This document shows, piece by piece, positions 1 to 64,000 of a stretch of 64,000 nt of DNA. The notes under the pieces were generated by a model, which saw only the letters and a list, made by a program, of their open reading frames with translations, was not told where the DNA came from and did no database searches. The translations under genes were made by a program, and so were the position numbers. This DNA comes from Chloracidobacterium validum (GTDB taxonomy: Bacteria > Acidobacteriota > Blastocatellia > Chloracidobacteriales > Chloracidobacteriaceae): assembly GCF_018304825.1 (NCBI RefSeq), contig NZ_CP072649.1, positions 682,001 to 746,000 on the forward strand, given 5' to 3'. Position 1 is the stretch's first letter; the number at the start of each line of letters is the position of its first letter.

Positions 1-3000
1 CACGCTATGGCCCGTACGAGTCCCAGTGCCCGCCGTGGGCGAATTAATCTTTGATGCCGTAAGGCGTTGAGCACAAGCACAAATGCAAATGGCAAAGAGT
101 GAACGTCTCGCGAATTAATCTTTGATGCCGTAAGGCGTTGAGCACCAAAAAGTCCCTGACCAGTCCTCACCGACCCCTACCGCGAATTAATCTTTGATGC
201 CGTAAGGCGTTGAGCACGCTCTCCGCGCCGTCACCATTGAACTCGACCTTATGCGAATTAATCTTTGATGCCGTAAGGCGTTGAGCACTCGTCAATCCGG
301 GCACGTACTGCGTTAATTTGCGCCTGCGAATTAATCTTTGATGCCGTAAGGCGTTGAGCACAGTGGGAGAGGCACAGCAGACACGTCTGGGCAGCGCGCG
401 AATTAATCTTTGATGCCGTAAGGCGTTGAGCACATTATAGCGCCATCCGTCAACAGGCAACCTAGAAGCGAATTAATCTTTGATGCCGTAAGGCGTTGAG
501 CACCACGCATTCCACAACCCACTCAACCAATCCGGGCGAGCGAATTAATCTTTGATGCCGTAAGGCGTTGAGCACACACTTGGCGAGCTGCTAGGCCCAT
601 AAAGCCGCCGGGCGAATTAATCTTTGATGCCGTAAGGCGTTGAGCACTCTGGAACGGCGAACCAGACTTGGTCATGTCGGCGTGCGAATTAATCTTTGAT
701 GCCGTAAGGCGTTGAGCACTTTTGAAGTATTTATGGCGCTGCAATTACAAGGGTGCGAATTAATCTTTGATGCCGTAAGGCGTTGAGCACCGCCGACGCC
801 GACGGACAGCCCGGCGGTCACAGACGGCGAATTAATCTTTGATGCCGTAAGGCGTTGAGCACTACAAACTCAGCCAATTCCCAAACGGACCGTGGGAGCG
901 AATTAATCTTTGATGCCGTAAGGCGTTGAGCACGAAGAGCGAGACCAGGCAGGACTCGCACGGCTGTCTGCGAATTAATCTTTGATGCCGTAAGGCGTTG
1001 AGCACGTGTCGGCGTCCGGCACGTCGCTGCCGGTGGACGGGCGAATTAATCTTTGATGCCGTAAGGCGTTGAGCACTCCTCTAGACGGCGCGTGCCGGAC
1101 GGCAGCGCCAGGCGAATTAATCTTTGATGCCGTAAGGCGTTGAGCACTTCGGTGGCGGCTGGGGCTGGGGCTGGCATGGGGAGCGAATTAATCTTTGATG
1201 CCGTAAGGCGTTGAGCACTGCCACCAATGACGCTCAGGCACGCCAGCGACCAAGCGAATTAATCTTTGATGCCGTAAGGCGTTGAGCACAGCCGCCCAGT
1301 GACGCGCCGAAACATCACTGTTTGGCGAATTAATCTTTGATGCCGTAAGGCGTTGAGCACCCTGCGTGAGTCTCAGCCCCATATCACCCTCGGTAGGCGA
1401 ATTAATCTTTGATGCCGTAAGGCGTTGAGCACAGTTGCGCGTGCGCGTCCAGTAGCTCCTGCGGCAGGCGAATTAATCTTTGATGCCGTAAGGCGTTGAG
1501 CACCGCCGACGCCGACGGACAAGAACGCGGCGGTCACAGGCGAATTAATCTTTGATGCCGTAAGGCGTTGAGCACACCTGCTTGCTGACGAAACCTATAA
1601 AAAACTTATGCGAATTAATCTTTGATGCCGTAAGGCGTTGAGCACCGAATAATTATCAATGAATATGACACGAAATTAGTGCGAATTAATCTTTGATGCC
1701 GTAAGGCGTTGAGCACCGTCATGTGGACGGCACGCTCTTTCGCGAGCCGACCAGCGAATTAATCTTTGATGCCGTAAGGCGTTGAGCACGCACGCTCTGG
1801 CGCTCGTACACGGCGGTAGAGCGGATGCGAATTAATCTTTGATGCCGTAAGGCGTTGAGCACGCGACGGCGTTTGTCCCCAGCGCCGTCGCGTTCAGCGA
1901 ATTAATCTTTGATGCCGTAAGGCGTTGAGCACTCTATAAATCCAACCACGTGCCGTTTAGCGGTTCGGCGAATTAATCTTTGATGCCGTAAGGCGTTGAG
2001 CACGTCTGTTCCACTCCGTCAGAGGCGCACAGCATCAGACAGCGAATTAATCTTTGATGCCGTAAGGCGTTGAGCACTAGTGACGCGGGCGATGCCCCTC
2101 CCATATCAGCGCGCGAATTAATCTTTGATGCCGTAAGGCGTTGAGCACTGGTTTCGCGCGGGCCGTCCACGTGGACGCCTAGCAGGCGAATTAATCTTTG
2201 ATGCCGTAAGGCGTTGAGCACTTGTATCTAAAGATAATAACAATTGCTTTCTTTTTGCGAATTAATCTTTGATGCCGTAAGGCGTTGAGCACATTATTCG
2301 GCGTTAGCGAAGACTTATGAGCCGGCGGCGAATTAATCTTTGATGCCGTAAGGCGTTGAGCACGCTTAGGTGGACAGTTGAGGCGGATGGAATGGCAGGG
2401 CGAATTAATCTTTGATGCCGTAAGGCGTTGAGCACGTAAAAGTCAGTAACCTGTGCTGGCCTTCCGCCAGGCGAATTAATCTTTGATGCCGTAAGGCGTT
2501 GAGCACCGGACGACCAAACTCATCAGCAACCCACGGCCTCAAGCGAATTAATCTTTGATGCCGTAAGGCGTTGAGCACTCCTCTATAAGCGACGTTGTGG
2601 GAATCGTTCCCAAGCGAATTAATCTTTGATGCCGTAAGGCGTTGAGCACATACGACATCACGAACTTAGCGATATAGTCCAACGGGCGAATTAATCTTTG
2701 ATGCCGTAAGGCGTTGAGCACTGGTCTCGCGCGGGCCGTCCACGTGGACGCCTAGCGCGAATTAATCTTTGATGCCGTAAGGCGTTGAGCACGGGTGGAG
2801 TCCTGGGGCGACGGTCCATGGGTGGTCGGCGAATTAATCTTTGATGCCGTAAGGCGTTGAGCACGGGTGGAGTCCTGGGGCGACGGTCCATGGGTGGTCG
2901 GCGAATTAATCTTTGATGCCGTAAGGCGTTGAGCACTCTATAAATCCAACCACGTGCCGTTTAGCGGTTCGGCGAATTAATCTTTGATGCCGTAAGGCGT

Positions 3001-3577
3001 TGAGCACCTCCCACCACATTCCGTAGTGGGGGCGGGCGGTCACGCGAATTAATCTTTGATGCCGTAAGGCGTTGAGCACACGCGCTGGCAGCGCTCCGTC
3101 GCCCACGCGCACTGCGCGAATTAATCTTTGATGCCGTAAGGCGTTGAGCACCACCGCGTCGGTGTCTCCGTGGCGACCAACGGCACGCGAATTAATCTTT
3201 GATGCCGTAAGGCGTTGAGCACAAACAGGCAGGGCTTTCTGAGTTGAAAGTGGATTTGCGAATTAATCTTTGATGCCGTAAGGTGTTGAGCACGTTCAGC
3301 GTCCGGCACGTCGCTGGTGTTGGACGGCGCGAATTAACTTTGATGCCGTAAGGCGTTGAGCACTCAATCAACTTGCTCGTTACGCAACACGTATGGCGGC
3401 GAATTAATCTTTGATGCCGTAAGGCGTTGAGCACCCTCGCTCAAAGAGGCGTATGGGCGCGTCACGGCGGAAGCGAATTAATCTTTGATGCGTAAGGCGT
3501 TGAACACACCAAGTGTAACGGAGGTCATACCTTGATTCAATCGCAAATTAATCTTTGATGCCGTAAGGCACTGAGAC
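1..3577. CRISPR. CRISPR array, 50 complete 36-bp repeats, open at the left edge
   Basis: Direct repeats of 36 bp begin gcgaattaatctttgatgcc and end gtaaggcgttgagcac. They start at 39, 110, 182, 253, 326 and so on with a 70-74 bp period up to 3543; bases 1-3 are the tail of one more repeat. Fifty spacers of 34-38 bp lie between them. The repeat core can fold as gatgcc-gtaa-ggcgtt, a 6-bp stem with two wobble pairs. The repeats at 3258 (one substitution), 3329 (one base missing), 3473 (one base missing plus a substitution) and 3543 (several changes) are degenerate. Decay normally marks the leader-distal end, so the leader, and probably any cas genes, lie beyond the left edge and transcription would run left to right; this is inference. 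No cas gene follows on the right. The subtype cannot be assigned from the repeat alone. Confidence 0.98.
2793..2900. repeat. Tandemly duplicated CRISPR spacer (spacers 40 and 41)
   Basis: The 36-bp spacers at 2793-2828 and 2865-2900 are identical (gggtggagtcctggggcgac at their start) and are separated by one intact repeat. This is most simply a one-unit duplication of repeat plus spacer by slippage or recombination. Confidence 0.95.
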
Positions 3578-4517
3578 TTTAGCAACGATTTACAGCGCAT
3601 TGACCTACCGGCATCAGCGCCGCGCTGGTGCGCAGCTCAACCACAGATACAGCATCTCTAAGGGTTGTGCATCGAGCTACTCGATGACGCGGATATTGGG
3701 TACTCGGCGAAGCGGCTCCGACACTACGTTGGTGACTGGCAGAATCACTCAAACCTCGCCGCCCGCGCCGGGGCTTTGTCGCGCACCTTCTGCAGGAAAG
3801 TGAAACCTACTTCGGTTAAGCCGACTTTGCGGCCAGCGGCAGCAAGCGTCGAACAGGCTTCACAAGGTTCTGTGGGCGCACGGCTGCCTCCGGAATGGCG
3901 CACGTCTCGGCTTCAATGTTGTGGCTAGGCCAGGCTGCACACACGCGAATAGCACGGTGTATTTCATCAGGCATGTTTTGGATGGTAATAGCTGGCTGGT
4001 AATAGAAGGTATCTTTCATCACCTCGATATGCAGCATCGCTTGCACTTTTCATGAGGAAGTTCATTTCGTCTTGGGTAGCATTGCTGCGCTCCGGCAAGC
4101 CAAGGAGACTTGCTGTACTCAAACAGGCAGTGCGCAAGTCGCCAGACAGCCACATCCTTGACCGGCCGCTTGACCGTCCAGGTCGCATAGGTGAACACGC
4201 CGCGCACCCCCGGGACGCCGTGGCGGTCTCATTGACGCCGCTCACACGAACATTCCCACAGTGGGCTGTGCGGTGGTCAATGCAACAAAAAATTGGTACA
4301 AGGCGCGACGGCAGGTTGAATTCTGTGCTCAAGTCACATCACAGACTTGCCATGCGCCTTGGTGACCGAGAGACTAGGTAACGGGGTGGCGGAATTGGGC
4401 TTTGTGCCACATAAGGCAGTGAGCGCAAACCATCCAACTGCTCCACGTGCAGCGAAGTAGCGCTCATATGCGTGCATCGTGATCGGTTTTCCATTTGATT
4501 TGGGCCGCAAGCAATCA
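3578..4517. other. Degenerate accessory DNA after the CRISPR array
   Basis: This stretch has no intact gene that I recognise. Short open frames run in both directions without a convincing start or family match. The plus-strand frame around 3665-3900 looks weakly coding (IELLDDADIGYSAKRLRHYV) but I cannot name it. A FitA-like antitoxin remnant lies on the minus strand at 3816-4046. Base composition is lower in GC than the genes after 10.5 kb. The pattern is that of gene debris next to a CRISPR array. Confidence 0.6.
3816..4046 (-). pseudogene. FitA/StbC-like ribbon-helix-helix antitoxin remnant
   Basis: The minus-strand frame contains AITIQNMPDEIHRAIRV, then AAWPSHNIEAET and AAVRPQ. This follows the FitA/StbC antitoxin pattern (ITIRNLP-EVHRALRVRAA, then S-EAEVR-IL, then AVRP). 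Such RHH proteins bind their own promoter and neutralise a PIN-domain VapC toxin encoded just downstream. The conserved Arg/Gly positions of the second helix are altered, the N-terminus is unclear, and no PIN-domain gene follows below 3816. It is therefore best read as the remnant of a VapBC-type module. The match is short and made by eye. Confidence 0.45.
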
Positions 4518-6406
4518 ATGAACTACACTCACATGACTGCATTGACACTGACGCTGTTACTCTACGGCTTCCTTGCCACGGCATACTTTGGATGGAGAAA
4601 AGTATTCCTCCTTGCCGTGACACGAAATAAGCCGCGGACTGAGAACATTCCCCTGTAATTTCTTATCTGGACGGGATGGGCTTTTGCGCTTTTTCTCTTT
4701 CAGTGCACTCACTTTTTCTTACCGATCAATATCTATTCGGTCGGCCCAATTTTTCTGCTCGGTGCTGCATTCTCATTAGCTACCTCTCTCAAACAGAGAG
4801 ACACTCCGCGAGACCTTGTACCTTGCCAAAGCTCGCCCGAAATCCATAGGGATAGCAATCCTGATTGGGCTACTTTTGGCAGTTAGCTGGCTTGCCTCAC
4901 AGGCAATGCTTCCTCCCAATAATTACGACTCAGGACTCTATTACCTAACCGCAATTCGATGGACGAATGAGTATCCACTCACTCCCGGGCTGGGAAATCT
5001 GCTTGCGCAATTGGCTCATAATTCGAGCTTCTTTATTTACCTATGTTGCGGCACTCAATCTACATCCGCTTTTCAATCACGGGCGGTCAATTGCCAACAG
5101 TTTTCTCGTCTTGCTCACGGTCATTACGTTGTTAGAACTCCTCCTACCGCTTCTCAAGCAACTGGATACTGTGTCCGCATTGCCACCGATACAATGGGCA
5201 ATGCCGCTTTTCTGCCTTCCTACTGTGGCGTACTGGGGAATCTCTTCTCAAGATGTCAGCTCCCCTTCTCCAGACCTGACATCGAGTCTGCTACAAGTTG
5301 TCATTTTCGTGATGTTTGTCCGTTTTCTTTCGAGATTCATCCAAGATCGGACCGTGTCATCCTCAGAACCGCTTATGTTGTCTCTCCTGACTGCCACGGC
5401 TGTGACACTCAAGTTGAGCAACGTAGCATTCTGCGGAACCGTGATGGTGTTCGTCGTTCTTGGAATGTTATTGAACGCAGCGCCAAGACCGGTCAGCCAG
5501 ATAGCTCAACTGCTCTTTCCTGGTGCCGTGGTGCTGCTGCTGTTCTGCCTGCGAGGCGTCCTACTTTCCGGCGCGCCGCTGTATCCCGCAACCTTGGGTT
5601 ACATAAACACGCCCTGGTCCGTCCCGCTCGGTGAAGTGACAAATGTAAAGAATTGGATCTATTCCTGGGCGCGCCAACCAGGAGCTCACTGGGAGCAGGT
5701 CCTAGGTTCTTGGAAGTGGTTCGGACCGTGGCTCCATGAAGTCACACGCAGACTGACGGATGTGGTATTTCCTCTGGCGCTGTTTTTAGCCTGTGGAGTG
5801 TTGGCCCTACTGCGTTCCTATCCGACAAGATTTCAATTATCAAAACCATGCTTATCGAACGGAATCATACTCGCGCCTCTGCTGGCAGCCTTGTTCTTTT
5901 GGTTCTTTACCGCACCTGATCCGAGGTTTGCGAACGGCACTTTCGCATTGTTGGCAGTTTCGTCGATCGTTCTTTTGTTGACCAGGATTCAGTCATCTGT
6001 CAGTCCGGGTAACATGGTCACAGCCATCTGTCTCCTATTCATGATTGGCAATCTCCACCTGTTACACTGGGCATTTTCGTCTTATCGGAACGCCAAACAG
6101 ATTTCCATTTCCCTTAGCGGATGGCACACTGCCAAACAGGTCCCGCTGAATGCGAAGGTAACGACGAGCGGATTGCGTGTATATGTGCCTGTTTCCGGCG
6201 ACCAATGCTGGGATGCACCGCTGCCCTGTACCCCTCACTTCAACAAAGAACTTCGGTTGATAGACCCAGATGATATGGCTTCAGGCTTCACCGTGCGTCC
6301 GCTCGCGAGCAATGCCGAGGACGCCGAACCAAAGAATCTACTTAGCGATTTCCTGCAAGCCTTTCTCAGTGTGCGACGCTCTCTTACACGACCCGGAAAG
6401 GAGTAG
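4518..6406 (+). pseudogene. Broken multipass membrane protein (LIC_10190-like, glycosyltransferase-39-type fold)
   Basis: One ancestral reading frame can be followed through three lesions. It starts with ATG at 4518 (MNYTHMTALTLTLLLYGF) and meets an in-frame TAA near 4658. It continues in the same frame with FLIWTGWAFALFLFQ, shifts frame near 4815 to LYLAKARPKSIGIAILIGLL and PNNYDSGLYYLTAIRWTNEY, and shifts again near 5030 to LNLHPLFNHG. From there it stays open to 6406, with many hydrophobic segments and the motif APDPRFANG. NYDSGLYH-IRW-NEYP and PDPRF are features I associate with large bacterial membrane proteins related to lipid-linked-sugar glycosyltransferases; the family name is from memory. 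Its last 262 bp are duplicated at 10021-10282. GC is visibly lower than in the genes after 10.5 kb, which suggests transfer before decay. Confidence 0.7.
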
Positions 6407-6635
6407 CCACCTACCCGCTGGAGGTTCGTCCCTTCGTCGCGCGAAATTCATCTGCGGATGAACCTTTGATGACGCATCGGACGGCGAGCGCGCGCCGTCC
6501 AACCGCCTCGCGTGTGGCAAAGAGGCGCTTGTAACCGGCCACGCGCCAGACTAGGCTTGCTTGGTCAGAGTTGGATACCTACGCATCCTCACCAAGCTCC
6601 GCCACTTTGTGAAAGGTCGTCTCGCCCGACCCGTG
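6145..6635 (+). repeat. Long direct repeat, left copy (491 bp)
   Basis: This segment is nearly identical to 10021-10509 in the same orientation; the few differences include gctcgcgagc versus gacgcgagc and changes inside a terminator hairpin. It holds the 3' end of the broken membrane protein gene, the intergenic region and the first bases of the propeller-SpoIIE gene (the equivalent GTG is at 6609). It then stops at gacccgtg, where sequence jumps into a trpD fragment. The intact sensor gene continues from the right copy, so the left copy carries only a truncated 5' stub. Confidence 0.95.
6479..6500 (+). terminator. Hairpin after the membrane-protein pseudogene
   Basis: ggacggcg and cgccgtcc form a perfect 8-bp stem around a 6-base loop, 73 bp after the stop codon. 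The equivalent hairpin in the right repeat copy (10353-10374) keeps a 7-bp stem although bases differ. A smaller hairpin (ttcatc-tgcg-gatgaa) precedes it at 6447-6462. No long T-run follows, so termination efficiency is unknown. Confidence 0.5.
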
Positions 6636-7312
6636 TAAATGATGGATGTGCCGACTGGGGTCAGTTCGTCGCCATCCCGATCGCCGCGGACGACCAAGGC
6701 GCGGCACGTCTGGGAATCGTTGGCCAGCCATTGCGCGGCAAAGGCCTGCATTCGTCCGTGCGACACGCCCATCAAGCGCCACGCCGGACGCAGCGGATGC
6801 AAAAGCGGCCCAATGTAGTTGAACAGCGTCGGACGCCCAAACCGCCAGCGTGCCGCCGCTACCGACTTGAGCGCCGGGTAGCACTGGGGCGCGTAAAGAA
6901 ACGCCAGGTTTGTCGCGTCAAGCAGGGCCGGGAGACGCGCCAGGGGGTATTCGACGGGGACGCCAAGCCGTTCGAGCAAATCAAAGCTGCCGCTGGCGCT
7001 GGTGGCAGCCCGGTTGCCGAACTTCACGACGCGCACCCCACTGGCGGCAAGAACGAAGGCAACGGTCGTGGAGACGTTGAAATGCGGGCGACCGCTCCCA
7101 CCCGTGCCACAGCAGTCGAGGATGTCGTCCGCGATGTCCGGCATCGGCAGCGCCAGCGCGCGGACGGCCGCAATCAAGGCAGTAAACTGTTCAAACGTCG
7201 CCTGCTCGGGCGTCAACCGGGACAACCAGGCGTCGGCTTCGGCGTCGGTCAGGCGGCCGGACAGAAGCGCGTCCAGGGCATCGGGATGGGTCTCGTTCGT
7301 CATCGGAGCCAT
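6636..7312 (-). pseudogene. trpD: Anthranilate phosphoribosyltransferase, C-terminally truncated
   Basis: From ATG at 7312 (MAPMTNETHPDALDALLSGR) the frame encodes about 225 residues of a TrpD-like protein. Visible are the phosphoribosyl-pyrophosphate loop CCGTGGSG, FNVSTTVAFVLAASG, then FGNRAATSASGSFDLLERLG and NYIGPLLHPLRPAWRLMGV. TrpD transfers a phosphoribosyl group to anthranilate in tryptophan synthesis and is normally about 340 residues; here the frame is cut after GTSIIY, where the 490-bp direct repeat begins, so roughly the last third is lost. A second 76-bp trpD piece lies at 9158-9233 and ends at the same codon. The KHGNRA Lys-His of canonical TrpD appears as KFGNRA, so it may have been a TrpD-like paralogue. 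Non-functional as it stands. Confidence 0.8.
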
Positions 7313-7624
7313 ACGGCGTGGGATGTGCGGCCATCGTGGTAGCGTCTGTCCACGCCGGTCCACGTGAAGTGCCTCACCCAAAGTTCGGGTGAGATGAAGG
7401 CACGGGAAAGTAATCCGCTGCGCCTGTACAGCGCTCAGGCCAAACGGTACGGTTATCGGCCTTTGTGCTGATGAGAAACGCTTACTAAATTGCTGCCCGA
7501 CAAACAACGGCAACAACGAATCAACCCCTTCCAACCGCCGGCTCGTTCCCGGATAAAAGTTTGGGAGGGCAACCGTCAGTTGCCCGAAACTCGTTCTTGA
7601 TTCGCGCACTCCACGGAAAGCTAT
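7313..7624. other. Intergenic region between trpD fragment and methyltransferase remnant
   Basis: No gene seen in these 312 bp. A 7-bp stem with a 7-base loop (ctcaccc and gggtgag, 7373-7393) lies 60 bp upstream of the trpD fragment and could be part of its old leader. Nothing else is recognisable. Confidence 0.5.
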
Positions 7625-8206
7625 ATGACGCAAAAAAAGAAGTCTCAGACCAAACGCCCAATCGAGTCCTACGAGCACGGTAAGGAGCAGTGCGTCAACA
7701 ACCTATCCTTCGATGAAGCGGGCGGTCAGATGGCCATGCAGTTTGAGGACTACCTGCTGCGCTACATGCTCCAGTGGGAAACCCGCCACAGTGAAACCCT
7801 GCTCAACGTGGAAAAGATGAGCAAGCCCTTCGACTACACCCTGCGCATCCACCGCGACCTGTCTGCCGGACAGGCAGGCGGCGAAACGCGCGTGCAGAAG
7901 GTGGACCTGCCCGAAACCTTCAACTACCTGCTCGGCCTGGACGTGCAGACGCGCAAGGTCTATGAGGATGGCGGGCGGCGGTATCTGGTCTACCGCGGCG
8001 CGCTGCGCAACGGGCGGGCCGTCGCCGTCCTCTGGCGCGAGACACATGGTTGGACTGAGAAAGACTACAAGCAAGATAAGGAATTCGCGCAGAAATTGAC
8101 CGAAGGGGCCGACGAGGTCTACGTAAACGGCGATTCGCTCATCCCCGGCGCGAACTTGCTGGACGGGCTGTTCAAAGAGCGGATGTTCACCCCGGTGGAG
8201 GCATAA
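7625..8206 (+). pseudogene. Internally deleted Mod-type DNA methyltransferase
   Basis: The 193-residue frame joins two ends of a much larger protein. The N-terminal part (RPIESYEHGKEQCVNN) matches the extreme N-terminus of type III-like Mod methyltransferases, and the rest (FEDYLLRYMLQWETRHSETL, LPETFNYLLGLDVQTRKVY, RRYLVYRGALRNGRAVAVLW) matches their C-terminal region. The catalytic core, with the SAM-binding FxGxG and the DPPY motif, is absent, so the product cannot methylate DNA. The deletion happens to preserve the frame. It sits directly before the MntA gene (1 base between stop and ATG). It is probably a relic of a restriction-modification locus together with the helicase fragment at 8912-9157. 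Family recognition is by eye. Confidence 0.7.
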
Positions 8207-8207
8207 T

Positions 8208-8519
8208 ATGAACAAGAACATAGAATTGCCGAAGGAACAGATTGCCGATTTCTGCCGGCGCTGGAGTATCGTGGAGCTATCCCTCTTCGGCTCCGTCTTG
8301 CGCAGTGATTTCTGCAGTGAAAGCGACGTGGATGTTTTAGTCAGTTTTGCGCCTGATGTTCTATGGGGCTTTTCGGAGTGGATACAGATGACCCGGGAGT
8401 TGGAGGAAATCTTCGGACGCAAGGTGGATCTCGTCGAACGGCGCTTGGTGGAGCAGAGCAGAAACTATATTCGCCGAAATCATATTCTTAATAATCTGGA
8501 GCGCGTCTATGTGGCGTGA
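8208..8519 (+). CDS. mntA: MntA-type minimal nucleotidyltransferase (antitoxin)
   Basis: This 103-residue protein carries the minimal nucleotidyltransferase signature [19 protein letters not shown] (G-S, then D-x-D) at residues about 26-46. In characterised HepT/MntA pairs the MntA enzyme AMPylates a tyrosine of the HepT ribonuclease and so silences it. The gene overlaps the following HepT gene by 11 bases, the usual arrangement of this toxin-antitoxin family. The ATG lies one base after the stop of the methyltransferase remnant. The metal-binding Asp pair (SDVDV) is intact, so the protein looks functional. It lies between fragments of a methyltransferase and a helicase, a typical defence-island setting. 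Confidence 0.88.
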
Positions 8520-8850
8520 CGATGCCTATCTTTTGGACATGTTGATCGCTGCCAGAGAAGCCCGTGAGTTCAGCAAGGGGGTTACATGGGATGCATACCG
8601 ACAAAGCTCCTTGCACCAACATGCCATAGCGAAGGCTCTGGAAAACATCGGCGAGGCCGCGCGCAAGATTTCTCAACAAACCAGATCGGCGCATCCTGAG
8701 ATTCCCTGGGAACAGATCATCGGCCTGCGGCATCGAATTGCTCACGATTACTTCCATCTCGACTTGGTCCGCATGTGGGACATCGTTCAAAGAGAAGTCC
8801 CCGTCTTGATCGAAAAACTCGATTCGCTTGTGCCGCCAGAGGAACCTTAG
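8509..8850 (+). CDS. hepT: HepT-like ribonuclease toxin (DUF86)
   Basis: This 113-residue, mostly helical protein of the DUF86/HepT family has the catalytic RX4HXY motif as RHRIAHDY near residue 75, followed by [12 protein letters not shown], typical of the family. HepT proteins are HEPN ribonucleases that cleave RNA unless modified by their partner MntA. It starts inside the end of mntA (11-base overlap), so the two are translated together. All key motif residues are present. It is one of two apparently intact toxin-antitoxin modules between the 490-bp repeats, the other being VapBC. Confidence 0.9.
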
Positions 8851-8911
8851 TAGATGCCCCGCAATTTGAGACAATCCCGGTCCCCCCGAAGCTGCGCCAA
8901 GCGGCCTCCAG

Positions 8912-9157
8912 CAATATACTCGAAAACCGGCTGGTGCTCCTGGCCTGGCTCAACCACCTTTTGGGCTACCAAAGCCGCCACCTGTTGCAGGATGCCAAGA
9001 ACGCCTCTGAGGGCTCTGGGGCAGACGGCCGCAGTTTCTTCTACCGCCACCTGTCGCCTGCGGCAGTCAGGTGAAAACCCCGGCCAACGACCTGGCGCGC
9101 TACGACGAGAACATCTGTGTCCATCTGGAGACCATCAACCGCAGCCGCGCGTCGTAG
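8912..9157 (+). pseudogene. N-terminal fragment of a DEAD/DEAH-type helicase, frameshifted
   Basis: The frame reads ILENRLVLLAWLNHLLGYQ, then ADGRSFFYRHL, and after a frameshift near 9055-9070 continues as QVKTPANDLARYDENICVHL and ETINRSR. This resembles the N-terminus of large helicases encoded next to Mod-like methyltransferases (from memory; no search possible). No Walker A or DEAH motif is left. The fragment ends exactly where a trpD fragment begins at 9158. With the deleted methyltransferase upstream it points to a former restriction or defence locus that enclosed the MntA/HepT pair. Confidence 0.5.
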
Positions 9158-9233
9158 ATGATGGATGTGCCGACCGGGGTCAGTTCGTCGCCATCCTGAT
9201 CGCCGCGGACGACCAGGGCGCGGCGCGTCTGGG
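9158..9233 (-). pseudogene. Second, 76-bp trpD fragment
   Basis: On the minus strand this reads RRALVVRGDQDGDELTPVGT then SIIY, the same peptide as the truncated end of the larger trpD piece (QTCRALVVRGDRDGDELTPV). The two DNA segments (6639-6714 and 9158-9233) are direct repeats with only a few mismatches, and both stop at the same trpD codon. Only about 25 residues remain, so it is non-functional. Confidence 0.75.
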
Positions 9234-9381
9234 GAACGAAATGGCAAATCCGTTGAAAGTGTTGGCCGCATTGCAAACGACCATTTCTGCCAGGCTGTTG
9301 GAAAGCCACTACGCCGAGCAAAACCCGCGCGTCACAGGCAAGCGCGAGGTGATTTTATCCATGTATTTGGCGGGAGAATGA
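9234..9381 (+). pseudogene. C-terminal remnant of an unrecognised protein
   Basis: A short frame from ATG 9241 encodes 46 residues (MANPLKVLAALQTTISARLL, then ESHYAEQNPRVTGKREVILS and MYLAGE) and stops at 9381. It has no ribosome binding site and begins at the junction with the trpD fragment. Its even coding character and abrupt start suggest the tail of a larger protein, possibly from the same restriction locus, but I do not recognise it. Confidence 0.35.
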
Positions 9382-9416
9382 TTGGATTTATAATCAGGAA
9401 AGATGTGGAGGCCTTC

Positions 9417-9638
9417 ATGACTTTGATGGAGCAAATTGAGAAGCAATTAAGCACCCTGCCACCTGAGAAGCAGAACGAAGTGTTGGATTTTATTATCTTT
9501 CTGCAGCAGCGGGTGGGCATTTCACAACCCGTCAAGCGGCTCCCGCTGAAAAAACACCCTGCCTTCGGTTCGTGGAAACATCGCAACATTGACGCCATTC
9601 GACATCAGCAAAACCTGCGAGCTGAGTGGGGCATTTGA
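9417..9638 (+). CDS. vapB: VapB-like antitoxin (DUF2281 type)
   Basis: This 73-residue protein begins MTLMEQIEKQLSTLPPEKQN, the helical N-terminus typical of DUF2281 antitoxins, and ends with a basic tail that in relatives wraps the toxin. The ATG at 9417 has GGAG six bases upstream. Its TGA stop shares one base with the ATG of the following PIN-domain toxin (TGATG), so the two are translationally coupled. It should neutralise the VapC toxin and repress the pair's own promoter. Confidence 0.8.
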   Translation: MTLMEQIEKQLSTLPPEKQNEVLDFIIFLQQRVGISQPVKRLPLKKHPAFGSWKHRNIDAIRHQQNLRAEWGI

Positions 9639-10000
9639 TGAATGCCGTTTTCGATACAAACATCGTGATTGACGCGCTCAACGGCGTTGAACAGGCGGAC
9701 GTCGAATACAGCCGTTATGAACGTGTTTTGATCAGCCGCATCACCTGGATGGAGGTATTGATCGGCGCGGAGGATAACGAGACTGAAGTCAGGGATTTTC
9801 TCGAGTCTCGTTTCGAGATCGTTTCACTTGACTTGGTAGTGGCGGAGAGAGCCATCGAATTGCGCCGTGCGCATCGGATGCGCCTGCCCGATGCCATTAT
9901 TTGGGCTACCGCGCAGGTGAATGACGCCGTGCTGGTCACGCGCAACACAAAGGACTTCGATCCCGCATGGGAAGGGATCCGATTGCCTTACACGCTGTAA
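9638..10000 (+). CDS. vapC: VapC-like PIN-domain ribonuclease toxin
   Basis: From ATG 9638 the protein has 120 residues and the acidic residues of a PIN nuclease: D6 in FDTNIVIDAL, E in TWMEVLIG near residue 37, D in LPDAIIWATA, and D in TKDFD. PIN toxins cleave RNA using bound Mg ions. The start overlaps the vapB stop by one base; an earlier ATG at 9626 is less likely because it lies inside vapB. The gene ends 20 bp before the right copy of the 490-bp repeat. It looks intact. Confidence 0.88.
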   Translation: MNAVFDTNIVIDALNGVEQADVEYSRYERVLISRITWMEVLIGAEDNETEVRDFLESRFEIVSLDLVVAERAIELRRAHRMRLPDAIIWATAQVNDAVLVTRNTKDFDPAWEGIRLPYTL

Positions 10001-10020
10001 TCCCAAATCGGGGATCGCTT

Positions 10021-10509
10021 CTGAATGCGAAGGTAACGACGAGCGGATTGCGTGTATATGTGCCTGTTTCCGGCGACCAATGCTGGGACGCGCCGCTGCC
10101 CTGTACCCCTCACTTCAACAAAGAACTTCGGTTGATAGACCCGGATGATATGGCTTCAGGCTTCACCGTGCGTCCGACGCGAGCAATGCCGAGGACGCCG
10201 AACCAAAGAATCTACTTAGCGATTTCCTGCAAGCCTTTCTCAGTGTGCGACGCTCTCTTACACGACCCGGAAAGGAGTAGCCACCTACCCGCTGGAGGTT
10301 CGTCCCTTCGTCGCGCGAAATTCATCTGCGGATGAACCTTTGATGACGCATCGGATGGCGAGCATGGGCCGTCCAACCGCTTCACGCGCAGCAAAGGGGC
10401 GCTTGTAACCGGCCACGCGCCAGACTAGGCTTGCTTGGTCAGAGTTGGATACCTACGCATCCTCACCAAGCTCCGCCACCTTGTGAAAGGTCGCCTCGCC
10501 CGACCCGTG
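10021..10509 (+). repeat. Long direct repeat, right copy (489 bp)
   Basis: This is the second copy of 6145-6635. It starts abruptly 20 bp after vapC inside what was the coding sequence of the membrane protein, passes through that gene's stop and terminator, and runs into the intact propeller-SpoIIE gene. The copies differ by a few percent, including changes in the terminator hairpin, so the duplication is not brand new. Confidence 0.95.
10353..10374 (+). terminator. Hairpin in the right repeat copy
   Basis: ggatggc and gccgtcc pair over 7 bp with one T-G wobble. The left copy has ggacggc at the same place. One arm has changed yet pairing survives, so the structure may still matter, probably as terminator upstream of the sensor gene. 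Confidence 0.45.
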
Positions 10510-13500
10510 CGCCCCATCCGCCGGCTGCTCTCACTGCTCGTCATTCTCCTGGTTAGCGCCACAAGCGCCAGCGCGCTCGACCCCAACAAGGCACTCACCC
10601 AATATACCCGGCGCGTCTGGACCACCCGCGAGGGACTCCCACTCGCCGCCATCTTCAGCATCGCCCAAACCCGTGACGGCTACCTGTGGGTCGGCACCCA
10701 CGAGGGACTTGCCCGCTTCGACGGCATAACGTTTACCGTCTTCAACCGACGCAATACCCCAGCCCTGACCAACAACCGCATTACCGCGCTGTGCGCCGCG
10801 CCCGATGGCGCGCTCTGGATCGGAACCGGCGGCGACCGCTTCTTCAGTAGCGGCGGCGTCCGGGGCGGCGGCATCTTCCGCTATGCCCAAGGTCAGTGGC
10901 AAAGCTTCTCCATGGCCAACGGCCTCCCCGACGACATCATCAATGCCCTCACCCTCGATACCGCCGGGACGCTCTGGATCGGCACCGCCGGCGGACTCGT
11001 CGCCTTCGATGGACAACGGTTTACCCACTACGCCACCCGTGACGGACTCCCCAACCTACACGTCGCGGCCCTGCTGCCTGACCGGCGCGGCGGCCTCTGG
11101 GTTGGCACGCGCGACGGCCTCGCCTACCTCCAGAACGGGCAACTTGAAACCGTCGGCTTGCGCAACCATACCGTTCAGGCGCTCCACGAAGACCCCTCGG
11201 GCCGGTTCTGGGTCGGGACGCAAACCCAACTGTTCTGCCGCCGGTCACCAGGCGAAGACTTCACGCCCAGCCCCGTTCCCGGCCCCATCAGCGACATCCA
11301 GACCGACCGCGACGGTAACGTTTGGATCACGTCCTACAACTACGGCGTGGCACGCATCCACGGAGAAACCGTCGAACGCTTTACGTCTCCGCCACAGCCC
11401 GGCCTGGATGTCGCCCCATTCGGCGTCCACAAACAATCGCTCTGCCTCCTCACCGGACGCGAAGGCGAACTCTGGATCGGAACCGGGCGCGGACTGTACT
11501 GCTTTCAGGACGGGGCCATCACCCCCATCGGAGAAATGGAAGGCCTGCTCGGACGCTATGCCTACCCGATTCTATGCGATACCTACCCGATTCTACGCGA
11601 CCGCGCCGATGCCATCTGGGTCGGAACCGGCGAAGGCGGGCTGTCGCGTATCGAGCAAGGCAAAGTCGTTGCCGTCTGGAACAAACGCCAGGGCCTGCCG
11701 GCTGATGACGTCCTCGCCCTGTGCGAAGACCATGCCGGAACGCTCTGGATTGGCTCGTCAGCCGGATTGACCCGCAAAACCGGCGACCGCTTCACGACCT
11801 ACGGGCCAGCCGACGGACTGACCGGCACGCCGGTGCGCGTCATCCACGAAGAACCCGACGGAAGCCTGTGGCTCGGTGCCGGAACCACCCTGTGCCGCTT
11901 CGCCGACGGCACGTTCAAGGCACTCGGGCCAGCCGACGGCTACCCCGTCCCGGATGCCCAAGTGCTGGCGATAGCCCGCGACCGCGACGGCGTCCTGTGG
12001 ATTGGAACGAATCGCGGGCTGGTCCGCCGCCAGGGACAAACCTTCACCCTGCTCGGCCAGGCCGATGGCCTCCCACACCCCAGCGCCAAATACTTCCACC
12101 AGGATGCTGACGGGACGCTGTGGATTGGAACCGCCGGAGGGCTGGCGCGCTTCACGAACGGACGCTTCACCGCGCTGACCACCCGCCACGGACTCTTCGA
12201 CGACAACATCCATGCCATTTTCGCCGACGCTCAGGGTCGCTTCTGGATGTCTTCCAATCTGGGCATTTTTGCCGTGCCACGCGCCGAACTCATCGCCTGC
12301 GCCGACGGACGACAGCCGCGCGTGAACTGCCGGGTCTTCGGCGTGCTAGACGGCATGCGCGATGCCGAAGCCAACGGCAGCCGGCAACCCGCTGGCTGCC
12401 AAGCCCCTGATGGCAGCCTCTGGTTTCCGACCGCCAATGGGATTGCCGTCATCCAGCCCGCCAAACTGCCCTACAACGCCATCCCTCCACCCATACTGAT
12501 CGAGGGGCTGACGGCCGATGGCGCGCCACCGGCCACCGCGGATGGCACGCTTTCCGTCAACACGCAGACGGTTGAAATTCGCTACACCGCGCCAAGCTTT
12601 CTCGTGCCGGAACGCCTGACGTTTTCATACCGCCTGCTCGGGCTGAACCAAACCTGGCAGTCGGCCGGCGCGCGCCGGGTGGTCTATTTCACCGGCCTCG
12701 CGCCTGGGCGCTACACCTTCCAGGTGCAGGCCTTCAACAACGATGGGGTCGCCAGCCTGGCACCCGCCGAAGTCAGTTTTTCCATTCCTGCCCCATGGCA
12801 CAAAACTTACCTTGCCTATGCCGTCTATGGGCTGTTGGCGCTCGGCCTCGTCTTTGGGGGCGTCCGGTGGCGACTGGCAGCACTACGGCGCTTGGCGCTC
12901 CGCCTGGAACAAACCGTCGCCGCGCGCACCGCCGAGATGTATCGCCAGCAGGATGCCCTGCGCCAACAACGTGACGAAATCGAGCGCAAAAATGCCGAAA
13001 TTCTCGATGGTCTGAACTACGCCAAACAGATTCAAGAGGCGTTGTTGCCGCGCCTGGACCAGCTCACGGCGGCGCTCCCAAACACCTTTGTCGTCTATGC
13101 GCCCCGCAACATCGTTTCCGGAGATTTCTACTGGCTGCGCGAACTTGACGACAACACCATCCTCGTCGCGGTCGGGGACTGCACTGGACATGGGGTGGCC
13201 GGCGCGTTGCTCTCCATGATTGGGATGACACTCCTCAACCAAGTCATTCAGGAAGGAAACACTGAACCGGCACAGGTGCTTGAGCGGCTACACCTCGGCA
13301 TCCGGCACGCTCTGCAGCAAGACGCGGGTCTGAAGACCGCGCAGGATGGCATGGACATCGGCCTGTGCCGCATCGAACGCGCTCACGGCCGCATCAAGTT
13401 TTCCGGCGCGCGGTTTCGCCTGCACCTCGTCACCCCAACCGGTGACCTCCTGACGACCAAAGGCGATGTGAAATCCATCGGCGGACGCCAGCGCGAGGCG

Positions 13501-13755
13501 TACCGAACCTTCACGCAACACGACGTGAGCTACGCCAACGGCGCGATGCTTTACCTCTTGACCGATGGACTAACCGACCAGAAAGGGCCAACCGGTGAAC
13601 GCTATGGGTCGCGCCGGGTTGGGGCGCTGCTACAACGTTTGGCCAACCTGCCGCCAGCCGACCAAGCCAAGCGGATTGTCGAAGCAATCACGGCCTTCCG
13701 CGGCGACGAAGCCCAACTGGACGATGTTACCGTTGTAGGCATGCGCCTTGGATAG
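10483..13755 (+). CDS. Two-propeller sensor protein with SpoIIE-type PP2C phosphatase output
   Basis: About 1090 residues from a proposed GTG at 10483; a TTG at 10435 in the same frame is the alternative. Order: a hydrophobic signal or anchor (about 12-28), then some fourteen Reg_prop-type repeats of the form GYLWVGTHEGLARFDG and TLWIGTAGGL (about 45-660) forming periplasmic beta-propellers, then a Y_Y_Y domain (about 712-764, FSYRLLGLNQTWQ), a membrane helix (about 775-797), a coiled coil, and a SpoIIE phosphatase (about 860-1090). The phosphatase keeps its metal-binding aspartates in VSGDFYWL, VGDCTGHGVAG, LTDGLTD and DDVTVV. Ligand sensing outside should control dephosphorylation of a cytoplasmic target, often an anti-sigma-factor antagonist; no such partner is adjacent. 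The first bases of the gene lie in the duplicated 490-bp segment. Confidence 0.9.
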   Translation: MKGRLARPVRPIRRLLSLLVILLVSATSASALDPNKALTQYTRRVWTTREGLPLAAIFSIAQTRDGYLWVGTHEGLARFDGITFTVFNRRNTPALTNNRITALCAAPDGALWIGTGGDRFFSSGGVRGGGIFRYAQGQWQSFSMANGLPDDIINALTLDTAGTLWIGTAGGLVAFDGQRFTHYATRDGLPNLHVAALLPDRRGGLWVGTRDGLAYLQNGQLETVGLRNHTVQALHEDPSGRFWVGTQTQLFCRRSPGEDFTPSPVPGPISDIQTDRDGNVWITSYNYGVARIHGETVERFTSPPQPGLDVAPFGVHKQSLCLLTGREGELWIGTGRGLYCFQDGAITPIGEMEGLLGRYAYPILCDTYPILRDRADAIWVGTGEGGLSRIEQGKVVAVWNKRQGLPADDVLALCEDHAGTLWIGSSAGLTRKTGDRFTTYGPADGLTGTPVRVIHEEPDGSLWLGAGTTLCRFADGTFKALGPADGYPVPDAQVLAIARDRDGVLWIGTNRGLVRRQGQTFTLLGQADGLPHPSAKYFHQDADGTLWIGTAGGLARFTNGRFTALTTRHGLFDDNIHAIFADAQGRFWMSSNLGIFAVPRAELIACADGRQPRVNCRVFGVLDGMRDAEANGSRQPAGCQAPDGSLWFPTANGIAVIQPAKLPYNAIPPPILIEGLTADGAPPATADGTLSVNTQTVEIRYTAPSFLVPERLTFSYRLLGLNQTWQSAGARRVVYFTGLAPGRYTFQVQAFNNDGVASLAPAEVSFSIPAPWHKTYLAYAVYGLLALGLVFGGVRWRLAALRRLALRLEQTVAARTAEMYRQQDALRQQRDEIERKNAEILDGLNYAKQIQEALLPRLDQLTAALPNTFVVYAPRNIVSGDFYWLRELDDNTILVAVGDCTGHGVAGALLSMIGMTLLNQVIQEGNTEPAQVLERLHLGIRHALQQDAGLKTAQDGMDIGLCRIERAHGRIKFSGARFRLHLVTPTGDLLTTKGDVKSIGGRQREAYRTFTQHDVSYANGAMLYLLTDGLTDQKGPTGERYGSRRVGALLQRLANLPPADQAKRIVEAITAFRGDEAQLDDVTVVGMRLG

Positions 13756-13807
13756 CCCCGGAACAAGCGAACAAAGGCAATCCAATCCACCCACCAACCG
13801 TCCGCCG

Positions 13808-15031
13808 TTACTCGCGGGCGCGGACGGTCACCTCAAGTGACGTCCCAGTTGCTTCGTTGGGCATCCGCGCGCGGATGCGGGCGGCGCAATCGGCAACCCG
13901 TGAGGCCGGAACGGTCACGATGACCCGCTCGCCGCTTGGTTGCGCCGAGCCGCCAAACTCACGCGCAATGGCCGCAAGGCGCGCCAGCGCCGCCGACCGA
14001 TCCGCTACGGTCAGACGGAGGGTCAGGGTGGCGACGGGAGCGCCGGCAGGCGAACGCTGTCGCGCTGCAAACGACTCATTCGCTTTTTTGCTCTCAGGCG
14101 CGGCCGGCTGAGCGACGTTATCGGCCGGCGGCGGTTCCGGCTTGGCGCCGGCAACACTGGCCGCCCCAGCGTCGGCCTTCTCGCGGCTCACTTGTTCGCG
14201 GGCGGCTTGGTCACGACTCGCCCGCGCGGGGGCGCTTTTGTCGTCATGGCTATCGAACCCCGCGAACCCACCACGACTCGCCCGCGCGGGGGCGCTTTCA
14301 GCCATAGCGGGCGACTGCGGCGGTGCCGATAACGGGGTGACGGTTTCAGAACGCTCTGGCGCGGACGCCATTGATGACGGTTCGGGCCGGCCCGCGGCCG
14401 GCTTCGCGCTGTCCGCCGGTAAAGCGTCAACTGCACCAGACGAAGCCGCAGACGGCGGTGACTTCACCGATGGCGCGGTTTTCTCCGGCGCTTCCTTGCG
14501 CAACGGGAGTGCTTCCTGACGCTCGGCCGACCGTCCCGGCGGCACAGGCGGCGCGTCGGGACGGTCGGCCAATGTCGCCACGGGTTTTTCGGCAGGCGGG
14601 GGACTCGACCGCGCCACGTCCTCCGCCGCCGACGGGCCGAGCAGCCACCAGAAACCAACGCCCACCAGGAGCGCGCTACCAACCACCGCGCCAAGCGCCC
14701 AGGCCGGAGCTTGAACCCGCGCGCTCCAACCGGCCCACCAGTCCGCCCAGCCGCGACGCGCAGCCGGCATCGTCGCCGGACGACGCTTGGCGCGGGCCAG
14801 AATCGTCTCCGGCGACGCCCACTGGGCTGGTTCCGCAACGTCCCAAGTCGTGCCTTGCATCCACCGGCGCGCCGTCCGGAGATCGTCCAGCAACGCCTGC
14901 GCCGTGGTGGAACGCGCCAGCAAGGCTTCCACCTCCCGGCGGCGCGCTTCAGGCAGCGCGCCATCCAGGTAGTCCTCGAAATCACCATACAGCGGATGAT
15001 CGAGTTCGGGGTCTTCTGGCAAGGCTGACAT
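13808..15031 (-). CDS. Anti-sigma-factor-like single-pass membrane protein
   Basis: This 407-residue protein begins MSALPEDPELDHPLYGDFED and YLDGALPEARRREVEALLAR, the helical cytoplasmic region typical of ECF anti-sigma factors, though the HxxxCxxC zinc motif is missing. A membrane helix follows at about 107-130 (GAVVGSALLVGVGFWWLL), then a long Pro/Ala/Ser-rich linker, and a folded C-terminal domain from about 325 (LTLRLTVADRSAALARLAAI) resembling DUF4349-like periplasmic domains. GAGGA lies six bases before the ATG. A 27-bp direct repeat in the linker encodes SAPARASR twice. No sigma factor gene is adjacent. Role inferred from architecture only. Confidence 0.55.
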   Translation of the reverse strand: MSALPEDPELDHPLYGDFEDYLDGALPEARRREVEALLARSTTAQALLDDLRTARRWMQGTTWDVAEPAQWASPETILARAKRRPATMPAARRGWADWWAGWSARVQAPAWALGAVVGSALLVGVGFWWLLGPSAAEDVARSSPPPAEKPVATLADRPDAPPVPPGRSAERQEALPLRKEAPEKTAPSVKSPPSAASSGAVDALPADSAKPAAGRPEPSSMASAPERSETVTPLSAPPQSPAMAESAPARASRGGFAGFDSHDDKSAPARASRDQAAREQVSREKADAGAASVAGAKPEPPPADNVAQPAAPESKKANESFAARQRSPAGAPVATLTLRLTVADRSAALARLAAIAREFGGSAQPSGERVIVTVPASRVADCAARIRARMPNEATGTSLEVTVRARE

Positions 15032-15230
15032 GGCACATCCTCGGCGCGAGAGCAGGGTCGGCGTGATTGTAGTCGTCGCCGGGTGAAAAAGGTTCCACCC
15101 ACAATCTCAACGTCGTTACACGTTCGGCGCAACTCGCCCAACTGTGTTAGAAAACAAGCATAACCGAATTCCACCTTGTGGATGAAAATGGTCTCACGTT
15201 CGGCAATGCCGACCGCACACAAGAACCAAG

Positions 15231-16367
15231 ATGCTTGAACTCGACACACTGCTTGCCGCCATCCAGCGTTTCACCCAACCAGCACGCCGTCTGGCGCTGG
15301 CAACGGTCGTCAAGGTGACGGGGTCGGCCTACCGCCGGCCGGGCGCGCGCATGTTGATCAGTGAAACCGGCGAGACGGTCGGACAGATCAGCGGCGGCTG
15401 TCTGGAACAAGACCTCGTCGAGAAAGCCCAGGCCGTTTTGATGGCGGGCAAGCCCCAACTGGTGACGTACGACACCCGCGATGCATCCGCCGATCTGACC
15501 TGGGGTGTTGGTCTCGGCTGCGCGAGCGAGACACTTATTTACATCGAGCCGTTTCATCCCAATACCTGGTACCATCCCCTCGACTTGCTGGCCCTAGCCC
15601 GGGCATCCGGGGAAGACGCCGCGCTTGCCCTGGTCTTCCGGGCCGAAGGCAAGTTTGCCGGTCGGCAGGGCTTTCGCCTTCTGCATACGGACCGCACGCC
15701 GGTTGCCACGGGCGGCACCGTCGAAGCCGCAGATTGGCTGCGGCAGCTTCATCTGGACTTGCAGACGTGCCTGGCCGAACGACGTTCACGCCAGATGACC
15801 TATGGCACGGAAGACGGATGCCTCGAAGCCTTCATCGAGTTTGTCCCGCACCCGATCCAGCTTGCCATTCTCGGCGCGGGAGATGACGCCATCCCACTGG
15901 CGCGCCTCGCCGACCAACTGGGCTGGGAAGTAACCATCATGGACTGGCGCCCCGCGCTGGCGACGCCGGAACGCTTTCCAACGGCGCGCGCCATCATCGT
16001 TGTTCCCCAAGTTGATGACTTACCGCTGGACGCCAACCACTGCGTTGTCGTCATGACCCACCACTACCCAAGCGACAAAGCCATCGCGCGCCGTCTGGCC
16101 CAGGTTCAACCCCGCTATGTCGGACTCCTCGGACCGCGCCGCCGAACCGAACGGCTGCTCGACGAGCTGGCCGCCGAAGGCACACCCGTCGCCGAGTCCG
16201 TCGCGGGACACTGGCACTTTCCGGTCGGGCTGGACATTGGCGCCGAAACACCGATGGAAATTGCCCTATCCATCGTGGCTGAAATCCTGGCCGTGACCAA
16301 TCACCGTGCTGGGGAGTTTCTTCGCCACCGCGCTGCGCCGATTCACGAGCCGCTCCCGTCATCATGA
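15231..16367 (+). CDS. xdhC: XdhC/CoxI family molybdenum-enzyme maturation factor
   Basis: 378 residues. The N-terminal XdhC_CoxI domain contains VTGSAYRRPGARMLIS and QISGGCLEQDLVEKA (Cys in the SGGC motif). The C-terminal Rossmann domain begins near 205 with LAILGAGDDAIPLARLADQL and continues VTIMDWRPA. XdhC proteins bind molybdenum cofactor, promote its sulfuration and insert it into xanthine dehydrogenase-type hydroxylases. The stop overlaps the next ATG (ATGA), so it is co-translated with a MocA-like gene. No xanthine or CO dehydrogenase subunits are in the window, so its client enzyme must be elsewhere. Confidence 0.9.
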   Translation: MLELDTLLAAIQRFTQPARRLALATVVKVTGSAYRRPGARMLISETGETVGQISGGCLEQDLVEKAQAVLMAGKPQLVTYDTRDASADLTWGVGLGCASETLIYIEPFHPNTWYHPLDLLALARASGEDAALALVFRAEGKFAGRQGFRLLHTDRTPVATGGTVEAADWLRQLHLDLQTCLAERRSRQMTYGTEDGCLEAFIEFVPHPIQLAILGAGDDAIPLARLADQLGWEVTIMDWRPALATPERFPTARAIIVVPQVDDLPLDANHCVVVMTHHYPSDKAIARRLAQVQPRYVGLLGPRRRTERLLDELAAEGTPVAESVAGHWHFPVGLDIGAETPMEIALSIVAEILAVTNHRAGEFLRHRAAPIHEPLPSS

Positions 16368-16978
16368 CGCTACTTGCCGCGCCGCCCCCCTGTGCCGCCA
16401 TCGTCTTGGCGGCTGGCGCTGCCCGCCGGATGGGAGAACGCCCTAAGCTTTTGCTACCCATCGGCGGCGAGTCGCTGCTGCGGCGGGCAGTCCGGCTGGC
16501 GCAGTCCGCCCGGTGCGCGCCCGTCATCGTCGTTCTCGGCCGGCATGGCGAAACCTACCGCGACCACCTTGCCGGAGCGGGTGTTCACCTGGTGGACAAC
16601 CCTGAGTGGGCGGAAGGGATCGGCGCATCGCTACGCCGTGGGGTGGCAGCCCTGCCACCGAACCAGCCACCGGACGCCACATTTTTGGTGCTTGCCCCGG
16701 ATCAGCCACGGGTCACAACCGACCACCTATTGGCGCTTCAGGCGACGCTCCAAGCACAGCCGACCGCAACGGCAGTGGCTTCGGCTTATGCCGGAACCAT
16801 CGGCGTGCCGGTGCTGTTCCGCGACACATGGCGGGCGCGCCTGGCATCCGCTGGAGGCGAGGTTGGCGCGCGGCGGCATTTGCAACGATACTTGAATGAA
16901 GTCGTGGCGTTGCCATTCCCAGAAGGCGTGAACGATATTGATACCGAAGCAGACTACGCGGCGATCGCCGGTCAATGA
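16364..16978 (+). CDS. mocA: MocA-type molybdenum cofactor cytidylyltransferase
   Basis: 204-residue nucleotidyltransferase of the MobA/MocA fold. The N-terminal loop AAIVLAAGAARRMGERPKLL binds the CTP, with further conserved regions VVLGRHGE, DNPEWAEGIGASLRRGVAAL, FLVLAPDQPRV, GVPVLFRD and the terminal VNDIDTEADYA. MocA joins CMP to molybdopterin for enzymes of the xanthine dehydrogenase family. The pairing with XdhC supports MocA rather than MobA. Its ATG overlaps the xdhC stop by four bases. Confidence 0.88.
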   Translation: MTLLAAPPPCAAIVLAAGAARRMGERPKLLLPIGGESLLRRAVRLAQSARCAPVIVVLGRHGETYRDHLAGAGVHLVDNPEWAEGIGASLRRGVAALPPNQPPDATFLVLAPDQPRVTTDHLLALQATLQAQPTATAVASAYAGTIGVPVLFRDTWRARLASAGGEVGARRHLQRYLNEVVALPFPEGVNDIDTEADYAAIAGQ

Positions 16979-16990
16979 TGGGTAAGCCCT

Positions 16991-18613
16991 ATGTCGCCTC
17001 CATCCCCCAAATCCTTACCCATCCAGGCCGGACTGGTTGTTGGTGACTATCGGCTTGAAGCGCCACTGACGGCCGATCTTGGGGACGCCGCTTGGTGCGG
17101 ACAACACATTGCAGACGGCAGCCCCGTGCGGGTGGATGTCTTTCAGGCAACGCCGGCCGAAAGTCCAACGACGCGGACGGCCTTTGCCGTCGCCAAGCTG
17201 CCGCCACATCCACACCTCCTGCCGGTCGTGGACGTGCTGACGCAGAGCGAAACCCTGTGGGTGGTGACGCCCTATGTGCCAACCTCGCTGGCTGGGCTTT
17301 CCCTTCCGGTCGCGCCGGAAACGGCCGCCGCCTATACCCAGCAGCTTTTGGCGGCGCTTGAGGCGCTCCACCAGCAGGGCGTAGTCCACGGCGCGCTGAC
17401 CCCGGCTCACGTTGCCCTCGACGGCGAGCAGGTGAAACTGCGCGGGTATGGCTTTGCCGGTTGTCGGCCACGCCCTGCCGCCAGCTTGCCCTACGCTTCT
17501 CCGTGGGCGCTCGAAGCTACGCCCACCGCGCGCGATGACCTGTGGGCCGTCGGCGTCATTTTGTTTGAACTACTCAGCGGCGATTTGCCTTTTCCACATC
17601 ACGATCCGGCCGAACTGCGGCTGGCCATTCGGACGCTTTACCCTGACCCCTTGCCGGGGACGCTCCCGGCGCGGTTACGGCACATTGTCGCCCATGCCCT
17701 TGAACGGAACGAACGGCGGCGGTACACCTCAGCCATCGTCATGCGGGAGGAACTGGCCGCCTGCGCCGAAGAACTGGCCCAGGGGACGGCTCGCCGGTCA
17801 TCGGGTTCGTGGCCGACGTTCCCGGCCGCCGGAACACAGACCGAGCCGCGCTGGACAGGCCGGCCGGCGCTCATCGGCATCGCCCTGATCAGCCTGGCGA
17901 TGTTGCTCGGCATCTGGCTGACGATTCGGCACTTCGAGAACAAAAACCAGTGGCAGATGACGCCAAAGACGGCCATTGTCGCGCCGACCGGCGGCGACTT
18001 TTCAACCATTTCGGCAGCCGTGAACGCGGCTCGCCCTGGCATGCAGGTGCTCGTTCGCCCTGGCGTCTATCGGGAAACGGTGACCCTGACGAAAAACGTC
18101 GAGATCATCGCCGACGGGCCGCCGGGCAGCGTCGTGGTGGAAAGCACCACCGGGCCGTGCCTTCGTCAGCAGCTCGGTTCGCAAGTGGCGCGGGGCCTGG
18201 CGCTGCGGGGCATTGGCCACCCGGCCGTTCAGCTCGACGGGGGCGCGCTCACGCTGGAAGCTTGTGACGCAACGGCCACAAGCACTGCGAATGTCATCGC
18301 GCAGGGCACTGAATCGCGCCTTACCCTACGCCGCAGCCGCCTGCTTAGGGGCGGTGGACATGGCTTGGTGGCCGGTGACCGCGTGGCAGTCGAAGTCATC
18401 GAGTGCGAAATTGCTGACCACGCTGGCGATGGCATCCGGTTGAGCGGGCAGGCCCGGCTCATCGCCCGCGACAGCCAGATCGTGGGAAACCGGCAGATCG
18501 GCGTCCAGGTGGTGGATGCCGCCGACGCCCGGCTCGAACGCTGCCGACTCGAACGCAATGGACAGCCCACCTACGGCAAGGTTGCCATTGCATCCACCGC
18601 GCCGATGCGTTGA
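16991..18613 (+). CDS. Pseudokinase - membrane helix - right-handed beta-helix protein
   Basis: 540 residues in three parts. Residues about 15-270 have a bacterial Ser/Thr kinase fold, recognisable from LTQSETLWVVTPYV and ARDDLWAVGVILFELLSGDL. The catalytic residues are missing: the VAIK lysine site reads VRVDVF (about 47), the HRD loop reads VVHGALTPAHVAL (about 133), and DFG is GYGFAG (about 152). One membrane helix follows at about 291-311 (LIGIALISLAMLLGIWLTI). The rest (333-525) is a periplasmic right-handed beta-helix: DFSTISAAVNAARPGMQVLV then RPGVYRETVTL, with repeated short strands. It probably acts as a scaffold or receptor rather than an enzyme. It starts 12 bp after mocA but need not share its function. 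Confidence 0.8.
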   Translation: MSPPSPKSLPIQAGLVVGDYRLEAPLTADLGDAAWCGQHIADGSPVRVDVFQATPAESPTTRTAFAVAKLPPHPHLLPVVDVLTQSETLWVVTPYVPTSLAGLSLPVAPETAAAYTQQLLAALEALHQQGVVHGALTPAHVALDGEQVKLRGYGFAGCRPRPAASLPYASPWALEATPTARDDLWAVGVILFELLSGDLPFPHHDPAELRLAIRTLYPDPLPGTLPARLRHIVAHALERNERRRYTSAIVMREELAACAEELAQGTARRSSGSWPTFPAAGTQTEPRWTGRPALIGIALISLAMLLGIWLTIRHFENKNQWQMTPKTAIVAPTGGDFSTISAAVNAARPGMQVLVRPGVYRETVTLTKNVEIIADGPPGSVVVESTTGPCLRQQLGSQVARGLALRGIGHPAVQLDGGALTLEACDATATSTANVIAQGTESRLTLRRSRLLRGGGHGLVAGDRVAVEVIECEIADHAGDGIRLSGQARLIARDSQIVGNRQIGVQVVDAADARLERCRLERNGQPTYGKVAIASTAPMR

Positions 18614-18688
18614 AATCGCCCGGCGTTACAGCACCCGACGGCTCCGGCACGGGCGCTGACCACACCGAAAACATTTAGGTTGCTCACC

Positions 18689-19468
18689 ATGGCTCTGCAT
18701 GAAATTTCACTCGCTGGAAAAGTCGCCATCGTCACCGGCGGCGGGCGCGGCATTGGCAAGTCCATCACCAAGCACTTCGTCGCGGCCGGCGCCAACGTCG
18801 TCATTGCCAGTCGCAAGCTGGAGGTGCTCAAGGCAACGGCCGCTGAGCTGTCCGATGCGCCAGGGCGCATTCACCCCGTGGAATGCCATGTCGGACGCCG
18901 GGAAGACCTTGAAAACCTCGTTGCCGAGACTGAAAGCGTCTTCGGCCCGGCTGATATTCTGGTCAACAACAGCGTGACGAACATCGGGCAGGGGCCCTCC
19001 CTCGATGTCACCGACGACATGCTCGACAAGATGGTGGATGTCAATGTGAAGTCGGTTGTGCGACTCATCCGCCTGACGGTTCCAAAAATGATTGCGCGGG
19101 GCACGGGCGGCGCCATCATCAATGTCGTGTCCATCTCCGGTCTTCAGCCCCAGTACCAGGGACTGCTGTACAGTTTCACCAAAGCCGGCCTCGTCATGAT
19201 GACCCGCAACTGGGCGCAGGAATTCAGCCCGCATGGGGTGCGCGTCAACGCGCTTGCGCCGGGCCTGATCCGAACGGATTTCAGCGAGTTCTTCTGGAAG
19301 AATGAAGCCCTGATGCGTCGGCTGGAAACGACCCAACCCGTGCCGCGCATCGGCGAACCGGACGAGATCGGCTTTGCCGCGCTGTTTCTCGCTTCAGACA
19401 AAGCCTCCTACATGACGGGACAGGTGCTGACGATTGACGGTGGGGCGCTGATTCAGCGGGTGCTGTAG
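18689..19468 (+). CDS. Short-chain dehydrogenase/reductase
   Basis: 259 residues from ATG 18689 ([20 protein letters not shown]), a classical SDR. It has the cofactor loop [10 protein letters not shown], the NNS motif ILVNNSVTN, the catalytic serine in [15 protein letters not shown] as the YxxxK motif, and the C-terminal [22 protein letters not shown] after the second strand favours NADP(H). The substrate cannot be read from the sequence; such proteins are often annotated as 3-oxoacyl-ACP or alcohol oxidoreductases. The stop codon is directly followed by the galK ATG, so the two genes are probably one transcript. Confidence 0.88.
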
Positions 19469-20614
19469 ATGGCTTCGCCGGCCAGGACGTTTCACCAGTG
19501 CTTCAACACCCCTGGGCGGGGCTTTGCCGCGCCGGGGCGCGTCAACCTCATTGGCGAGCATGTGGATTACAACGCCGGCATCGTGCTGCCGATGGCGATT
19601 GATTGCCGAATGCAGGTCTGGGCCAGCCCGCGCCCAGACCGGCAGCTCCACGTCGTGGCCCACGATGTCGGACAAGCGGCCACGCTCGACCTCGACCGAC
19701 CGGAGCGACACACCGGCACCTGGCGCGACTACATTGCCGGCACGGCTTTTCATCTCGAAGCCGCCGGCTACCAGCTCACCGGCGCCAATCTGCTCGTGAC
19801 GAGTGACATTCCGGCCGGGGCCGGACTGTCCTCGTCGGCCGCCCTGGAAGTGGTGGTTGGCTTTGCCCTGCTGACACTGGCCGGCCAGACCATCAATCGC
19901 CTGGCGCTGGCGCGCGCCGGCCAGGCCGCCGAGCATGACTTTGTCGGCACACACTGCGGGTTGATGGATCAGTTTGTCATCGCGCACGGACGAGCCGGGC
20001 ACGCGGTCGAGTTCGATTGCCGTTCGGGACACTACGAGTTCGTGCCACTTGACCCAACCGCCTGCTCGGTCGTGGTTGCCGATAGTGGCATCCGCCATCG
20101 GCTGGCCGGCTCGGCATACAACACGCGCCGGCAGGAATGCGAAACCGCGCTGAAGGAACTGCAACGAAGCTTCCCGTCCCTGACGACGCTGCGGGACGTT
20201 GCCGAAACCGCATTGCCGTCGGCTCTGGAGCTTTTGGACGAACCCCTCTCCCGACGGGTGCGCCATGTCGTCACCGAGATTGGACGGGTCACCGCCTTTG
20301 CCCAGGCGCTGCGCGCTGGCGACTGGACACGGGCGGGGCAACTCCTGACGGCATCGCATCGGTCCCTGGCGGAAGATTACGCCGTCAGTTGCCCGGAACT
20401 CGACGCGCTCGTGGCCGCCGCGCAGCACGCGCCCGGTTGTTATGGGTCCCGCATGACGGGCGGCGGATTTGGCGGATGCACGGTCAACTTGGTTGTGCCG
20501 GAGGCGCTCCCAGACTTTCAAGCGGCGGTTTCACAGGCCTACACGCAAGCCGTTGGCCATCCGCCCCGGCTCTGGGCTGTCACCCCGGCTGACGGGGTCG
20601 GCGAGATTACCTAG
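19469..20614 (+). CDS. galK: Galactokinase
   Basis: 381 residues, close to the E. coli GalK length. The GHMP-kinase motifs are clear: the galactokinase signature APGRVNLIGEHVDYNAGIVL near residues 17-36, the ATP-binding AGAGLSSSAALEV, the region containing the catalytic base GTHCGLMDQF, and the C-terminal GSRMTGGGFGGCTVNLV. GalK phosphorylates galactose at C1 in the Leloir pathway. The ATG follows the stop codon of the SDR without a gap. No galT or galE is present in the window. Confidence 0.95.
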   Translation: MASPARTFHQCFNTPGRGFAAPGRVNLIGEHVDYNAGIVLPMAIDCRMQVWASPRPDRQLHVVAHDVGQAATLDLDRPERHTGTWRDYIAGTAFHLEAAGYQLTGANLLVTSDIPAGAGLSSSAALEVVVGFALLTLAGQTINRLALARAGQAAEHDFVGTHCGLMDQFVIAHGRAGHAVEFDCRSGHYEFVPLDPTACSVVVADSGIRHRLAGSAYNTRRQECETALKELQRSFPSLTTLRDVAETALPSALELLDEPLSRRVRHVVTEIGRVTAFAQALRAGDWTRAGQLLTASHRSLAEDYAVSCPELDALVAAAQHAPGCYGSRMTGGGFGGCTVNLVVPEALPDFQAAVSQAYTQAVGHPPRLWAVTPADGVGEIT

Positions 20615-20730
20615 AAACCATTCTGTATCCGCAGTGTTTGTTCGGCCACGCATGCCGGGCATGGCGCTCGGTTAGCTTGTAGTCTTGTGAGTCACTCCCG
20701 TCATAGATGCCACTGGATGAGACTGCCGCC

Positions 20731-22017
20731 ATGCTCTACGCTCAACCCACGCGCCGTTGGCTATGTTTCCTTGCGGCACTACTCTGGACGCTCCAGGTTG
20801 CGTCGGCCCAAAGTCCGAGTCCGATGGCGGTGACGGTCGAGCAGGCTGTTGCGGAAACACTCCAGCGCAACCTCAACCTCCTTGCCGAACGCTATGAAAT
20901 TCCACGCGCCGAAGCCGAAGTCATCGCGGCGCGCCTGCGCCCCAACCCGGTGCTGAGCTTGGGCGGCGACCACCTCGACCTGCTGGGAACCGGCTACAGC
21001 CTGACGAACAATGCCGGGCCGGCGGAATACTCGGCGCGGGTGGACTGGCCGCTCGAACGCCCAAGCAAGCGGCGGGCGCGGATTGCCGTCGCCGAACAGG
21101 CGCGCGCTGCTGCCGAGTTTCGCTTTCAGGACGCCCTGCGCCAACTCACGCTGGAAGTCCAACAGGCCTTCGTCGAGCTGCAAGCCGCCAAGGAAAGTCT
21201 CAGTTTGGCGCGCGCCAATCAGCGCACCTTCGAGGAACTCGTCACCATTAATGCCGCGCGGGTTCGGGCCGGGGATCTCGCCCCAATTGAACTCGTCCGA
21301 ACGCGCGTTTCCGCCGTCCAGCTCAATCAGTCGGTGCTCCAGGCCGAAGCCCGCTGGCGTGTGGCGCAAAACCGTCTCCAGGCGTTGATGGGACGCGCCG
21401 AGGCGCTCGATGTCTTTGAAGCCGTTGGCGAAATGCGCCGCGACGCCCTGCCCGCGAGCCTTTCGCCACTGATGACCAAGGCCTTTGACCGCCGGCCTGA
21501 CCTGTGCGCGCTGCGGGCCGAGCAGGCCCGGAGCCTGGCCGACCTCAAGCTCCAGCTTGCCCAGGGCAAGATTGAATACACCGTCGGCGTTGAATACCGC
21601 CGGCAGCAGGGGCTGGCCGGCACCGGCAACTCGCTGGGTCTCTTCCTCGCCCTGCCCATCACGATTTATGACCGCAACCAGGGCGGGATTGCGCGGGCGC
21701 AAGCCGAGGTCAGCCAGGCCGAACGGCGGATTGCCGCTCTCGAACGCGAAATTCGCGCCGAACTTGAAGCCACCTACACCCAGTGCCGGGCCGCCGATGC
21801 CGTTCTCATCAGTTTTGAAAGCGGCTTGCTCGACCAGGCACGCGACGTCCTGGAAGTGACCGAGTATGCCTACCGCCGCGGCGAGGCCAGCTTCGTCGAA
21901 TTCCTTGACGCGCAGCGCACCTATAACGAAGCCAGGCAGGGCTACATTGACGCGCGCGCGGAATATGCCCGGTTGCGCTTCACGCTCGACAGTCTCATCA
22001 CGGAGGGAATGCCATGA
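20731..22017 (+). CDS. CzcC-like outer-membrane channel of a metal RND efflux system
   Basis: 428 residues from ATG 20731, which gives a normal signal peptide (RWLCFLAALLWTLQVASAQ); an ATG at 20707 would add eight residues. Two outer-membrane-efflux repeats form the TolC-type barrel and coiled-coil tunnel (ETLQRNLNLLAERYEIPRAE, RLRPNPVLSLGG; second repeat LDAQRTYNEARQGYIDARAE). It is the first of three genes, channel, adaptor and HME-RND pump, in the order of czcCBA; the stop overlaps the adaptor ATG by four bases. The complex would expel divalent or monovalent metal ions across both membranes. Confidence 0.9.
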   Translation: MLYAQPTRRWLCFLAALLWTLQVASAQSPSPMAVTVEQAVAETLQRNLNLLAERYEIPRAEAEVIAARLRPNPVLSLGGDHLDLLGTGYSLTNNAGPAEYSARVDWPLERPSKRRARIAVAEQARAAAEFRFQDALRQLTLEVQQAFVELQAAKESLSLARANQRTFEELVTINAARVRAGDLAPIELVRTRVSAVQLNQSVLQAEARWRVAQNRLQALMGRAEALDVFEAVGEMRRDALPASLSPLMTKAFDRRPDLCALRAEQARSLADLKLQLAQGKIEYTVGVEYRRQQGLAGTGNSLGLFLALPITIYDRNQGGIARAQAEVSQAERRIAALEREIRAELEATYTQCRAADAVLISFESGLLDQARDVLEVTEYAYRRGEASFVEFLDAQRTYNEARQGYIDARAEYARLRFTLDSLITEGMP

Positions 22018-23180
22018 CCACCCATCGTCTGGCCGGATGCCTCACGGTCGGATGCCTCGCGGCGGCCCTCAGCCTTGGTTGCCAGAACAAGACCGAAACT
22101 GCTGCGCCGCCCGCTCCGCTCGACTGGACGCGCGAAGTGCGGGTCGAACCGGTCGCCGTCGAACGCGCGCCACGCGACGAAGTCATCGCCCCCGGCAAGG
22201 TCGAACTGGATCCAAACCGGATCGCCCGCGTCATGCTGCCGCTCCCCGGACGCATCACCGATGTTCGCGTCCGGGTGGGCGATGCCGTCCGCGCCGGACA
22301 GCCACTGGTCACGCTTGAAAGCCCGGATGTCGCGGAAGCCGTCGGCGCGCTCCGCCAGGCCGAAGCTGCGCTGGTGCAGGCCCGCGCCGGACTGGCCCAG
22401 GCCGAAGCCGCGCTGGCCAAGGCCGAGCAGGACGCCGAACGCGCCAAAGACCTCTATGAGCACCGCGCCATTGCCCAGAAGGAAGTGCTGGCGGCGGATA
22501 ACGTCGTGGCCCAGTCACAGGCCGCGGTCGAACAGGCGCGCGCCGTCGTCAGCCAGGCCGAGGCCGGGCGGGAACAGGTTCGCCGTCGGCTGGAAACCCT
22601 CGGACTCGATGACAGCGGACGCGAACAGCGCATGACCGTGCGCGCCCCCTTGAACGGCAAGGTGCTGGAGCTGGCCGTCGTGCCGGGCGAGTATCGCACC
22701 GACACGTCCGTCTCGCTGATGACGGTTGCCGACCTGAGCCGGTTGATCATCACGGCCAATGTGCCTGAAGCCAGCCTCTATCTGGTCCAGGTCGGTGAAA
22801 ACGTCGAAGTCGAGCTGACCGCCTTTCCCGATCAGCGCTTCACCGGCCGCGTCGCACGGATTGGCGACACGATTGACCCACAAACCCGCGCCGCGCGCGT
22901 GATCGTCGAGCTGACCGGCGGCGCACAGCGGCTGCGCCCGGACATGTTCGCCCGGCTCCGGCTTTCCGACGAACCGACGCTGCTGCCGGTCGTGCCCAAA
23001 GCGGCTGTCGTCGAGCGGGAAGGCGTCACCGGCGTTTTCATCGAACGTGAGCCGGGCAAGTTTGACTGGCGGCCCATCCGGGTGGGGGTCTCGCTGGGCG
23101 AGCGGGTGGCGGTGCTCGAGGGGCTGCAATCCGGGGAGCGCGTGGTCGTCGGCGGCACGATGCTGCTTTACCGAAACTAA
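22014..23180 (+). CDS. CzcB/CusB-like periplasmic adaptor lipoprotein
   Basis: 388 residues. A lipoprotein signal ends in LSLGC (Cys near 24). The membrane-fusion-protein fold follows: the lipoyl half-motif PLPGRITDVRVRVGDAVRAG, an alpha-helical hairpin rich in Ala/Glu/Gln (about 105-205), the second half-motif MTVRAPLNGKVLELAVVPGE, the beta-barrel GENVEVELTAFPDQRFTGRV, and the C-terminal domain. It links the inner-membrane RND pump to the CzcC-like channel. ATGA overlap with the upstream gene indicates co-translation. Confidence 0.92.
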   Translation: MTTHRLAGCLTVGCLAAALSLGCQNKTETAAPPAPLDWTREVRVEPVAVERAPRDEVIAPGKVELDPNRIARVMLPLPGRITDVRVRVGDAVRAGQPLVTLESPDVAEAVGALRQAEAALVQARAGLAQAEAALAKAEQDAERAKDLYEHRAIAQKEVLAADNVVAQSQAAVEQARAVVSQAEAGREQVRRRLETLGLDDSGREQRMTVRAPLNGKVLELAVVPGEYRTDTSVSLMTVADLSRLIITANVPEASLYLVQVGENVEVELTAFPDQRFTGRVARIGDTIDPQTRAARVIVELTGGAQRLRPDMFARLRLSDEPTLLPVVPKAAVVEREGVTGVFIEREPGKFDWRPIRVGVSLGERVAVLEGLQSGERVVVGGTMLLYRN

Positions 23181-23202
23181 ACCGAGCCAAACCCAAAGTG
23201 CC

Positions 23203-26200
23203 ATGATCGAACTTCCCAATTTGGCGCTGCGTTACCGGGTCGCCGTCCTGGCGGCGACGCTGTTGCTCATCGGCGTGGGCATCTGGGCCTTCCAGAACCT
23301 CAAGGTCGAGGCCTACCCGGACATCTCCGACACCGGCGTCGTGGTCATCACCCAATTTCCGGGCAATGCCGCCGAGGAAGTCGAGCAGCAAGTCACCATC
23401 CCCATCGAGCGGGCGCTCAACAACACTCCCAACGTCATTGCGCGCCGGTCACGGACGATCTTTGGCCTTTCGGTGGTCGAACTCACCTTTGACGACGGGG
23501 TTGATGACTACTTTGCCCGGCAACTCGTTCTGGAACGCCTGCGCGATGCCGAGCTGCCGGAAGGCGTCCAGCCCGGACTCGGGCCGCTGACTTCGGGCAT
23601 CGGCGAAATGTACCGCTACCGGTTGGATGGCCCGCAGGTCTCGGAAATGAAGCTGCGTGAGTTGCAAGACTGGGTGGTGCTGCCGCGCCTGCTGCAAGTG
23701 CCGGGGGTGGCGGATGTCGCCACGTTTGGCGGGCTGGTCAAGACCTACTTGGTCGAACTCGATCCCCTGAAGCTCGAAAAATTCGCGCTCACGGCCAAGC
23801 AGGTGGCCGATGCCATCAGCGCCAACAACCGCAATGCCGGCGGCGGCATCGTGGATAACCAGCAGCAGAGCCTCGTCGTCCGGGGCGTTGGACTGGTGCG
23901 TTCGCGGCAGGACATCGAACGCATCGTCATCGGGGCGTTTGATGGTGTACCGCTGTTTGTCCGCGATGTCGCGCGGGTGAGTGTCGCGCCGGCGCTCCAG
24001 ACCGGCATCTTTGGCTATGACGACGTGGTCGGGGGCGTCGAAGGGATTGTGCTGCTGCGGCGCTGGGAAAACCCAAGCGACACCTTGACGGCACTCAAAG
24101 CGGCCATTGCCGAACTCAATGCCCAGCTCGCGCCGCAGGGCGTGCAACTCGTGACCGTCTATGACCGGGGAGAGCTGGTCACGAATACGCTGCGGACGGT
24201 TTCGCGCACGCTGCTCGAAGGCCTCATCATCGTCACCCTGGTGTTGTTTTTCTTTCTGGGCGACGTTCGCGCGGCGTTGCTGACGGCGCTGACCATTCCG
24301 TTGTCGCTACTGTTTGCCTTCATTTGCCTCAAGGTGGCCGGGATTCCGGCCAATCTGCTCAGTCTCGGCGCGCTCGACTTTGGCATCATCGTGGATGGCA
24401 CGCTCGTCATGGTTGAGCATATCGTTCATCGCCTGGCCGGTGACGCCGGACGGCGGCGGAGCGTGCTGGAAGCCGTTCGACGGGCCGCGCTCGAAATTGA
24501 GCGCCCGATCTTCTTTTCGCTGGTGATTCTGATTTGCGCCTACTTGCCGCTGTTTACGATGGAGCGCGTGGAGTACCGGCTATTTGGCCCGATGGCCTTC
24601 ACCGTCTGTAGCGCCCTGCTCGGAACGCTCCTGCTTTCCCTGACGTTGACGCCCGTGCTGGCCAGCTACTGGTTCGGGCGCAGCGCCCGCGCCTGGGAAA
24701 ATCCCGTGGTGGCCTGGCTGCGCCGGGCTTATGGCGCGGCGCTCACCGTTACCCTGGCGCGGCCGCGGCTCACCGTCGCCGTGGCAACGGTGGTTGTCCT
24801 GGGCGGTCTCGGCGTCGGCTCGCGCCTGGGGTTGGAGTTTTTGCCGCAGCTCGATGAAGGCGTCATCTGGATTCGCGCCAACTTGCCGCCGGGCGTGTCA
24901 CTCACGGAGTCGGCCCGGACAGCCAGCCGCATGCGCGCCATCATTCGGGAGTTTCCAGAAGTCTCCCTCGTCATTTCGCAGAGTGGGCGCAACGACGACG
25001 GCACCGACCCCTTTGGCCCAAACCGCAACGAACTGCTCATCAACTTACATCCGTACGAAACCTGGACCTCCGGGCGAACCAAAGCCCAGCTCGTGGCGGA
25101 GATGTCACGTCGGTTGGAAAGCGCCATACCGGGCGCGACGTTTAACTTCACCCAGCCGATCATTGACACCTCAACCGAAATGGCGACCGGATCGAGCGCC
25201 GATTTGGCCATCATCATCCGGGGTCCAGACCTCAAGCAGTTGCGCGAATTGGCCAAGCAGGCACTAAGCGTAACCCGGCAGATTCCAGGCGCGGCCGACA
25301 CCTCCATCGAACAAGAGGCTGACCAGCCGCAACTCCGCCTGCGCGTCAATCGGGAAGAGGTGGCGCGCTATGGAATCAACGTCGCCGATGTCCAGGACCT
25401 CATCGAGCTGGCCGTGGGCGGGCGTCCGGTCGGCGTCGTATTTGAGGGCGAACGGCGTTTTGACATTGTCGTCCGCTATACACCGGATGCCCGCGCCAAT
25501 GCGGCGGCCATCGGCAAGCTGCTGGCCCCAACGGCCGATGGTGGGCGTGTGCCGCTCTCCCAACTGGCCGACATCGCCGTGGTGGAGGGAGCCAGCATCA
25601 TCGCCCGGCGTGAAAATCAACGGCAGATCACCGTGCGAACCAACATTCGCGGCCGCGACCAAGGTGGGTTCGTCAGTGAAGCGCAGGCGGCCTTTGCCAA
25701 GCAGGTGGTTCTACCGGAAGGTTACAGCGTCGAGTGGGGTGGGCAGTTTGAAAACCTCACCCGCGCCCGCGCCCGCCTGACGATTGTCTTGCCGGTGACG
25801 CTGGTACTCATTTTCGGTCTCTTGTTCCTGACGTTCGGGCGGGCGCGCGACGCCGCCATCGTTTTGGCGAGCGTTCCGTTCGCGCTTGTCGGTGGACTCG
25901 TCGCGCTGTGGCTGCGCGACATCAACCTGAGCGTCTCGGCGGCCGTGGGCTTCATTTCCCTGTTCGGCGTGGCGGTCATGAGCGGCGTCCTGATTGTGTC
26001 GGAAATCAACCGCCTGCGCGAAGCCGAAGGCCTCGCGGTCAACGAAGCCATTTTTACCGGCGCGCGCAATCAGATGCGCCCCGTGCTGATGATGCTGGTT
26101 GTCGCGTTGTTGGGTATGATTCCCGCCGCGCGCGCCGTCGGCATCGGCTCGGACGTGCAGCGTCCGCTCGCAACCGTGGTCGTGGGCGGCCTGTTTTCGG

Positions 26201-26304
26201 CGCTCATCCTGACGCTGCTGGCGCTGCCCAGCCTGTACGCCGTCGTCGCCGGAGACAAAGCCGCGCCGGTCGTCGAGGAACCGCCCACGACATCACCGAC
26301 GTGA
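23203..26304 (+). CDS. CzcA/CusA-family heavy-metal RND efflux pump
   Basis: 1033 residues from ATG 23203; the open frame extends upstream but overlaps the adaptor gene. The start MIELPNLALRYRVAVLAATL and the phrase KVEAYPDISDTGVVVITQFP are typical of HME-RND proteins, with twelve membrane helices and two large periplasmic loops. Helix 4 carries LGALDFGIIVDGTLVMVEHI, keeping the two Asp and one Glu of the proton relay seen in CzcA. The DFG-DG-VE pattern places it with the heavy-metal rather than the drug pumps, but the exact metal (Co/Zn/Cd, Ni or Cu/Ag) cannot be decided by eye. It is the last gene of the operon and converges on a CBS protein gene 35 bp away. Confidence 0.93.
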   Translation: MIELPNLALRYRVAVLAATLLLIGVGIWAFQNLKVEAYPDISDTGVVVITQFPGNAAEEVEQQVTIPIERALNNTPNVIARRSRTIFGLSVVELTFDDGVDDYFARQLVLERLRDAELPEGVQPGLGPLTSGIGEMYRYRLDGPQVSEMKLRELQDWVVLPRLLQVPGVADVATFGGLVKTYLVELDPLKLEKFALTAKQVADAISANNRNAGGGIVDNQQQSLVVRGVGLVRSRQDIERIVIGAFDGVPLFVRDVARVSVAPALQTGIFGYDDVVGGVEGIVLLRRWENPSDTLTALKAAIAELNAQLAPQGVQLVTVYDRGELVTNTLRTVSRTLLEGLIIVTLVLFFFLGDVRAALLTALTIPLSLLFAFICLKVAGIPANLLSLGALDFGIIVDGTLVMVEHIVHRLAGDAGRRRSVLEAVRRAALEIERPIFFSLVILICAYLPLFTMERVEYRLFGPMAFTVCSALLGTLLLSLTLTPVLASYWFGRSARAWENPVVAWLRRAYGAALTVTLARPRLTVAVATVVVLGGLGVGSRLGLEFLPQLDEGVIWIRANLPPGVSLTESARTASRMRAIIREFPEVSLVISQSGRNDDGTDPFGPNRNELLINLHPYETWTSGRTKAQLVAEMSRRLESAIPGATFNFTQPIIDTSTEMATGSSADLAIIIRGPDLKQLRELAKQALSVTRQIPGAADTSIEQEADQPQLRLRVNREEVARYGINVADVQDLIELAVGGRPVGVVFEGERRFDIVVRYTPDARANAAAIGKLLAPTADGGRVPLSQLADIAVVEGASIIARRENQRQITVRTNIRGRDQGGFVSEAQAAFAKQVVLPEGYSVEWGGQFENLTRARARLTIVLPVTLVLIFGLLFLTFGRARDAAIVLASVPFALVGGLVALWLRDINLSVSAAVGFISLFGVAVMSGVLIVSEINRLREAEGLAVNEAIFTGARNQMRPVLMMLVVALLGMIPAARAVGIGSDVQRPLATVVVGGLFSALILTLLALPSLYAVVAGDKAAPVVEEPPTTSPT

Positions 26305-26339
26305 CCAAACGCCGAGGGGCCACCCCACGGACGGCGGCG

Positions 26340-26858
26340 CTACACTTGGGGCAAGGCATGCTGGCACAGGTACTTGAAAATGCCTTTCGACGAGAGAAAT
26401 CCCAGTGGCTTTTCCTCGTCATCCACGATTGGCACGTGCCGGTACTTGTGCATCGCCATCAGGTTGAGCGCCTTGGCCAGCGTGTCGCCGTGACGCACGA
26501 CGCCTGGGTTTGGCGTCATAATCGTGTCCACCGGCGTGGACTCCAGCTCCGTGATGCGGTTGGCAACCTTGTAGAGCATGTCGCGCTCGGTCACGATCCC
26601 GACCAGTTTTCCGCTGCGCACGACCATGGCGCAACCAAACCGCTTTTCCTGCATGGCGCGGAGCGTCGCCGCGATGGACGTGCCGACTTCCACCGTGATG
26701 GGTGGATAGGGAAACAGGCGGTCAATGGTGTCCTCAGCCAGCGATTGCTGGATGGGGAGTTCGGGTTCAGCCATCTCCACGGCCGTGAGGTCTGAACCGC
26801 AGGCTTCACAGGTTTCTGCGCCGGGTAGGTTTTCAAAACCACAAGCAGGACACTTCAT
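26340..26858 (-). CDS. Zinc-ribbon plus tandem CBS-domain protein
   Basis: 172 residues from ATG 26858. The N-terminus is a four-cysteine zinc ribbon (MKCPACGFENLPGAETCEAC; Cys 3, 6, 17 and 20). Two CBS domains follow: about 50-105 (TSIAATLRAMQEKRFGCAMV, then GKLVGIVTERDML) and about 108-168 (MTPNPGVVRHGDTLAKALNL, then HKYRHVPIVDDEEKPLGFLS). CBS pairs bind adenine nucleotides and usually regulate a partner. It lies downstream of the RND operon on the same strand (93 bp gap) and may be read through from it, but a functional link is not evident. Confidence 0.88.
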   Translation of the reverse strand: MKCPACGFENLPGAETCEACGSDLTAVEMAEPELPIQQSLAEDTIDRLFPYPPITVEVGTSIAATLRAMQEKRFGCAMVVRSGKLVGIVTERDMLYKVANRITELESTPVDTIMTPNPGVVRHGDTLAKALNLMAMHKYRHVPIVDDEEKPLGFLSSKGIFKYLCQHALPQV

Positions 26859-26951
26859 GGCTGCCCTTCCTACAGATGAGGATGGCACGCACCGAACAAA
26901 CCAGGTTGGCGACGTGCGATGCGTCAGCCTAGCATGCGGGGGCGGCAATCG

Positions 26952-28325
26952 TCACCACTGAAACTGTTCGATGGTGCCCAGCGCCAGCGCCAAGTTGATG
27001 CGCGCCGTCACATGCTGCGCCAGGGCGTTGACGCGCGCCGCCCGCGCCTGACTGAGCGCCGCTTGCGCGCGCGCAACTTCTAGGTTGTCCGTAACCCCGG
27101 CCGCAAAACGTTCCTCGGCCAGTTCCGCCTCGCGCTGCGCCAGTGTGACGCCCTGCTCGGCAACAGCCACTTGCTCGGCTGCCGTCGAGACGAGGATGAG
27201 CGCCAGCCGCGCGTCTTGTTCGACCTGCCGCTCAACATCGGCCACCTGTAACGCGCGTTGCCGCGCCCGGCTTTTTTCCGCCACCAGACGGCCAAAGGTC
27301 GCGCCACCGTTGAACACCGGCACGGTGATCCGTACGCCAAAGGTGCGGGTCGGCAGCGCGAACCGATTGGGACGGGTGCCGTTGATGCCGTAGTCGGCAA
27401 AGACTTCCACCGACGGCAACCATTCGGCGGACGTGGCCGCCTGCTCCTGGGCACCGGCTTCCTGCTGCGCCTGCGCCAACTTGATTTCCAGCCGACGCTG
27501 CTTGGCTTCGGTCAGCGCCGTAGCCTGGTCGGGCAAGGGGGTCGGGACGAAACGCAACTCGGCCGTGAGCGTCACCTCGGCCGCGGCCGGGAGCGCCGTC
27601 AATCGGCGCAGTCGGGCCAGGGCTTGTTCCAGTTCGGTCTGCGCCTGGGTGCGACGTGCCTCTTCCTCGGCCAGTTGGACGCCGGCCCGGACTACATCGA
27701 GTTGGGTCGCAAGTCCGGCGGTACGCTGCTCCTGGGCCAGGTTGACCAGCGCCCGCGCCGCCGCGATTTCACGGTCGGCGACCGTGACGACGGACTGGGC
27801 CCGCAGCACACCGAGATAGGCCATCAACACTTCGCCCGTCACTTGCTGGCGAACGAGCTGCGCCTCCAGCTCGGCGGCGCGCCGCGCCGTTTGACTTGCC
27901 CGGTAGCGCTGGATGGCTGACCAGTCAAAAAGCTGCTGTGTGAGCTGCAAACGCGCATCAAACGTATCAAACACGATGATCGAACGCAGCCCAGGGACGA
28001 CATCGCCCAATCCCTGCGCCGCCAAGTTGATGGCGTTGCTGGCGCGCGTCGCCGTCCCGCTCAGGTTGGGCAGCAACGCCGCCCGTGCTTCCAGCGCGCG
28101 CCCACGCGCTTCCTCCCGGCGTTCGGCCGCGAGTTGGACGGCGGTCTCACCGGCCAGAGCCAATTCGATGGCCCGCTCCGGCGACAGCGAACGGGGAATG
28201 CCGCCGGACGGTGGATGAACCACGCCCGGAAGGGGCAGGCGGCGCGGTGGCGGTAGCTGCTGCGCCACGGACACGTTCACAAACCACCCGACCAGCAGAG
28301 CCAGGCACATGAGGCGATGCGTCAT
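26952..28325 (-). CDS. TolC-family outer-membrane channel of the drug-type RND operon
   Basis: 457 residues from ATG 28325, chosen because AAAGGA lies nine bases upstream, whereas the ATG at 28334 would touch it. The signal peptide is MTHRLMCLALLVGWFVNVSV then AQQ. Two efflux repeats follow (LSPERAIELALAGETAVQLA; VTDNLEVARAQAALSQARAA). It begins 34 bp after the RND gene and is the last part of tetR, adaptor, pump, channel. It should form the outer-membrane exit duct of that pump. Confidence 0.9.
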   Translation of the reverse strand: MTHRLMCLALLVGWFVNVSVAQQLPPPRRLPLPGVVHPPSGGIPRSLSPERAIELALAGETAVQLAAERREEARGRALEARAALLPNLSGTATRASNAINLAAQGLGDVVPGLRSIIVFDTFDARLQLTQQLFDWSAIQRYRASQTARRAAELEAQLVRQQVTGEVLMAYLGVLRAQSVVTVADREIAAARALVNLAQEQRTAGLATQLDVVRAGVQLAEEEARRTQAQTELEQALARLRRLTALPAAAEVTLTAELRFVPTPLPDQATALTEAKQRRLEIKLAQAQQEAGAQEQAATSAEWLPSVEVFADYGINGTRPNRFALPTRTFGVRITVPVFNGGATFGRLVAEKSRARQRALQVADVERQVEQDARLALILVSTAAEQVAVAEQGVTLAQREAELAEERFAAGVTDNLEVARAQAALSQARAARVNALAQHVTARINLALALGTIEQFQW

Positions 28326-28359
28326 AACGAACATTCCTTTGGTTCGCGCTTGGCAGACT

Positions 28360-31300
28360 TCAATTGCGTGATTCGGACTCCACGGGCGACTTGGCCCTTG
28401 CAAAGCGTAGCCACCGCGACCAGCGTTGGCCCAGCCAGACACCCATATCGTCAAACAGGGCATAGAACGCCGGGACGGCCAGCAAGGTCAGCAACAGGCA
28501 AAGCGACTGACCACCGATCACCAGGACGGAAATCGAGCGATTCGTGCCTGCTCCGGGCCCCTGCGACAGCGCCAGCGGAATCATCCCGGCCACAAAGGCT
28601 AGGGTCGTCATCAAAATCGGACGTAGCCGGTCTCGGTTCGCCTGGACGATGGCCGCATCGCGCGCCCAGCCGGCCCGGCGGAGGCCGTTCATATGGTCAA
28701 TCTGGAGAATGGCGTTTTTCTTGACGACGGCAAACAACACCATGACCCCCAACCCGACAAACAGGTTCACCGACTGCCCGGCAATCAGGAGCGAAAGCAA
28801 CCCGAAGGGCAGCGCGAGCGGAAGCGTCAGCAGAATGGTGACCGGATGGATGAACGACTCGAACTGGGCCGCCAAGACGACGTACATAAAGACAAAGGTC
28901 AACCCAAACGCGATGGCAAAGTAGTAGGCCGACTCCGCCATATCCTTGGCGTCGCCGGCGAACACCCGCTCGTAACCCGGCGCAAGTTCCAGGGCATTGA
29001 AGGCGGCGTCAATTTGTTCGGTGGCGGCAGAAAGCGACGACCCCTGGGCGACGTTGGCCAGCACCGTGACATATCGCTGGCGATTGAGGCGCTCGATGGC
29101 AACCGGCCCTTGTCCTTCAATGAGTCGCGCGAGATTGGCCAGGGGAACGGTGCCGCCTTTTGCAGTCGGGACGGCAATCGAACCAAGCCGCTCCGGCAGA
29201 CTGCGGAACGACTCTGGAGCGCGAAGTCGAATGCGCGGTTGGTCGGCGGCCTCGACGTTGGCTTCGGCCAGCGTCCCAAGCTCCATCCCGGCCACCAGAA
29301 TGTTGAGCGTGGTGGCAACATCTTCGACGGCGACGCCGAGATCGTCCGCGCGTTGGCGGTCAAGCCTGACCCGCAGCTCAGGCACGCCCAACACCAGCGT
29401 CGAGTTGACGTCCACGACGCCGGGAATACCGCGCATTTCCTTCATCAAGGCTTCGGCATAGCCGGCCAGCCGGTCGAGTTCCGGCCCGCGCAAGACGTAC
29501 TGAATGGTGGCGTTTTCATAGCCGCCACCGGAAAAGGGCGTAATTGGTTGCACGCTGAAGCGCGTTTGGTCGGCATAGCGCTTCAGTCGGTCGCGCGCCT
29601 GCCCAATCAGCTCCGCTTGCGTTTGGCTCCGCTCGGTCAGAGGCGCGAGCTTGACGTAAATATAGCCCCGCGACGCCACGGGCGGGTCACCGCTTCCGGC
29701 GGTTGTCAGGGTGTTCGTCACGCCCGGCAGGGTGCGTAGGTCGGCCGCGATGCGCTCGACCAGGAGCGCCGTGGCGGCAAGCGACGTGCCCTCCGGCGCG
29801 CGGAGCGTGACTTCAAACTGTGATTCGTCATCCTGGGGGATGAAGTCCTTGCCAATGACAATAAACAACGGCACGACCGACGCGGCTACCCCCACACAGA
29901 CCACGGCCACCCAACCCCGATGGCGGACCGACCAGGCCACCAACCACGTGTAAGCGCGGGTCAACCATCCATCGGCGTGGGCTGCCGCAGCCGCGCGCGG
30001 CGACAGCGCGCGCGCACAGAGCATCGGCGTCAGCGTGAAGGAAACCAGCATCGAAATGGCCACGGCCGCCGAGGCCGTCACCCCAAAGGGAGCGAGAAAG
30101 CGCCCGACGATGCCCCCCATGAAGGCCGTCGGGAGAAAGACGGCCAGCAGCGACAGCGTCGTGGCCAGGACGGCCAGGCCGATTTCCCGCGTTGCCGCGA
30201 CAGCGGCTTCAAACGGCGCATAGCCTTTCTCACGGATGAACCGCTCGATGTTTTCCAGCACCACGATGGCGTCGTCAATGACGACGCCGACCATGAGGGT
30301 GAGCGCCAGCAGGGTAATCATGTCCAGCGTGTAGCCCAGCCAGGCCATGACGCCAAACGCGCCGATGACCGACGTGGGGATGGCGAGCGCCGCAATCAGC
30401 GTCAGCCCAACCCGTCGCAGAAAAACCAGGACCACTAGACAGGCCAGCAGGCTGCCTTCGACCAAGTGCTTTTTGACGTCGTTGACGGCGGCCTCGATGA
30501 ATACCGACTTGTCACCCACTTCGGTGATGACGACATCGGGCGGCAGCCCCGCGCGGATGTCGGCCAGGCGCGCCTTGACCGCCGCGGCCAGGGCGACGGC
30601 ATTGCCGCCGGTCCGCTTTGAGACTTGAACGATCACGGCCGAACGTCCATCGAGCGCCGTTATCGTCTGGCGGGGCCGGATGGTTTCTTCGATCTGGGCG
30701 ACATCGCCCAGCCGTACGGGCTGTTGGCCACGGTAGGCAATCGGCAGTTGGCGCAGCGCCTCACTCCCGATCGGCTTACCGGGCGTCCGCAGCGCCGTTT
30801 CACGCGCCCCTTGGGCAAGTCCGCCGGTCGGGGCGTCCTGATTCTGGCGCTGGACGGCAGCCGCGACCTCGACCGGCGTCAGTCCGTACGCCTGCAAGCG
30901 GAGCGGGTCGAGGCTCACCCGCGTCTCCCGGCGCGCGCCACCCAGCAGCGATACCCGGCCAACGCCATCGAGTGTTTCCAGTTGCTCTTTGACCTCGCGT
31001 CGCGCGATACGTGTCGTTTCAGCCAGCGGACGGGACGACGCGACGGCCAGCCGAATGACCGGCGAAGCATTCGTCTCAAACTTCTGAACCGTAGGCGGCT
31101 CAATGGTTTTGGGAAGTTCGGGGATGACCGAGCTGACCTTGTCCCGCACCTCTTGAGCGGCAACGTCGAAATTCTTGTTCAGTGAGAACTGGATATTGAC
31201 CTGTGAAATCCCCTCGACCGATGACGAGCGGACTTCCTTGACACCACCAATCGCATTGACAGCCGACTCCACTTTTTCGGTAATGTCACGTTCGATTTCG

Positions 31301-31473
31301 GAAGCCGACGCTCCAGGGTTGGCAATCACGACCGTAACCACCGGAAAGTCAACATTCGGAAACTGATCGACACCCAGTGTGGTGTAGCCAAAGACGCCTG
31401 CGACGGTAATGGCCACGATCAGCATCGTGGCAAAGACCGGGCGTCGAACACAAATTTCAGCTAACCGTTGCAT
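28360..31473 (-). CDS. AcrB-type (HAE1) RND multidrug efflux pump
   Basis: 1037 residues, the normal size of AcrB-like pumps. The first helix begins MQRLAEICVRRPVFATMLIV and is followed by LGVDQFPNVDFPVVTVVIAN. Helix 4 keeps the proton-relay Asp pair in GVVIDDAIVVLENIERFI, and later sequences FKKNAILQIDHMN-like (VVKKNAILQIDHMNGLRRAG) and the final helices are typical of HAE1 transporters. The pump exchanges protons for hydrophobic compounds taken from the periplasm. It is preceded by its adaptor, followed by its channel, and the operon is headed by a TetR repressor. A 158-bp AT-rich spacer separates it from the adaptor gene. Confidence 0.93.
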   Translation of the reverse strand: MQRLAEICVRRPVFATMLIVAITVAGVFGYTTLGVDQFPNVDFPVVTVVIANPGASASEIERDITEKVESAVNAIGGVKEVRSSSVEGISQVNIQFSLNKNFDVAAQEVRDKVSSVIPELPKTIEPPTVQKFETNASPVIRLAVASSRPLAETTRIARREVKEQLETLDGVGRVSLLGGARRETRVSLDPLRLQAYGLTPVEVAAAVQRQNQDAPTGGLAQGARETALRTPGKPIGSEALRQLPIAYRGQQPVRLGDVAQIEETIRPRQTITALDGRSAVIVQVSKRTGGNAVALAAAVKARLADIRAGLPPDVVITEVGDKSVFIEAAVNDVKKHLVEGSLLACLVVLVFLRRVGLTLIAALAIPTSVIGAFGVMAWLGYTLDMITLLALTLMVGVVIDDAIVVLENIERFIREKGYAPFEAAVAATREIGLAVLATTLSLLAVFLPTAFMGGIVGRFLAPFGVTASAAVAISMLVSFTLTPMLCARALSPRAAAAAHADGWLTRAYTWLVAWSVRHRGWVAVVCVGVAASVVPLFIVIGKDFIPQDDESQFEVTLRAPEGTSLAATALLVERIAADLRTLPGVTNTLTTAGSGDPPVASRGYIYVKLAPLTERSQTQAELIGQARDRLKRYADQTRFSVQPITPFSGGGYENATIQYVLRGPELDRLAGYAEALMKEMRGIPGVVDVNSTLVLGVPELRVRLDRQRADDLGVAVEDVATTLNILVAGMELGTLAEANVEAADQPRIRLRAPESFRSLPERLGSIAVPTAKGGTVPLANLARLIEGQGPVAIERLNRQRYVTVLANVAQGSSLSAATEQIDAAFNALELAPGYERVFAGDAKDMAESAYYFAIAFGLTFVFMYVVLAAQFESFIHPVTILLTLPLALPFGLLSLLIAGQSVNLFVGLGVMVLFAVVKKNAILQIDHMNGLRRAGWARDAAIVQANRDRLRPILMTTLAFVAGMIPLALSQGPGAGTNRSISVLVIGGQSLCLLLTLLAVPAFYALFDDMGVWLGQRWSRWLRFARAKSPVESESRN

Positions 31474-31631
31474 TTCTCATTCCTATGCTTCTTTGCACAG
31501 TCGTTTGGTTTTTTCTTTTCTTTATCGGTATCAGTTCTGGACTATCACTGTTCAGCTTCTTTCTAGAGAAAACAGACAGAAAGGCATTGCTGGAGGGTTC
31601 AAGATAAAAGACCAACCACGGACCCGGTGAC
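31474..31631 (-). other. AT-rich intercistronic spacer inside the RND operon
   Basis: The other junctions of this operon are short or overlapping, but here 158 bp separate adaptor and pump. In mRNA sense the part next to the pump gene is purine-rich and A-rich (gataaagaaaagaaaaaacc) and clearly lower in GC than the flanks. It may hold an internal promoter, an mRNA processing site or a translation enhancer. No hairpin was obvious and no short gene was recognised. Confidence 0.4.
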
Positions 31632-32972
31632 TCACTCAGAACAGAGAACTTCCCTGCCTTCAACGACGCTCTTTGGATCGGACACGATCACCCGCTCCCC
31701 TTGGCTGACGCCCGAATACACCTCGACTTCATCGGCCAGTGACTCACCCACCTGGACAAGGCGCAACCGGGCACGGTTGTCTTCGACGACGAACACGACA
31801 AAGGCATCCAGGGTCGGATGCCGCCAGACGGCGGCGCTGGGGACAACCAGGCGCGAAACGGTTTCCCCAAGTCCTATCTGCGCGGTCACAAACATGCCCG
31901 GACGGAGCTTCCGTTCCGTGTTGGCCACGATGGCGTCAACGACCACCATGCGCGTCGCTGCCTCGACGACCGGGCGAATCGCTGTGACCTTGCCGCGAAT
32001 GGCCAGGCCGGGATGTGCCTCCACGGACGCATCAACCTCCTGCCCAAGGCGTATGCGCGCAGCACTTGTTTCAGGCAGACGTAGTTCGAGCTTGACCCGC
32101 TCCAGCGCGACGAGCACAACCACCGGCTTGTCCGGGGACGCGAACTCACCGGGATTGGCCAACCGTTCGGCAATGCAACCGGCAAACGGCGCGCGAACGG
32201 TGGTGTCCTCGACGGCTTTCTCGGCCAGAGCGACCTGGGCCCGCGCTTCGTCCAGGCGGGACTGGGCCGCCCGCAAGCCGGCGTATTCGGCCCGTAGCCC
32301 CTGGAGCAGCGCTTCGTACCGGCGGCGTGCCGCGCGGAGATTGGATTGCGCTTTCTCGACGTTCGTTCGAGCTTCATCGAGTGCCGCCCGAGTGATGTTG
32401 TCATTCCGGGCCAGCCGTTCGTAGCGTGCCAACGTGGCGGCCGCAAGCTGCGCTTCGGCTTCGGCGGCGGCCAGTTCGGCGCGCGCCGCTTCGGCCTCCG
32501 GCGTCTGGCGCGGATCGAAAGGCGACTGGTCAAGCGCCAGCCGCGCGCGAAGTTGGGCTTCCGCCGCTTCGGCCTGGACTACGGCCGCCCGTGCCTGGGC
32601 CAGCCGCTGGTGGGCTTCCCAGTCGTCGAGACGCAGGATGGGCTGTCCCGCGCTCACCAGATCGCCGACGTCCACAGCGACCGACGTGATATGACCGGCA
32701 ACCATCGGCGCCACGGCGGACTGTCGGAGCGCGACGACGCTCCCGGTGGCGCCGATGGTCTGTGGACGCTGACGGGCCTGGACGCGCGCCACCTGCACCG
32801 GGCTGGGGGCGTCCGACGCCGGGGCAGCGGCGCGGGTCTCGGTTGTTTTCTGACAGCCAACCGCAGTAAGGAGCGTAGCGATGAGGAGCAGCATTTGCAC
32901 CGGCCAGACGGCCGGATGCCTACCAGGGCGCGAATACCGCGCAACACGGGGTCTCCACGTCATGGCCGTCAT
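31632..32972 (-). CDS. RND periplasmic adaptor lipoprotein
   Basis: 446 residues from ATG 32972, whose ATG overlaps the tetR stop as ATGA. The lipoprotein signal ends in LLTAVGC. Then come the lipoyl half-motif VVDVGDLVSAGQPILRLDDW-like (VAVDVGDLVSAGQPILRLDD), a long helical hairpin (about 90-220) rich in Ala/Arg/Glu, the second half-motif TTVRAPFAGCIAERLANPGE, and beta-barrel strands (RIRLGQEVDASVEAHPGLAI). It would bridge the AcrB-like pump and the TolC-like channel. Confidence 0.92.
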   Translation of the reverse strand: MTAMTWRPRVARYSRPGRHPAVWPVQMLLLIATLLTAVGCQKTTETRAAAPASDAPSPVQVARVQARQRPQTIGATGSVVALRQSAVAPMVAGHITSVAVDVGDLVSAGQPILRLDDWEAHQRLAQARAAVVQAEAAEAQLRARLALDQSPFDPRQTPEAEAARAELAAAEAEAQLAAATLARYERLARNDNITRAALDEARTNVEKAQSNLRAARRRYEALLQGLRAEYAGLRAAQSRLDEARAQVALAEKAVEDTTVRAPFAGCIAERLANPGEFASPDKPVVVLVALERVKLELRLPETSAARIRLGQEVDASVEAHPGLAIRGKVTAIRPVVEAATRMVVVDAIVANTERKLRPGMFVTAQIGLGETVSRLVVPSAAVWRHPTLDAFVVFVVEDNRARLRLVQVGESLADEVEVYSGVSQGERVIVSDPKSVVEGREVLCSE

Positions 32973-33583
32973 ACCTTGCGGGCCGGAGCAGCCGCGTGAA
33001 TCCAGTCCAAGATGGTCTGACAAACTTGCCGGCGAGCGCGGCCGGTCGGCGGAGCCAGGCCGAATCCTTCAGCAAAGTAAATGCCGTCGGCGGCAAACCG
33101 GACGGCCGTCGCCGTGGCTTCGTCTATGCCGTCGGAAATCAGCAGACGGTGCCACCGGCGGTAAGCCGACTGGATAAGCCCCAATAGCTCAGGGTTCACG
33201 GCCAAAGCGACCAAAAAGCCGGCCATGTCGCCCTGCCCCAGACCCAGGGTGAATGACTCGGTCGCCTCCAGCTCGGCAAACGAAGCCCGCACATACGCCC
33301 GTAGCCAGCGTCCGGGCTTCTCCGGTTCGGGGTCGCGGGCGTATTCGCGCTCCGTGAGCGCATCCCACTCCGCAATAAAAGTTTCGATCAAGGCCTGCAC
33401 CAACGCTTCCTTCGTTGGAAAGTGATAGAGCAGCCCGCCCTTGCTGACACCGGCGGCGCGGGCGACGGCTTCGAGCGTGAGTTTTGGGAGTCCCTGCTCG
33501 GCCACCACGCGGACAGTCGCCCGCAATAGCGCCTCGCGGGTGGAGTGGCCGGTCGTCGTTGCTTTGTTGGGTGGATAGCGCAT
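32969..33583 (-). CDS. TetR/AcrR-family repressor of the RND operon
   Basis: 204 residues. The N-terminal helix-turn-helix is clear: STREALLRATVRVVAEQGLP then LEAVARAAGVSKGGLLYHFP and TKEALVQALIE. The C-terminal ligand-binding domain resembles the TetR_C of AcrR-like regulators. It is the first gene of the operon and is coupled to the adaptor by ATGA. A perfect 10-bp inverted repeat seven bases upstream of its ATG is the expected operator, implying autorepression of the whole operon and release by a pump substrate. Confidence 0.92.
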   Translation of the reverse strand: MRYPPNKATTTGHSTREALLRATVRVVAEQGLPKLTLEAVARAAGVSKGGLLYHFPTKEALVQALIETFIAEWDALTEREYARDPEPEKPGRWLRAYVRASFAELEATESFTLGLGQGDMAGFLVALAVNPELLGLIQSAYRRWHRLLISDGIDEATATAVRFAADGIYFAEGFGLAPPTGRARRQVCQTILDWIHAAAPARKV

Positions 33584-33589
33584 GCGCCG

Positions 33590-33615
33590 GACTGTACCGT
33601 CCAGCCGGTACAGTC
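33590..33615. promoter_or_regulatory. Palindromic operator upstream of tetR
   Basis: gactgtaccg (33590-33599) and cggtacagtc (33606-33615) are perfect inverted repeats with a six-base centre, ending seven bases from the tetR ATG. The size and position fit a TetR-family dimer site overlapping the promoter or leader of the efflux operon. Confidence 0.75.
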
Positions 33616-33725
33616 GTCAATCCCCAAAAAAAAGCCAATACCTTCCCCCTCCCGCGGGCCGCCAGCGGCGACTCGCCGTTCCCGGCGGTCACGCCGTTTT
33701 CGCTTGGGGGGCTTGGCAAAATCGG

Positions 33726-35009
33726 TTAGCGAAAACTCGAGGTTGAGCTTGGCGCAATCCGCGCCAGTGACAGCTCCGCCGTTTCACGGACGCTGAAGTG
33801 TTCATCTTCAATTGCCGCCCGCTCCAGGGTCGGGCGAACATCCGTATCCCCCACGCCGACCAGCAAGCCCAGCCCGCGGGCCGCCGCGGCTCGCACCCGC
33901 CATTCCTGGTCATGGGTAGCTTCCACCAGTGGCGGGATGGCCTTTGGATGCCGTGTCGCCGCCAGTGCATGCACGTAGCGCCAGCGCATGGGCAGGGTCG
34001 CGTTTTTGAGGTTGTCCGTCAGCGTTGCCAGGTCCTGCATTTCGACGCGCACCGGCGAAACCGATGTGGATGCCGGTGGAACGACGGTGGACCGGATCGT
34101 TTGCTCCCGCGCAATCGTGAACGCTTTGAGGCCGTGGCGGGCCGCCGCGCGCACCAGCGCATTTTCATCCCGGACGGCAAGGCGTTCGAGGATGCGGTGC
34201 GCCTGCTGGTATGGCTCAATCCGGCGCATCTCCATTGTCGCCAGCATCGCCACCGCCTGGAAGCGCAGGTTGGGGTGCGTTTCCTCGGTCGAAGCCACCA
34301 GGTTTTCGACCAACCGGGCCTCTTCATCCGGGATATAGCCAAAACTTGCCAACGCCAGCATGGACTCAACGCGCACACCCAGCTCCTTGCCCTTGCGCAT
34401 CTCGATGAGCAGCGGCGAAACCGCGCGCTCGTCCACCACGCGCAGCGCCGTGTCGCACAACCGCAGATGCGCCCGCCAAACTTCACGGTTGCGGGCGGCC
34501 AGCAACGTTTCCAGGGCTTCTTCGCGGCCCAGCCGCACCATTTCAGAAGCCGTCCAGGCGCGAATCGTCCAGTCCTCATCGTCCAGGAGGCGCACGATTT
34601 CAGGCAGCGCGGCAAAATCCTTGAGGCTGACCAGGGCGGACACCGTCAAGCCGCGCACTTCCGTGGCCTCGTCCTGGAGTCGTTCACGCAGCGGCTCGCT
34701 GGCGCGTGGGTCCTCTAGCTTGCCAAGCGAGTCCACGACCACGGCGCGCACTTCCGGCTCAGGGTCGGACAACCGCCGCAGCAAAGCGTCCACGGCTTCC
34801 TTGGCCTCGTCGCCATCGCGTTCCGCCAAGTCCCCCGCGGCGCGTACCCGGCGGGTGGCGCGGGTGTGTTCCAAGTTTCTCAAAATCTCCTGGAGGGGCC
34901 GGCGGCGGCGCGTCGTTGTCCGCCGGTAGAGCCAGCGTACCGTTAGCACAATCGCTGCCGCCGTACAAAACGAAGCGAACAAAACCCAGAGAATCGGGAC
35001 ACCCTTCAT
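33726..35009 (-). CDS. Membrane-anchored HEAT-repeat protein
   Basis: 427 residues. A single N-terminal membrane helix (VLFASFCTAAAIVLTVRWLY, about 9-28) is followed by a basic stretch RRTTTRRRR and then HEAT-like repeats throughout: RVRAAGDLAERDGDEAKEAV, PEVRAVVVDSLGKLEDPRAS, WTIRAWTASEMVRLGREEAL, WRVRAAAARGLGLLVGV, with the D-P-x-VR turns of PBS-lyase HEAT repeats. Such solenoids bind proteins; no catalytic motif is visible. The positive-inside rule puts the solenoid in the cytoplasm. It is separate from the efflux operon downstream (142 bp between its stop and the tetR ATG). Partner unknown. Confidence 0.8.
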   Translation of the reverse strand: MKGVPILWVLFASFCTAAAIVLTVRWLYRRTTTRRRRPLQEILRNLEHTRATRRVRAAGDLAERDGDEAKEAVDALLRRLSDPEPEVRAVVVDSLGKLEDPRASEPLRERLQDEATEVRGLTVSALVSLKDFAALPEIVRLLDDEDWTIRAWTASEMVRLGREEALETLLAARNREVWRAHLRLCDTALRVVDERAVSPLLIEMRKGKELGVRVESMLALASFGYIPDEEARLVENLVASTEETHPNLRFQAVAMLATMEMRRIEPYQQAHRILERLAVRDENALVRAAARHGLKAFTIAREQTIRSTVVPPASTSVSPVRVEMQDLATLTDNLKNATLPMRWRYVHALAATRHPKAIPPLVEATHDQEWRVRAAAARGLGLLVGVGDTDVRPTLERAAIEDEHFSVRETAELSLARIAPSSTSSFR

Positions 35010-35261
35010 GATACGCTTTTCCTTGCTAGAGATGATGCCAGAGCAACGCGCCAGCGAGATGGAAGTGCTTCTAATCTACGATAAAATTACTAGCATTGAC
35101 AGTAGGGGAGCGCAAAGCAGCCGAATTCCTGACGCAAAGAAACCACGGCCTCGGCACGGTGACTCCCACAGTGGGCAACCCTTTGCCGTGGCGGCCGATC
35201 TGCTGTCATACCTAACCCGCCTTGCGTACCCACCTTGCGTGGTCGTTTTTTAGTTTGGCTT

Positions 35262-36611
35262 ATGAAGGCACTTGCAAATTGGTATTTGACTAACGCTAGC
35301 TCAGTTCGCTCACCCCATTGGCGGTTGGCACTTGTGACGCTGGGGGCAGCACTGACCCTCACCGTTGGGATGGCGCTGCCGGCCCGGCCGGCGGCCCGGG
35401 CGCAGGAAGTTGGCACGCGCGTTGGCACGACCCAACCGGCGCGCGTCGTGCGCGTCACCCCCAAACGAGCCGCCGCCGTCGTCCGGCTCTCGGATGAGGA
35501 TCGCAGTTGGAACGCCATTCGCAATAGCAGCGACCCGAATGATTTCAAGGCGTTTTTGGCCAAGTACGGAGCCGACAGCAAGTATGGGCGGCTGGCCGAA
35601 CAGCTCGTCGAAAGCACTGAAATGGAGAAGTTGCGCAGCAAGACCAAAAGCAGCGCGGATGCGGCGCTCATCATGCGCGACCTGGCCTTTGACGAGTTTC
35701 AAACCGTGGACCTCACGCCGGAAGGTAACCTGATTAACCCGCGTGTCTCGAAGTCTGAAGTCGTGGTCATCGAGCTTGACCGCGAGAAAGGCGTCGTCCT
35801 GGAACTCGTTCGTATTCCAGAAGGAGAGTTCAGGATGGGGTCGCCGGAAGGCGAGGCCGGCCGCTTGACCAATGAAAAGCAGCATGACGTGGCCGTGCCG
35901 GAGTTCTATCTCGGACGCTATGAAGTCACCCGCCAGCAGTGGGCGTTCGTGGCGGCGTTGCCCAAGGTCAAAGACGAGTTACCGGCCAATCCATCCCAGG
36001 TGGATATGCCACGCGCGCGGCGGGCCCCACGCGCGGCGGTGCCGGACGATAGCACCCTGCCGGTTGACGGTGTTACGTGGTCACAGGCGGTCGAGTTTTG
36101 CCGGCGACTCGAAAACATCACGGGCAAGCGGTTCCGGCTGCCGACCGAAGCCGAGTGGGAATACGCCTGTCGCGCCGGCTCCACCAAGCCATTTGCCTTT
36201 GGCGAGACCCTCACGACGCGGGTGGCCAACATCAACGGCGAGATTCCGTATGGAGCAGGCAAAGTCACGCCGACCGCCGGCCGGCCACTGCCGGTCGGCT
36301 CGCTTGGCATCGCCAACGCCTTTGGACTGTTTGACATGCATGGCAACGTCTGGGAATGGTGCCAGGACGCCTTCGTTGAGGATTATGACAACACGCCGAC
36401 TGATGGCAGCGCCTATGATGTGCTCAATCCGGTCTATCGCGTACGGCGCGGCGGTGCGGCGACCTACAAGGCTGAACTGTGCCGGTCTGCCATGCGTGGC
36501 CGCGCCGAGCCAGAACGCGCCGGCGCTTGCCCGACGTGCGTTGGTGGCACAGGCTTACGGGTGGCCATCCTGGCCGAAGACTTGAAACTGACCGACGACC
36601 CCGATGAATAA
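35262..36611 (+). CDS. FGE-sulfatase (SUMF1-like) domain protein, exported
   Basis: 449 residues from ATG 35262. A signal-like hydrophobic segment (LALVTLGAALTLTVGMALPA) ends in ARAQ, so the protein is probably periplasmic. Residues about 80-140 resemble a short helical repeat (DPNDFKAFLAKYGADSKYGR). From about 190 runs a formylglycine-generating-enzyme fold: FRMGSPEGEAGRLTNEKQ, PVDGVTWSQAVEFCRRLENI, FRLPTEAEWEYACRAGSTKP, FGLFDMHGNVWEWCQDAF and the terminal GTGLRVAI. The paired copper-binding cysteines of true FGE near the C-terminus are not obvious, and such proteins in Acidobacteria are frequently not sulfatase activators. Function uncertain; fold confident. Confidence 0.82.
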   Translation: MKALANWYLTNASSVRSPHWRLALVTLGAALTLTVGMALPARPAARAQEVGTRVGTTQPARVVRVTPKRAAAVVRLSDEDRSWNAIRNSSDPNDFKAFLAKYGADSKYGRLAEQLVESTEMEKLRSKTKSSADAALIMRDLAFDEFQTVDLTPEGNLINPRVSKSEVVVIELDREKGVVLELVRIPEGEFRMGSPEGEAGRLTNEKQHDVAVPEFYLGRYEVTRQQWAFVAALPKVKDELPANPSQVDMPRARRAPRAAVPDDSTLPVDGVTWSQAVEFCRRLENITGKRFRLPTEAEWEYACRAGSTKPFAFGETLTTRVANINGEIPYGAGKVTPTAGRPLPVGSLGIANAFGLFDMHGNVWEWCQDAFVEDYDNTPTDGSAYDVLNPVYRVRRGGAATYKAELCRSAMRGRAEPERAGACPTCVGGTGLRVAILAEDLKLTDDPDE

Positions 36612-36915
36612 GTACCGGCGCGCGGCCGCATCTGTGGCGTCTGCCCAAGCACAGTGTGGTCGTGATGCGTGCGCCACGTTCCTTGGGAAAGGCACTCATG
36701 CCGCGCGTGACGCGCACTTGGCTTTCACGCATTGGGCTTAAGCACAACTTGCAGTATCATAAGCCAACCTTTCAGCGCGGGACCAGTCAGCGTCCAGATC
36801 AGCGCCATTGCGGCTCCCTTGGATACCAGCGAAAGCCAGCGACGCGCGCGGAGCGTTGGAGGCAAAGCATTCAGCTCGATTACGTCATTTCGCCTGCCAC
36901 GGATTTCTGCCTGTC
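36612..36915. other. Intergenic region before aat
   Basis: These 304 bp hold no recognisable gene, tRNA or repeat. The open frame of aat extends upstream to 36808 but this part has no family similarity and no good start. Confidence 0.5.
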
Positions 36916-37620
36916 ATGCCGATTCTGGAATTTCCACCGGTCGAAGAAGCCGATGAACATGGGTTGCTGGCGGTTGGCGGAGACCTGCATGTGTCTTCGT
37001 TGTTGCTTGCCTACAGCAACGGCATCTTCCCGTGGCCACATGAAGGGTATCCCATGCTGTGGTTTGCCCCGGCCGAGCGGGCGGTTCTCGACTTTGAAGA
37101 CTTCCACATCCCAACTCGACTGGCGCGCTATTTGAAAAAAACCGACTTCACCTTTCACATCAACACTGACTTTCCAGGCGTCATTCGCGGGTGTCGCGCG
37201 AGTGTTCGCAAGCGCCAGCAGGGAACCTGGATTACGCCCGAAATTGAGGAGGCATATACGGCCTTGCACTACGCCGGCTATGCCCACAGTTTCGAGGCGC
37301 GCAACGCCAACGGCGAACTGGTCGGCGGGATGTATGGGGTGATGATCGGACGCGCCTTTGCCGGTGAAAGCATGTTCTACCGTGAATCTCATGCTTCAAA
37401 GTTCGTCATCGTCCAAACGGTGGCGTACTTCCAACAGCGCGGTATGACGTGGTTCGATATTGAAGTCATGACACCGCACATGGCGCTTTTCGGGGCAAAG
37501 GAAATTCCACGTTCTGTTTTCATGCGGCGGCTCAAACAAGCCATTGCCGAGCCGGCGATTCCCTTGCCGCCACCGGCGCGCGACCGATGGCATCGCCCGG
37601 CGGCACTGGTCAGTCCATAG
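36916..37620 (+). CDS. aat: Leucyl/phenylalanyl-tRNA-protein transferase
   Basis: 234 residues from ATG 36916 (MPILEFPPVEEADEHGLLAV), the conserved start of Aat. Other family marks are GGDLHVSSLLLAYSNGIFPW, PMLWFAPAERAVL, RGTWITPEI-like (QQGTWITPEIEEAYTALHYA), GELVGGMYGVMIGRAFAGES and MFYRESHASKF. Aat attaches Leu or Phe from aminoacyl-tRNA to proteins with N-terminal Lys or Arg, marking them for ClpAP (N-degron pathway). Length agrees with E. coli Aat (234). No clpA or clpS is nearby. Confidence 0.96.
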   Translation: MPILEFPPVEEADEHGLLAVGGDLHVSSLLLAYSNGIFPWPHEGYPMLWFAPAERAVLDFEDFHIPTRLARYLKKTDFTFHINTDFPGVIRGCRASVRKRQQGTWITPEIEEAYTALHYAGYAHSFEARNANGELVGGMYGVMIGRAFAGESMFYRESHASKFVIVQTVAYFQQRGMTWFDIEVMTPHMALFGAKEIPRSVFMRRLKQAIAEPAIPLPPPARDRWHRPAALVSP

Positions 37621-37886
37621 CGCGCCCTCGCGCGTCGGAACAGACCCACCAACAAGCGGCCGATTCCACAGCCGACACCAGCCAGGCTTGCTAACGATGG
37701 CGTCGTTGCCCTCCACGTCACCGGCAGATACGGCAGCCAGGCTGCCTCATCCACGACGTGAAGCCGATGCCACTGAAATACCCTTGCGAAGTTATGAAAG
37801 TCACTATCGCAACATTGTGGAACCGCTATCACTTTTTCGCGATATGGTAAAAGGTGGAGCATATCCATCCCACGAAGGATTCTGCC

Positions 37887-40142
37887 TTGAAGCTGACACG
37901 CCACATGCCCAAGCTGCCGATGTTCGCCCTGTTGGCATTGCTGTTGGTAACGCCTTGGCTCGCCAGTGAGGGACGCGCCCAACAGCCACCTACCCTGCCG
38001 CCGCAGTCCGATGCGCCCAAACCAGATGGTCAGTCTGACGATGACGAAGAGGCACCGGTCATCACGCTGGGAACCGAGTTATTGCAGCTCTATGTCATCG
38101 TCACCGACAAGGACGGACGGCCCGTGCGCAACCTCAAGAAGGAAGATTTCTTGCTCCGGGAGAACGGCAAACCTCAAGACATTGCCTTTTTCTCCTTCGT
38201 TGCGCCGGGCGCTACCGGGGCGGCGCCGGTGAGCGTGGCGCCTAACTTACCGGACTCCCAGCCGTCGTCGGCTACCGTCGAAGGGCGATACTTTGCGCTG
38301 GTGGTTGATGATCTCCACATTGCGCCGGGCAATTTTTTGCCTCTCAAAGCGGCGCTCTCGAAGTTTGTCGAAAAAACGCTGGTGGAAGGCGACCACCTGC
38401 TCATCCTTTCCACGAGCGGCACACTGGGCTTCTTGCAGCAGATGACCGATGATAAGCGCGTCATGCGCGCCGCGATTGAGCGACTCGCGCCGCGCCCCCA
38501 AGATACGCTTCAGGGCAATGTCGGATTTGGCTTCAGCATGACGCCTTACGAGGCGGTTCTGGTCGAGCGCAGCGACAGGCAGACGATACAGTTTCTTATC
38601 GAACAGTACATCCGGGCGTTTCCGGGAACGCCGCCGATGATGGCCGAATCGGCCGTGCGTTCCACGGCGCGCATCATCGCCCAGCAGACGGAATACCTCA
38701 CGACAGCCACGCTGGAAACAGTCCGGTCGGCCGCGCTGGCGCTTGGCAACTATCCAGGGCGGAAAACCCTTTTGCTGGCGACGGATGGTTTCCTCAATGA
38801 CGAGTTTGCCCGCAACGGACGCTTTCGCATGCAGCGGGCGCTCGATGCCGCCGCGCGGGCCGGCGTCACCGTTTATTCAATCCACAGCGCCGGACTGGAA
38901 GGACCGGCCGGATTTGACGCCAGCCAGCCGGGACGATTCGACCCAACCGGTATTGCCCAAAGCCTCGCATCGCAAGGGCAACAGGCGCGCCAGGATGCGT
39001 TTCGGGAACTTGCCGCCTCGACCGGCGGGCTGACCTTCGTCAATACGAATGACCTGTCCGCGTCATTTGATAAAGCGACGGCGGACGCCACGACATACTA
39101 TTCACTGGCTTATTACCCAGATAAAAAAGCCGACGGCAAATTTCACAGCATTGAAGTCAAGCTCAACCTGCCTGGGAAATTCACAATCCGGACGCAACAG
39201 GGCTTTTTTGCGCCCAGTGAAAAAGCCCTTCAGAAGGCTGCCGAGAAAAAGAAAAAACAAGATGCCAAACTGACGCCGGAAGCCATTGCGACGCGGGAAG
39301 TCAAGTCGGCCCTTGGCGCGCCGGTTCCACCGCGAGACATCAAGGTGAAGCTGGCTTCAAACTTTGTTTCAAACGGGCTTGAGACAACCTTTTCGACCGC
39401 CTTTGCCATGAAAGACATTGCCTTCCGTGACGCCAACGGAAAAAAGGTCAACACAGTGACGACCGTTTTCGCTGTTTTTGACTTGAGTGGCAAAACCATG
39501 GTGGCGGAAGAAGAAAGAATAAGCTTGAACTTCCTGCCGGAACGACTGGCGCTGGCTCAGACCGGCTGGGGGTCACAAACCAAATCACTGAAGCTTGCGC
39601 CCGGACTGTACAACGTCCGGTTTGCCGTCTATGACCCACTTGCCGATCACCGTGGCGCGGTGAGCCAATGGATTGACGTTCCTGATTTATCGAAGGCCGG
39701 CTTGGCCCTTTCTGACATCATCTTTCTGCGTTCGGTCAAGGCTTCGGATGCCAAGTCAGATAAGTCCCAGCCGGGGCTTGGCAGCGGCTTGCCGCCCGGC
39801 TTCGTTCCGGCCAACCAGGCGCTACGGCAATACAAGGCGGAGGAAAACCTGGCGTTTCTCATCACGGCGCACAACGTGCCCAAAGCGAAACCAACCGCCG
39901 GGAAGTCGAACCTGGCTTTTCAGATTCAAATTTTCCGCGGCAAAGAAGCCATCTACGTCAGCCCTTTGCAGCGCACTCAGTACCCGCCCAGTTCGGACGG
40001 GACCTTGACCTACGCCAGCCAGGTTCCGCTTGAAGGCTTGGAGCCGGGCCAGTACCTGCTGAAGCTGGTTGCTTACGAAGAAAGCACCAAGAAAACAGCC
40101 GTTCAGGCGCGAAGCTTTACCATTGACAGCCCGGAAAGGTAG
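37887..40142 (+). CDS. VWFA-related protein of the acidobacterial type, exported
   Basis: 751 residues from a proposed TTG at 37887, which has AAGGA seven bases upstream; ATG 37905 is the alternative. The signal peptide FALLALLLVTPWLASEGRAQ is followed by a low-complexity acidic stretch. The VWFA-related region begins LLQLYVIVTDKDGRPVRNLK and KEDFLLRENGKPQ, with FALVVDDLHIAPGNFLPLKA at the MIDAS position (the classical DxSxS is altered), YPGRKTLLLATDGFL and ARAGVTVYSIHSAGL. The C-terminal half has beta-rich segments of unknown role. This family (TIGR03436 type) is strongly expanded in Acidobacteria. Probably a periplasmic adhesion or assembly protein. Transcription ends at the hairpins at 40142-40330. 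Confidence 0.88.
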   Translation: MKLTRHMPKLPMFALLALLLVTPWLASEGRAQQPPTLPPQSDAPKPDGQSDDDEEAPVITLGTELLQLYVIVTDKDGRPVRNLKKEDFLLRENGKPQDIAFFSFVAPGATGAAPVSVAPNLPDSQPSSATVEGRYFALVVDDLHIAPGNFLPLKAALSKFVEKTLVEGDHLLILSTSGTLGFLQQMTDDKRVMRAAIERLAPRPQDTLQGNVGFGFSMTPYEAVLVERSDRQTIQFLIEQYIRAFPGTPPMMAESAVRSTARIIAQQTEYLTTATLETVRSAALALGNYPGRKTLLLATDGFLNDEFARNGRFRMQRALDAAARAGVTVYSIHSAGLEGPAGFDASQPGRFDPTGIAQSLASQGQQARQDAFRELAASTGGLTFVNTNDLSASFDKATADATTYYSLAYYPDKKADGKFHSIEVKLNLPGKFTIRTQQGFFAPSEKALQKAAEKKKKQDAKLTPEAIATREVKSALGAPVPPRDIKVKLASNFVSNGLETTFSTAFAMKDIAFRDANGKKVNTVTTVFAVFDLSGKTMVAEEERISLNFLPERLALAQTGWGSQTKSLKLAPGLYNVRFAVYDPLADHRGAVSQWIDVPDLSKAGLALSDIIFLRSVKASDAKSDKSQPGLGSGLPPGFVPANQALRQYKAEENLAFLITAHNVPKAKPTAGKSNLAFQIQIFRGKEAIYVSPLQRTQYPPSSDGTLTYASQVPLEGLEPGQYLLKLVAYEESTKKTAVQARSFTIDSPER

Positions 40143-40195
40143 GACAGGCATTCTTGCCTGTCCAAGAAAAGTGGGACAGGCATGCCTGCCTGTCC
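40142..40195. repeat. Two tandem hairpins with identical stems
   Basis: ggacaggc and gcctgtcc pair twice, at 40142-40163 (loop attctt) and at 40174-40195 (loop atgcct), starting within the last codon region of the VWFA gene. A decayed third copy follows near 40205-40220. This looks like a small intergenic palindromic repeat element. Confidence 0.8.
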
Positions 40196-40251
40196 AGGAA
40201 AGGCGTCCTGCCTGTCTGCCTTGGCTTGGTCCTTGGCTTTGGTTGACAGCC

Positions 40252-40274
40252 GGGATGCCGAGATTCGGCATCCC
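40252..40274. repeat. Perfect 10-bp hairpin with 3-base loop
   Basis: gggatgccga and tcggcatccc flank the loop gat. It belongs to a group of four hairpins between convergent genes, and no T-run follows it. It may be another copy of an intergenic palindromic element. Confidence 0.7.
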
Positions 40275-40304
40275 GTTGAAGTCGGCGCAAACCACCACCG
40301 ACGA

Positions 40305-40330
40305 AAACGCGGGCAATCGGGCCCGCGTTT
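40305..40330. terminator. Bidirectional intrinsic terminator between VWFA and cytochrome genes
   Basis: aaacgcgggc and gcccgcgttt form a perfect 10-bp stem with a six-base loop. The GC-rich stem with A-run on one side and T-run on the other serves both strands, which suits the convergent genes ending at 40142 and 40357. Confidence 0.82.
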
Positions 40331-40356
40331 CCTTGGTGATGGGAAGATGACGGACG

Positions 40357-43300
40357 TTAGCGGCGCCGCCGCCAACGTATGGCAAAGGGGGTTATCACGG
40401 CAAAAAGCGCCAGCCAGCCCAGCGGCCACCAGGAAGCTGACGTTGGTTGCGCCTCCCTGGCTTCCGCATACCACCCCTTGGTTGGTCCTTTCGGAACTTC
40501 ATTCGACACGGTGTAAACCGTGCCATCCGGTTTGAGGTACAGCCGCCGCATTTCATCGAGCTTGAACGGGCGCGCCCCACGCCGCCCAAAAACAACCAAC
40601 TGATGACCGCTTTCGTCCACGCCACGGTCGCGGTCAAGTCCCTTTGATACGGCGAGCGACTCGCCTTTGGTCGGATGCGTGGCAATCAACCGCGGTTCTG
40701 GGCGAGGACTGAAGCCACTATTCGTCGCCATGGTCTCCGGCGACGTCAGTTGGACTACCCGCAGTCCATTTTTGCCGTCGGCAATGTAAGCAAAGGCGCT
40801 GGCGTTGGTCATCCCGACCTTGACATCGTGCGCGTCGTTGATGACGCCGCCGGCCGTAAAGACCTGGTCAATGGTGGGCTGCTCAGGTCGCTCGACATCA
40901 ATGATCACCAGGCCCTGTTTGCCACCGGCCACGTAAGCATAGGTCCGCGCCACGTAAATTTGATGGGCATCTTCCAGGGGCACCGTTGCGCCTGGCACCA
41001 GGCGAGCTTTCTCTGGAAGCGTGATGTCCACGACGTGCATCCCGACCGCATCGGTGACAAAGGCATAGCGGAACTGGACGGCGATACCCTTGGGTTTCTT
41101 GAAGCCTTCGACCACCGAGACGACTTTGGGCGCGGCCGCGTTGGCGATATTGACAATCACCAAGCCACGGTCACACAGGATGTAGGCATGGTCACCGGCC
41201 ACGGTCAGGTTCTCAGCGCCGTTGAGCAGGCCATTCGGGTTGAACGTGTAGTCCTTCTTGATGAAGTTGTTGTTTGGATCGCCGTCCAGCAGCGTGGCGG
41301 CGTTGATCATGACCAGCCCTTCCTCCCGGTCGCTCACGTAGAGATACGCATAGACCAGGCTGATGGGCTGCTCTTCATTTTCCGGGAACCGTTGCCGAGT
41401 CGGGTCAACGCCCAGCGTGGTGGGCGAAGCAATGGCGGTGGCGTACTTGGTCTTGACGTAAAAACGCTGTCCGAGCGGCGACACCGGCGCGGTCGTAATT
41501 CGTTCGGAGAAGTCTTTGTTGTCAATGTTGGCGATGTCATAGACGTGCACGCCGTGCTCGCCTTCCGCCACATAGAGATACTCGCCGCGCATCTGGAGGC
41601 TCAACGCATGACCGTGGTGATGGTAGTGCTCATGGAGCTTGTCGCCGCCGGCCCTGTGCTTCTTGTATTGCTTCGGATACGCCAGTTCATGGAGGGTGCT
41701 GCCGATAACCGCCTGTGGCTCATCGCGCTCGGTCGCCACGACGGCCGAGATGCCGTGGTGCCCCTCGGCGACATAGACATAGCGACCGAGGAAGTTGACG
41801 TAGTTCGTTCCGAGGAGCAACAACTGCGCCATGATGGCGTTGTTGTCATTGTCTTTGGAAATGTGGCAGTCGGTGCAGCCCTTCGTCTCCCGCGCCCGCA
41901 CCGTGTGCGGCACGTGCGTGTTCATGGCCTGCCCCGAATAGCCCTCCGAAGAAATCGTTTGCTGCTGCGAGTAAAGCCACAGCCGGTTGGCGTTTTGCGA
42001 GCCGACGATGACGGCCGACGATGAGCGCACCGGAGCAATCCGGTTGCCCGTCGCCGTGCCATCAATGCCGAGCATGAACACGTCATCACGGAGCACCTGG
42101 AAGTTGTAGGAAGTCCAGTTGCGCGTTTCTGGTCCACCTTCGTTGTGGTTCATCGGGCGCTTCCGGTTGGCAACCATTGGCAGGTGGCAGCCAAAGCAGC
42201 TCGTCATCCAGGCCGAATGACAGGCATAACAGGTCATCTTCTGGTCGCTGTGCGCCAGTTGGGTGTCCTTGCTTTCATCTGGCGGCGCCTTGGGGTCCCA
42301 GACATCGCCCTTCATCAGCAGCTTGGCGTAGTGCGATTTCTCGCTGTAGTGCTCATGTCCGGGGGTGACAGAATCCTTGGTCTGAACGACTACCCAAAAC
42401 TTCTCTGGGTCCACCATCGAGTACTGGATAACCTTGCCTTTGTAGGGTCCAGTCGTCGGGATTTCGAGCACCGACGCCTGCCGGAAGCCGCGGGGGCGGC
42501 GCTTGGATGGGTCGCGGTCATAGACCGTCCGGGTCTTGTAGCCATCCAGTGAGTTGCTACCACCCGGCGCTTCAGCTTCGGTTTTGTTGCGCGCCGTGAA
42601 TTTTCCGGTGACGAGCGCATCATCGGCGCTCTTCTTCCGCGCGCCGCCAGCAAAGCCGCTCGTGAGAGACTTCGGGTTGGCGTAGGCATAGATCGAGCCG
42701 TGGCAATCCTGGCAGCTAATCTCAATCGAGGCGCGGGGTTCACCATAGATGAGCCGGTCGCCATGGCCGTCCTGTGAAAAGTGGCAATCCACGCAGTGCA
42801 GCCCCTTCTCAAGGTGAATGTCCTTGAGGTGAACCGGCACACCGTTGCGCGTCGTCGGCTTGTTGACCTCGACGCCTTCCGAGGTGTACGCCACGGCGTC
42901 GCGGAGCGCATCCGAGGTGACATTCGCTACCGGTTGGTCGTTTTCATCCAGGTAGCGGCCCTTGCGATCCTGCTTGAAGACGGCGCGGTAAATCCAACCG
43001 TGACCGTGGAAGTCGGCAAATTGCGTCCGTTGTGCCTTGGGGTTGACCTCCGTCCAGACCTCCCCCAAAAACGCCCGGTCGCCCCATTTGCCGCGCTGGG
43101 CCGAGCCTTCCGGGTTGTGGCGGGCAATGTTTTCCAGTTCTTCGTCGCTGCGCTTGAGCGGCGTTTCCGGGTACATCGGGCGGCCATCGGTTTCATTATC
43201 CCACCACATGAAACCCTGATAGGTCGTGAGCATGTTCGTGCCGGGGTGCATGTGGCAGACCATGCACTGGCTGGTCGGCATGGCATTGGTCAGGACGTGG

Positions 43301-44589
43301 CGAACCGGATGGCCTGGCTCGTCCTTGGGAATCGTGGGGTCGTCGGTCTTGGTCGTGCCGCGGTTGGTGTGGGCGTAATCAAACTTGGGGGAGGAATGCA
43401 CCGTCGAGCGGTCGTTGGCATAGGGCGTGTGGCAGGCCGTACAGCCGCTCGACCGATAGTCGCCTGGATGGTCATTCGTTCCCATCAGCGAGGTGAGCGG
43501 ATCGAGCAAGCGGGTTTTCTGCAGGCCGAGAAATACCGGATCGGTGCGCAGGAACGTCCCGTAGCCGCGTGGGCTGAGCTTCACTTCGGGCAAACCGGCC
43601 AGGTCGGCTTCGGGGAACGGATTGCCGACCTCGGACTGCTTGCGCCCACCGCGCTCGAACACGCGCAGGATATTGCCCGGCTGCGTGACCTCCCACCGCG
43701 GTAGCGGCGTGATGAACGGCACGATGCCACGGTACTTGCGCTCCGCTGGCGTCGGGGGCTTGATCGACATGATGGCCTGCGGGGCGCCATCCTCGTTGTA
43801 GCTTTCGCCCCAGCGGGTGTCTTTGTAGGGGTAAGCGCCATTGTTATAGAGCGCCGCGCCCCACAGCATGGCTCCGTGGGTCATCATGCTGGTCTTGACC
43901 TTGTCCACGATGAAGGCCTGCCCATCGAGCCGGGCATCCTTGTTGTGGCACTCCCCGCAGGTGATGTCTGCAACCCGCAGGTCGCCTGGGTTGACGAACC
44001 GCACGAAGTCAAGGTTTTCCTTGAGCAGCGCCGTGTAAGACAGCTCCGGGTTGGCCGACTTGGCCGAGCCATCCTTGCGCTTCCACAGCTTTGGGTTCGT
44101 TGGCTGGGGATGGGCCTCATTCTGTGCCTTGATGTAGGCGGTCTGCCCTTTGTCGCTTCCGGCCGGTTTCGTAATCTCGCCATTACCGCCATGGCAATAG
44201 ACACAAGTGATGTTGCGTCCGATGTTCAACGGGCTGCCATCCGGGGCAATGTGGGCCGTCTTGTAGCCACCTTCGTAGCCGGTATGGCAACTCAGGCAAC
44301 CGCTGTCATTCGCGTTCTGGAGCTTCCAGTCGTCTTCGGACTTGTCTTTGGCAGCGCGGTAAATTCGGGAGCGGGCAGTTGCCGGATCAACGGGCGGCGA
44401 CGGTTTCGGCGGGTCGGCTTGTCCTCCAGCCGCCACCGGCGCGCCGGTCGTCACGCTTTGCAGTGACGAATCATTCACCGCATCATCACCGGCAACCGGT
44501 TTGAGCGCCGGGAAAACGCTGAATCCCACAAACGCGGCTCCCACCGCCGCGCACAGTATGAGAGCTTTCAGTCTGAAGGCAGTAGCCAT
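40357..44589 (-). CDS. Decaheme c-type cytochrome fused to an LVIVD beta-propeller
   Basis: 1410 residues from ATG 44589. An N-terminal hydrophobic signal or anchor (LILCAAVGAAFVGFSVFPAL) precedes ten CxxCH heme sites between about 95 and 905: CLSCH, CVYCH, CGECH, CTACH, CMVCH, CVDCH, CQDCH, CYACH, CFGCH and CTDCH. Residues about 920-1330 form LVIVD-type propeller repeats (GLVIVNIANAAAPKVVSVVE, KQGLVIIDVERPEQPT, GLVMINAATLLDGD). The end has a hydrophobic helix and RWRRRR, a possible membrane or sorting anchor. The outer-membrane barrel gene lies 50 bp upstream in the same direction, so the two likely make an electron conduit. The redox partner is unknown; it might serve respiration of an external acceptor or donor. 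Confidence 0.88.
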   Translation of the reverse strand: MATAFRLKALILCAAVGAAFVGFSVFPALKPVAGDDAVNDSSLQSVTTGAPVAAGGQADPPKPSPPVDPATARSRIYRAAKDKSEDDWKLQNANDSGCLSCHTGYEGGYKTAHIAPDGSPLNIGRNITCVYCHGGNGEITKPAGSDKGQTAYIKAQNEAHPQPTNPKLWKRKDGSAKSANPELSYTALLKENLDFVRFVNPGDLRVADITCGECHNKDARLDGQAFIVDKVKTSMMTHGAMLWGAALYNNGAYPYKDTRWGESYNEDGAPQAIMSIKPPTPAERKYRGIVPFITPLPRWEVTQPGNILRVFERGGRKQSEVGNPFPEADLAGLPEVKLSPRGYGTFLRTDPVFLGLQKTRLLDPLTSLMGTNDHPGDYRSSGCTACHTPYANDRSTVHSSPKFDYAHTNRGTTKTDDPTIPKDEPGHPVRHVLTNAMPTSQCMVCHMHPGTNMLTTYQGFMWWDNETDGRPMYPETPLKRSDEELENIARHNPEGSAQRGKWGDRAFLGEVWTEVNPKAQRTQFADFHGHGWIYRAVFKQDRKGRYLDENDQPVANVTSDALRDAVAYTSEGVEVNKPTTRNGVPVHLKDIHLEKGLHCVDCHFSQDGHGDRLIYGEPRASIEISCQDCHGSIYAYANPKSLTSGFAGGARKKSADDALVTGKFTARNKTEAEAPGGSNSLDGYKTRTVYDRDPSKRRPRGFRQASVLEIPTTGPYKGKVIQYSMVDPEKFWVVVQTKDSVTPGHEHYSEKSHYAKLLMKGDVWDPKAPPDESKDTQLAHSDQKMTCYACHSAWMTSCFGCHLPMVANRKRPMNHNEGGPETRNWTSYNFQVLRDDVFMLGIDGTATGNRIAPVRSSSAVIVGSQNANRLWLYSQQQTISSEGYSGQAMNTHVPHTVRARETKGCTDCHISKDNDNNAIMAQLLLLGTNYVNFLGRYVYVAEGHHGISAVVATERDEPQAVIGSTLHELAYPKQYKKHRAGGDKLHEHYHHHGHALSLQMRGEYLYVAEGEHGVHVYDIANIDNKDFSERITTAPVSPLGQRFYVKTKYATAIASPTTLGVDPTRQRFPENEEQPISLVYAYLYVSDREEGLVMINAATLLDGDPNNNFIKKDYTFNPNGLLNGAENLTVAGDHAYILCDRGLVIVNIANAAAPKVVSVVEGFKKPKGIAVQFRYAFVTDAVGMHVVDITLPEKARLVPGATVPLEDAHQIYVARTYAYVAGGKQGLVIIDVERPEQPTIDQVFTAGGVINDAHDVKVGMTNASAFAYIADGKNGLRVVQLTSPETMATNSGFSPRPEPRLIATHPTKGESLAVSKGLDRDRGVDESGHQLVVFGRRGARPFKLDEMRRLYLKPDGTVYTVSNEVPKGPTKGWYAEAREAQPTSASWWPLGWLALFAVITPFAIRWRRRR

Positions 44590-44648
44590 TGCGAATAACC
44601 CTTCCGGCAGCCAAGCGACTTGGGGAAACACCCGGCTACCGCAGCTTG

Positions 44649-46538
44649 TCAGAACGTGAAAATGGCCTTGGCGTAGAGCGAAAACAAGAAGCGCGACTGC
44701 GCGCCGCAGTTCAGCCCTGAGCAGTTCGAGGTGAAAATATCCTTGAAGCCATCGAGTGGATTCATCACCGAGAAGCCACCTTTGATAATCATATTTTCGC
44801 TCAACAGCGGGCGATAGACCACGCCGGCGCCATAATCAATCCCCACGTTGTTGCGGATGCGGCGCTGGAACGTCAGCAGTTGCAAGGACTCGGTGTGGTG
44901 GAAACGCAGGTAGTTCAAATTGGCCAGCAGCTTGAGTTTGGGCGTGAGGTTGGCTTCATAGCCGACATTCGCCACAATGATGCCCGGATTGACGAAGTTT
45001 GCCTGCCCTTGCAGCTTGCTGCTGCGCAAGCTTGGAATGAGACTCCCCTGGGTCACCAGGGCGACGCCGGCGCGAGTCAGGCGAATTTCCTGGCTGTTCC
45101 AGAAACTATTTTCACCGCCGGCAAAGAACTGGTTGTCGAGAATCGAATCAAACCCGCGGGCGACCCGGTCGGTTGGGTTCGAGTCGCCGGATGAGAAAAA
45201 GCCCGACACCTGGAAGCGCTGCCAATCGCGGTCATAGGACAGCTCCAGCGCCGCCAACTGCGCGTTGATGCGGGTGGGACGACCGGCAATCGGTTGGAGC
45301 GAATCGCGGCCGAACACTTGATAGAAGGCATGGTTGATGTTGATGCGCCGGAAGTGACCATTGCCGGTCCAGCCAATGTAGCCGGCCTTGACGCTGTGCG
45401 GCGTGACGGGACCAACCTGTACCGGACGCACCAGAAAGCGGTTTTGGTCAAACTTGATGCTTGGCTGGTCGTCGTTGTAGTGGACACTCAACTGCATCGT
45501 GTAGCCGGGCTTGATGAAGTCCTGCCGATAGAGGTTGGCGATCCAGACGCGCTGATTCCGCTGGTCAAAGGTATTGATGCCACTGTTGGTATCCTTTTCC
45601 AGCATGTAAAAGAAGGCCGCATTGAACTGCCACTTGTTGTCGCGGAAATTCCCGAAGAGCCGCGCCCCAAGGTTGAAGTCGTCAAAAATTAGCCCGCGAA
45701 AATCGCTGTTGAACTGCTGGATGCCCACCCGGAGCGAGGTCGAGTCAAAGAACGGACTGTGGCCGCCGCGGCTGCCCCTTCCACGCAAGAATGGAAACAG
45801 CTTGGGTGTGTCGCCCAGTCGCACTTCGGCAAAGGCTTCCTGGAAACCGATGTGTGTGTCAAATCGCGTCGTCCCCTTGCGGACGTCACGGTTGACAATC
45901 CCGTTCTCGCGCACGGCCAGGTAGTTGAGATTGAAAACCGGCGTGAACTTGATCCGCCAATCGGGTGGCTTGAAGGCCGTGTCGCCATGAAACAACTCGA
46001 CCGATGCAATGAAGTTCTGCTGGTTGAGGAACTGCCCGCCGCGCCCGAAGAACTCCGCCGCACCGGGTCGCCGGGCGTTGATGTCTTGCGGAAGCGGCGT
46101 CCGTCGTCCATCCACGAAGGTAATGCTTTCAAACGTCAAGACCAGAAACGTGTGCTGCCCAATGATCGGGTAATCCCCTTTCAGCACGTTGAGCCGGTAT
46201 GGGTTCAAAAGGCGGCCCTTCTCATACCGGCTCCACTCTGGAAAACCGATGCGCCAGCGATCTTCGATGGGCACGCCCACGTCACTCTCGCGGCGCTCGC
46301 TCCGAGACTTGACACTGCTCGGCCCCTCGGCACCCGGCACAGTCAGATCGCGCAGCTCCGGTATGGCATCGGCCGTGCGCGGAACGCGCGGACCATCCTG
46401 CCCGGCGCGGGTGTCCTGAACCGCCGCCGTGAGGGCGGCTTCCGAAGCGGTCGTCAGATTTTGCGCGGTAACGGTCAAGCCAAACCACACACTCAACCAC
46501 CCGACGACAAGGGCAACCCAACGGCAAGCCTGATTCAT
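44649..46538 (-). CDS. Outer-membrane beta-barrel protein, partner of the decaheme cytochrome
   Basis: 629 residues from ATG 46538 with AGGAG seven bases upstream. The signal peptide is WVALVVGWLSVWFGLTVTAQ. After a polar region of about 90 residues the protein shows alternating aromatic and polar strands to the end (FNLNYLAVRENG, WQFNAAFFYMLEKD, YTMQLSVHYNDDQP, LLANLNYLRFHH) and finishes SLYAKAIFTF, the terminal Phe typical of barrels inserted by BamA. No named family is certain; a DUF1302-like or porin-like role is plausible. Its place directly before the multiheme cytochrome recalls porin-cytochrome conduits, where the barrel sheathes the hemes through the outer membrane. Confidence 0.75.
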   Translation of the reverse strand: MNQACRWVALVVGWLSVWFGLTVTAQNLTTASEAALTAAVQDTRAGQDGPRVPRTADAIPELRDLTVPGAEGPSSVKSRSERRESDVGVPIEDRWRIGFPEWSRYEKGRLLNPYRLNVLKGDYPIIGQHTFLVLTFESITFVDGRRTPLPQDINARRPGAAEFFGRGGQFLNQQNFIASVELFHGDTAFKPPDWRIKFTPVFNLNYLAVRENGIVNRDVRKGTTRFDTHIGFQEAFAEVRLGDTPKLFPFLRGRGSRGGHSPFFDSTSLRVGIQQFNSDFRGLIFDDFNLGARLFGNFRDNKWQFNAAFFYMLEKDTNSGINTFDQRNQRVWIANLYRQDFIKPGYTMQLSVHYNDDQPSIKFDQNRFLVRPVQVGPVTPHSVKAGYIGWTGNGHFRRININHAFYQVFGRDSLQPIAGRPTRINAQLAALELSYDRDWQRFQVSGFFSSGDSNPTDRVARGFDSILDNQFFAGGENSFWNSQEIRLTRAGVALVTQGSLIPSLRSSKLQGQANFVNPGIIVANVGYEANLTPKLKLLANLNYLRFHHTESLQLLTFQRRIRNNVGIDYGAGVVYRPLLSENMIIKGGFSVMNPLDGFKDIFTSNCSGLNCGAQSRFLFSLYAKAIFTF

Positions 46539-46890
46539 GCCGAAACTCCTATTGAGCCTAGAGATAGGATGCCGCCGTGACGATTGGCGCCACCACCGGA
46601 TACACCAGATGACAGGGAACCTGCTTTTACCTGCTTTGTAAGCAATCACACCTTTCACAGGGTGTCAAACGGTAGTTTGGCAAAGGATCATTGCTGGAAG
46701 GCAAACTAGGCGCGCGCAACCGGCGTTTAGCCGCTACACGACAGCGCTTCCCAGCCAAGCCGTAAAAAAACTCCCGGCAGCCGCAGCATAAAAAGCTTTC
46801 CAGGACCAGCCGGAAACCGACTACGATGGGTTGCCGACAACGATGCTCGCGCCGCTGGCGCTCAATCTTGCGACAAAGGAAATTCCAACC
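46539..46890. other. Divergent promoter region between barrel and DinB genes
   Basis: These 352 bp must hold promoters for both directions. On the minus strand TTGACA near 46662-46667 is a possible -35 element for the barrel-cytochrome operon, but I see no convincing -10 at the right distance. No gene or RNA recognised. Confidence 0.4.
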
Positions 46891-47436
46891 ATGGATGCCA
46901 CGCCCGCTCTCTCCCGGACGACACTGGCGACGATGTTGACGCAGAACCTGGAGTCCTCACTTCAGGAACTGGCGTCCCTTCCAGACGAAAAACGACGGTG
47001 CCCACTCAAACCAAGCCGCGCCAACCCCGACATCATCTGGACACCCTGCGATCACCTAGCTCACCTCATCGGCATTGAACGCTACTTCAACCGGCAAATT
47101 GAACAGGCCCTGGCGGAGAACCCGTCCGCGGCCCCGGCGCGTCAGGCAAACGCGCCCACCCGCCCACGTGAAGAAGCCATGGCGGCGGTGCACGCGCTCA
47201 ATGATCAGTGGATTTTGAAGCACCGTGACAAGTCCTTTGATGAACTCGTGGCTATGGCCCGGGAGACCCGAACCGAAACGCTCGCCTGGCTCGAACGCAC
47301 CAGCGACGCCCAGCTCGAGCTGACGCTCCCGGTTCCGTGGGGATTGGCCACCTTGGCTGAAATCTTCGCACTGCACGTTCGGCACACCGAGATGCACTTG
47401 GGTTTCATTCGGAGCGGACTCACCGCCGTCGCATGA
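46891..47436 (+). CDS. DinB-like putative metal-dependent protein
   Basis: 181 residues from ATG 46891 with AAAGGA nine bases upstream. Four-helix DinB fold: LTQNLESSLQELASLPDEKR, WTPCDHLAHLIGIERYFNRQ, and ALHVRHTEMHLGFIR near the end. The three metal ligands expected are His in CDHLAHL and two His in HVRHTEMH. DinB/YfiT-like proteins are metal-binding thiol-transferases or of unknown activity. The stop overlaps the ATG of the MFS gene, indicating co-translation. Confidence 0.82.
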   Translation: MDATPALSRTTLATMLTQNLESSLQELASLPDEKRRCPLKPSRANPDIIWTPCDHLAHLIGIERYFNRQIEQALAENPSAAPARQANAPTRPREEAMAAVHALNDQWILKHRDKSFDELVAMARETRTETLAWLERTSDAQLELTLPVPWGLATLAEIFALHVRHTEMHLGFIRSGLTAVA

Positions 47437-48686
47437 CACCACCCACTTCCGCGCTGCCCTCGGCCCTGACCGCCGTTTTGTTTGGCAACGCCCTGATGCG
47501 GATTGCCGGCGCGACGGGCGGCGTGTTAATCGGCTTGTATCTCGCGGCCCTGGTCGCCGCAGGACGCGCGTTCGACGCCGGTCTCGTTGGGGCGCTCACC
47601 GCCGTCGCCTTTGGCGCGGAACTCGTCGGGGCGCTTCCCATGGGCGTCCTGGCCGATGCCCGGACGCCACGGACGATGATGACCTTCGGCGCATTGCTTG
47701 GCGCCATCGCGGTGCAGTTGTTTGGACTGAGCAGCCTGGTGGCGGTGTTTTTCCTGGCTCGCGCCCTCGAAGGGTTGGCGGTTGCCGCGACGACGCCATC
47801 GGTGCTGGCGTTTCTCAGCGAGGCAACCGCCACCGATGCGGCCCGGCGCGGCAAGGTCATGAGCTTTTTCGAGATGTCGCTGCTGGGCGGGCTGGCGTTC
47901 GGCGGCGTCCTGGCCAGCTTCTTGTGGAAAACCATCGGACACTGGGGCTTTTCGGCCGCGGCCGGCCTCTATCTGGCGGCCACCGGCTTATTCGTCTATG
48001 GCGCGCAGGGGCGTGGGCGGCCGTCAAACGCCTGGGCGGGACTGCGCGCGGCGCTGGCCGCGCCGATGTTGCGCCGCCTGGCGCCGGCGTGGGTTTGCAT
48101 CAATGCCATGGTTGGCGTTTGGCTTGGCTCGACGCTGCCGTTTCTGCTGACCCTCTCCGACCGCCGCGGGCAGTTTCTCACGGGTGTTTTTGCCGACAAC
48201 CCGGATGGCGTCGGGTGGGCGCTCTTTGGCTACGCGGTCATCTTTGCCACGGGCGTCACGGGGTGGAGCTTCATTCTCCACCGCCTGCGGCGGATCACGG
48301 CCCTGCGCATGGCGTTAGGCGGTTTGTTTGCGGCCTGTCTGGGGTTTTACCTGCTCAATCACGCCGGCGGCCAGCCACCGCTCGTTCGCTGGCTGATCGG
48401 CGCGGGAACGGCACTGGCCATCATGGTCGAAAGTGGATTTACGCCAACCGCGCTGGCGCTGCTGGCGGAAGCCGTCGGAGAACAAGCCGGGCGCGGCGCG
48501 ACCATGGGCGTTTATTCGGTTTTGCTCGGTGTTGGCGCGGTGACCGGCGCGCTGCTGGGTGGACTGGGCGCAAAGCTGGCCGCCATGGACGGACTCATTG
48601 CCGTCACCGCGCTCCTAGCGGTCGGGGCGACCTTGGCCGTTGAGTGGCTGGCCCGCTATGAAAGCGGGTTTGAAAAATCTCCGTGA
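47433..48686 (+). CDS. Major facilitator superfamily transporter
   Basis: 417 residues with about twelve hydrophobic segments. MFS marks include GALPMGVLADARTPRTMMTF (loop 2-3 motif G-x3-D-x2-RR-like), FFLARALEGLAVAATTPSVL, and the C-terminal half beginning after the loop near 200 (RRLAPAWVCINAMVGVWLGS). Substrate not predictable; resembles drug/proton antiporters. It overlaps the DinB gene by four bases (ATGA). Confidence 0.88.
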   Translation: MTPPTSALPSALTAVLFGNALMRIAGATGGVLIGLYLAALVAAGRAFDAGLVGALTAVAFGAELVGALPMGVLADARTPRTMMTFGALLGAIAVQLFGLSSLVAVFFLARALEGLAVAATTPSVLAFLSEATATDAARRGKVMSFFEMSLLGGLAFGGVLASFLWKTIGHWGFSAAAGLYLAATGLFVYGAQGRGRPSNAWAGLRAALAAPMLRRLAPAWVCINAMVGVWLGSTLPFLLTLSDRRGQFLTGVFADNPDGVGWALFGYAVIFATGVTGWSFILHRLRRITALRMALGGLFAACLGFYLLNHAGGQPPLVRWLIGAGTALAIMVESGFTPTALALLAEAVGEQAGRGATMGVYSVLLGVGAVTGALLGGLGAKLAAMDGLIAVTALLAVGATLAVEWLARYESGFEKSP

Positions 48687-48743
48687 TGACATGGTGAGAT
48701 TCCGCCCTCACCGGCACGGCCGAATTCTTGACGGTTCTACAAT

Positions 48744-49769
48744 TCACCAGGTGCCACGTTCAACCTTCGCCAGATCGAACAGCGTGGGCAGTCCAGAAAG
48801 GTCCACCGGCTCATTCCTTGAACCGATAGCGAACGAGGCGAACATTCTCGTTACGTCACGCTCAGAAAGGCTTTCCATGAACCGGAGTGCGGAGCCGGCA
48901 ACGTAACTTGCGTCAAGTTCCAGCGCGATCCACTTGCGCCCGAGTTGCTCCGCAACGTATCCAGTCGTGTTCGATCCGGCAAAAATGTCGAGAACGAGAT
49001 CCTGTTCCGTCGTGAGAAACCTGATAAAGAACTCCGGCAAGGCCGCCGGGAACCTTGCCGGATGTGGCTTGACCCCTACGAGCTTGCACAGCCGGAGGTA
49101 AGACGAGCTGCTCTCCGTGTTGGGGATCCGAAGCAGGTTGGAAGGAATGGCACCCCCATTGTCAGTTCCAAAGCCACTGCTGATGCCGTGGCCCGACGGA
49201 CGGTTTTTGGGCCGGTAAAAAGCCTCAGGATTTCTGAGCAGAGTCTTCATCCGCTCCGAGTACGGTACCAGTACCTGCCGGACATCTGCCTTCGGCCATT
49301 CAGACTTTGAAAACCACCACAGGGTGTTCACCGCGTCCTTGGCTCGCAGCTTTCGTTTGTTCACCCATTCGATTGGAGAGGGTAACTTCGCCGGGTTGTA
49401 CCAAAAGAACTCCTCGGCGAGGTAGAAGCCGACTTCATCACACATTTTTAGCAACACACGATATTGATGGAGAGAACGAACGGGTACACCTCGCTGGTAG
49501 GCGCCGCCTAGGTCGAGTACGAAGCTACCCGTATCACGTAGCACGCGGCGGATTTCGTTGCCGAATGCGCAGAGCCAAGTAACGTACTCCTCCTGGTCTC
49601 TATTTCCGTATGCTTTTTGTCGCAAGAGAGCGAATGGAGGAGATGTAACGACAAGATCGACACAGTCTCCCGGAAGTCGCCGGAGTAGTTTCAAGGAATC
49701 GCCGAGGTAGCAGGCACCGTTACGTGTGAAATAGGCAGGCTGGGGCAATGTCTGAAACAGTGTTGTCAT
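48744..49769 (-). CDS. PvuII-like N4-cytosine DNA methyltransferase
   Basis: 341 residues from ATG 49769, close to M.PvuII (336). Motif IV is TSPPF at 42-46 (LVVTSPPFALLRQKAYGN) and motif I is DIFAGSNTTGYVAE near 280. SPP-F/Y with this order is the beta class of amino-methyltransferases. The similarity to M.PvuII as I remember it is extensive: GSFVLDLGGAYQRGVPVRSL, LPSPIEWVNKRKLRAKDAVN, TLWWFSKSEWPK, RPSGHGISSGF and PARFPAALPEFFIRFLT. M.PvuII methylates CAGCTG; specificity here is inferred only. It lies 13 bp after a HEAT-repeat protein with a nuclease-like N-terminus. Local GC is lower than average, suggesting transfer. Confidence 0.92.
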   Translation of the reverse strand: MTTLFQTLPQPAYFTRNGACYLGDSLKLLRRLPGDCVDLVVTSPPFALLRQKAYGNRDQEEYVTWLCAFGNEIRRVLRDTGSFVLDLGGAYQRGVPVRSLHQYRVLLKMCDEVGFYLAEEFFWYNPAKLPSPIEWVNKRKLRAKDAVNTLWWFSKSEWPKADVRQVLVPYSERMKTLLRNPEAFYRPKNRPSGHGISSGFGTDNGGAIPSNLLRIPNTESSSSYLRLCKLVGVKPHPARFPAALPEFFIRFLTTEQDLVLDIFAGSNTTGYVAEQLGRKWIALELDASYVAGSALRFMESLSERDVTRMFASFAIGSRNEPVDLSGLPTLFDLAKVERGTW

Positions 49770-49782
49770 ATCGTGTCTTCTT

Positions 49783-51309
49783 TCACGGTGTTGACTTCGG
49801 AGTCCAGTCTTCAGCAATCCAGCTTTCCAGGAACGCCCATAGCACCGAAACAGCGTAGCGGACTTTTTCATCTTGCAGTGACTCAATGTGAGGCAGGACG
49901 GCTTCCTTCGGAAGGTTCGCCAGCGCCCAAGTCGGCCAAGTTGACGCCGCCGAATTCGTTAGCAATGCAGTTAGTTTTTCAGCAACCTGCTCCACAGGTA
50001 AGCCATCAATCCGGCGCAGGGTCTCTGCAGCACCGGAGGCAATATCGCTCGATGAGTCCTGCAACCCCTCCAGCAGAGCATCCAAAGCCACAGTTCCAAT
50101 ATCCTGAAGCGCAACGAGCGCCTCTCGGCGGATTTCAGGCTCGACGTCCCTGAACGCCCGGACTAAGACCCTACCGGACTCCGGAGTCCCATGGCACCCG
50201 ATGCCCCAAGCACAGGCCCTCCTCAAAAACAATGGCTGTTGATGGTCGTTAAGCACCTTACACAAAAGCTCGAAAGAACTCTGAGTGCCGATTTCGGCAA
50301 GAGCTATGGCAGCCTCGAGCCGCATTTGATCGTCGGAGTCGCCCAGCAATGTCGAGGCGAACACCTTGTCAGCAGAGTCTCCTCTGACCTCACAGAGGTA
50401 AGACTTTGCCTCCATGCGAACGTACGGGTCTTCCGCTGTGTCTTCTGCCAACTCTTGGATTTGATCCGCAAGGCCGGTGTCCTTGGTAACCTTGGCGAGC
50501 TTGCAGCCGGTAAATCGAACGGTGCGCTCGCGTGAAGCGAGCATCTGTTTAATCTTCTCAGTGGTGCATCCTCCGGCGCAATGACATGCGTTTCCAGTCA
50601 GGGGAGTAACTTGACCCGCCAAGACTTGGTTTTTCTTGAACTGTTCTTCTGGACTGAGGAAAGCTTCTTCGTTGCTAGCAAGTCGAAAGTGGCGTAGACT
50701 TTCCAGCTTGCTTTCAAGCCTGTAATATAAACTCCCGTTTTCCACTCTGATGACTCTTCCGTCGCCAGGGGCAAATCGGGCTTTCCACTTCACCTGAATC
50801 TCAGACCCCTCAGTTACGCCTTTCGGTTTGCGTTGTTGCGGGGTGATGCTTTTCAAGGAACCGACAGTGAAGAGGTTTATCAGCCCCTCAACGTGCAAAA
50901 AAGTCAGAGTGCGTTCTCTCCATAGCGAACGACCTTCCCGTAGGCTGCCCAAATTCCACTCGCTTTCCTCCACCGAAAGAATTGGGAAGGCAATCCAATC
51001 CGAGTCCACCATGCCATAGTGCCAGGCTCGCTCCGCTTCGCGTGGTGAGTGCGACATGCTCAGGTCGGCGCTTGTTTTCGCCCGGGACTCGATCCTCACC
51101 CCACACCGAGTGCAACAGAGGTCGGGGATCCGTACGCGCTTCCTCTTCACGTCACGCCAGATTCGAGTTGCAAGTGAGCCGCTTTCCAGTTCGATAACTT
51201 GGTGGCCCAAGGAATTCAAGTATTGTTGAACGGACTGCGCGCCGACAGCGCCAACTGCCAACATTCGGAAAAAGCTAGAGTCTTTCTTGAAAGCTTGACG
51301 CGAAGCCAC
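49783..51309 (-). CDS. HEAT-repeat protein with putative restriction-endonuclease N-terminus
   Basis: 508 residues. The N-terminal 170 residues look like a zinc-containing nuclease domain: AVGAQSVQQYLNSLGHQVIE, RIPDLCCTRCGVRIESRAKT (Asp63, Cys65/66/69, Glu74, Lys78) and SMSHSPREAERAWHYG, then MVDSDWIAFPI. PD followed by E-x3-K recalls PD-(D/E)xK nucleases with a shifted lysine. A linking region with CHCAGGC follows, then HEAT repeats from about 285 (YVRMEAKSYLCEVRGDSADK, QMRLEAAIALAEIGTQSSFE, EIRREALVALQDIGTVALDA). The gene is directly upstream of, and co-directional with, the PvuII-like methyltransferase (13 bp), the arrangement of a restriction-modification operon. R.PvuII itself is only 157 residues and unrelated in size. 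Function is inference. Confidence 0.65.
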   Translation of the reverse strand: MASRQAFKKDSSFFRMLAVGAVGAQSVQQYLNSLGHQVIELESGSLATRIWRDVKRKRVRIPDLCCTRCGVRIESRAKTSADLSMSHSPREAERAWHYGMVDSDWIAFPILSVEESEWNLGSLREGRSLWRERTLTFLHVEGLINLFTVGSLKSITPQQRKPKGVTEGSEIQVKWKARFAPGDGRVIRVENGSLYYRLESKLESLRHFRLASNEEAFLSPEEQFKKNQVLAGQVTPLTGNACHCAGGCTTEKIKQMLASRERTVRFTGCKLAKVTKDTGLADQIQELAEDTAEDPYVRMEAKSYLCEVRGDSADKVFASTLLGDSDDQMRLEAAIALAEIGTQSSFELLCKVLNDHQQPLFLRRACAWGIGCHGTPESGRVLVRAFRDVEPEIRREALVALQDIGTVALDALLEGLQDSSSDIASGAAETLRRIDGLPVEQVAEKLTALLTNSAASTWPTWALANLPKEAVLPHIESLQDEKVRYAVSVLWAFLESWIAEDWTPKSTP

Positions 51310-51353
51310 CTTGTTCCCTCCTGTTTCGTGTCTTCATAGTCGAGCCCTGGCGG

Positions 51354-51860
51354 CTAAACTAGAAAACAGATTCCAAAATAGCTTTCAAGATAACTTTGAA
51401 AAATACTCTGAGAACAATAAGCAGCGGAAGACTGCATCCTTACTTTCACCTTGAAAAGTCGCTGTTTAGAACCCAAGTCATATACCCGCAAATCACCATC
51501 ACCGCCGAGTCCAATAACCTTTGACCTGTCCGAAACAAAATGACCATCTACCATCAGCGACTCGAAGCCGCGTGGCATTGCCATCGAAGTGCCTTCAATT
51601 AGAGCAACGCGGGAGGGTTGCCACCGCGCACTGGTGAAACCAAGAAATGTGAACCATTGTTATTGAACGTGAAGAACTGCGGCTCACTGGCATGTTGTTT
51701 TTTCACCGCCACATCCTTTCCTTTGGACGCATCCAGCAGAGCAACCTGATCACTGGTATCCTTCCCCACCTGAGCAGGAGAGAATGTCCATTCGCGGTCG
51801 GAACCAGCAACCAAATCGTGTCGTGTTGTCGTGTGGCGCGCGACCGGCTTGGCCAAAACA
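51354..51860 (-). pseudogene. Frameshifted WD40-like beta-propeller remnant
   Basis: Two minus-strand frames join into one propeller-like sequence: DREWTFSPAQVGKDTSDQVA then LLDASKGKDV, EPQFFTFNNNGSHFLVSPVR, and after a one-base shift near 51600 ALIEGTSMAMPRGFESLMVD and KVIGLGGDGDLRVYDLGSKQ. The phrases DGDLRVYDLGS and FNNNGSHFLV are WD40-like. The upstream part is absent or unrecognisable, so this is the decayed C-terminal part of a larger gene. Confidence 0.5.
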
Positions 51861-51931
51861 AGTTCTTCCCGGATGCCACGACTTGGTGCGGATCGGCTGG
51901 CCGGCAGACGAAAAGCGTCCTATCAGCCGTC

Positions 51932-52744
51932 CTAAGCATTTCCGGCACGGGACTTGGCCGCGCGCGGGCGCGGCGCCGTGAGGTGCTGAACGAACATCCA
52001 CGCGATGACCAAGACCAGGAACGTGCTCGCCCACCCCATGGTCGTTTCGCCAATCCAGAACGTGACCGCGATGTTGAAGGCAAAAATCCCAAAATAGACG
52101 CCGAGCGGGGCAAGGCGCTGGCATGGGAACTCGAAGGCGCCACGCGGTGGGACGCGGCGCAGCCAAGTGGCGTCGAGCAGCCGAAACGTGGTCGTAATCA
52201 GTACGCCGACGATGAACCACCCAACGTAGTTTTCAATCGTCACGCCAAAATGCGGCCCGCCCTGCGGGTAGTAGTAAAGCTTCCCCAAAAACCACCGCTC
52301 GCCCTGAAGTGTGACCGGGTCAATCACGATGTCGAGCAGCATCATCAGCAGTCCCGCATACCCAATCGTCCACCACGACTGCCGGGCCGCGCGATCATCG
52401 GCCGCAGTCGGCCGGGGCGTCCACGGCAGGCGCAACAGGACGGCTGCTTCAAAACTGATGAACGACAAAAACGCAAACGACAGCGAGTCGAAAAAAGGGA
52501 CACCGGCCACCCACAACTCCCGGTCACTCGTCCGGTCAATGTAGTGATACAGCCCGAACGGAAACCCGTTGTGAATCGAACTCCACTCGCAGGCAAAGGC
52601 AATCAGGTAAGCCGTGACCGTCCAGACCAGCGTCCGCAGCCATCCCATCCGCGCCACGGCCAGAAACAGATAGGCCAGCAAAAACACGAAGACGTAGGGC
52701 CGGAGCGCCACCGTCCCGACGAGCAGTTGGAGCGTATCGGTCAT
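51932..52744 (-). CDS. cruF: Carotenoid 1',2'-hydratase, CruF type
   Basis: 270 residues, six to seven membrane helices, DUF422 family. Recognisable segments: YLIAFACEWSSIHNGFPFGL and YHYIDRTSD, GVPFFDSLSFAFLSFISFEA, MLLDIVIDPVTLQGERWFLG, and YYYPQGGPHFGVTIENYVGW. CruF adds water across the terminal double bond of gamma-carotene-type molecules, giving 1'-hydroxy carotenoids in green sulfur bacteria, cyanobacteria and phototrophic Acidobacteriota. Its ATG overlaps the stop of the upstream selenoprotein-like gene (ATGA), so its translation is probably coupled to UGA readthrough there. No other carotenoid gene is nearby. Confidence 0.85.
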   Translation of the reverse strand: MTDTLQLLVGTVALRPYVFVFLLAYLFLAVARMGWLRTLVWTVTAYLIAFACEWSSIHNGFPFGLYHYIDRTSDRELWVAGVPFFDSLSFAFLSFISFEAAVLLRLPWTPRPTAADDRAARQSWWTIGYAGLLMMLLDIVIDPVTLQGERWFLGKLYYYPQGGPHFGVTIENYVGWFIVGVLITTTFRLLDATWLRRVPPRGAFEFPCQRLAPLGVYFGIFAFNIAVTFWIGETTMGWASTFLVLVIAWMFVQHLTAPRPRAAKSRAGNA

Positions 52745-53472
52745 GGTTGAAAGTCGCGGATGAGCGGCAATGCCTCATCCGCCGTGAGCAAGTCCAACGC
52801 GGCCAGAATGACCCGCCGCTGGAGGGCCGGATCGTCCGGCGCGCCAAGCGGATACCCCAACGGAAAGGGCACCCAGAGCGCCCGCGGCGGACGTACCTTT
52901 TCGGTGACGAAACGGTAAAGCGAAATTGAAACTGTCACGATGCCTTCATTCTCGAATGCCGCTTGGATCAGTCCGACCGACTGATTGCACATCGGTCAGA
53001 CCGGGGTCAGCAGGGCCACATCCACTTCGTCGGTGCGTGCCTGGCGGGCTGCCTCCGGCGCGGTTCGGCTGATGAGTTCTCCGGGCTTGGCAATCGAACC
53101 GCAAAAGGACCAGGCCCGCGCGTTCAAGCGTCCGACAACCCCTTCCGAGACGAGTTCCTGAACGCGCGTGATGGGCAGCGCCAAGTTGGGATCGCGTTCA
53201 ATGCCCGTGTGATCAAACGACGGGCTGACGTGTCCGACCTTGAGCGCGGACAGGTCGCAGTCCGTCGGAATGATGCGAAACGAGGGATCACCGGCCAGCT
53301 TGAGGTCAAAGGTTGGTTGCGTCGGCAAGTGAAACGCGGCCGTCGTCACAAGACCGAGGTTGCAGTCGGCAAGTGGTTTGGCAAGCCGCGCCGGCTGCCA
53401 TTGGGAGGCGGTGTAGCGATACGCCCGCATGAACGACCGGACAAGCAGGCTGGCGTCGGCCAGTTCAGCCAT
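52741..53472 (-). CDS. Probable selenoprotein, GrdB/PrdB-like reductase family, with in-frame UGA at codon 159
   Basis: ATG 53472 opens a frame of 158 codons ending [10 protein letters not shown], then TGA (52998-52996), then in the same frame [20 protein letters not shown] to TAA/TGA at 52741. Both halves belong to one family: selenoprotein B-like proteins related to glycine/sarcosine/D-proline reductase, whose members carry U-P-x-C or C-P-x-C at exactly this point (…ALLTPV-U-PVC-QSVGL). Reading TGA as selenocysteine gives a 243-residue protein of normal length, with Sec159 and Cys162 as redox pair. A SECIS-like hairpin follows (see 52967-52985). [20 protein letters not shown] is the conserved C-terminal block. 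A simple nonsense mutation is the alternative. It is coupled to cruF downstream. Confidence 0.8.
52967..52985 (-). promoter_or_regulatory. Bacterial SECIS-like hairpin after the UGA codon
   Basis: In mRNA sense ATCAGTC-GGTCG-GACTGAT forms a perfect 7-bp stem with a 5-base loop that starts 18 nucleotides after the UGA. The loop begins with GG. Bacterial SECIS elements typically have an apical loop with a G in its first two positions located roughly 16-37 nucleotides after UGA. A competing 6-bp hairpin (gaccga/tcggtc) starts at the UGA itself. Confidence 0.6.
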
Positions 53473-53595
53473 AGATTGAAAGCTCCTTTAGCCAATCGGC
53501 GCTGCCAGACCGAGTGCGCGCGGCTGCGTCCCGATGACGTTCTCTATAGCATACTGAAGTGCACCCAGGACTGAAACCGGCGACGGTCACGGCCG

Positions 53596-54807
53596 TCAGC
53601 AGGTGGGACGGTCAGGCACCGGTTGGCGCGCAAAGAAGTCCACCCGGAAGCGCGCCATGTAATCGTTCAGCAAGTGCGTGATGCGGTCGTAACTGGGGGA
53701 TTTGACAATCAGGCCGGCATGAAAATCTTTGTTGAGCCGCCACGCGACTTCCGGGTCGTTGTAGGCGCTGGTATCTGGGCGTTCTTGCCGAGCCAGTGAA
53801 ATCAGAAGCCCGGCATAGTCCCGCCGGGGCGGTGGTGGCCGATAGCCTCCAAACGGCTCGGCGCATTCGAGCTTGGCCCACTCCGCCCAGAGGTTCACCC
53901 CGGTTGCCGCTTCGACCAGCTCAACGATGTTAGCGCCGCCCACCCGGGCTGAAGTCTCAAGGAAATAGTACGTGCCATCCGCGTGCGCCTTGATGAACTC
54001 AGTATGTGAAGCGCCACAGACCATGCCCATGGACTGAAGAACCCGCCGGTTGAGTTCCAGCAGTTGTTGTTCATCATCGGTGTCATGCTCGACGATGCGG
54101 GTGGCAAAGACATCACCATCGTGCATGACCTCGATTGGTGGGCGCGCGTACTTGCTCACGGCCGCAAACACGACTTCGCGCTCCGAAACAATCGAGTCCA
54201 CGTGATAGACATCGCCCGGAATGAACTTTTCCAGCAAGTGAAAGGAACGCCGGTCGCCTAGGCTTTCCAGTCTGGCCCACAGTTCATCCGGCGAGTTGAC
54301 GCGCTGGATACCAATCGTCGAAGCTTCCGAACGCGGCTTGACCAACCAGGGACCCGGTGTTTCGGCCACATACTCCCGCACCACCTCGTCGTTGAACACC
54401 GGCGTAAACGGCGGCGCCGGAACGCCATGCTCCCGCGCCTTGGCGCGCATGGCCAGCTTGTCGCGGAAATATCGGCCGGTGGTCTCCCCCATCCCCGGCA
54501 CGCGCAGGTGCTCGCGCAGGGCGGCCGCGGTTTCCACATCGAAGTCGTCCAACGCCACGATGCGGTCAATCCGGTGCGTTCGGGCCAAAAAGCTCACGCC
54601 GAGAATCACATCGTTGAGCCGCCACTTCTTGTTGTCATCCGGCATGAGAAAAATGTCGTCGAGACTTTCACGCGGCCAGTCAGCATTCTGGATACTTTCA
54701 GAGGTAACCAGATACACGCGCCACCCCTGGCGCTTGACCTCGCGCATGAACTCCGCGCCTTTTTCATAACTGGCCAGACACAGCATCGTAAGCGGACGAG
54801 TCGGCAT
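53596..54807 (-). CDS. ATP-grasp ligase-type enzyme
   Basis: 403 residues from ATG 54807 (MPTRPLTMLCLASYEKGAEF). An N-terminal Rossmann-like domain is followed by the ATP-grasp domain: RYFRDKLAMRAKAREHGVPA and PFTPVF, GPWLVKPRSEASTIGIQRVN, FHLLEKFIPGDVYHVDSIVS, and YYFLETSARVGGANIVELVE with the Glu and Asn/Arg-type metal and ATP ligands. It belongs to the carbamoyl-phosphate-synthase-L/biotin-carboxylase-like ATP-grasp group, which ligates a carboxylate to an amine or thiol. It is the last gene of a four-gene run after a PEP-synthase-like protein, an alpha/beta hydrolase and a thioredoxin-fold protein. Substrate unknown. Confidence 0.85.
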   Translation of the reverse strand: MPTRPLTMLCLASYEKGAEFMREVKRQGWRVYLVTSESIQNADWPRESLDDIFLMPDDNKKWRLNDVILGVSFLARTHRIDRIVALDDFDVETAAALREHLRVPGMGETTGRYFRDKLAMRAKAREHGVPAPPFTPVFNDEVVREYVAETPGPWLVKPRSEASTIGIQRVNSPDELWARLESLGDRRSFHLLEKFIPGDVYHVDSIVSEREVVFAAVSKYARPPIEVMHDGDVFATRIVEHDTDDEQQLLELNRRVLQSMGMVCGASHTEFIKAHADGTYYFLETSARVGGANIVELVEAATGVNLWAEWAKLECAEPFGGYRPPPPRRDYAGLLISLARQERPDTSAYNDPEVAWRLNKDFHAGLIVKSPSYDRITHLLNDYMARFRVDFFARQPVPDRPTC

Positions 54808-54868
54808 GAGTGAACGCTCCCCACAAAAGAAGTGAAACCATCGAGGCGTATGTACGGAAAGTGCATTC

Positions 54869-57139
54869 TTATTCGTGGGCTGGTGTTGACGCAAGGGATA
54901 CTGCACCAACCCCTGACTTGAGCACTTCAACTGCCCCCTCACTCGCTTGAACGCGAATGCGGTCCCCGGTCTGGATGACGCGCGTCACACCTCGCACATT
55001 CGTTACGGACGGCAGACCAAGCTCACGCAGCACAATTGAGCCATGCGACAGGTCGCCGCCGATCTCGACCACCACCCCGGCGACGGCAGCAAAGACTGGA
55101 ATCCAGCCGGCATCCACAGCTCGCGCAACCAGAATATACGGCTCGTCGGTGTCTCCCGGCGGCAGGGTCGGTGTGTCGCACACCCAAGCGCGCCCCTCGG
55201 CCGTGCCACGGGTCAATCCGATGCCCGGGAGGCGCTGACCAACCAAGTCACCGCCGGCCCGCGCGCGAATGAAGGCGGTAAAGTCATCAAAGCGCTGGAA
55301 GACATCCGGGAAGTCATACTCCGCAAACCGCGCCTGTTCCTCCCGGCGGGTCGCCAAAAAATCCGGCGTGACGCGCCACCCGCCATCGAGCCGTTTCAGC
55401 TCATCAACTTCCAACAACCAGACATCTTCCGCTGCCGGTAACGCTCCGGTAGCACAGGCCTGCTCCGCCAGGCGCTTCAGCCGCTGCCGGAGACGGTCGA
55501 AAGTTTGCATGGCGGCATGCCGCAGCCGCTCGCGCGCGTCAAGCGCCCGGCGCGCTTGCCACCACACCGGATACACCAGCCAGGCAAACCAAGGTAACGG
55601 TGGCGGCGTCAGTGCTCCGCGTGGAAGCCAGAGGCTGGCCAGCAATACCTCCGGCTGCTCGTGGTAACGCGGTTGGGCAATGTCACTTTCAAAGATGCCG
55701 CGAAAGCCATAGCGCGCGAGGTAGTCTTGCCAAAGCTGCCGAAAGGTTTCGTCATGTGGCAGGCCGCCCCGCCGGAGCACATCCACGACCGACGGGTGCG
55801 CTTGCACGTAATCCCGGAGCGGATCGAGGTCAGTCATCAGGCGTGTCGTAATGGTTTCATGACGCGCGGCCCATTCAGACAGGAGTCCCAAGCGCCGGAG
55901 CGCGGCCATGGGTCCGCTGATGGCCTGCGTGAGCGAAAACATTTCCCGCACGAGCGCCGTGTAAACGGTCTGCAAGTCGGTCAGGCAGGTGGTAAAGTTG
56001 TCTGAGTCAGACGCTTGGCCAACCTGAGCTAGCCAGGCAATCCGGTTTTGGGCCGAGCCAACCGATTGCAACTGTGCCCACCCTAATCTGACCAGCGCGC
56101 GCCATGACCGCCACAATCGCCCCCAGCGCAGCCCCTGGCCGAAAACGTCGCGTCCGCCAATGGCATCGGTGACCAAGCGCGTTGGAAGTCCCCACAACCG
56201 CATCATGTCGGCCAGTAGCGATAGGTTGATGAACGGCCGCCCGGCAAAAACCTCGATGAACGGACGATTCGCCGGCAAGCGCGCATCGAAGTCACGGTAG
56301 TAATCAAACAAATCCTGCGCACAGGAAGCAATCAGGCTTGTCATCAGGCGCGAGGGAAGCGGCGGCAGAATCTCCCGGTGATTGGCATAGGTGAACCACT
56401 CGTTGCGGGTCACTGGTTGGGTCAGCGGGCGCACCTGGAGTAACCAGCAGCGGCGGCCGTCATCGGCAAACTCGACATCCCAGTTGCCGCGACCAAAAAC
56501 CCGCCGAACGTCACGCAGCAACACCTGTAGTCGTCCCGCGAAACCGCTTTCCGTCGGCCCTTCAAAAGCGTTGATTTTTGGCAGGTTGCGGGTCTCGCCT
56601 GGCACTCGCCCACCAACGAGGTCATCAGCTAAACCTTCCGTGACATTGATCAAATCATCTTCATGGTCGGTTTCGGTGGCGGCAACGCCGGCCCAGCGGG
56701 CGTCCACCATGGCCATGACGATGACATCGCGCCGGTGCGGAGCTGCGTGCCGGAGACTCGAACACCAAACCTCGCACAGCGCGGTCGCCACGTCCTGGGG
56801 GGCGACGTTCAACACCGAATCGAAATACCCTGCCAGGCTTTTGGTTGCACCATCCTCGACGGCAAAGGCCGACCGGACGGCCAAGCGCGGCGACACCACC
56901 GGCAAGTTCAGGGCCCGCTCAAACGTGGCCACGTCGTGAAGGACGAAACGACCTTCGGCTGCTTGAAGCCATCCCTGGCGCAAGCTTTCGCCGAACAACT
57001 CATCTAGGACGATGAGGCCATCCGGCACGGGCAGCCCGGCCGCCGCGGCCCGGTCGAGAGAAGCTGCCTTTGGCCCAACGCCTAGGCGGGAACCCAAGGC
57101 AGCCCCAAGCCGGACAAAAAAACGTTCAGATTTCAGCAT
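54869..57139 (-). CDS. PEP-synthase/rifampicin-phosphotransferase-like dikinase
   Basis: 756 residues from ATG 57139 (TTG 57148 is possible). The N-terminal PPDK-type ATP-binding domain is seen in GVGPKAASLDRAAAAGLPVP and DGLIVLDE, LAVRSAFAVEDGATKSLAGY, VAATETDHEDDLINVTEGLA and FADDGRRCWLLQVRPLTQPV. A middle region of about 400 residues has no motif I know. The C-terminal mobile His domain contains VVEIGGDLSHGSIVLRELGL and PSVTNVRGVT with the phospho-carrier His. There is no PEP-binding TIM barrel, so the architecture is that of rifampicin phosphotransferase rather than PEP synthase: ATP phosphorylates His, which passes phosphate to a small molecule bound in the middle domain. It is preceded by a hydrolase-like gene whose stop is only five bases away. 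Confidence 0.82.
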   Translation of the reverse strand: MLKSERFFVRLGAALGSRLGVGPKAASLDRAAAAGLPVPDGLIVLDELFGESLRQGWLQAAEGRFVLHDVATFERALNLPVVSPRLAVRSAFAVEDGATKSLAGYFDSVLNVAPQDVATALCEVWCSSLRHAAPHRRDVIVMAMVDARWAGVAATETDHEDDLINVTEGLADDLVGGRVPGETRNLPKINAFEGPTESGFAGRLQVLLRDVRRVFGRGNWDVEFADDGRRCWLLQVRPLTQPVTRNEWFTYANHREILPPLPSRLMTSLIASCAQDLFDYYRDFDARLPANRPFIEVFAGRPFINLSLLADMMRLWGLPTRLVTDAIGGRDVFGQGLRWGRLWRSWRALVRLGWAQLQSVGSAQNRIAWLAQVGQASDSDNFTTCLTDLQTVYTALVREMFSLTQAISGPMAALRRLGLLSEWAARHETITTRLMTDLDPLRDYVQAHPSVVDVLRRGGLPHDETFRQLWQDYLARYGFRGIFESDIAQPRYHEQPEVLLASLWLPRGALTPPPLPWFAWLVYPVWWQARRALDARERLRHAAMQTFDRLRQRLKRLAEQACATGALPAAEDVWLLEVDELKRLDGGWRVTPDFLATRREEQARFAEYDFPDVFQRFDDFTAFIRARAGGDLVGQRLPGIGLTRGTAEGRAWVCDTPTLPPGDTDEPYILVARAVDAGWIPVFAAVAGVVVEIGGDLSHGSIVLRELGLPSVTNVRGVTRVIQTGDRIRVQASEGAVEVLKSGVGAVSLASTPAHE

Positions 57140-57144
57140 GGGCT

Positions 57145-57903
57145 TCAAACGACGTTGGCCGGCGCAAGTAGTCGAGCAGACAGCGCCATGAGCTTGCGCG
57201 CGTAGGCTTCCGGTTGTTCCAGCATCGGGAAGTGATCCCAGTCACTGACAATCTCGATGGTCGCCGCCGGGAGCTTTGCCCGAAAATCGGCGGCCTGGTC
57301 GAGCGTCAGCACGCGCTCACGTGCGCCCCACAGCAGAATCGCCGGGATGGTGATGGGTTCCAACGCTGCGAACCACTCGGCCGTAATGAGTTCGAACATC
57401 TGGCCAAAGGCTTCGCAAGCGCCATACTCGGCAAAGAAGCGGTTGGCCACGTCGTCCGGCACCGGCTGTGAAAACAACATCCGTCGCCAGAGCGGACGCA
57501 ACACTGGTGAAGCCAACATGCGTTTGCCTAACTCGCGGGTGGCAGGAAACCCCATCACCCGTGGAAACCAGCGCGTATCCAGCCGCGCGCCAACCGGCGC
57601 ATGCAAGATGACGCCCGTCACCGAAGGCGCGAAGCGCTGGAGATATTCCAGCGCCAGCGAACCGCCGATGCCATGTCCGAGGAGGATCCGGGGCGCGTCA
57701 ATGCGCGTCAAAAATTGCTCAATCCGATCGGCGTAATCGGCAAGTGTCCGGCAGTCCGGATCGCGCGGCGTGCCACCAAAGCCCGGCAACGTCAGCGCCT
57801 CGAAGGCCACCGGCGCGTTCTCGGTGAAGAATGGACGAAGTCGCGCGAAGCGAAACGCCCCGCCGCCGTTTCCATGAATGGCGATGATGGTTGGGCGCGT
57901 CAT
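57145..57903 (-). CDS. Alpha/beta hydrolase fold protein lacking the nucleophile
   Basis: 252 residues with a clear alpha/beta-hydrolase plan: PTIIAIHGNGGGAFRFARLR at the oxyanion side, LTLPGFGGTPRDPD, the nucleophile elbow region ILLGHGIGGSLALEYLQRFA, LLWGARERVLTLDQAADFRA near the acid and VSDWDHFPMLEQPEAYARKL with the His. In active relatives the elbow is GHSxGG; here residue 78 is Gly, so the Ser/Asp/Cys nucleophile is missing. It may be a binding or accessory protein, or use another residue. The start overlaps the preceding gene (ATGA), and the following dikinase begins within ten bases, so it is part of that operon. Confidence 0.85.
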   Translation of the reverse strand: MTRPTIIAIHGNGGGAFRFARLRPFFTENAPVAFEALTLPGFGGTPRDPDCRTLADYADRIEQFLTRIDAPRILLGHGIGGSLALEYLQRFAPSVTGVILHAPVGARLDTRWFPRVMGFPATRELGKRMLASPVLRPLWRRMLFSQPVPDDVANRFFAEYGACEAFGQMFELITAEWFAALEPITIPAILLWGARERVLTLDQAADFRAKLPAATIEIVSDWDHFPMLEQPEAYARKLMALSARLLAPANVV

Positions 57904-58445
57904 GCTTGAGCCGACAATGTGGTTGCCACCGGCAGGGATGTCCAGTCTGGGTGGTCGCCGGCGTGCTTGAAGTCATGCCCCCACAGAATCGCCCCCGATG
58001 GGGAAACGAGAAACGCGCCCGGCATGACGAAGGGATCGCCAACCGGAAAGCCGATGCCATGTCCCTTGCGCGCCGCCCGCAACCCACATGACCAAACCTC
58101 CGGGCCAAACAGCTCACGCCAACCACCCCGCTCGATGCCAAACGCCTTGTAAAACACCAGTGGCGTATCACTCACGGCGCGCGCCTCCGGCCAGTGACCC
58201 GCGAAAAAGGTCTTGCCCTGCTCAACCGTGCCCTGGAAAAAGAACAGGACCGGTGGGTAGTCAGGGGTGCTAGCCGCGATGTCGCGCAAATCGGCCACGA
58301 TTTCGCGGCAGAACACACACCCAAAATGCCGCAGAAAAACCAGCAGGTTGACCGGACCGGTCAACTGATCGGCAAGCGTCGGGCCAGCTAGGTTCAACCC
58401 GTTCACATCCTGCACCAGAACGTCCTGTGGAACACGTTTCATCAT
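57900..58445 (-). CDS. Peroxiredoxin-like (AhpC/TSA_2, thioredoxin-fold) protein
   Basis: 181 residues from ATG 58445; GGAGG lies eleven bases upstream, and a further ATG follows immediately. The thioredoxin fold shows LLVFLRHFGCVFCREIVADL with a CxxC pair (Cys43, Cys46), ALFFFQGT-like (PVLFFFQGTVEQGKTFFAGH) and the C-terminal MPGAFLVSPSGAILWGHDFK. This is the AhpC-TSA_2 family, known from peroxiredoxin-like 2 proteins; electrons and substrate unknown. It heads the four-gene operon down to 53596 and overlaps the hydrolase-like gene by four bases. Confidence 0.82.
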   Translation of the reverse strand: MMKRVPQDVLVQDVNGLNLAGPTLADQLTGPVNLLVFLRHFGCVFCREIVADLRDIAASTPDYPPVLFFFQGTVEQGKTFFAGHWPEARAVSDTPLVFYKAFGIERGGWRELFGPEVWSCGLRAARKGHGIGFPVGDPFVMPGAFLVSPSGAILWGHDFKHAGDHPDWTSLPVATTLSAQA

Positions 58446-58875
58446 CTCACGCCAAACCTCCAAACTGATCAAACGTCCAGGCGCTGACCGAACGAACGCC
58501 AGCGCTTCGGACGCACTCCTAAAGCCGTGATGTGCGCGGGGGAGGGTGCTTGGTGGGGCAGGAGACCAACGGCATCATCCGCGCGGCGCTGGATTCAACC
58601 GTGCGGCCACACACATTGGCCGGTCAGGTCTCCGGGTTGCAGCCGCACCTGGGCAGCTAAACGTGAGTTTTCTAACAGTTTTTGGGTGCTATAGTTCTGG
58701 GCGTAAAACTTTACGTAAAAGTAAGGTTTTACGCCATCGTCCCCGACACAGCCCCCACTTGGCTTGCCGAGGAAACGTCTCAGGGCAAACGACGCCCGGA
58801 AGCCACGGATGAGGGGCGATGCGGCGGCGCGTGTTGCCGCCACAGTTTTTAGGTTGCATCCAAGGAGAGTCCAGC
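58446..58875. other. Divergent intergenic region with a long palindrome
   Basis: 430 bp between the operon ending at 58445 and the small gene starting at 58876. The frames present show no family similarity. An imperfect palindrome occurs at 58700-58735 in an AT-rich island. Promoters for both directions must lie here. Confidence 0.5.
58700..58735. promoter_or_regulatory. AT-rich inverted repeat upstream of the 108-residue protein gene
   Basis: ggcgtaaaac (58700-58709) pairs with gttttacgcc (58726-58735), and the centre contains the palindrome ttacgtaa. It lies 140 bp upstream of the ATG 58876 and close to a possible -10 (tatagt, 58690-58695). It could be a dimeric regulator site or a leader hairpin. 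Confidence 0.55.
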
Positions 58876-59202
58876 ATGGCACGCATCAAGTTGACCGAGG
58901 AAAATCGTTTCTCAACCTACGTCAAGAGTCGGAATTCTCCGCAGTACCGTGATCTCGAAAAGTGGCAGCAGTGGTTTGCCTCCCGTGGAATTGCCTCTGT
59001 CATCGCCTGCTCGCGTAGCGGTTACGCGCTATATCGGGAAGGGCTGTTGCCGGTTGACATTCACGATGAATCGCCGGCCTCGGCGGAGGGAAACGGGGCG
59101 AAGACATTCTTTGTTCCCGTCGGTCCGAAAACCCAAGCGAATGAGGGCGTGTCCAATCAGCGCCTGGCGGACGACTTGCCCAAGAGAATGGCTACGGCTT
59201 GA
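58876..59202 (+). CDS. Conserved-looking small protein of unknown function
   Basis: 108 residues from ATG 58876 (MARIKLTEENRFSTYVKSRN) with AAGGAGAG about eight bases upstream. It is soluble, with no signal, a mixed helix/strand pattern (YRDLEKWQQWFASRGIASVI, ACSRSGYALYREGLLPVDIH) and a flexible C-terminus. I do not recognise a family. The strong ribosome site, long structured leader and following terminator argue that it is a real, independently controlled gene. Confidence 0.7.
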   Translation: MARIKLTEENRFSTYVKSRNSPQYRDLEKWQQWFASRGIASVIACSRSGYALYREGLLPVDIHDESPASAEGNGAKTFFVPVGPKTQANEGVSNQRLADDLPKRMATA

Positions 59203-59225
59203 CTGAATCGCCTCGAGTGTGAACA

Positions 59226-59295
59226 GGGCGCGCTGGGTAACTTCCCTGGCGCGCCCCGATTGTTGTTCGCGTGAAAACCCACCTGGGTTTCACGC
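59226..59295. terminator. Two terminator hairpins between convergent genes
   Basis: gggcgcgc (59226-59233) pairs with gcgcgccc (59249-59256); next, gcgtgaaaaccca (59269-59281) pairs with tgggtttcacgc (59284-59295) with one bulge and a two-base loop. They sit between the small gene ending at 59202 and the Spy-like gene ending at 59318 and probably stop transcription from both sides. Confidence 0.75.
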
Positions 59296-59317
59296 ACTCC
59301 GGGAAGGCGAACCGCGA

Positions 59318-59824
59318 CTACATTGGCGGCAGCGGCCCGCGACCAAAGCCGGGACCACGATGCCCCCGGTGCTCGCGCATCCGCTGATGGAAGCGATCCA
59401 ACATCTGCTTGGCGCGTTCCCGCTGCTCCGGCGTGAGAACCGCTGCTACCTGCGCCTTGACCCGTTCCTTGGAAACAATCAGCTCCGTCATGGTCTGGGC
59501 TTGCTGCTGGGCAATCACCCGCACCTGAGCTTCATTGAATATGCCGTCCAGTCCAAGCGTACGGAGTTGGTCGTGGCCGGCCTTGAGCTGCTTCATGAGC
59601 GGCTCGGCGGTGGCGCGTTCGGTTTCCAGAATCTGCCGAATCTGGGCTTGCTGCTCTTCGGTGAGGTTGAGTTCCGCCGCCATGCGCTTCATGAAAAAGC
59701 CCATGAAGTGACCCGGCCCGCGGTCGCGTCCGGCAGCGTAAGCAACGCCCCCCAACACGCCCGTCAGGGTCAAAGCCAGCGCGAAAGCGACGGCGAGAGG
59801 ACGTAAACTAAGACGGTGAACCAT
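59318..59824 (-). CDS. Spy/CpxP-like periplasmic LTxxQ protein
   Basis: 168 residues from ATG 59824 with AGGAG eight bases upstream. The signal peptide (RPLAVAFALALTLTGVLGGV then AYA) directs export. The body is helical and carries two LTxxQ motifs: ELNLTEEQQAQIRQILETER and AVLTPEQRERAKQMLDRFHQ, as in Spy, CpxP and metal-sensing ZraP-type proteins. The C-terminus is rich in His, Arg and Gly (MREHRGHRGPGFGRG), suggesting metal binding. Likely a periplasmic chaperone or stress sensor. No CpxAR-like pair is adjacent. Confidence 0.85.
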   Translation of the reverse strand: MVHRLSLRPLAVAFALALTLTGVLGGVAYAAGRDRGPGHFMGFFMKRMAAELNLTEEQQAQIRQILETERATAEPLMKQLKAGHDQLRTLGLDGIFNEAQVRVIAQQQAQTMTELIVSKERVKAQVAAVLTPEQRERAKQMLDRFHQRMREHRGHRGPGFGRGPLPPM

Positions 59825-59983
59825 AGGTGATGCTCCTTCTCGAATGACTTTGGGCGGGATCCGAGGTGGCACGCCCAGACCGCGAACGCCTCGTTCAGCG
59901 GCTGTTACTATAGACGCACCTGGTCGCGGTAAAGTCCGTCAAATTCGGTCAGACGCCTGTCAAGAATCGTCAAGCGCCGTGCC

Positions 59984-61315
<1,332 letters not shown>

Positions 61316-61471
61316 TCAGCACCCCACGCCGGAAAAAGGGCTTCACGCTCCTTTCCTTCTGAATTGTTTCCGAGTTGCTCGCCAACTCGACTCGCTCAAA
61401 CATGCGCCCTCCCCCCGGCGCATCAGTCCGCGCCAAGTCAACGAACCACAGCATTCGGGCGACAGGTCTCA

Positions 61472-62677
61472 TCAGTATTCGTTCTTATGGGCTTTTCCGT
61501 CAATGTCGGCTGTCGCGCCACCCGGCTCGACTGGAGAGACGACACCCGGACGCCCCAGCCACCGCCGGATGTGAAGCCAAGGCAACCAGGTGGTCGTATC
61601 GGCATACCGTTGGCGGAGGTACGCTTCTGAGGGGAACCCCATCTCGTAGAGCAGCCGCAAGCGTTCCCGCCAAGATAGGGCCAGTAGTTCCAGTTGCAGC
61701 CGCTTCCAGCGACTCAGATGACAGGCCAGGATTTGGGCGGACAGTTCCGGCCCGGTCGAGCGCGCCAACGCCGCGCCGACATCGTCTGGATAGGGCGTGC
61801 CGAACCAGACCCGCGACAACTGAAGGCAAGCGAGACAGACCCGCAGGATGCGTAACCGGCGCGCGCGTTGCAAAATCCGCTCGGCGGCGTCTGGCGTCCA
61901 GAGCGATGCCAGCAAGTGAATATCGTACAGCCAGACAAGAGCAAACTCGTAGCCAATATGCAGCGCCAGGTGGAAGCAGGCGTGGAGAAACAGGTCTTCG
62001 TCCGACGGAGCGTAAGCTCCGGCGCCAAGGGCCGGTAGGTCTGTTCGGTCATGCCACATGGCGTCGAAGTTGAGGACATGAGCAAAGACGGCCGTGTTGG
62101 ATAGGCTCCAGTGCACGTCAAAAGCCACATCGCCACGGGCGAGCGTGGCCTGACGGTTGATAAGCTGTCCGGTGACGCCCAACGAGCGCGTGTAGCCCAG
62201 GCTTTCCAGCAGGGCCATCAACCCGGCCGCATCTGACGGGCGAACCAGAACGTCCACATCGGTTTTGACGCGATGATGTGGCTCAGGGTAGTGCCGGTAG
62301 CTCATCGGTATGCCTTTGAGCAGGAGCACCGGCCGGCCCTGGGCCTGGGCAAGCGGGAGAAGCTCGCGCAGCGCCAGCATTTGCTGCACATCGAGGAGCG
62401 CCTGCGCCCGCCCGCGCGATTTCAACCAAGCTTGCAGCTCATCTGGAAGGGAGTCCCAGGCATCAGATGGCAACCGCGCGCATAGCAGCGGGCCAAGCCG
62501 GTGGGTCTGGAGGGCGGCCATCACTTCCGTCGCGGACAGTCCGGCATCCCAGACGGCCGCCCCACGCGCCTCGGATTGTCCGGTCAGCGCGCGCTGCAAA
62601 AACCTATCCACTGGGGTTGACGGCAAGAGCGGCGTCAGGGCAGTTGGTAGCATGGGCCGAGTCTCGCCAAGCGCCAT
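61472..62677 (-). CDS. NTP_transf_5-family nucleotidyltransferase-fold protein
   Basis: 401 residues from ATG 62677, chosen because it overlaps the upstream stop (TGATG). The family signature is a nucleotidyltransferase core LLLKGIPMSYRHYPEPHHRV then KTDVDVLVRPSDAAGLMALL (D-x-D metal site), followed by VAFDVHWSLSNTAVF and a helical part with PSDEDLFLHACFHLALHIGY. Such proteins are common near polysaccharide and lasso-peptide loci and their reaction is mostly unknown. Here it pairs with a YheT-like hydrolase. Confidence 0.85.
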   Translation of the reverse strand: MALGETRPMLPTALTPLLPSTPVDRFLQRALTGQSEARGAAVWDAGLSATEVMAALQTHRLGPLLCARLPSDAWDSLPDELQAWLKSRGRAQALLDVQQMLALRELLPLAQAQGRPVLLLKGIPMSYRHYPEPHHRVKTDVDVLVRPSDAAGLMALLESLGYTRSLGVTGQLINRQATLARGDVAFDVHWSLSNTAVFAHVLNFDAMWHDRTDLPALGAGAYAPSDEDLFLHACFHLALHIGYEFALVWLYDIHLLASLWTPDAAERILQRARRLRILRVCLACLQLSRVWFGTPYPDDVGAALARSTGPELSAQILACHLSRWKRLQLELLALSWRERLRLLYEMGFPSEAYLRQRYADTTTWLPWLHIRRWLGRPGVVSPVEPGGATADIDGKAHKNEY

Positions 62678-63747
62678 CACCGCCGCCGGATGGCATCCAG
62701 CAGTCGGACGAAATCCATGATTCGGTGCTCGGCCCACCGGCGGTCTTCGTCAGCCCGGCGCGCGGCCAGAAAACCAACGTGACCGCCACGCTCGGTCAAG
62801 AGAATCGTAATGCTTGAATTGTCAGCAAAGGCCGGTTCGGTAAGCGGCGCAGCCGGGATGAACGGATCGTCCTGAGCGTGGATGATGAGCGTCGGCAGGC
62901 GGATGGCCGCGGCAATTCGGACGGCGCTCGCCCGGTGGTAGTAATCCGCCGCGTCGGCGTAGCCGGCCGCCACGGCTGTGTAGGCTTCGTCAAATTCACG
63001 AATCGTCCGAATCCGCTTGAGGTGGCGGGCATCGTACCGCTCTGGAAACAGCTTGGCCTTGCGTTCCATCCGGGCTTTGAGACTCCGCACAAACCGGCGA
63101 TGGTAAAACCAGTTCACGGGCTGCTCGATGGCCGCCGTGCTCGCCGCCAGATCGACCGAGGGGGAAATCGCCGCAATCCCCCGCACGCACTGGGGGGCAT
63201 GCGCGCCATATTCTCCGGCCAGACGCAGCGCCACATTGCCCGAAAGCGAAACGCCAATCACATAGACGTCCGTCGCCCCGTCCTGCTCGCTCAACTCCGC
63301 GATGATGGCGCGGACGTCCTCGGTCAACCCAGCATTGTAGAGGTGAGGCGATAGATGCTCTGTGCCGCCACAGGTGCGCGTATTGAGACGAATCGCATGA
63401 AAACCCGCCCGCAGCGCTTTTTCCGCCAGTCCGCGCATGTAGCTCGACTCGACCGAGCCTTCCATGCCGTGCAGCAGAAGCAGGATTGGACACGCCGCCG
63501 GCGCGCGTCCGGGCTGCCAGTGGCAGACGGCCGTCACGGCCGTATCTGGTCGGGTCTGAAACGTCCGTGGCCGCCCCGTTTGCTCCACCTGCGGCGACCG
63601 CCGCGGTAGGACCGAGCCAAGAATGGTCTGTAGGTGGGGGTTGGTCAGGCGTGGATCAGGAACGAACGGACGAGCCGCCAACCGCTCCAGCAAGTAGGCG
63701 CGGGGCGTCATCGCCCGCGTTGCCGTTCCTAGCGCTCCAAGCTGCAT
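62677..63747 (-). CDS. YheT-like alpha/beta hydrolase
   Basis: 356 residues from ATG 63747; an ATG at 63711 (MTPRAYLLERLAARPFVPDP) is an alternative start, and TTG 63759 is less likely. The YheT/EMB8 family pattern is clear: LTNPHLQTILGSVLPRR, LLLLHGMEGSVESSYMRGLA, IRLNTRTCGGTEHLSPHLYN then AGLTEDVRAIIAEL, the nucleophile elbow VIGVSLSGNVALRLAGEYG, LIIHAQDDPFIPAAPLTEPA and TERGGHVGFL. All three catalytic residues (Ser, Asp, His) are present. Its stop overlaps the next ATG, so the two genes are translated together. Substrate unknown, probably an ester. Confidence 0.9.
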   Translation of the reverse strand: MQLGALGTATRAMTPRAYLLERLAARPFVPDPRLTNPHLQTILGSVLPRRSPQVEQTGRPRTFQTRPDTAVTAVCHWQPGRAPAACPILLLLHGMEGSVESSYMRGLAEKALRAGFHAIRLNTRTCGGTEHLSPHLYNAGLTEDVRAIIAELSEQDGATDVYVIGVSLSGNVALRLAGEYGAHAPQCVRGIAAISPSVDLAASTAAIEQPVNWFYHRRFVRSLKARMERKAKLFPERYDARHLKRIRTIREFDEAYTAVAAGYADAADYYHRASAVRIAAAIRLPTLIIHAQDDPFIPAAPLTEPAFADNSSITILLTERGGHVGFLAARRADEDRRWAEHRIMDFVRLLDAIRRR

Positions 63748-63792
63748 AGCCGCAGTCAACCCAACCTACGCGAATTCCCAAGTCCGGCCGAA

Positions 63793-64000
63793 TTACTCGG
63801 CAGCCGGTTCGTTGGCCGCCGCCGCCACCACGACCCGCTCGGCCAGAGCGCGATCCACCCGCAGTTGCCCGGCTTCCTTCAAGCGCGCTTTGACGCCATC
63901 AATGTACGTTTCAAACAAGTTGTTGGCCCGGTCGCCGCGCAGGCGGTCCATGGTTTCCTTGCGCCGCTCGGCGAACTTTGTCAAATCGGCGTCTTTCCGA
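63793..64000 (-). CDS. C-terminus of a peptidyl-prolyl cis-trans isomerase (SurA/PpiD-like), partial
   Basis: The frame is open to the window edge (RKDADLTKFAERRKETMDRL, RGDRANNLFETYIDGVKARL, KEAGQLRVD). This is the usual end of parvulin-type SurA/PpiD proteins, where the helical tail with RANxLFxxYxxxVxxRL follows the isomerase domain. Only 68 codons are visible, so the family assignment rests on a short pattern. The end of the protein is an Ala-rich tail. Confidence 0.6.
   Translation of the reverse strand, partial: RKDADLTKFAERRKETMDRLRGDRANNLFETYIDGVKARLKEAGQLRVDRALAERVVVAAAANEPAAE

Follow-up and report, generated by a model that had tools for sequence, protein, structure and literature searches.

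Selenoproteins of the PrdB type, with selenocysteine in a UxxC motif, are already known. Reviews list PrdB (TIGR04483) with this motif among the known selenoprotein families (PMC13188914; PMC9312934). A set of 42 Sargasso Sea sequences, listed as 'proline reductase PrdB' with UxxC, has been in print since 2005 (PMC1088965), and the counts given for the GOS survey are 235 Sec forms of PrdB and 110 Cys homologues (PMC2398784), which means that Cys forms of PrdB exist elsewhere. In the phylum of interest here, the Acidobacteria were credited with four selenoproteins of three families in 2006 (PMC1794560), and three known selenoproteins are given for one Acidobacteriota genome in 2025 (PMC12013277). 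The statement in the preliminary description of this DNA that selenoproteins of the lineage are not well described is thus fair in that little has been described, but it has to be qualified by these counts. In the open-licence literature on selenoproteins of Chloracidobacterium, Acidobacteria or Solibacter usitatus, nothing was evident on the PrdB-like gene considered below. What is new here is accordingly the Chloracidobacterium member of the type.

The window, that is, the whole stretch of 64,000 nucleotides that was analysed, lies within the smaller of the two contigs (1.00 Mb) of the 3.66-Mb genome. On its minus strand, a detail not given in the preliminary description, there is a frame of 243 codons whose single interruption is a TGA at codon 159, in the context LLTPV-U-PMCNQ (see the table for coordinates). 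The earlier claim of one frame running through the UGA with both halves continuous is therefore confirmed, and the expectation that annotation would yield two truncated genes is borne out by the standard-code ORF list, which splits the gene into 158 aa (52996-53472) and 83 aa (52741-52992). The gene very probably encodes a selenoprotein, as judged from its sequence and that of its relatives. We consider it highly likely that the best explanation is one 243-residue selenoprotein with Sec inserted at the UGA and a reductase-like redox domain, which is unlikely to be a D-proline or glycine reductase.

Features of the PrdB-like locus in the window, all on the minus strand
Feature	Position	Strand	Remarks
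PrdB-like selenoprotein gene (probable)	52741..53472	minus	243 residues with Sec159; ATG at 53472, terminal TGA 52743-52741
In-frame UGA, codon 159, putatively read as selenocysteine	52996..52998	minus	conserved at the same site in 7/7 genus genomes and 27/27 further near relatives
SECIS-like hairpin	52967..52985	minus	7-bp stem spanning +11 to +29 relative to the UGA; the loop (GGUCG) occupies +18 to +22
26-nt run identical across the 7 genus genomes	52967..52992	minus	sole invariant run of at least 15 nt in the gene
Cys162 codon	52987..52989	minus	completes the UxxC pair; predicted helix 162-175 begins here
GGAG, likely Shine-Dalgarno of the selenoprotein gene	53483..53486	minus	duplex -8.0 kcal/mol with an assumed anti-Shine-Dalgarno sequence
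CruF-like carotenoid gene	51932..52744	minus	PF04240 70.3 bits (cut-off 25); ATG overlaps the selenoprotein stop (ATGA)

As a check on chance, 1994 in-frame TGA triplets in the six frames of the window were screened. Of these, 27 are preceded by 100 or more open codons and followed by 80 or more, and 88 have a hairpin of comparable kind after them. Two triplets have both, the other one (23449-23451, minus) being antisense inside a 1085-residue plus-strand ORF.

The family search covered ten genomes, seven of the genus (the present one included) and three of other genera in its GTDB family. The gene was found in 7/7 genus genomes with exactly one internal TGA, and 0/3 of the others gave a match. 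In all seven, the frame is 729 nt long with the TGA as codon 159, the terminator is also TGA, and there is no frameshift and no further stop; the decay in sister strains that had been named as a possible objection is thus absent. The genus copies are 85-91% identical to the window protein. Pairwise differences among the seven at codon positions 1/2/3 amount to 311/255/1320 over the 158 codons before the UGA and to 149/52/643 over the 74 codons after the hairpin, and because they gather at position 3, both halves of the gene are seen at the sequence level to evolve as protein. The ten codons directly after the UGA hold just 12 pairwise differences in total. This low divergence, together with the identical run of 26 nt, is the expected trace of a signal overlaid on coding sequence.

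The machinery for selenocysteine is present in the genome. The tRNA-Sec scores 63.5 bits (gathering cut-off 47) and is called by ARAGORN as tRNA-SeC with anticodon TCA, and SelA, SelB and SelD score 506, 341 and 380 bits (cut-offs 268, 242 and 125), so that all four components for which a check had been suggested are found above curated cut-offs. A partial survey of other selenoproteins gave seven formate dehydrogenase-like matches with no internal stop, no match to a SelW-like protein at E up to 0.1, and a SelD gene with no internal stop. In a sample of 396 genomes from the phylum, SelA (E better than 1e-40) occurs in 62/64 genomes with a TGA-bearing match to the gene vs 190/332 without (Fisher P 2e-11, uncorrected for kinship). 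It also occurs in 34/38 genomes whose matches are all stop-free, and part of the association may therefore be a matter of lineage. The two TGA-bearing genomes without SelA are G111 (91% complete, 750 contigs) and G231 (77% complete). In two genomes of the same family but of other genera, G008 and G009, SelA is present without a match to the selenoprotein gene, and these presumably use Sec for something else.

We now consider the hairpin that follows the UGA, AUCAGUC-GGUCG-GACUGAU, in which +11 to +17 pair with +23 to +29. The preliminary description had placed it 18 nucleotides after the UGA; the 7-bp stem and the loop starting with GG hold, but the distance does not, as the stem begins at 11 nt and only the loop is at nt 18. 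In bacterial SECIS elements, a G is found among the first two loop bases, and a stem-loop of this kind after the UGA is what is seen here. Covariation was assessed with 39 sequences, namely the seven of the genus, 27 and five more, all chosen as U-type; four U-type rows with the stem absent at that place (L072, L073, L075 and L078) were left out. In this set, 98.5% of the cells are paired, with two-sided changes at 5/7 pairs, compared to 17-43% paired in a control with the partner displaced by one, two or three columns. A covariation score as high as the observed 0.394 occurred in 0/500 shuffles; the tally of additional pair types does not exceed that of the shuffles, 81/500 of which reach the observed count. 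At loop positions two and three, G and U are invariant in 39/39. Synonymous codon resampling gave a mean of 4.9/7 pairs vs 6.9 observed, with P per sequence of 0.006-0.304 over the 39 sequences and of 0.079 for the window's own hairpin.

Single-sequence folding energies were not significant (z of -1.28, -0.54 and 0.21 in three stretches that overlap), and once 3 nt of upstream sequence are added, the minimum-energy fold is a competing helix in which the UGA takes part. Scanning the entire window against Rfam at gathering thresholds gave no match. The case for the putative element rests on conservation and covariation, the energies being weak. With the ribosome at codon 159, SelB carrying Sec-tRNA-Sec would bind the hairpin that directly follows the UGA and selenocysteine would be inserted, an event to which the parts, the conservation and the covariation point.

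Another option is that the UGA is read through without selenocysteine, by a reassigned code or a near-cognate tRNA, since an in-frame UGA with coding on both sides would appear alike at first. However, the genome has the Sec machinery, and the gene's own terminator is UGA in 7/7 genus genomes, which indicates that UGA is not simply reassigned. In addition, a conserved Cys comes three residues later, in the UxxC spacing, and the covarying hairpin lies downstream of the codon. We thus find readthrough of this kind very improbable.

Concerning the family of the protein, TIGR04483 (PrdB of D-proline reductase) is the best match, with 115.5 bits and E 2.5e-33, where the cut-off is 300; when the genome was searched, the score was 109.3 bits, also below 300. 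The alignment covers residues 28-230 of 243 and 199/238 profile positions. The models for GrdH and GrdF give 37 and 32 bits, both below cut-off, and PF07355 and TIGR01918 give 18.6 (cut-off 22) and 29.6 (cut-off 65.45). With tblastn, identities to plasmid-borne annotated prdB are 29-33% in the best 20 rows of 24 records, and those to the annotated prdB of Terrisporobacter and Peptoclostridium are 32-33%. These sequence comparisons place the window protein in the GrdB/PrdB superfamily in the wide sense. The earlier label 'GrdB/PrdB-like' is thus apt as to wide kinship but not as to membership in either family, the scores being below the cut-offs and PrdA and GrdA not being found.

In comparison with PrdB, the window protein is similar in length and has the UxxC, but it scores far below the equivalog cut-off and its host genome is without detected PrdA. 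To protein B of glycine, sarcosine and betaine reductase (GrdB, GrdF and GrdH), the homology is weak, with window residues ~82-232 aligned to their C-terminal part. The UxxC is common to both, whereas those profiles are 431-435 long and GrdA was not found. With the PrdB-type selenoproteins of marine metagenomes, the window protein has in common the Sec in UxxC and the homology-based assignment to PrdB or PF07355, and the two are likely to belong to the same subgroup.

The possibility that the protein is a true PrdB of D-proline reductase, or a GrdB of glycine reductase, working with PrdA or GrdA, could be raised on the grounds that TIGR04483 is the best family and that identity to the annotated prdB of Terrisporobacter and Peptoclostridium is 32-33%. 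Against this stand the score far under 300, the best PrdA match in the genome of only 11.5 bits (E 0.129, cut-off 700), the lack of any GrdA match at E up to 1, and the fact that no gene family other than those overlapping the selenoprotein gene recurs in more than 3/20 distant loci. Because the partner subunits were not found, a D-proline or glycine reductase is unlikely; the window protein is probably neither PrdB nor GrdB in this strict sense, and we give the alternative very little weight.

An AF2 model was built from the 54-row alignment A4 with C replacing U. It has a mean pLDDT of 94.1 and a pTM of 0.93, and consists of one domain across the UGA site. A strand (152-156) leads to the Sec site and a helix (162-175) begins at Cys162, followed by three strands and two helices; in the model, a stop at the UGA would remove this helix and all that comes downstream. 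A search of the PDB by sequence gave no match for the single protein at E up to 1. The 54-row profile gave five chains at chance level, the best being the designed protein 7rmy_A (E 0.00076), with no stretch passing alone. The fold search gave nothing at or below E 0.001, and the best Z of VIA-align 2, 8.1 for a LacI-type regulator, possibly reflects just a common arrangement according to the warning of the tool, such that no fold was assigned.

That the UGA is a true stop, either in a decayed PrdB-like gene or between distinct genes, one of 158 residues and one of 83, agrees with the two ORFs of the standard-code list but is hardly credible in view of the single UGA without frameshift and the third-position-biased change in both halves in 7/7 genus genomes, the modelled domain running across the site, and the covarying hairpin. 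The reading as a UGA-encoded selenoprotein is instead supported by the machinery, the genus-wide single UGA, the hairpin and the one-domain model. Its product would consist of one alpha/beta domain, belonging to the GrdB/PrdB superfamily. On the basis of the motif and the model, Sec159 and Cys162, the latter at the start of the predicted helix, most likely act as the selenol/thiol redox pair of a reductase, which would act on a small substrate or a protein disulfide.

The spread of the gene was examined by searching the 396 phylum genomes with the 7-row alignment, and 102 of them gave a match. The 55 best-scoring rows have exactly one TGA each, and 35/35 of those inspected carry U at the site (three of the genus, L032-L058, L069, L070, L071, L074 and L077). 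In the near group inspected (L021-L027, L032-L058), it is U in 34/34. In a set of 20 lower-ranked loci, chosen to include both kinds and with L069, L070, L071, L074 and L077 among them, U occurs in 9, C in 4, S in 4, E in 2 and D in 1. At the sequence level, the site is thus Sec throughout the inspected near group and varies in distant relatives. The earlier claim of U or C at this position holds for U in the near group and for C in 4 of the 11 stop-free distant relatives that were inspected, but not as an exclusive rule, because the remaining seven have S (4), E (2) or D (1).

Some variants among the distant relatives can also be mentioned. One of them, L072 (G216:C91:14400-16100), has two in-frame TGAs, with UPIU replacing UPxC, and its sequence makes a double selenoprotein possible. 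In L073, L075 and L078 and in L065, L068 and L076, there is one extra residue inside the motif (UPxVC or CPETC), and in the U-type relatives with UPxVC the stem is absent at the usual place. The relatives in which S, E or D replaces Sec are L059, L060, L062-L064, L066 and L067, and their sequences suggest paralogues without the redox pair.

Next to the gene lies the CruF-like gene, which starts inside the terminal stop of the selenoprotein gene (ATGA) in 7/7 genus genomes, the six other copies being 76-80% identical to that of the window. Overlaps of this type occur frequently in bacterial operons. With the assumed anti-Shine-Dalgarno sequence, no pairing was found upstream of the CruF-like ATG in 7/7 genus genomes (0.3 to 0.5 kcal/mol), and the selenoprotein start has such pairing in 6/7 (-8.0 to -10.8 kcal/mol; -2.5 in L027).

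CruF is found beside the gene in 7/7 genus loci, used as a control, and in 0/20 distant loci from other genera of the phylum, where all ORFs and tblastn were considered. The larger ORF clusters at the distant loci are mostly shadow frames, with 16/17 and 13/15 members overlapping the selenoprotein gene. In five scanned loci, the neighbours are a xanthine/uracil permease (2), an esterase-like protein (1), a methyltransferase (1) and one without a match. An ATP-grasp gene (window 53596-54942) lies upstream of the selenoprotein gene in 1/7 genus loci, the window's own, with 1.5 kb flanks considered, so the upstream side differs between species.

On the basis of the ATGA overlap in 7/7 and the lack of a visible Shine-Dalgarno, one can speculate that selenium status gates carotenoid synthesis in Chloracidobacterium, with mainly the Sec-inserting ribosomes reaching the CruF-like gene and reinitiating there. 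We regard this as rather unlikely, and put it forward as a proposal. If translation of the two genes were coupled, a lack of selenium would lower CruF, and if the gating were true, stopping at the UGA under selenium shortage would be a switch for the downstream gene.

In the selenoprotein literature examined, no substrate was found for PrdB-like proteins lacking PrdA, and a genome without detected PrdA and GrdA is a good place to seek one. The sampled Acidobacteriota relatives form a group with a common UPxC site and a covarying hairpin, and Chloracidobacterium gains a well-supported selenoprotein that standard-code ORF listing would otherwise break in two.
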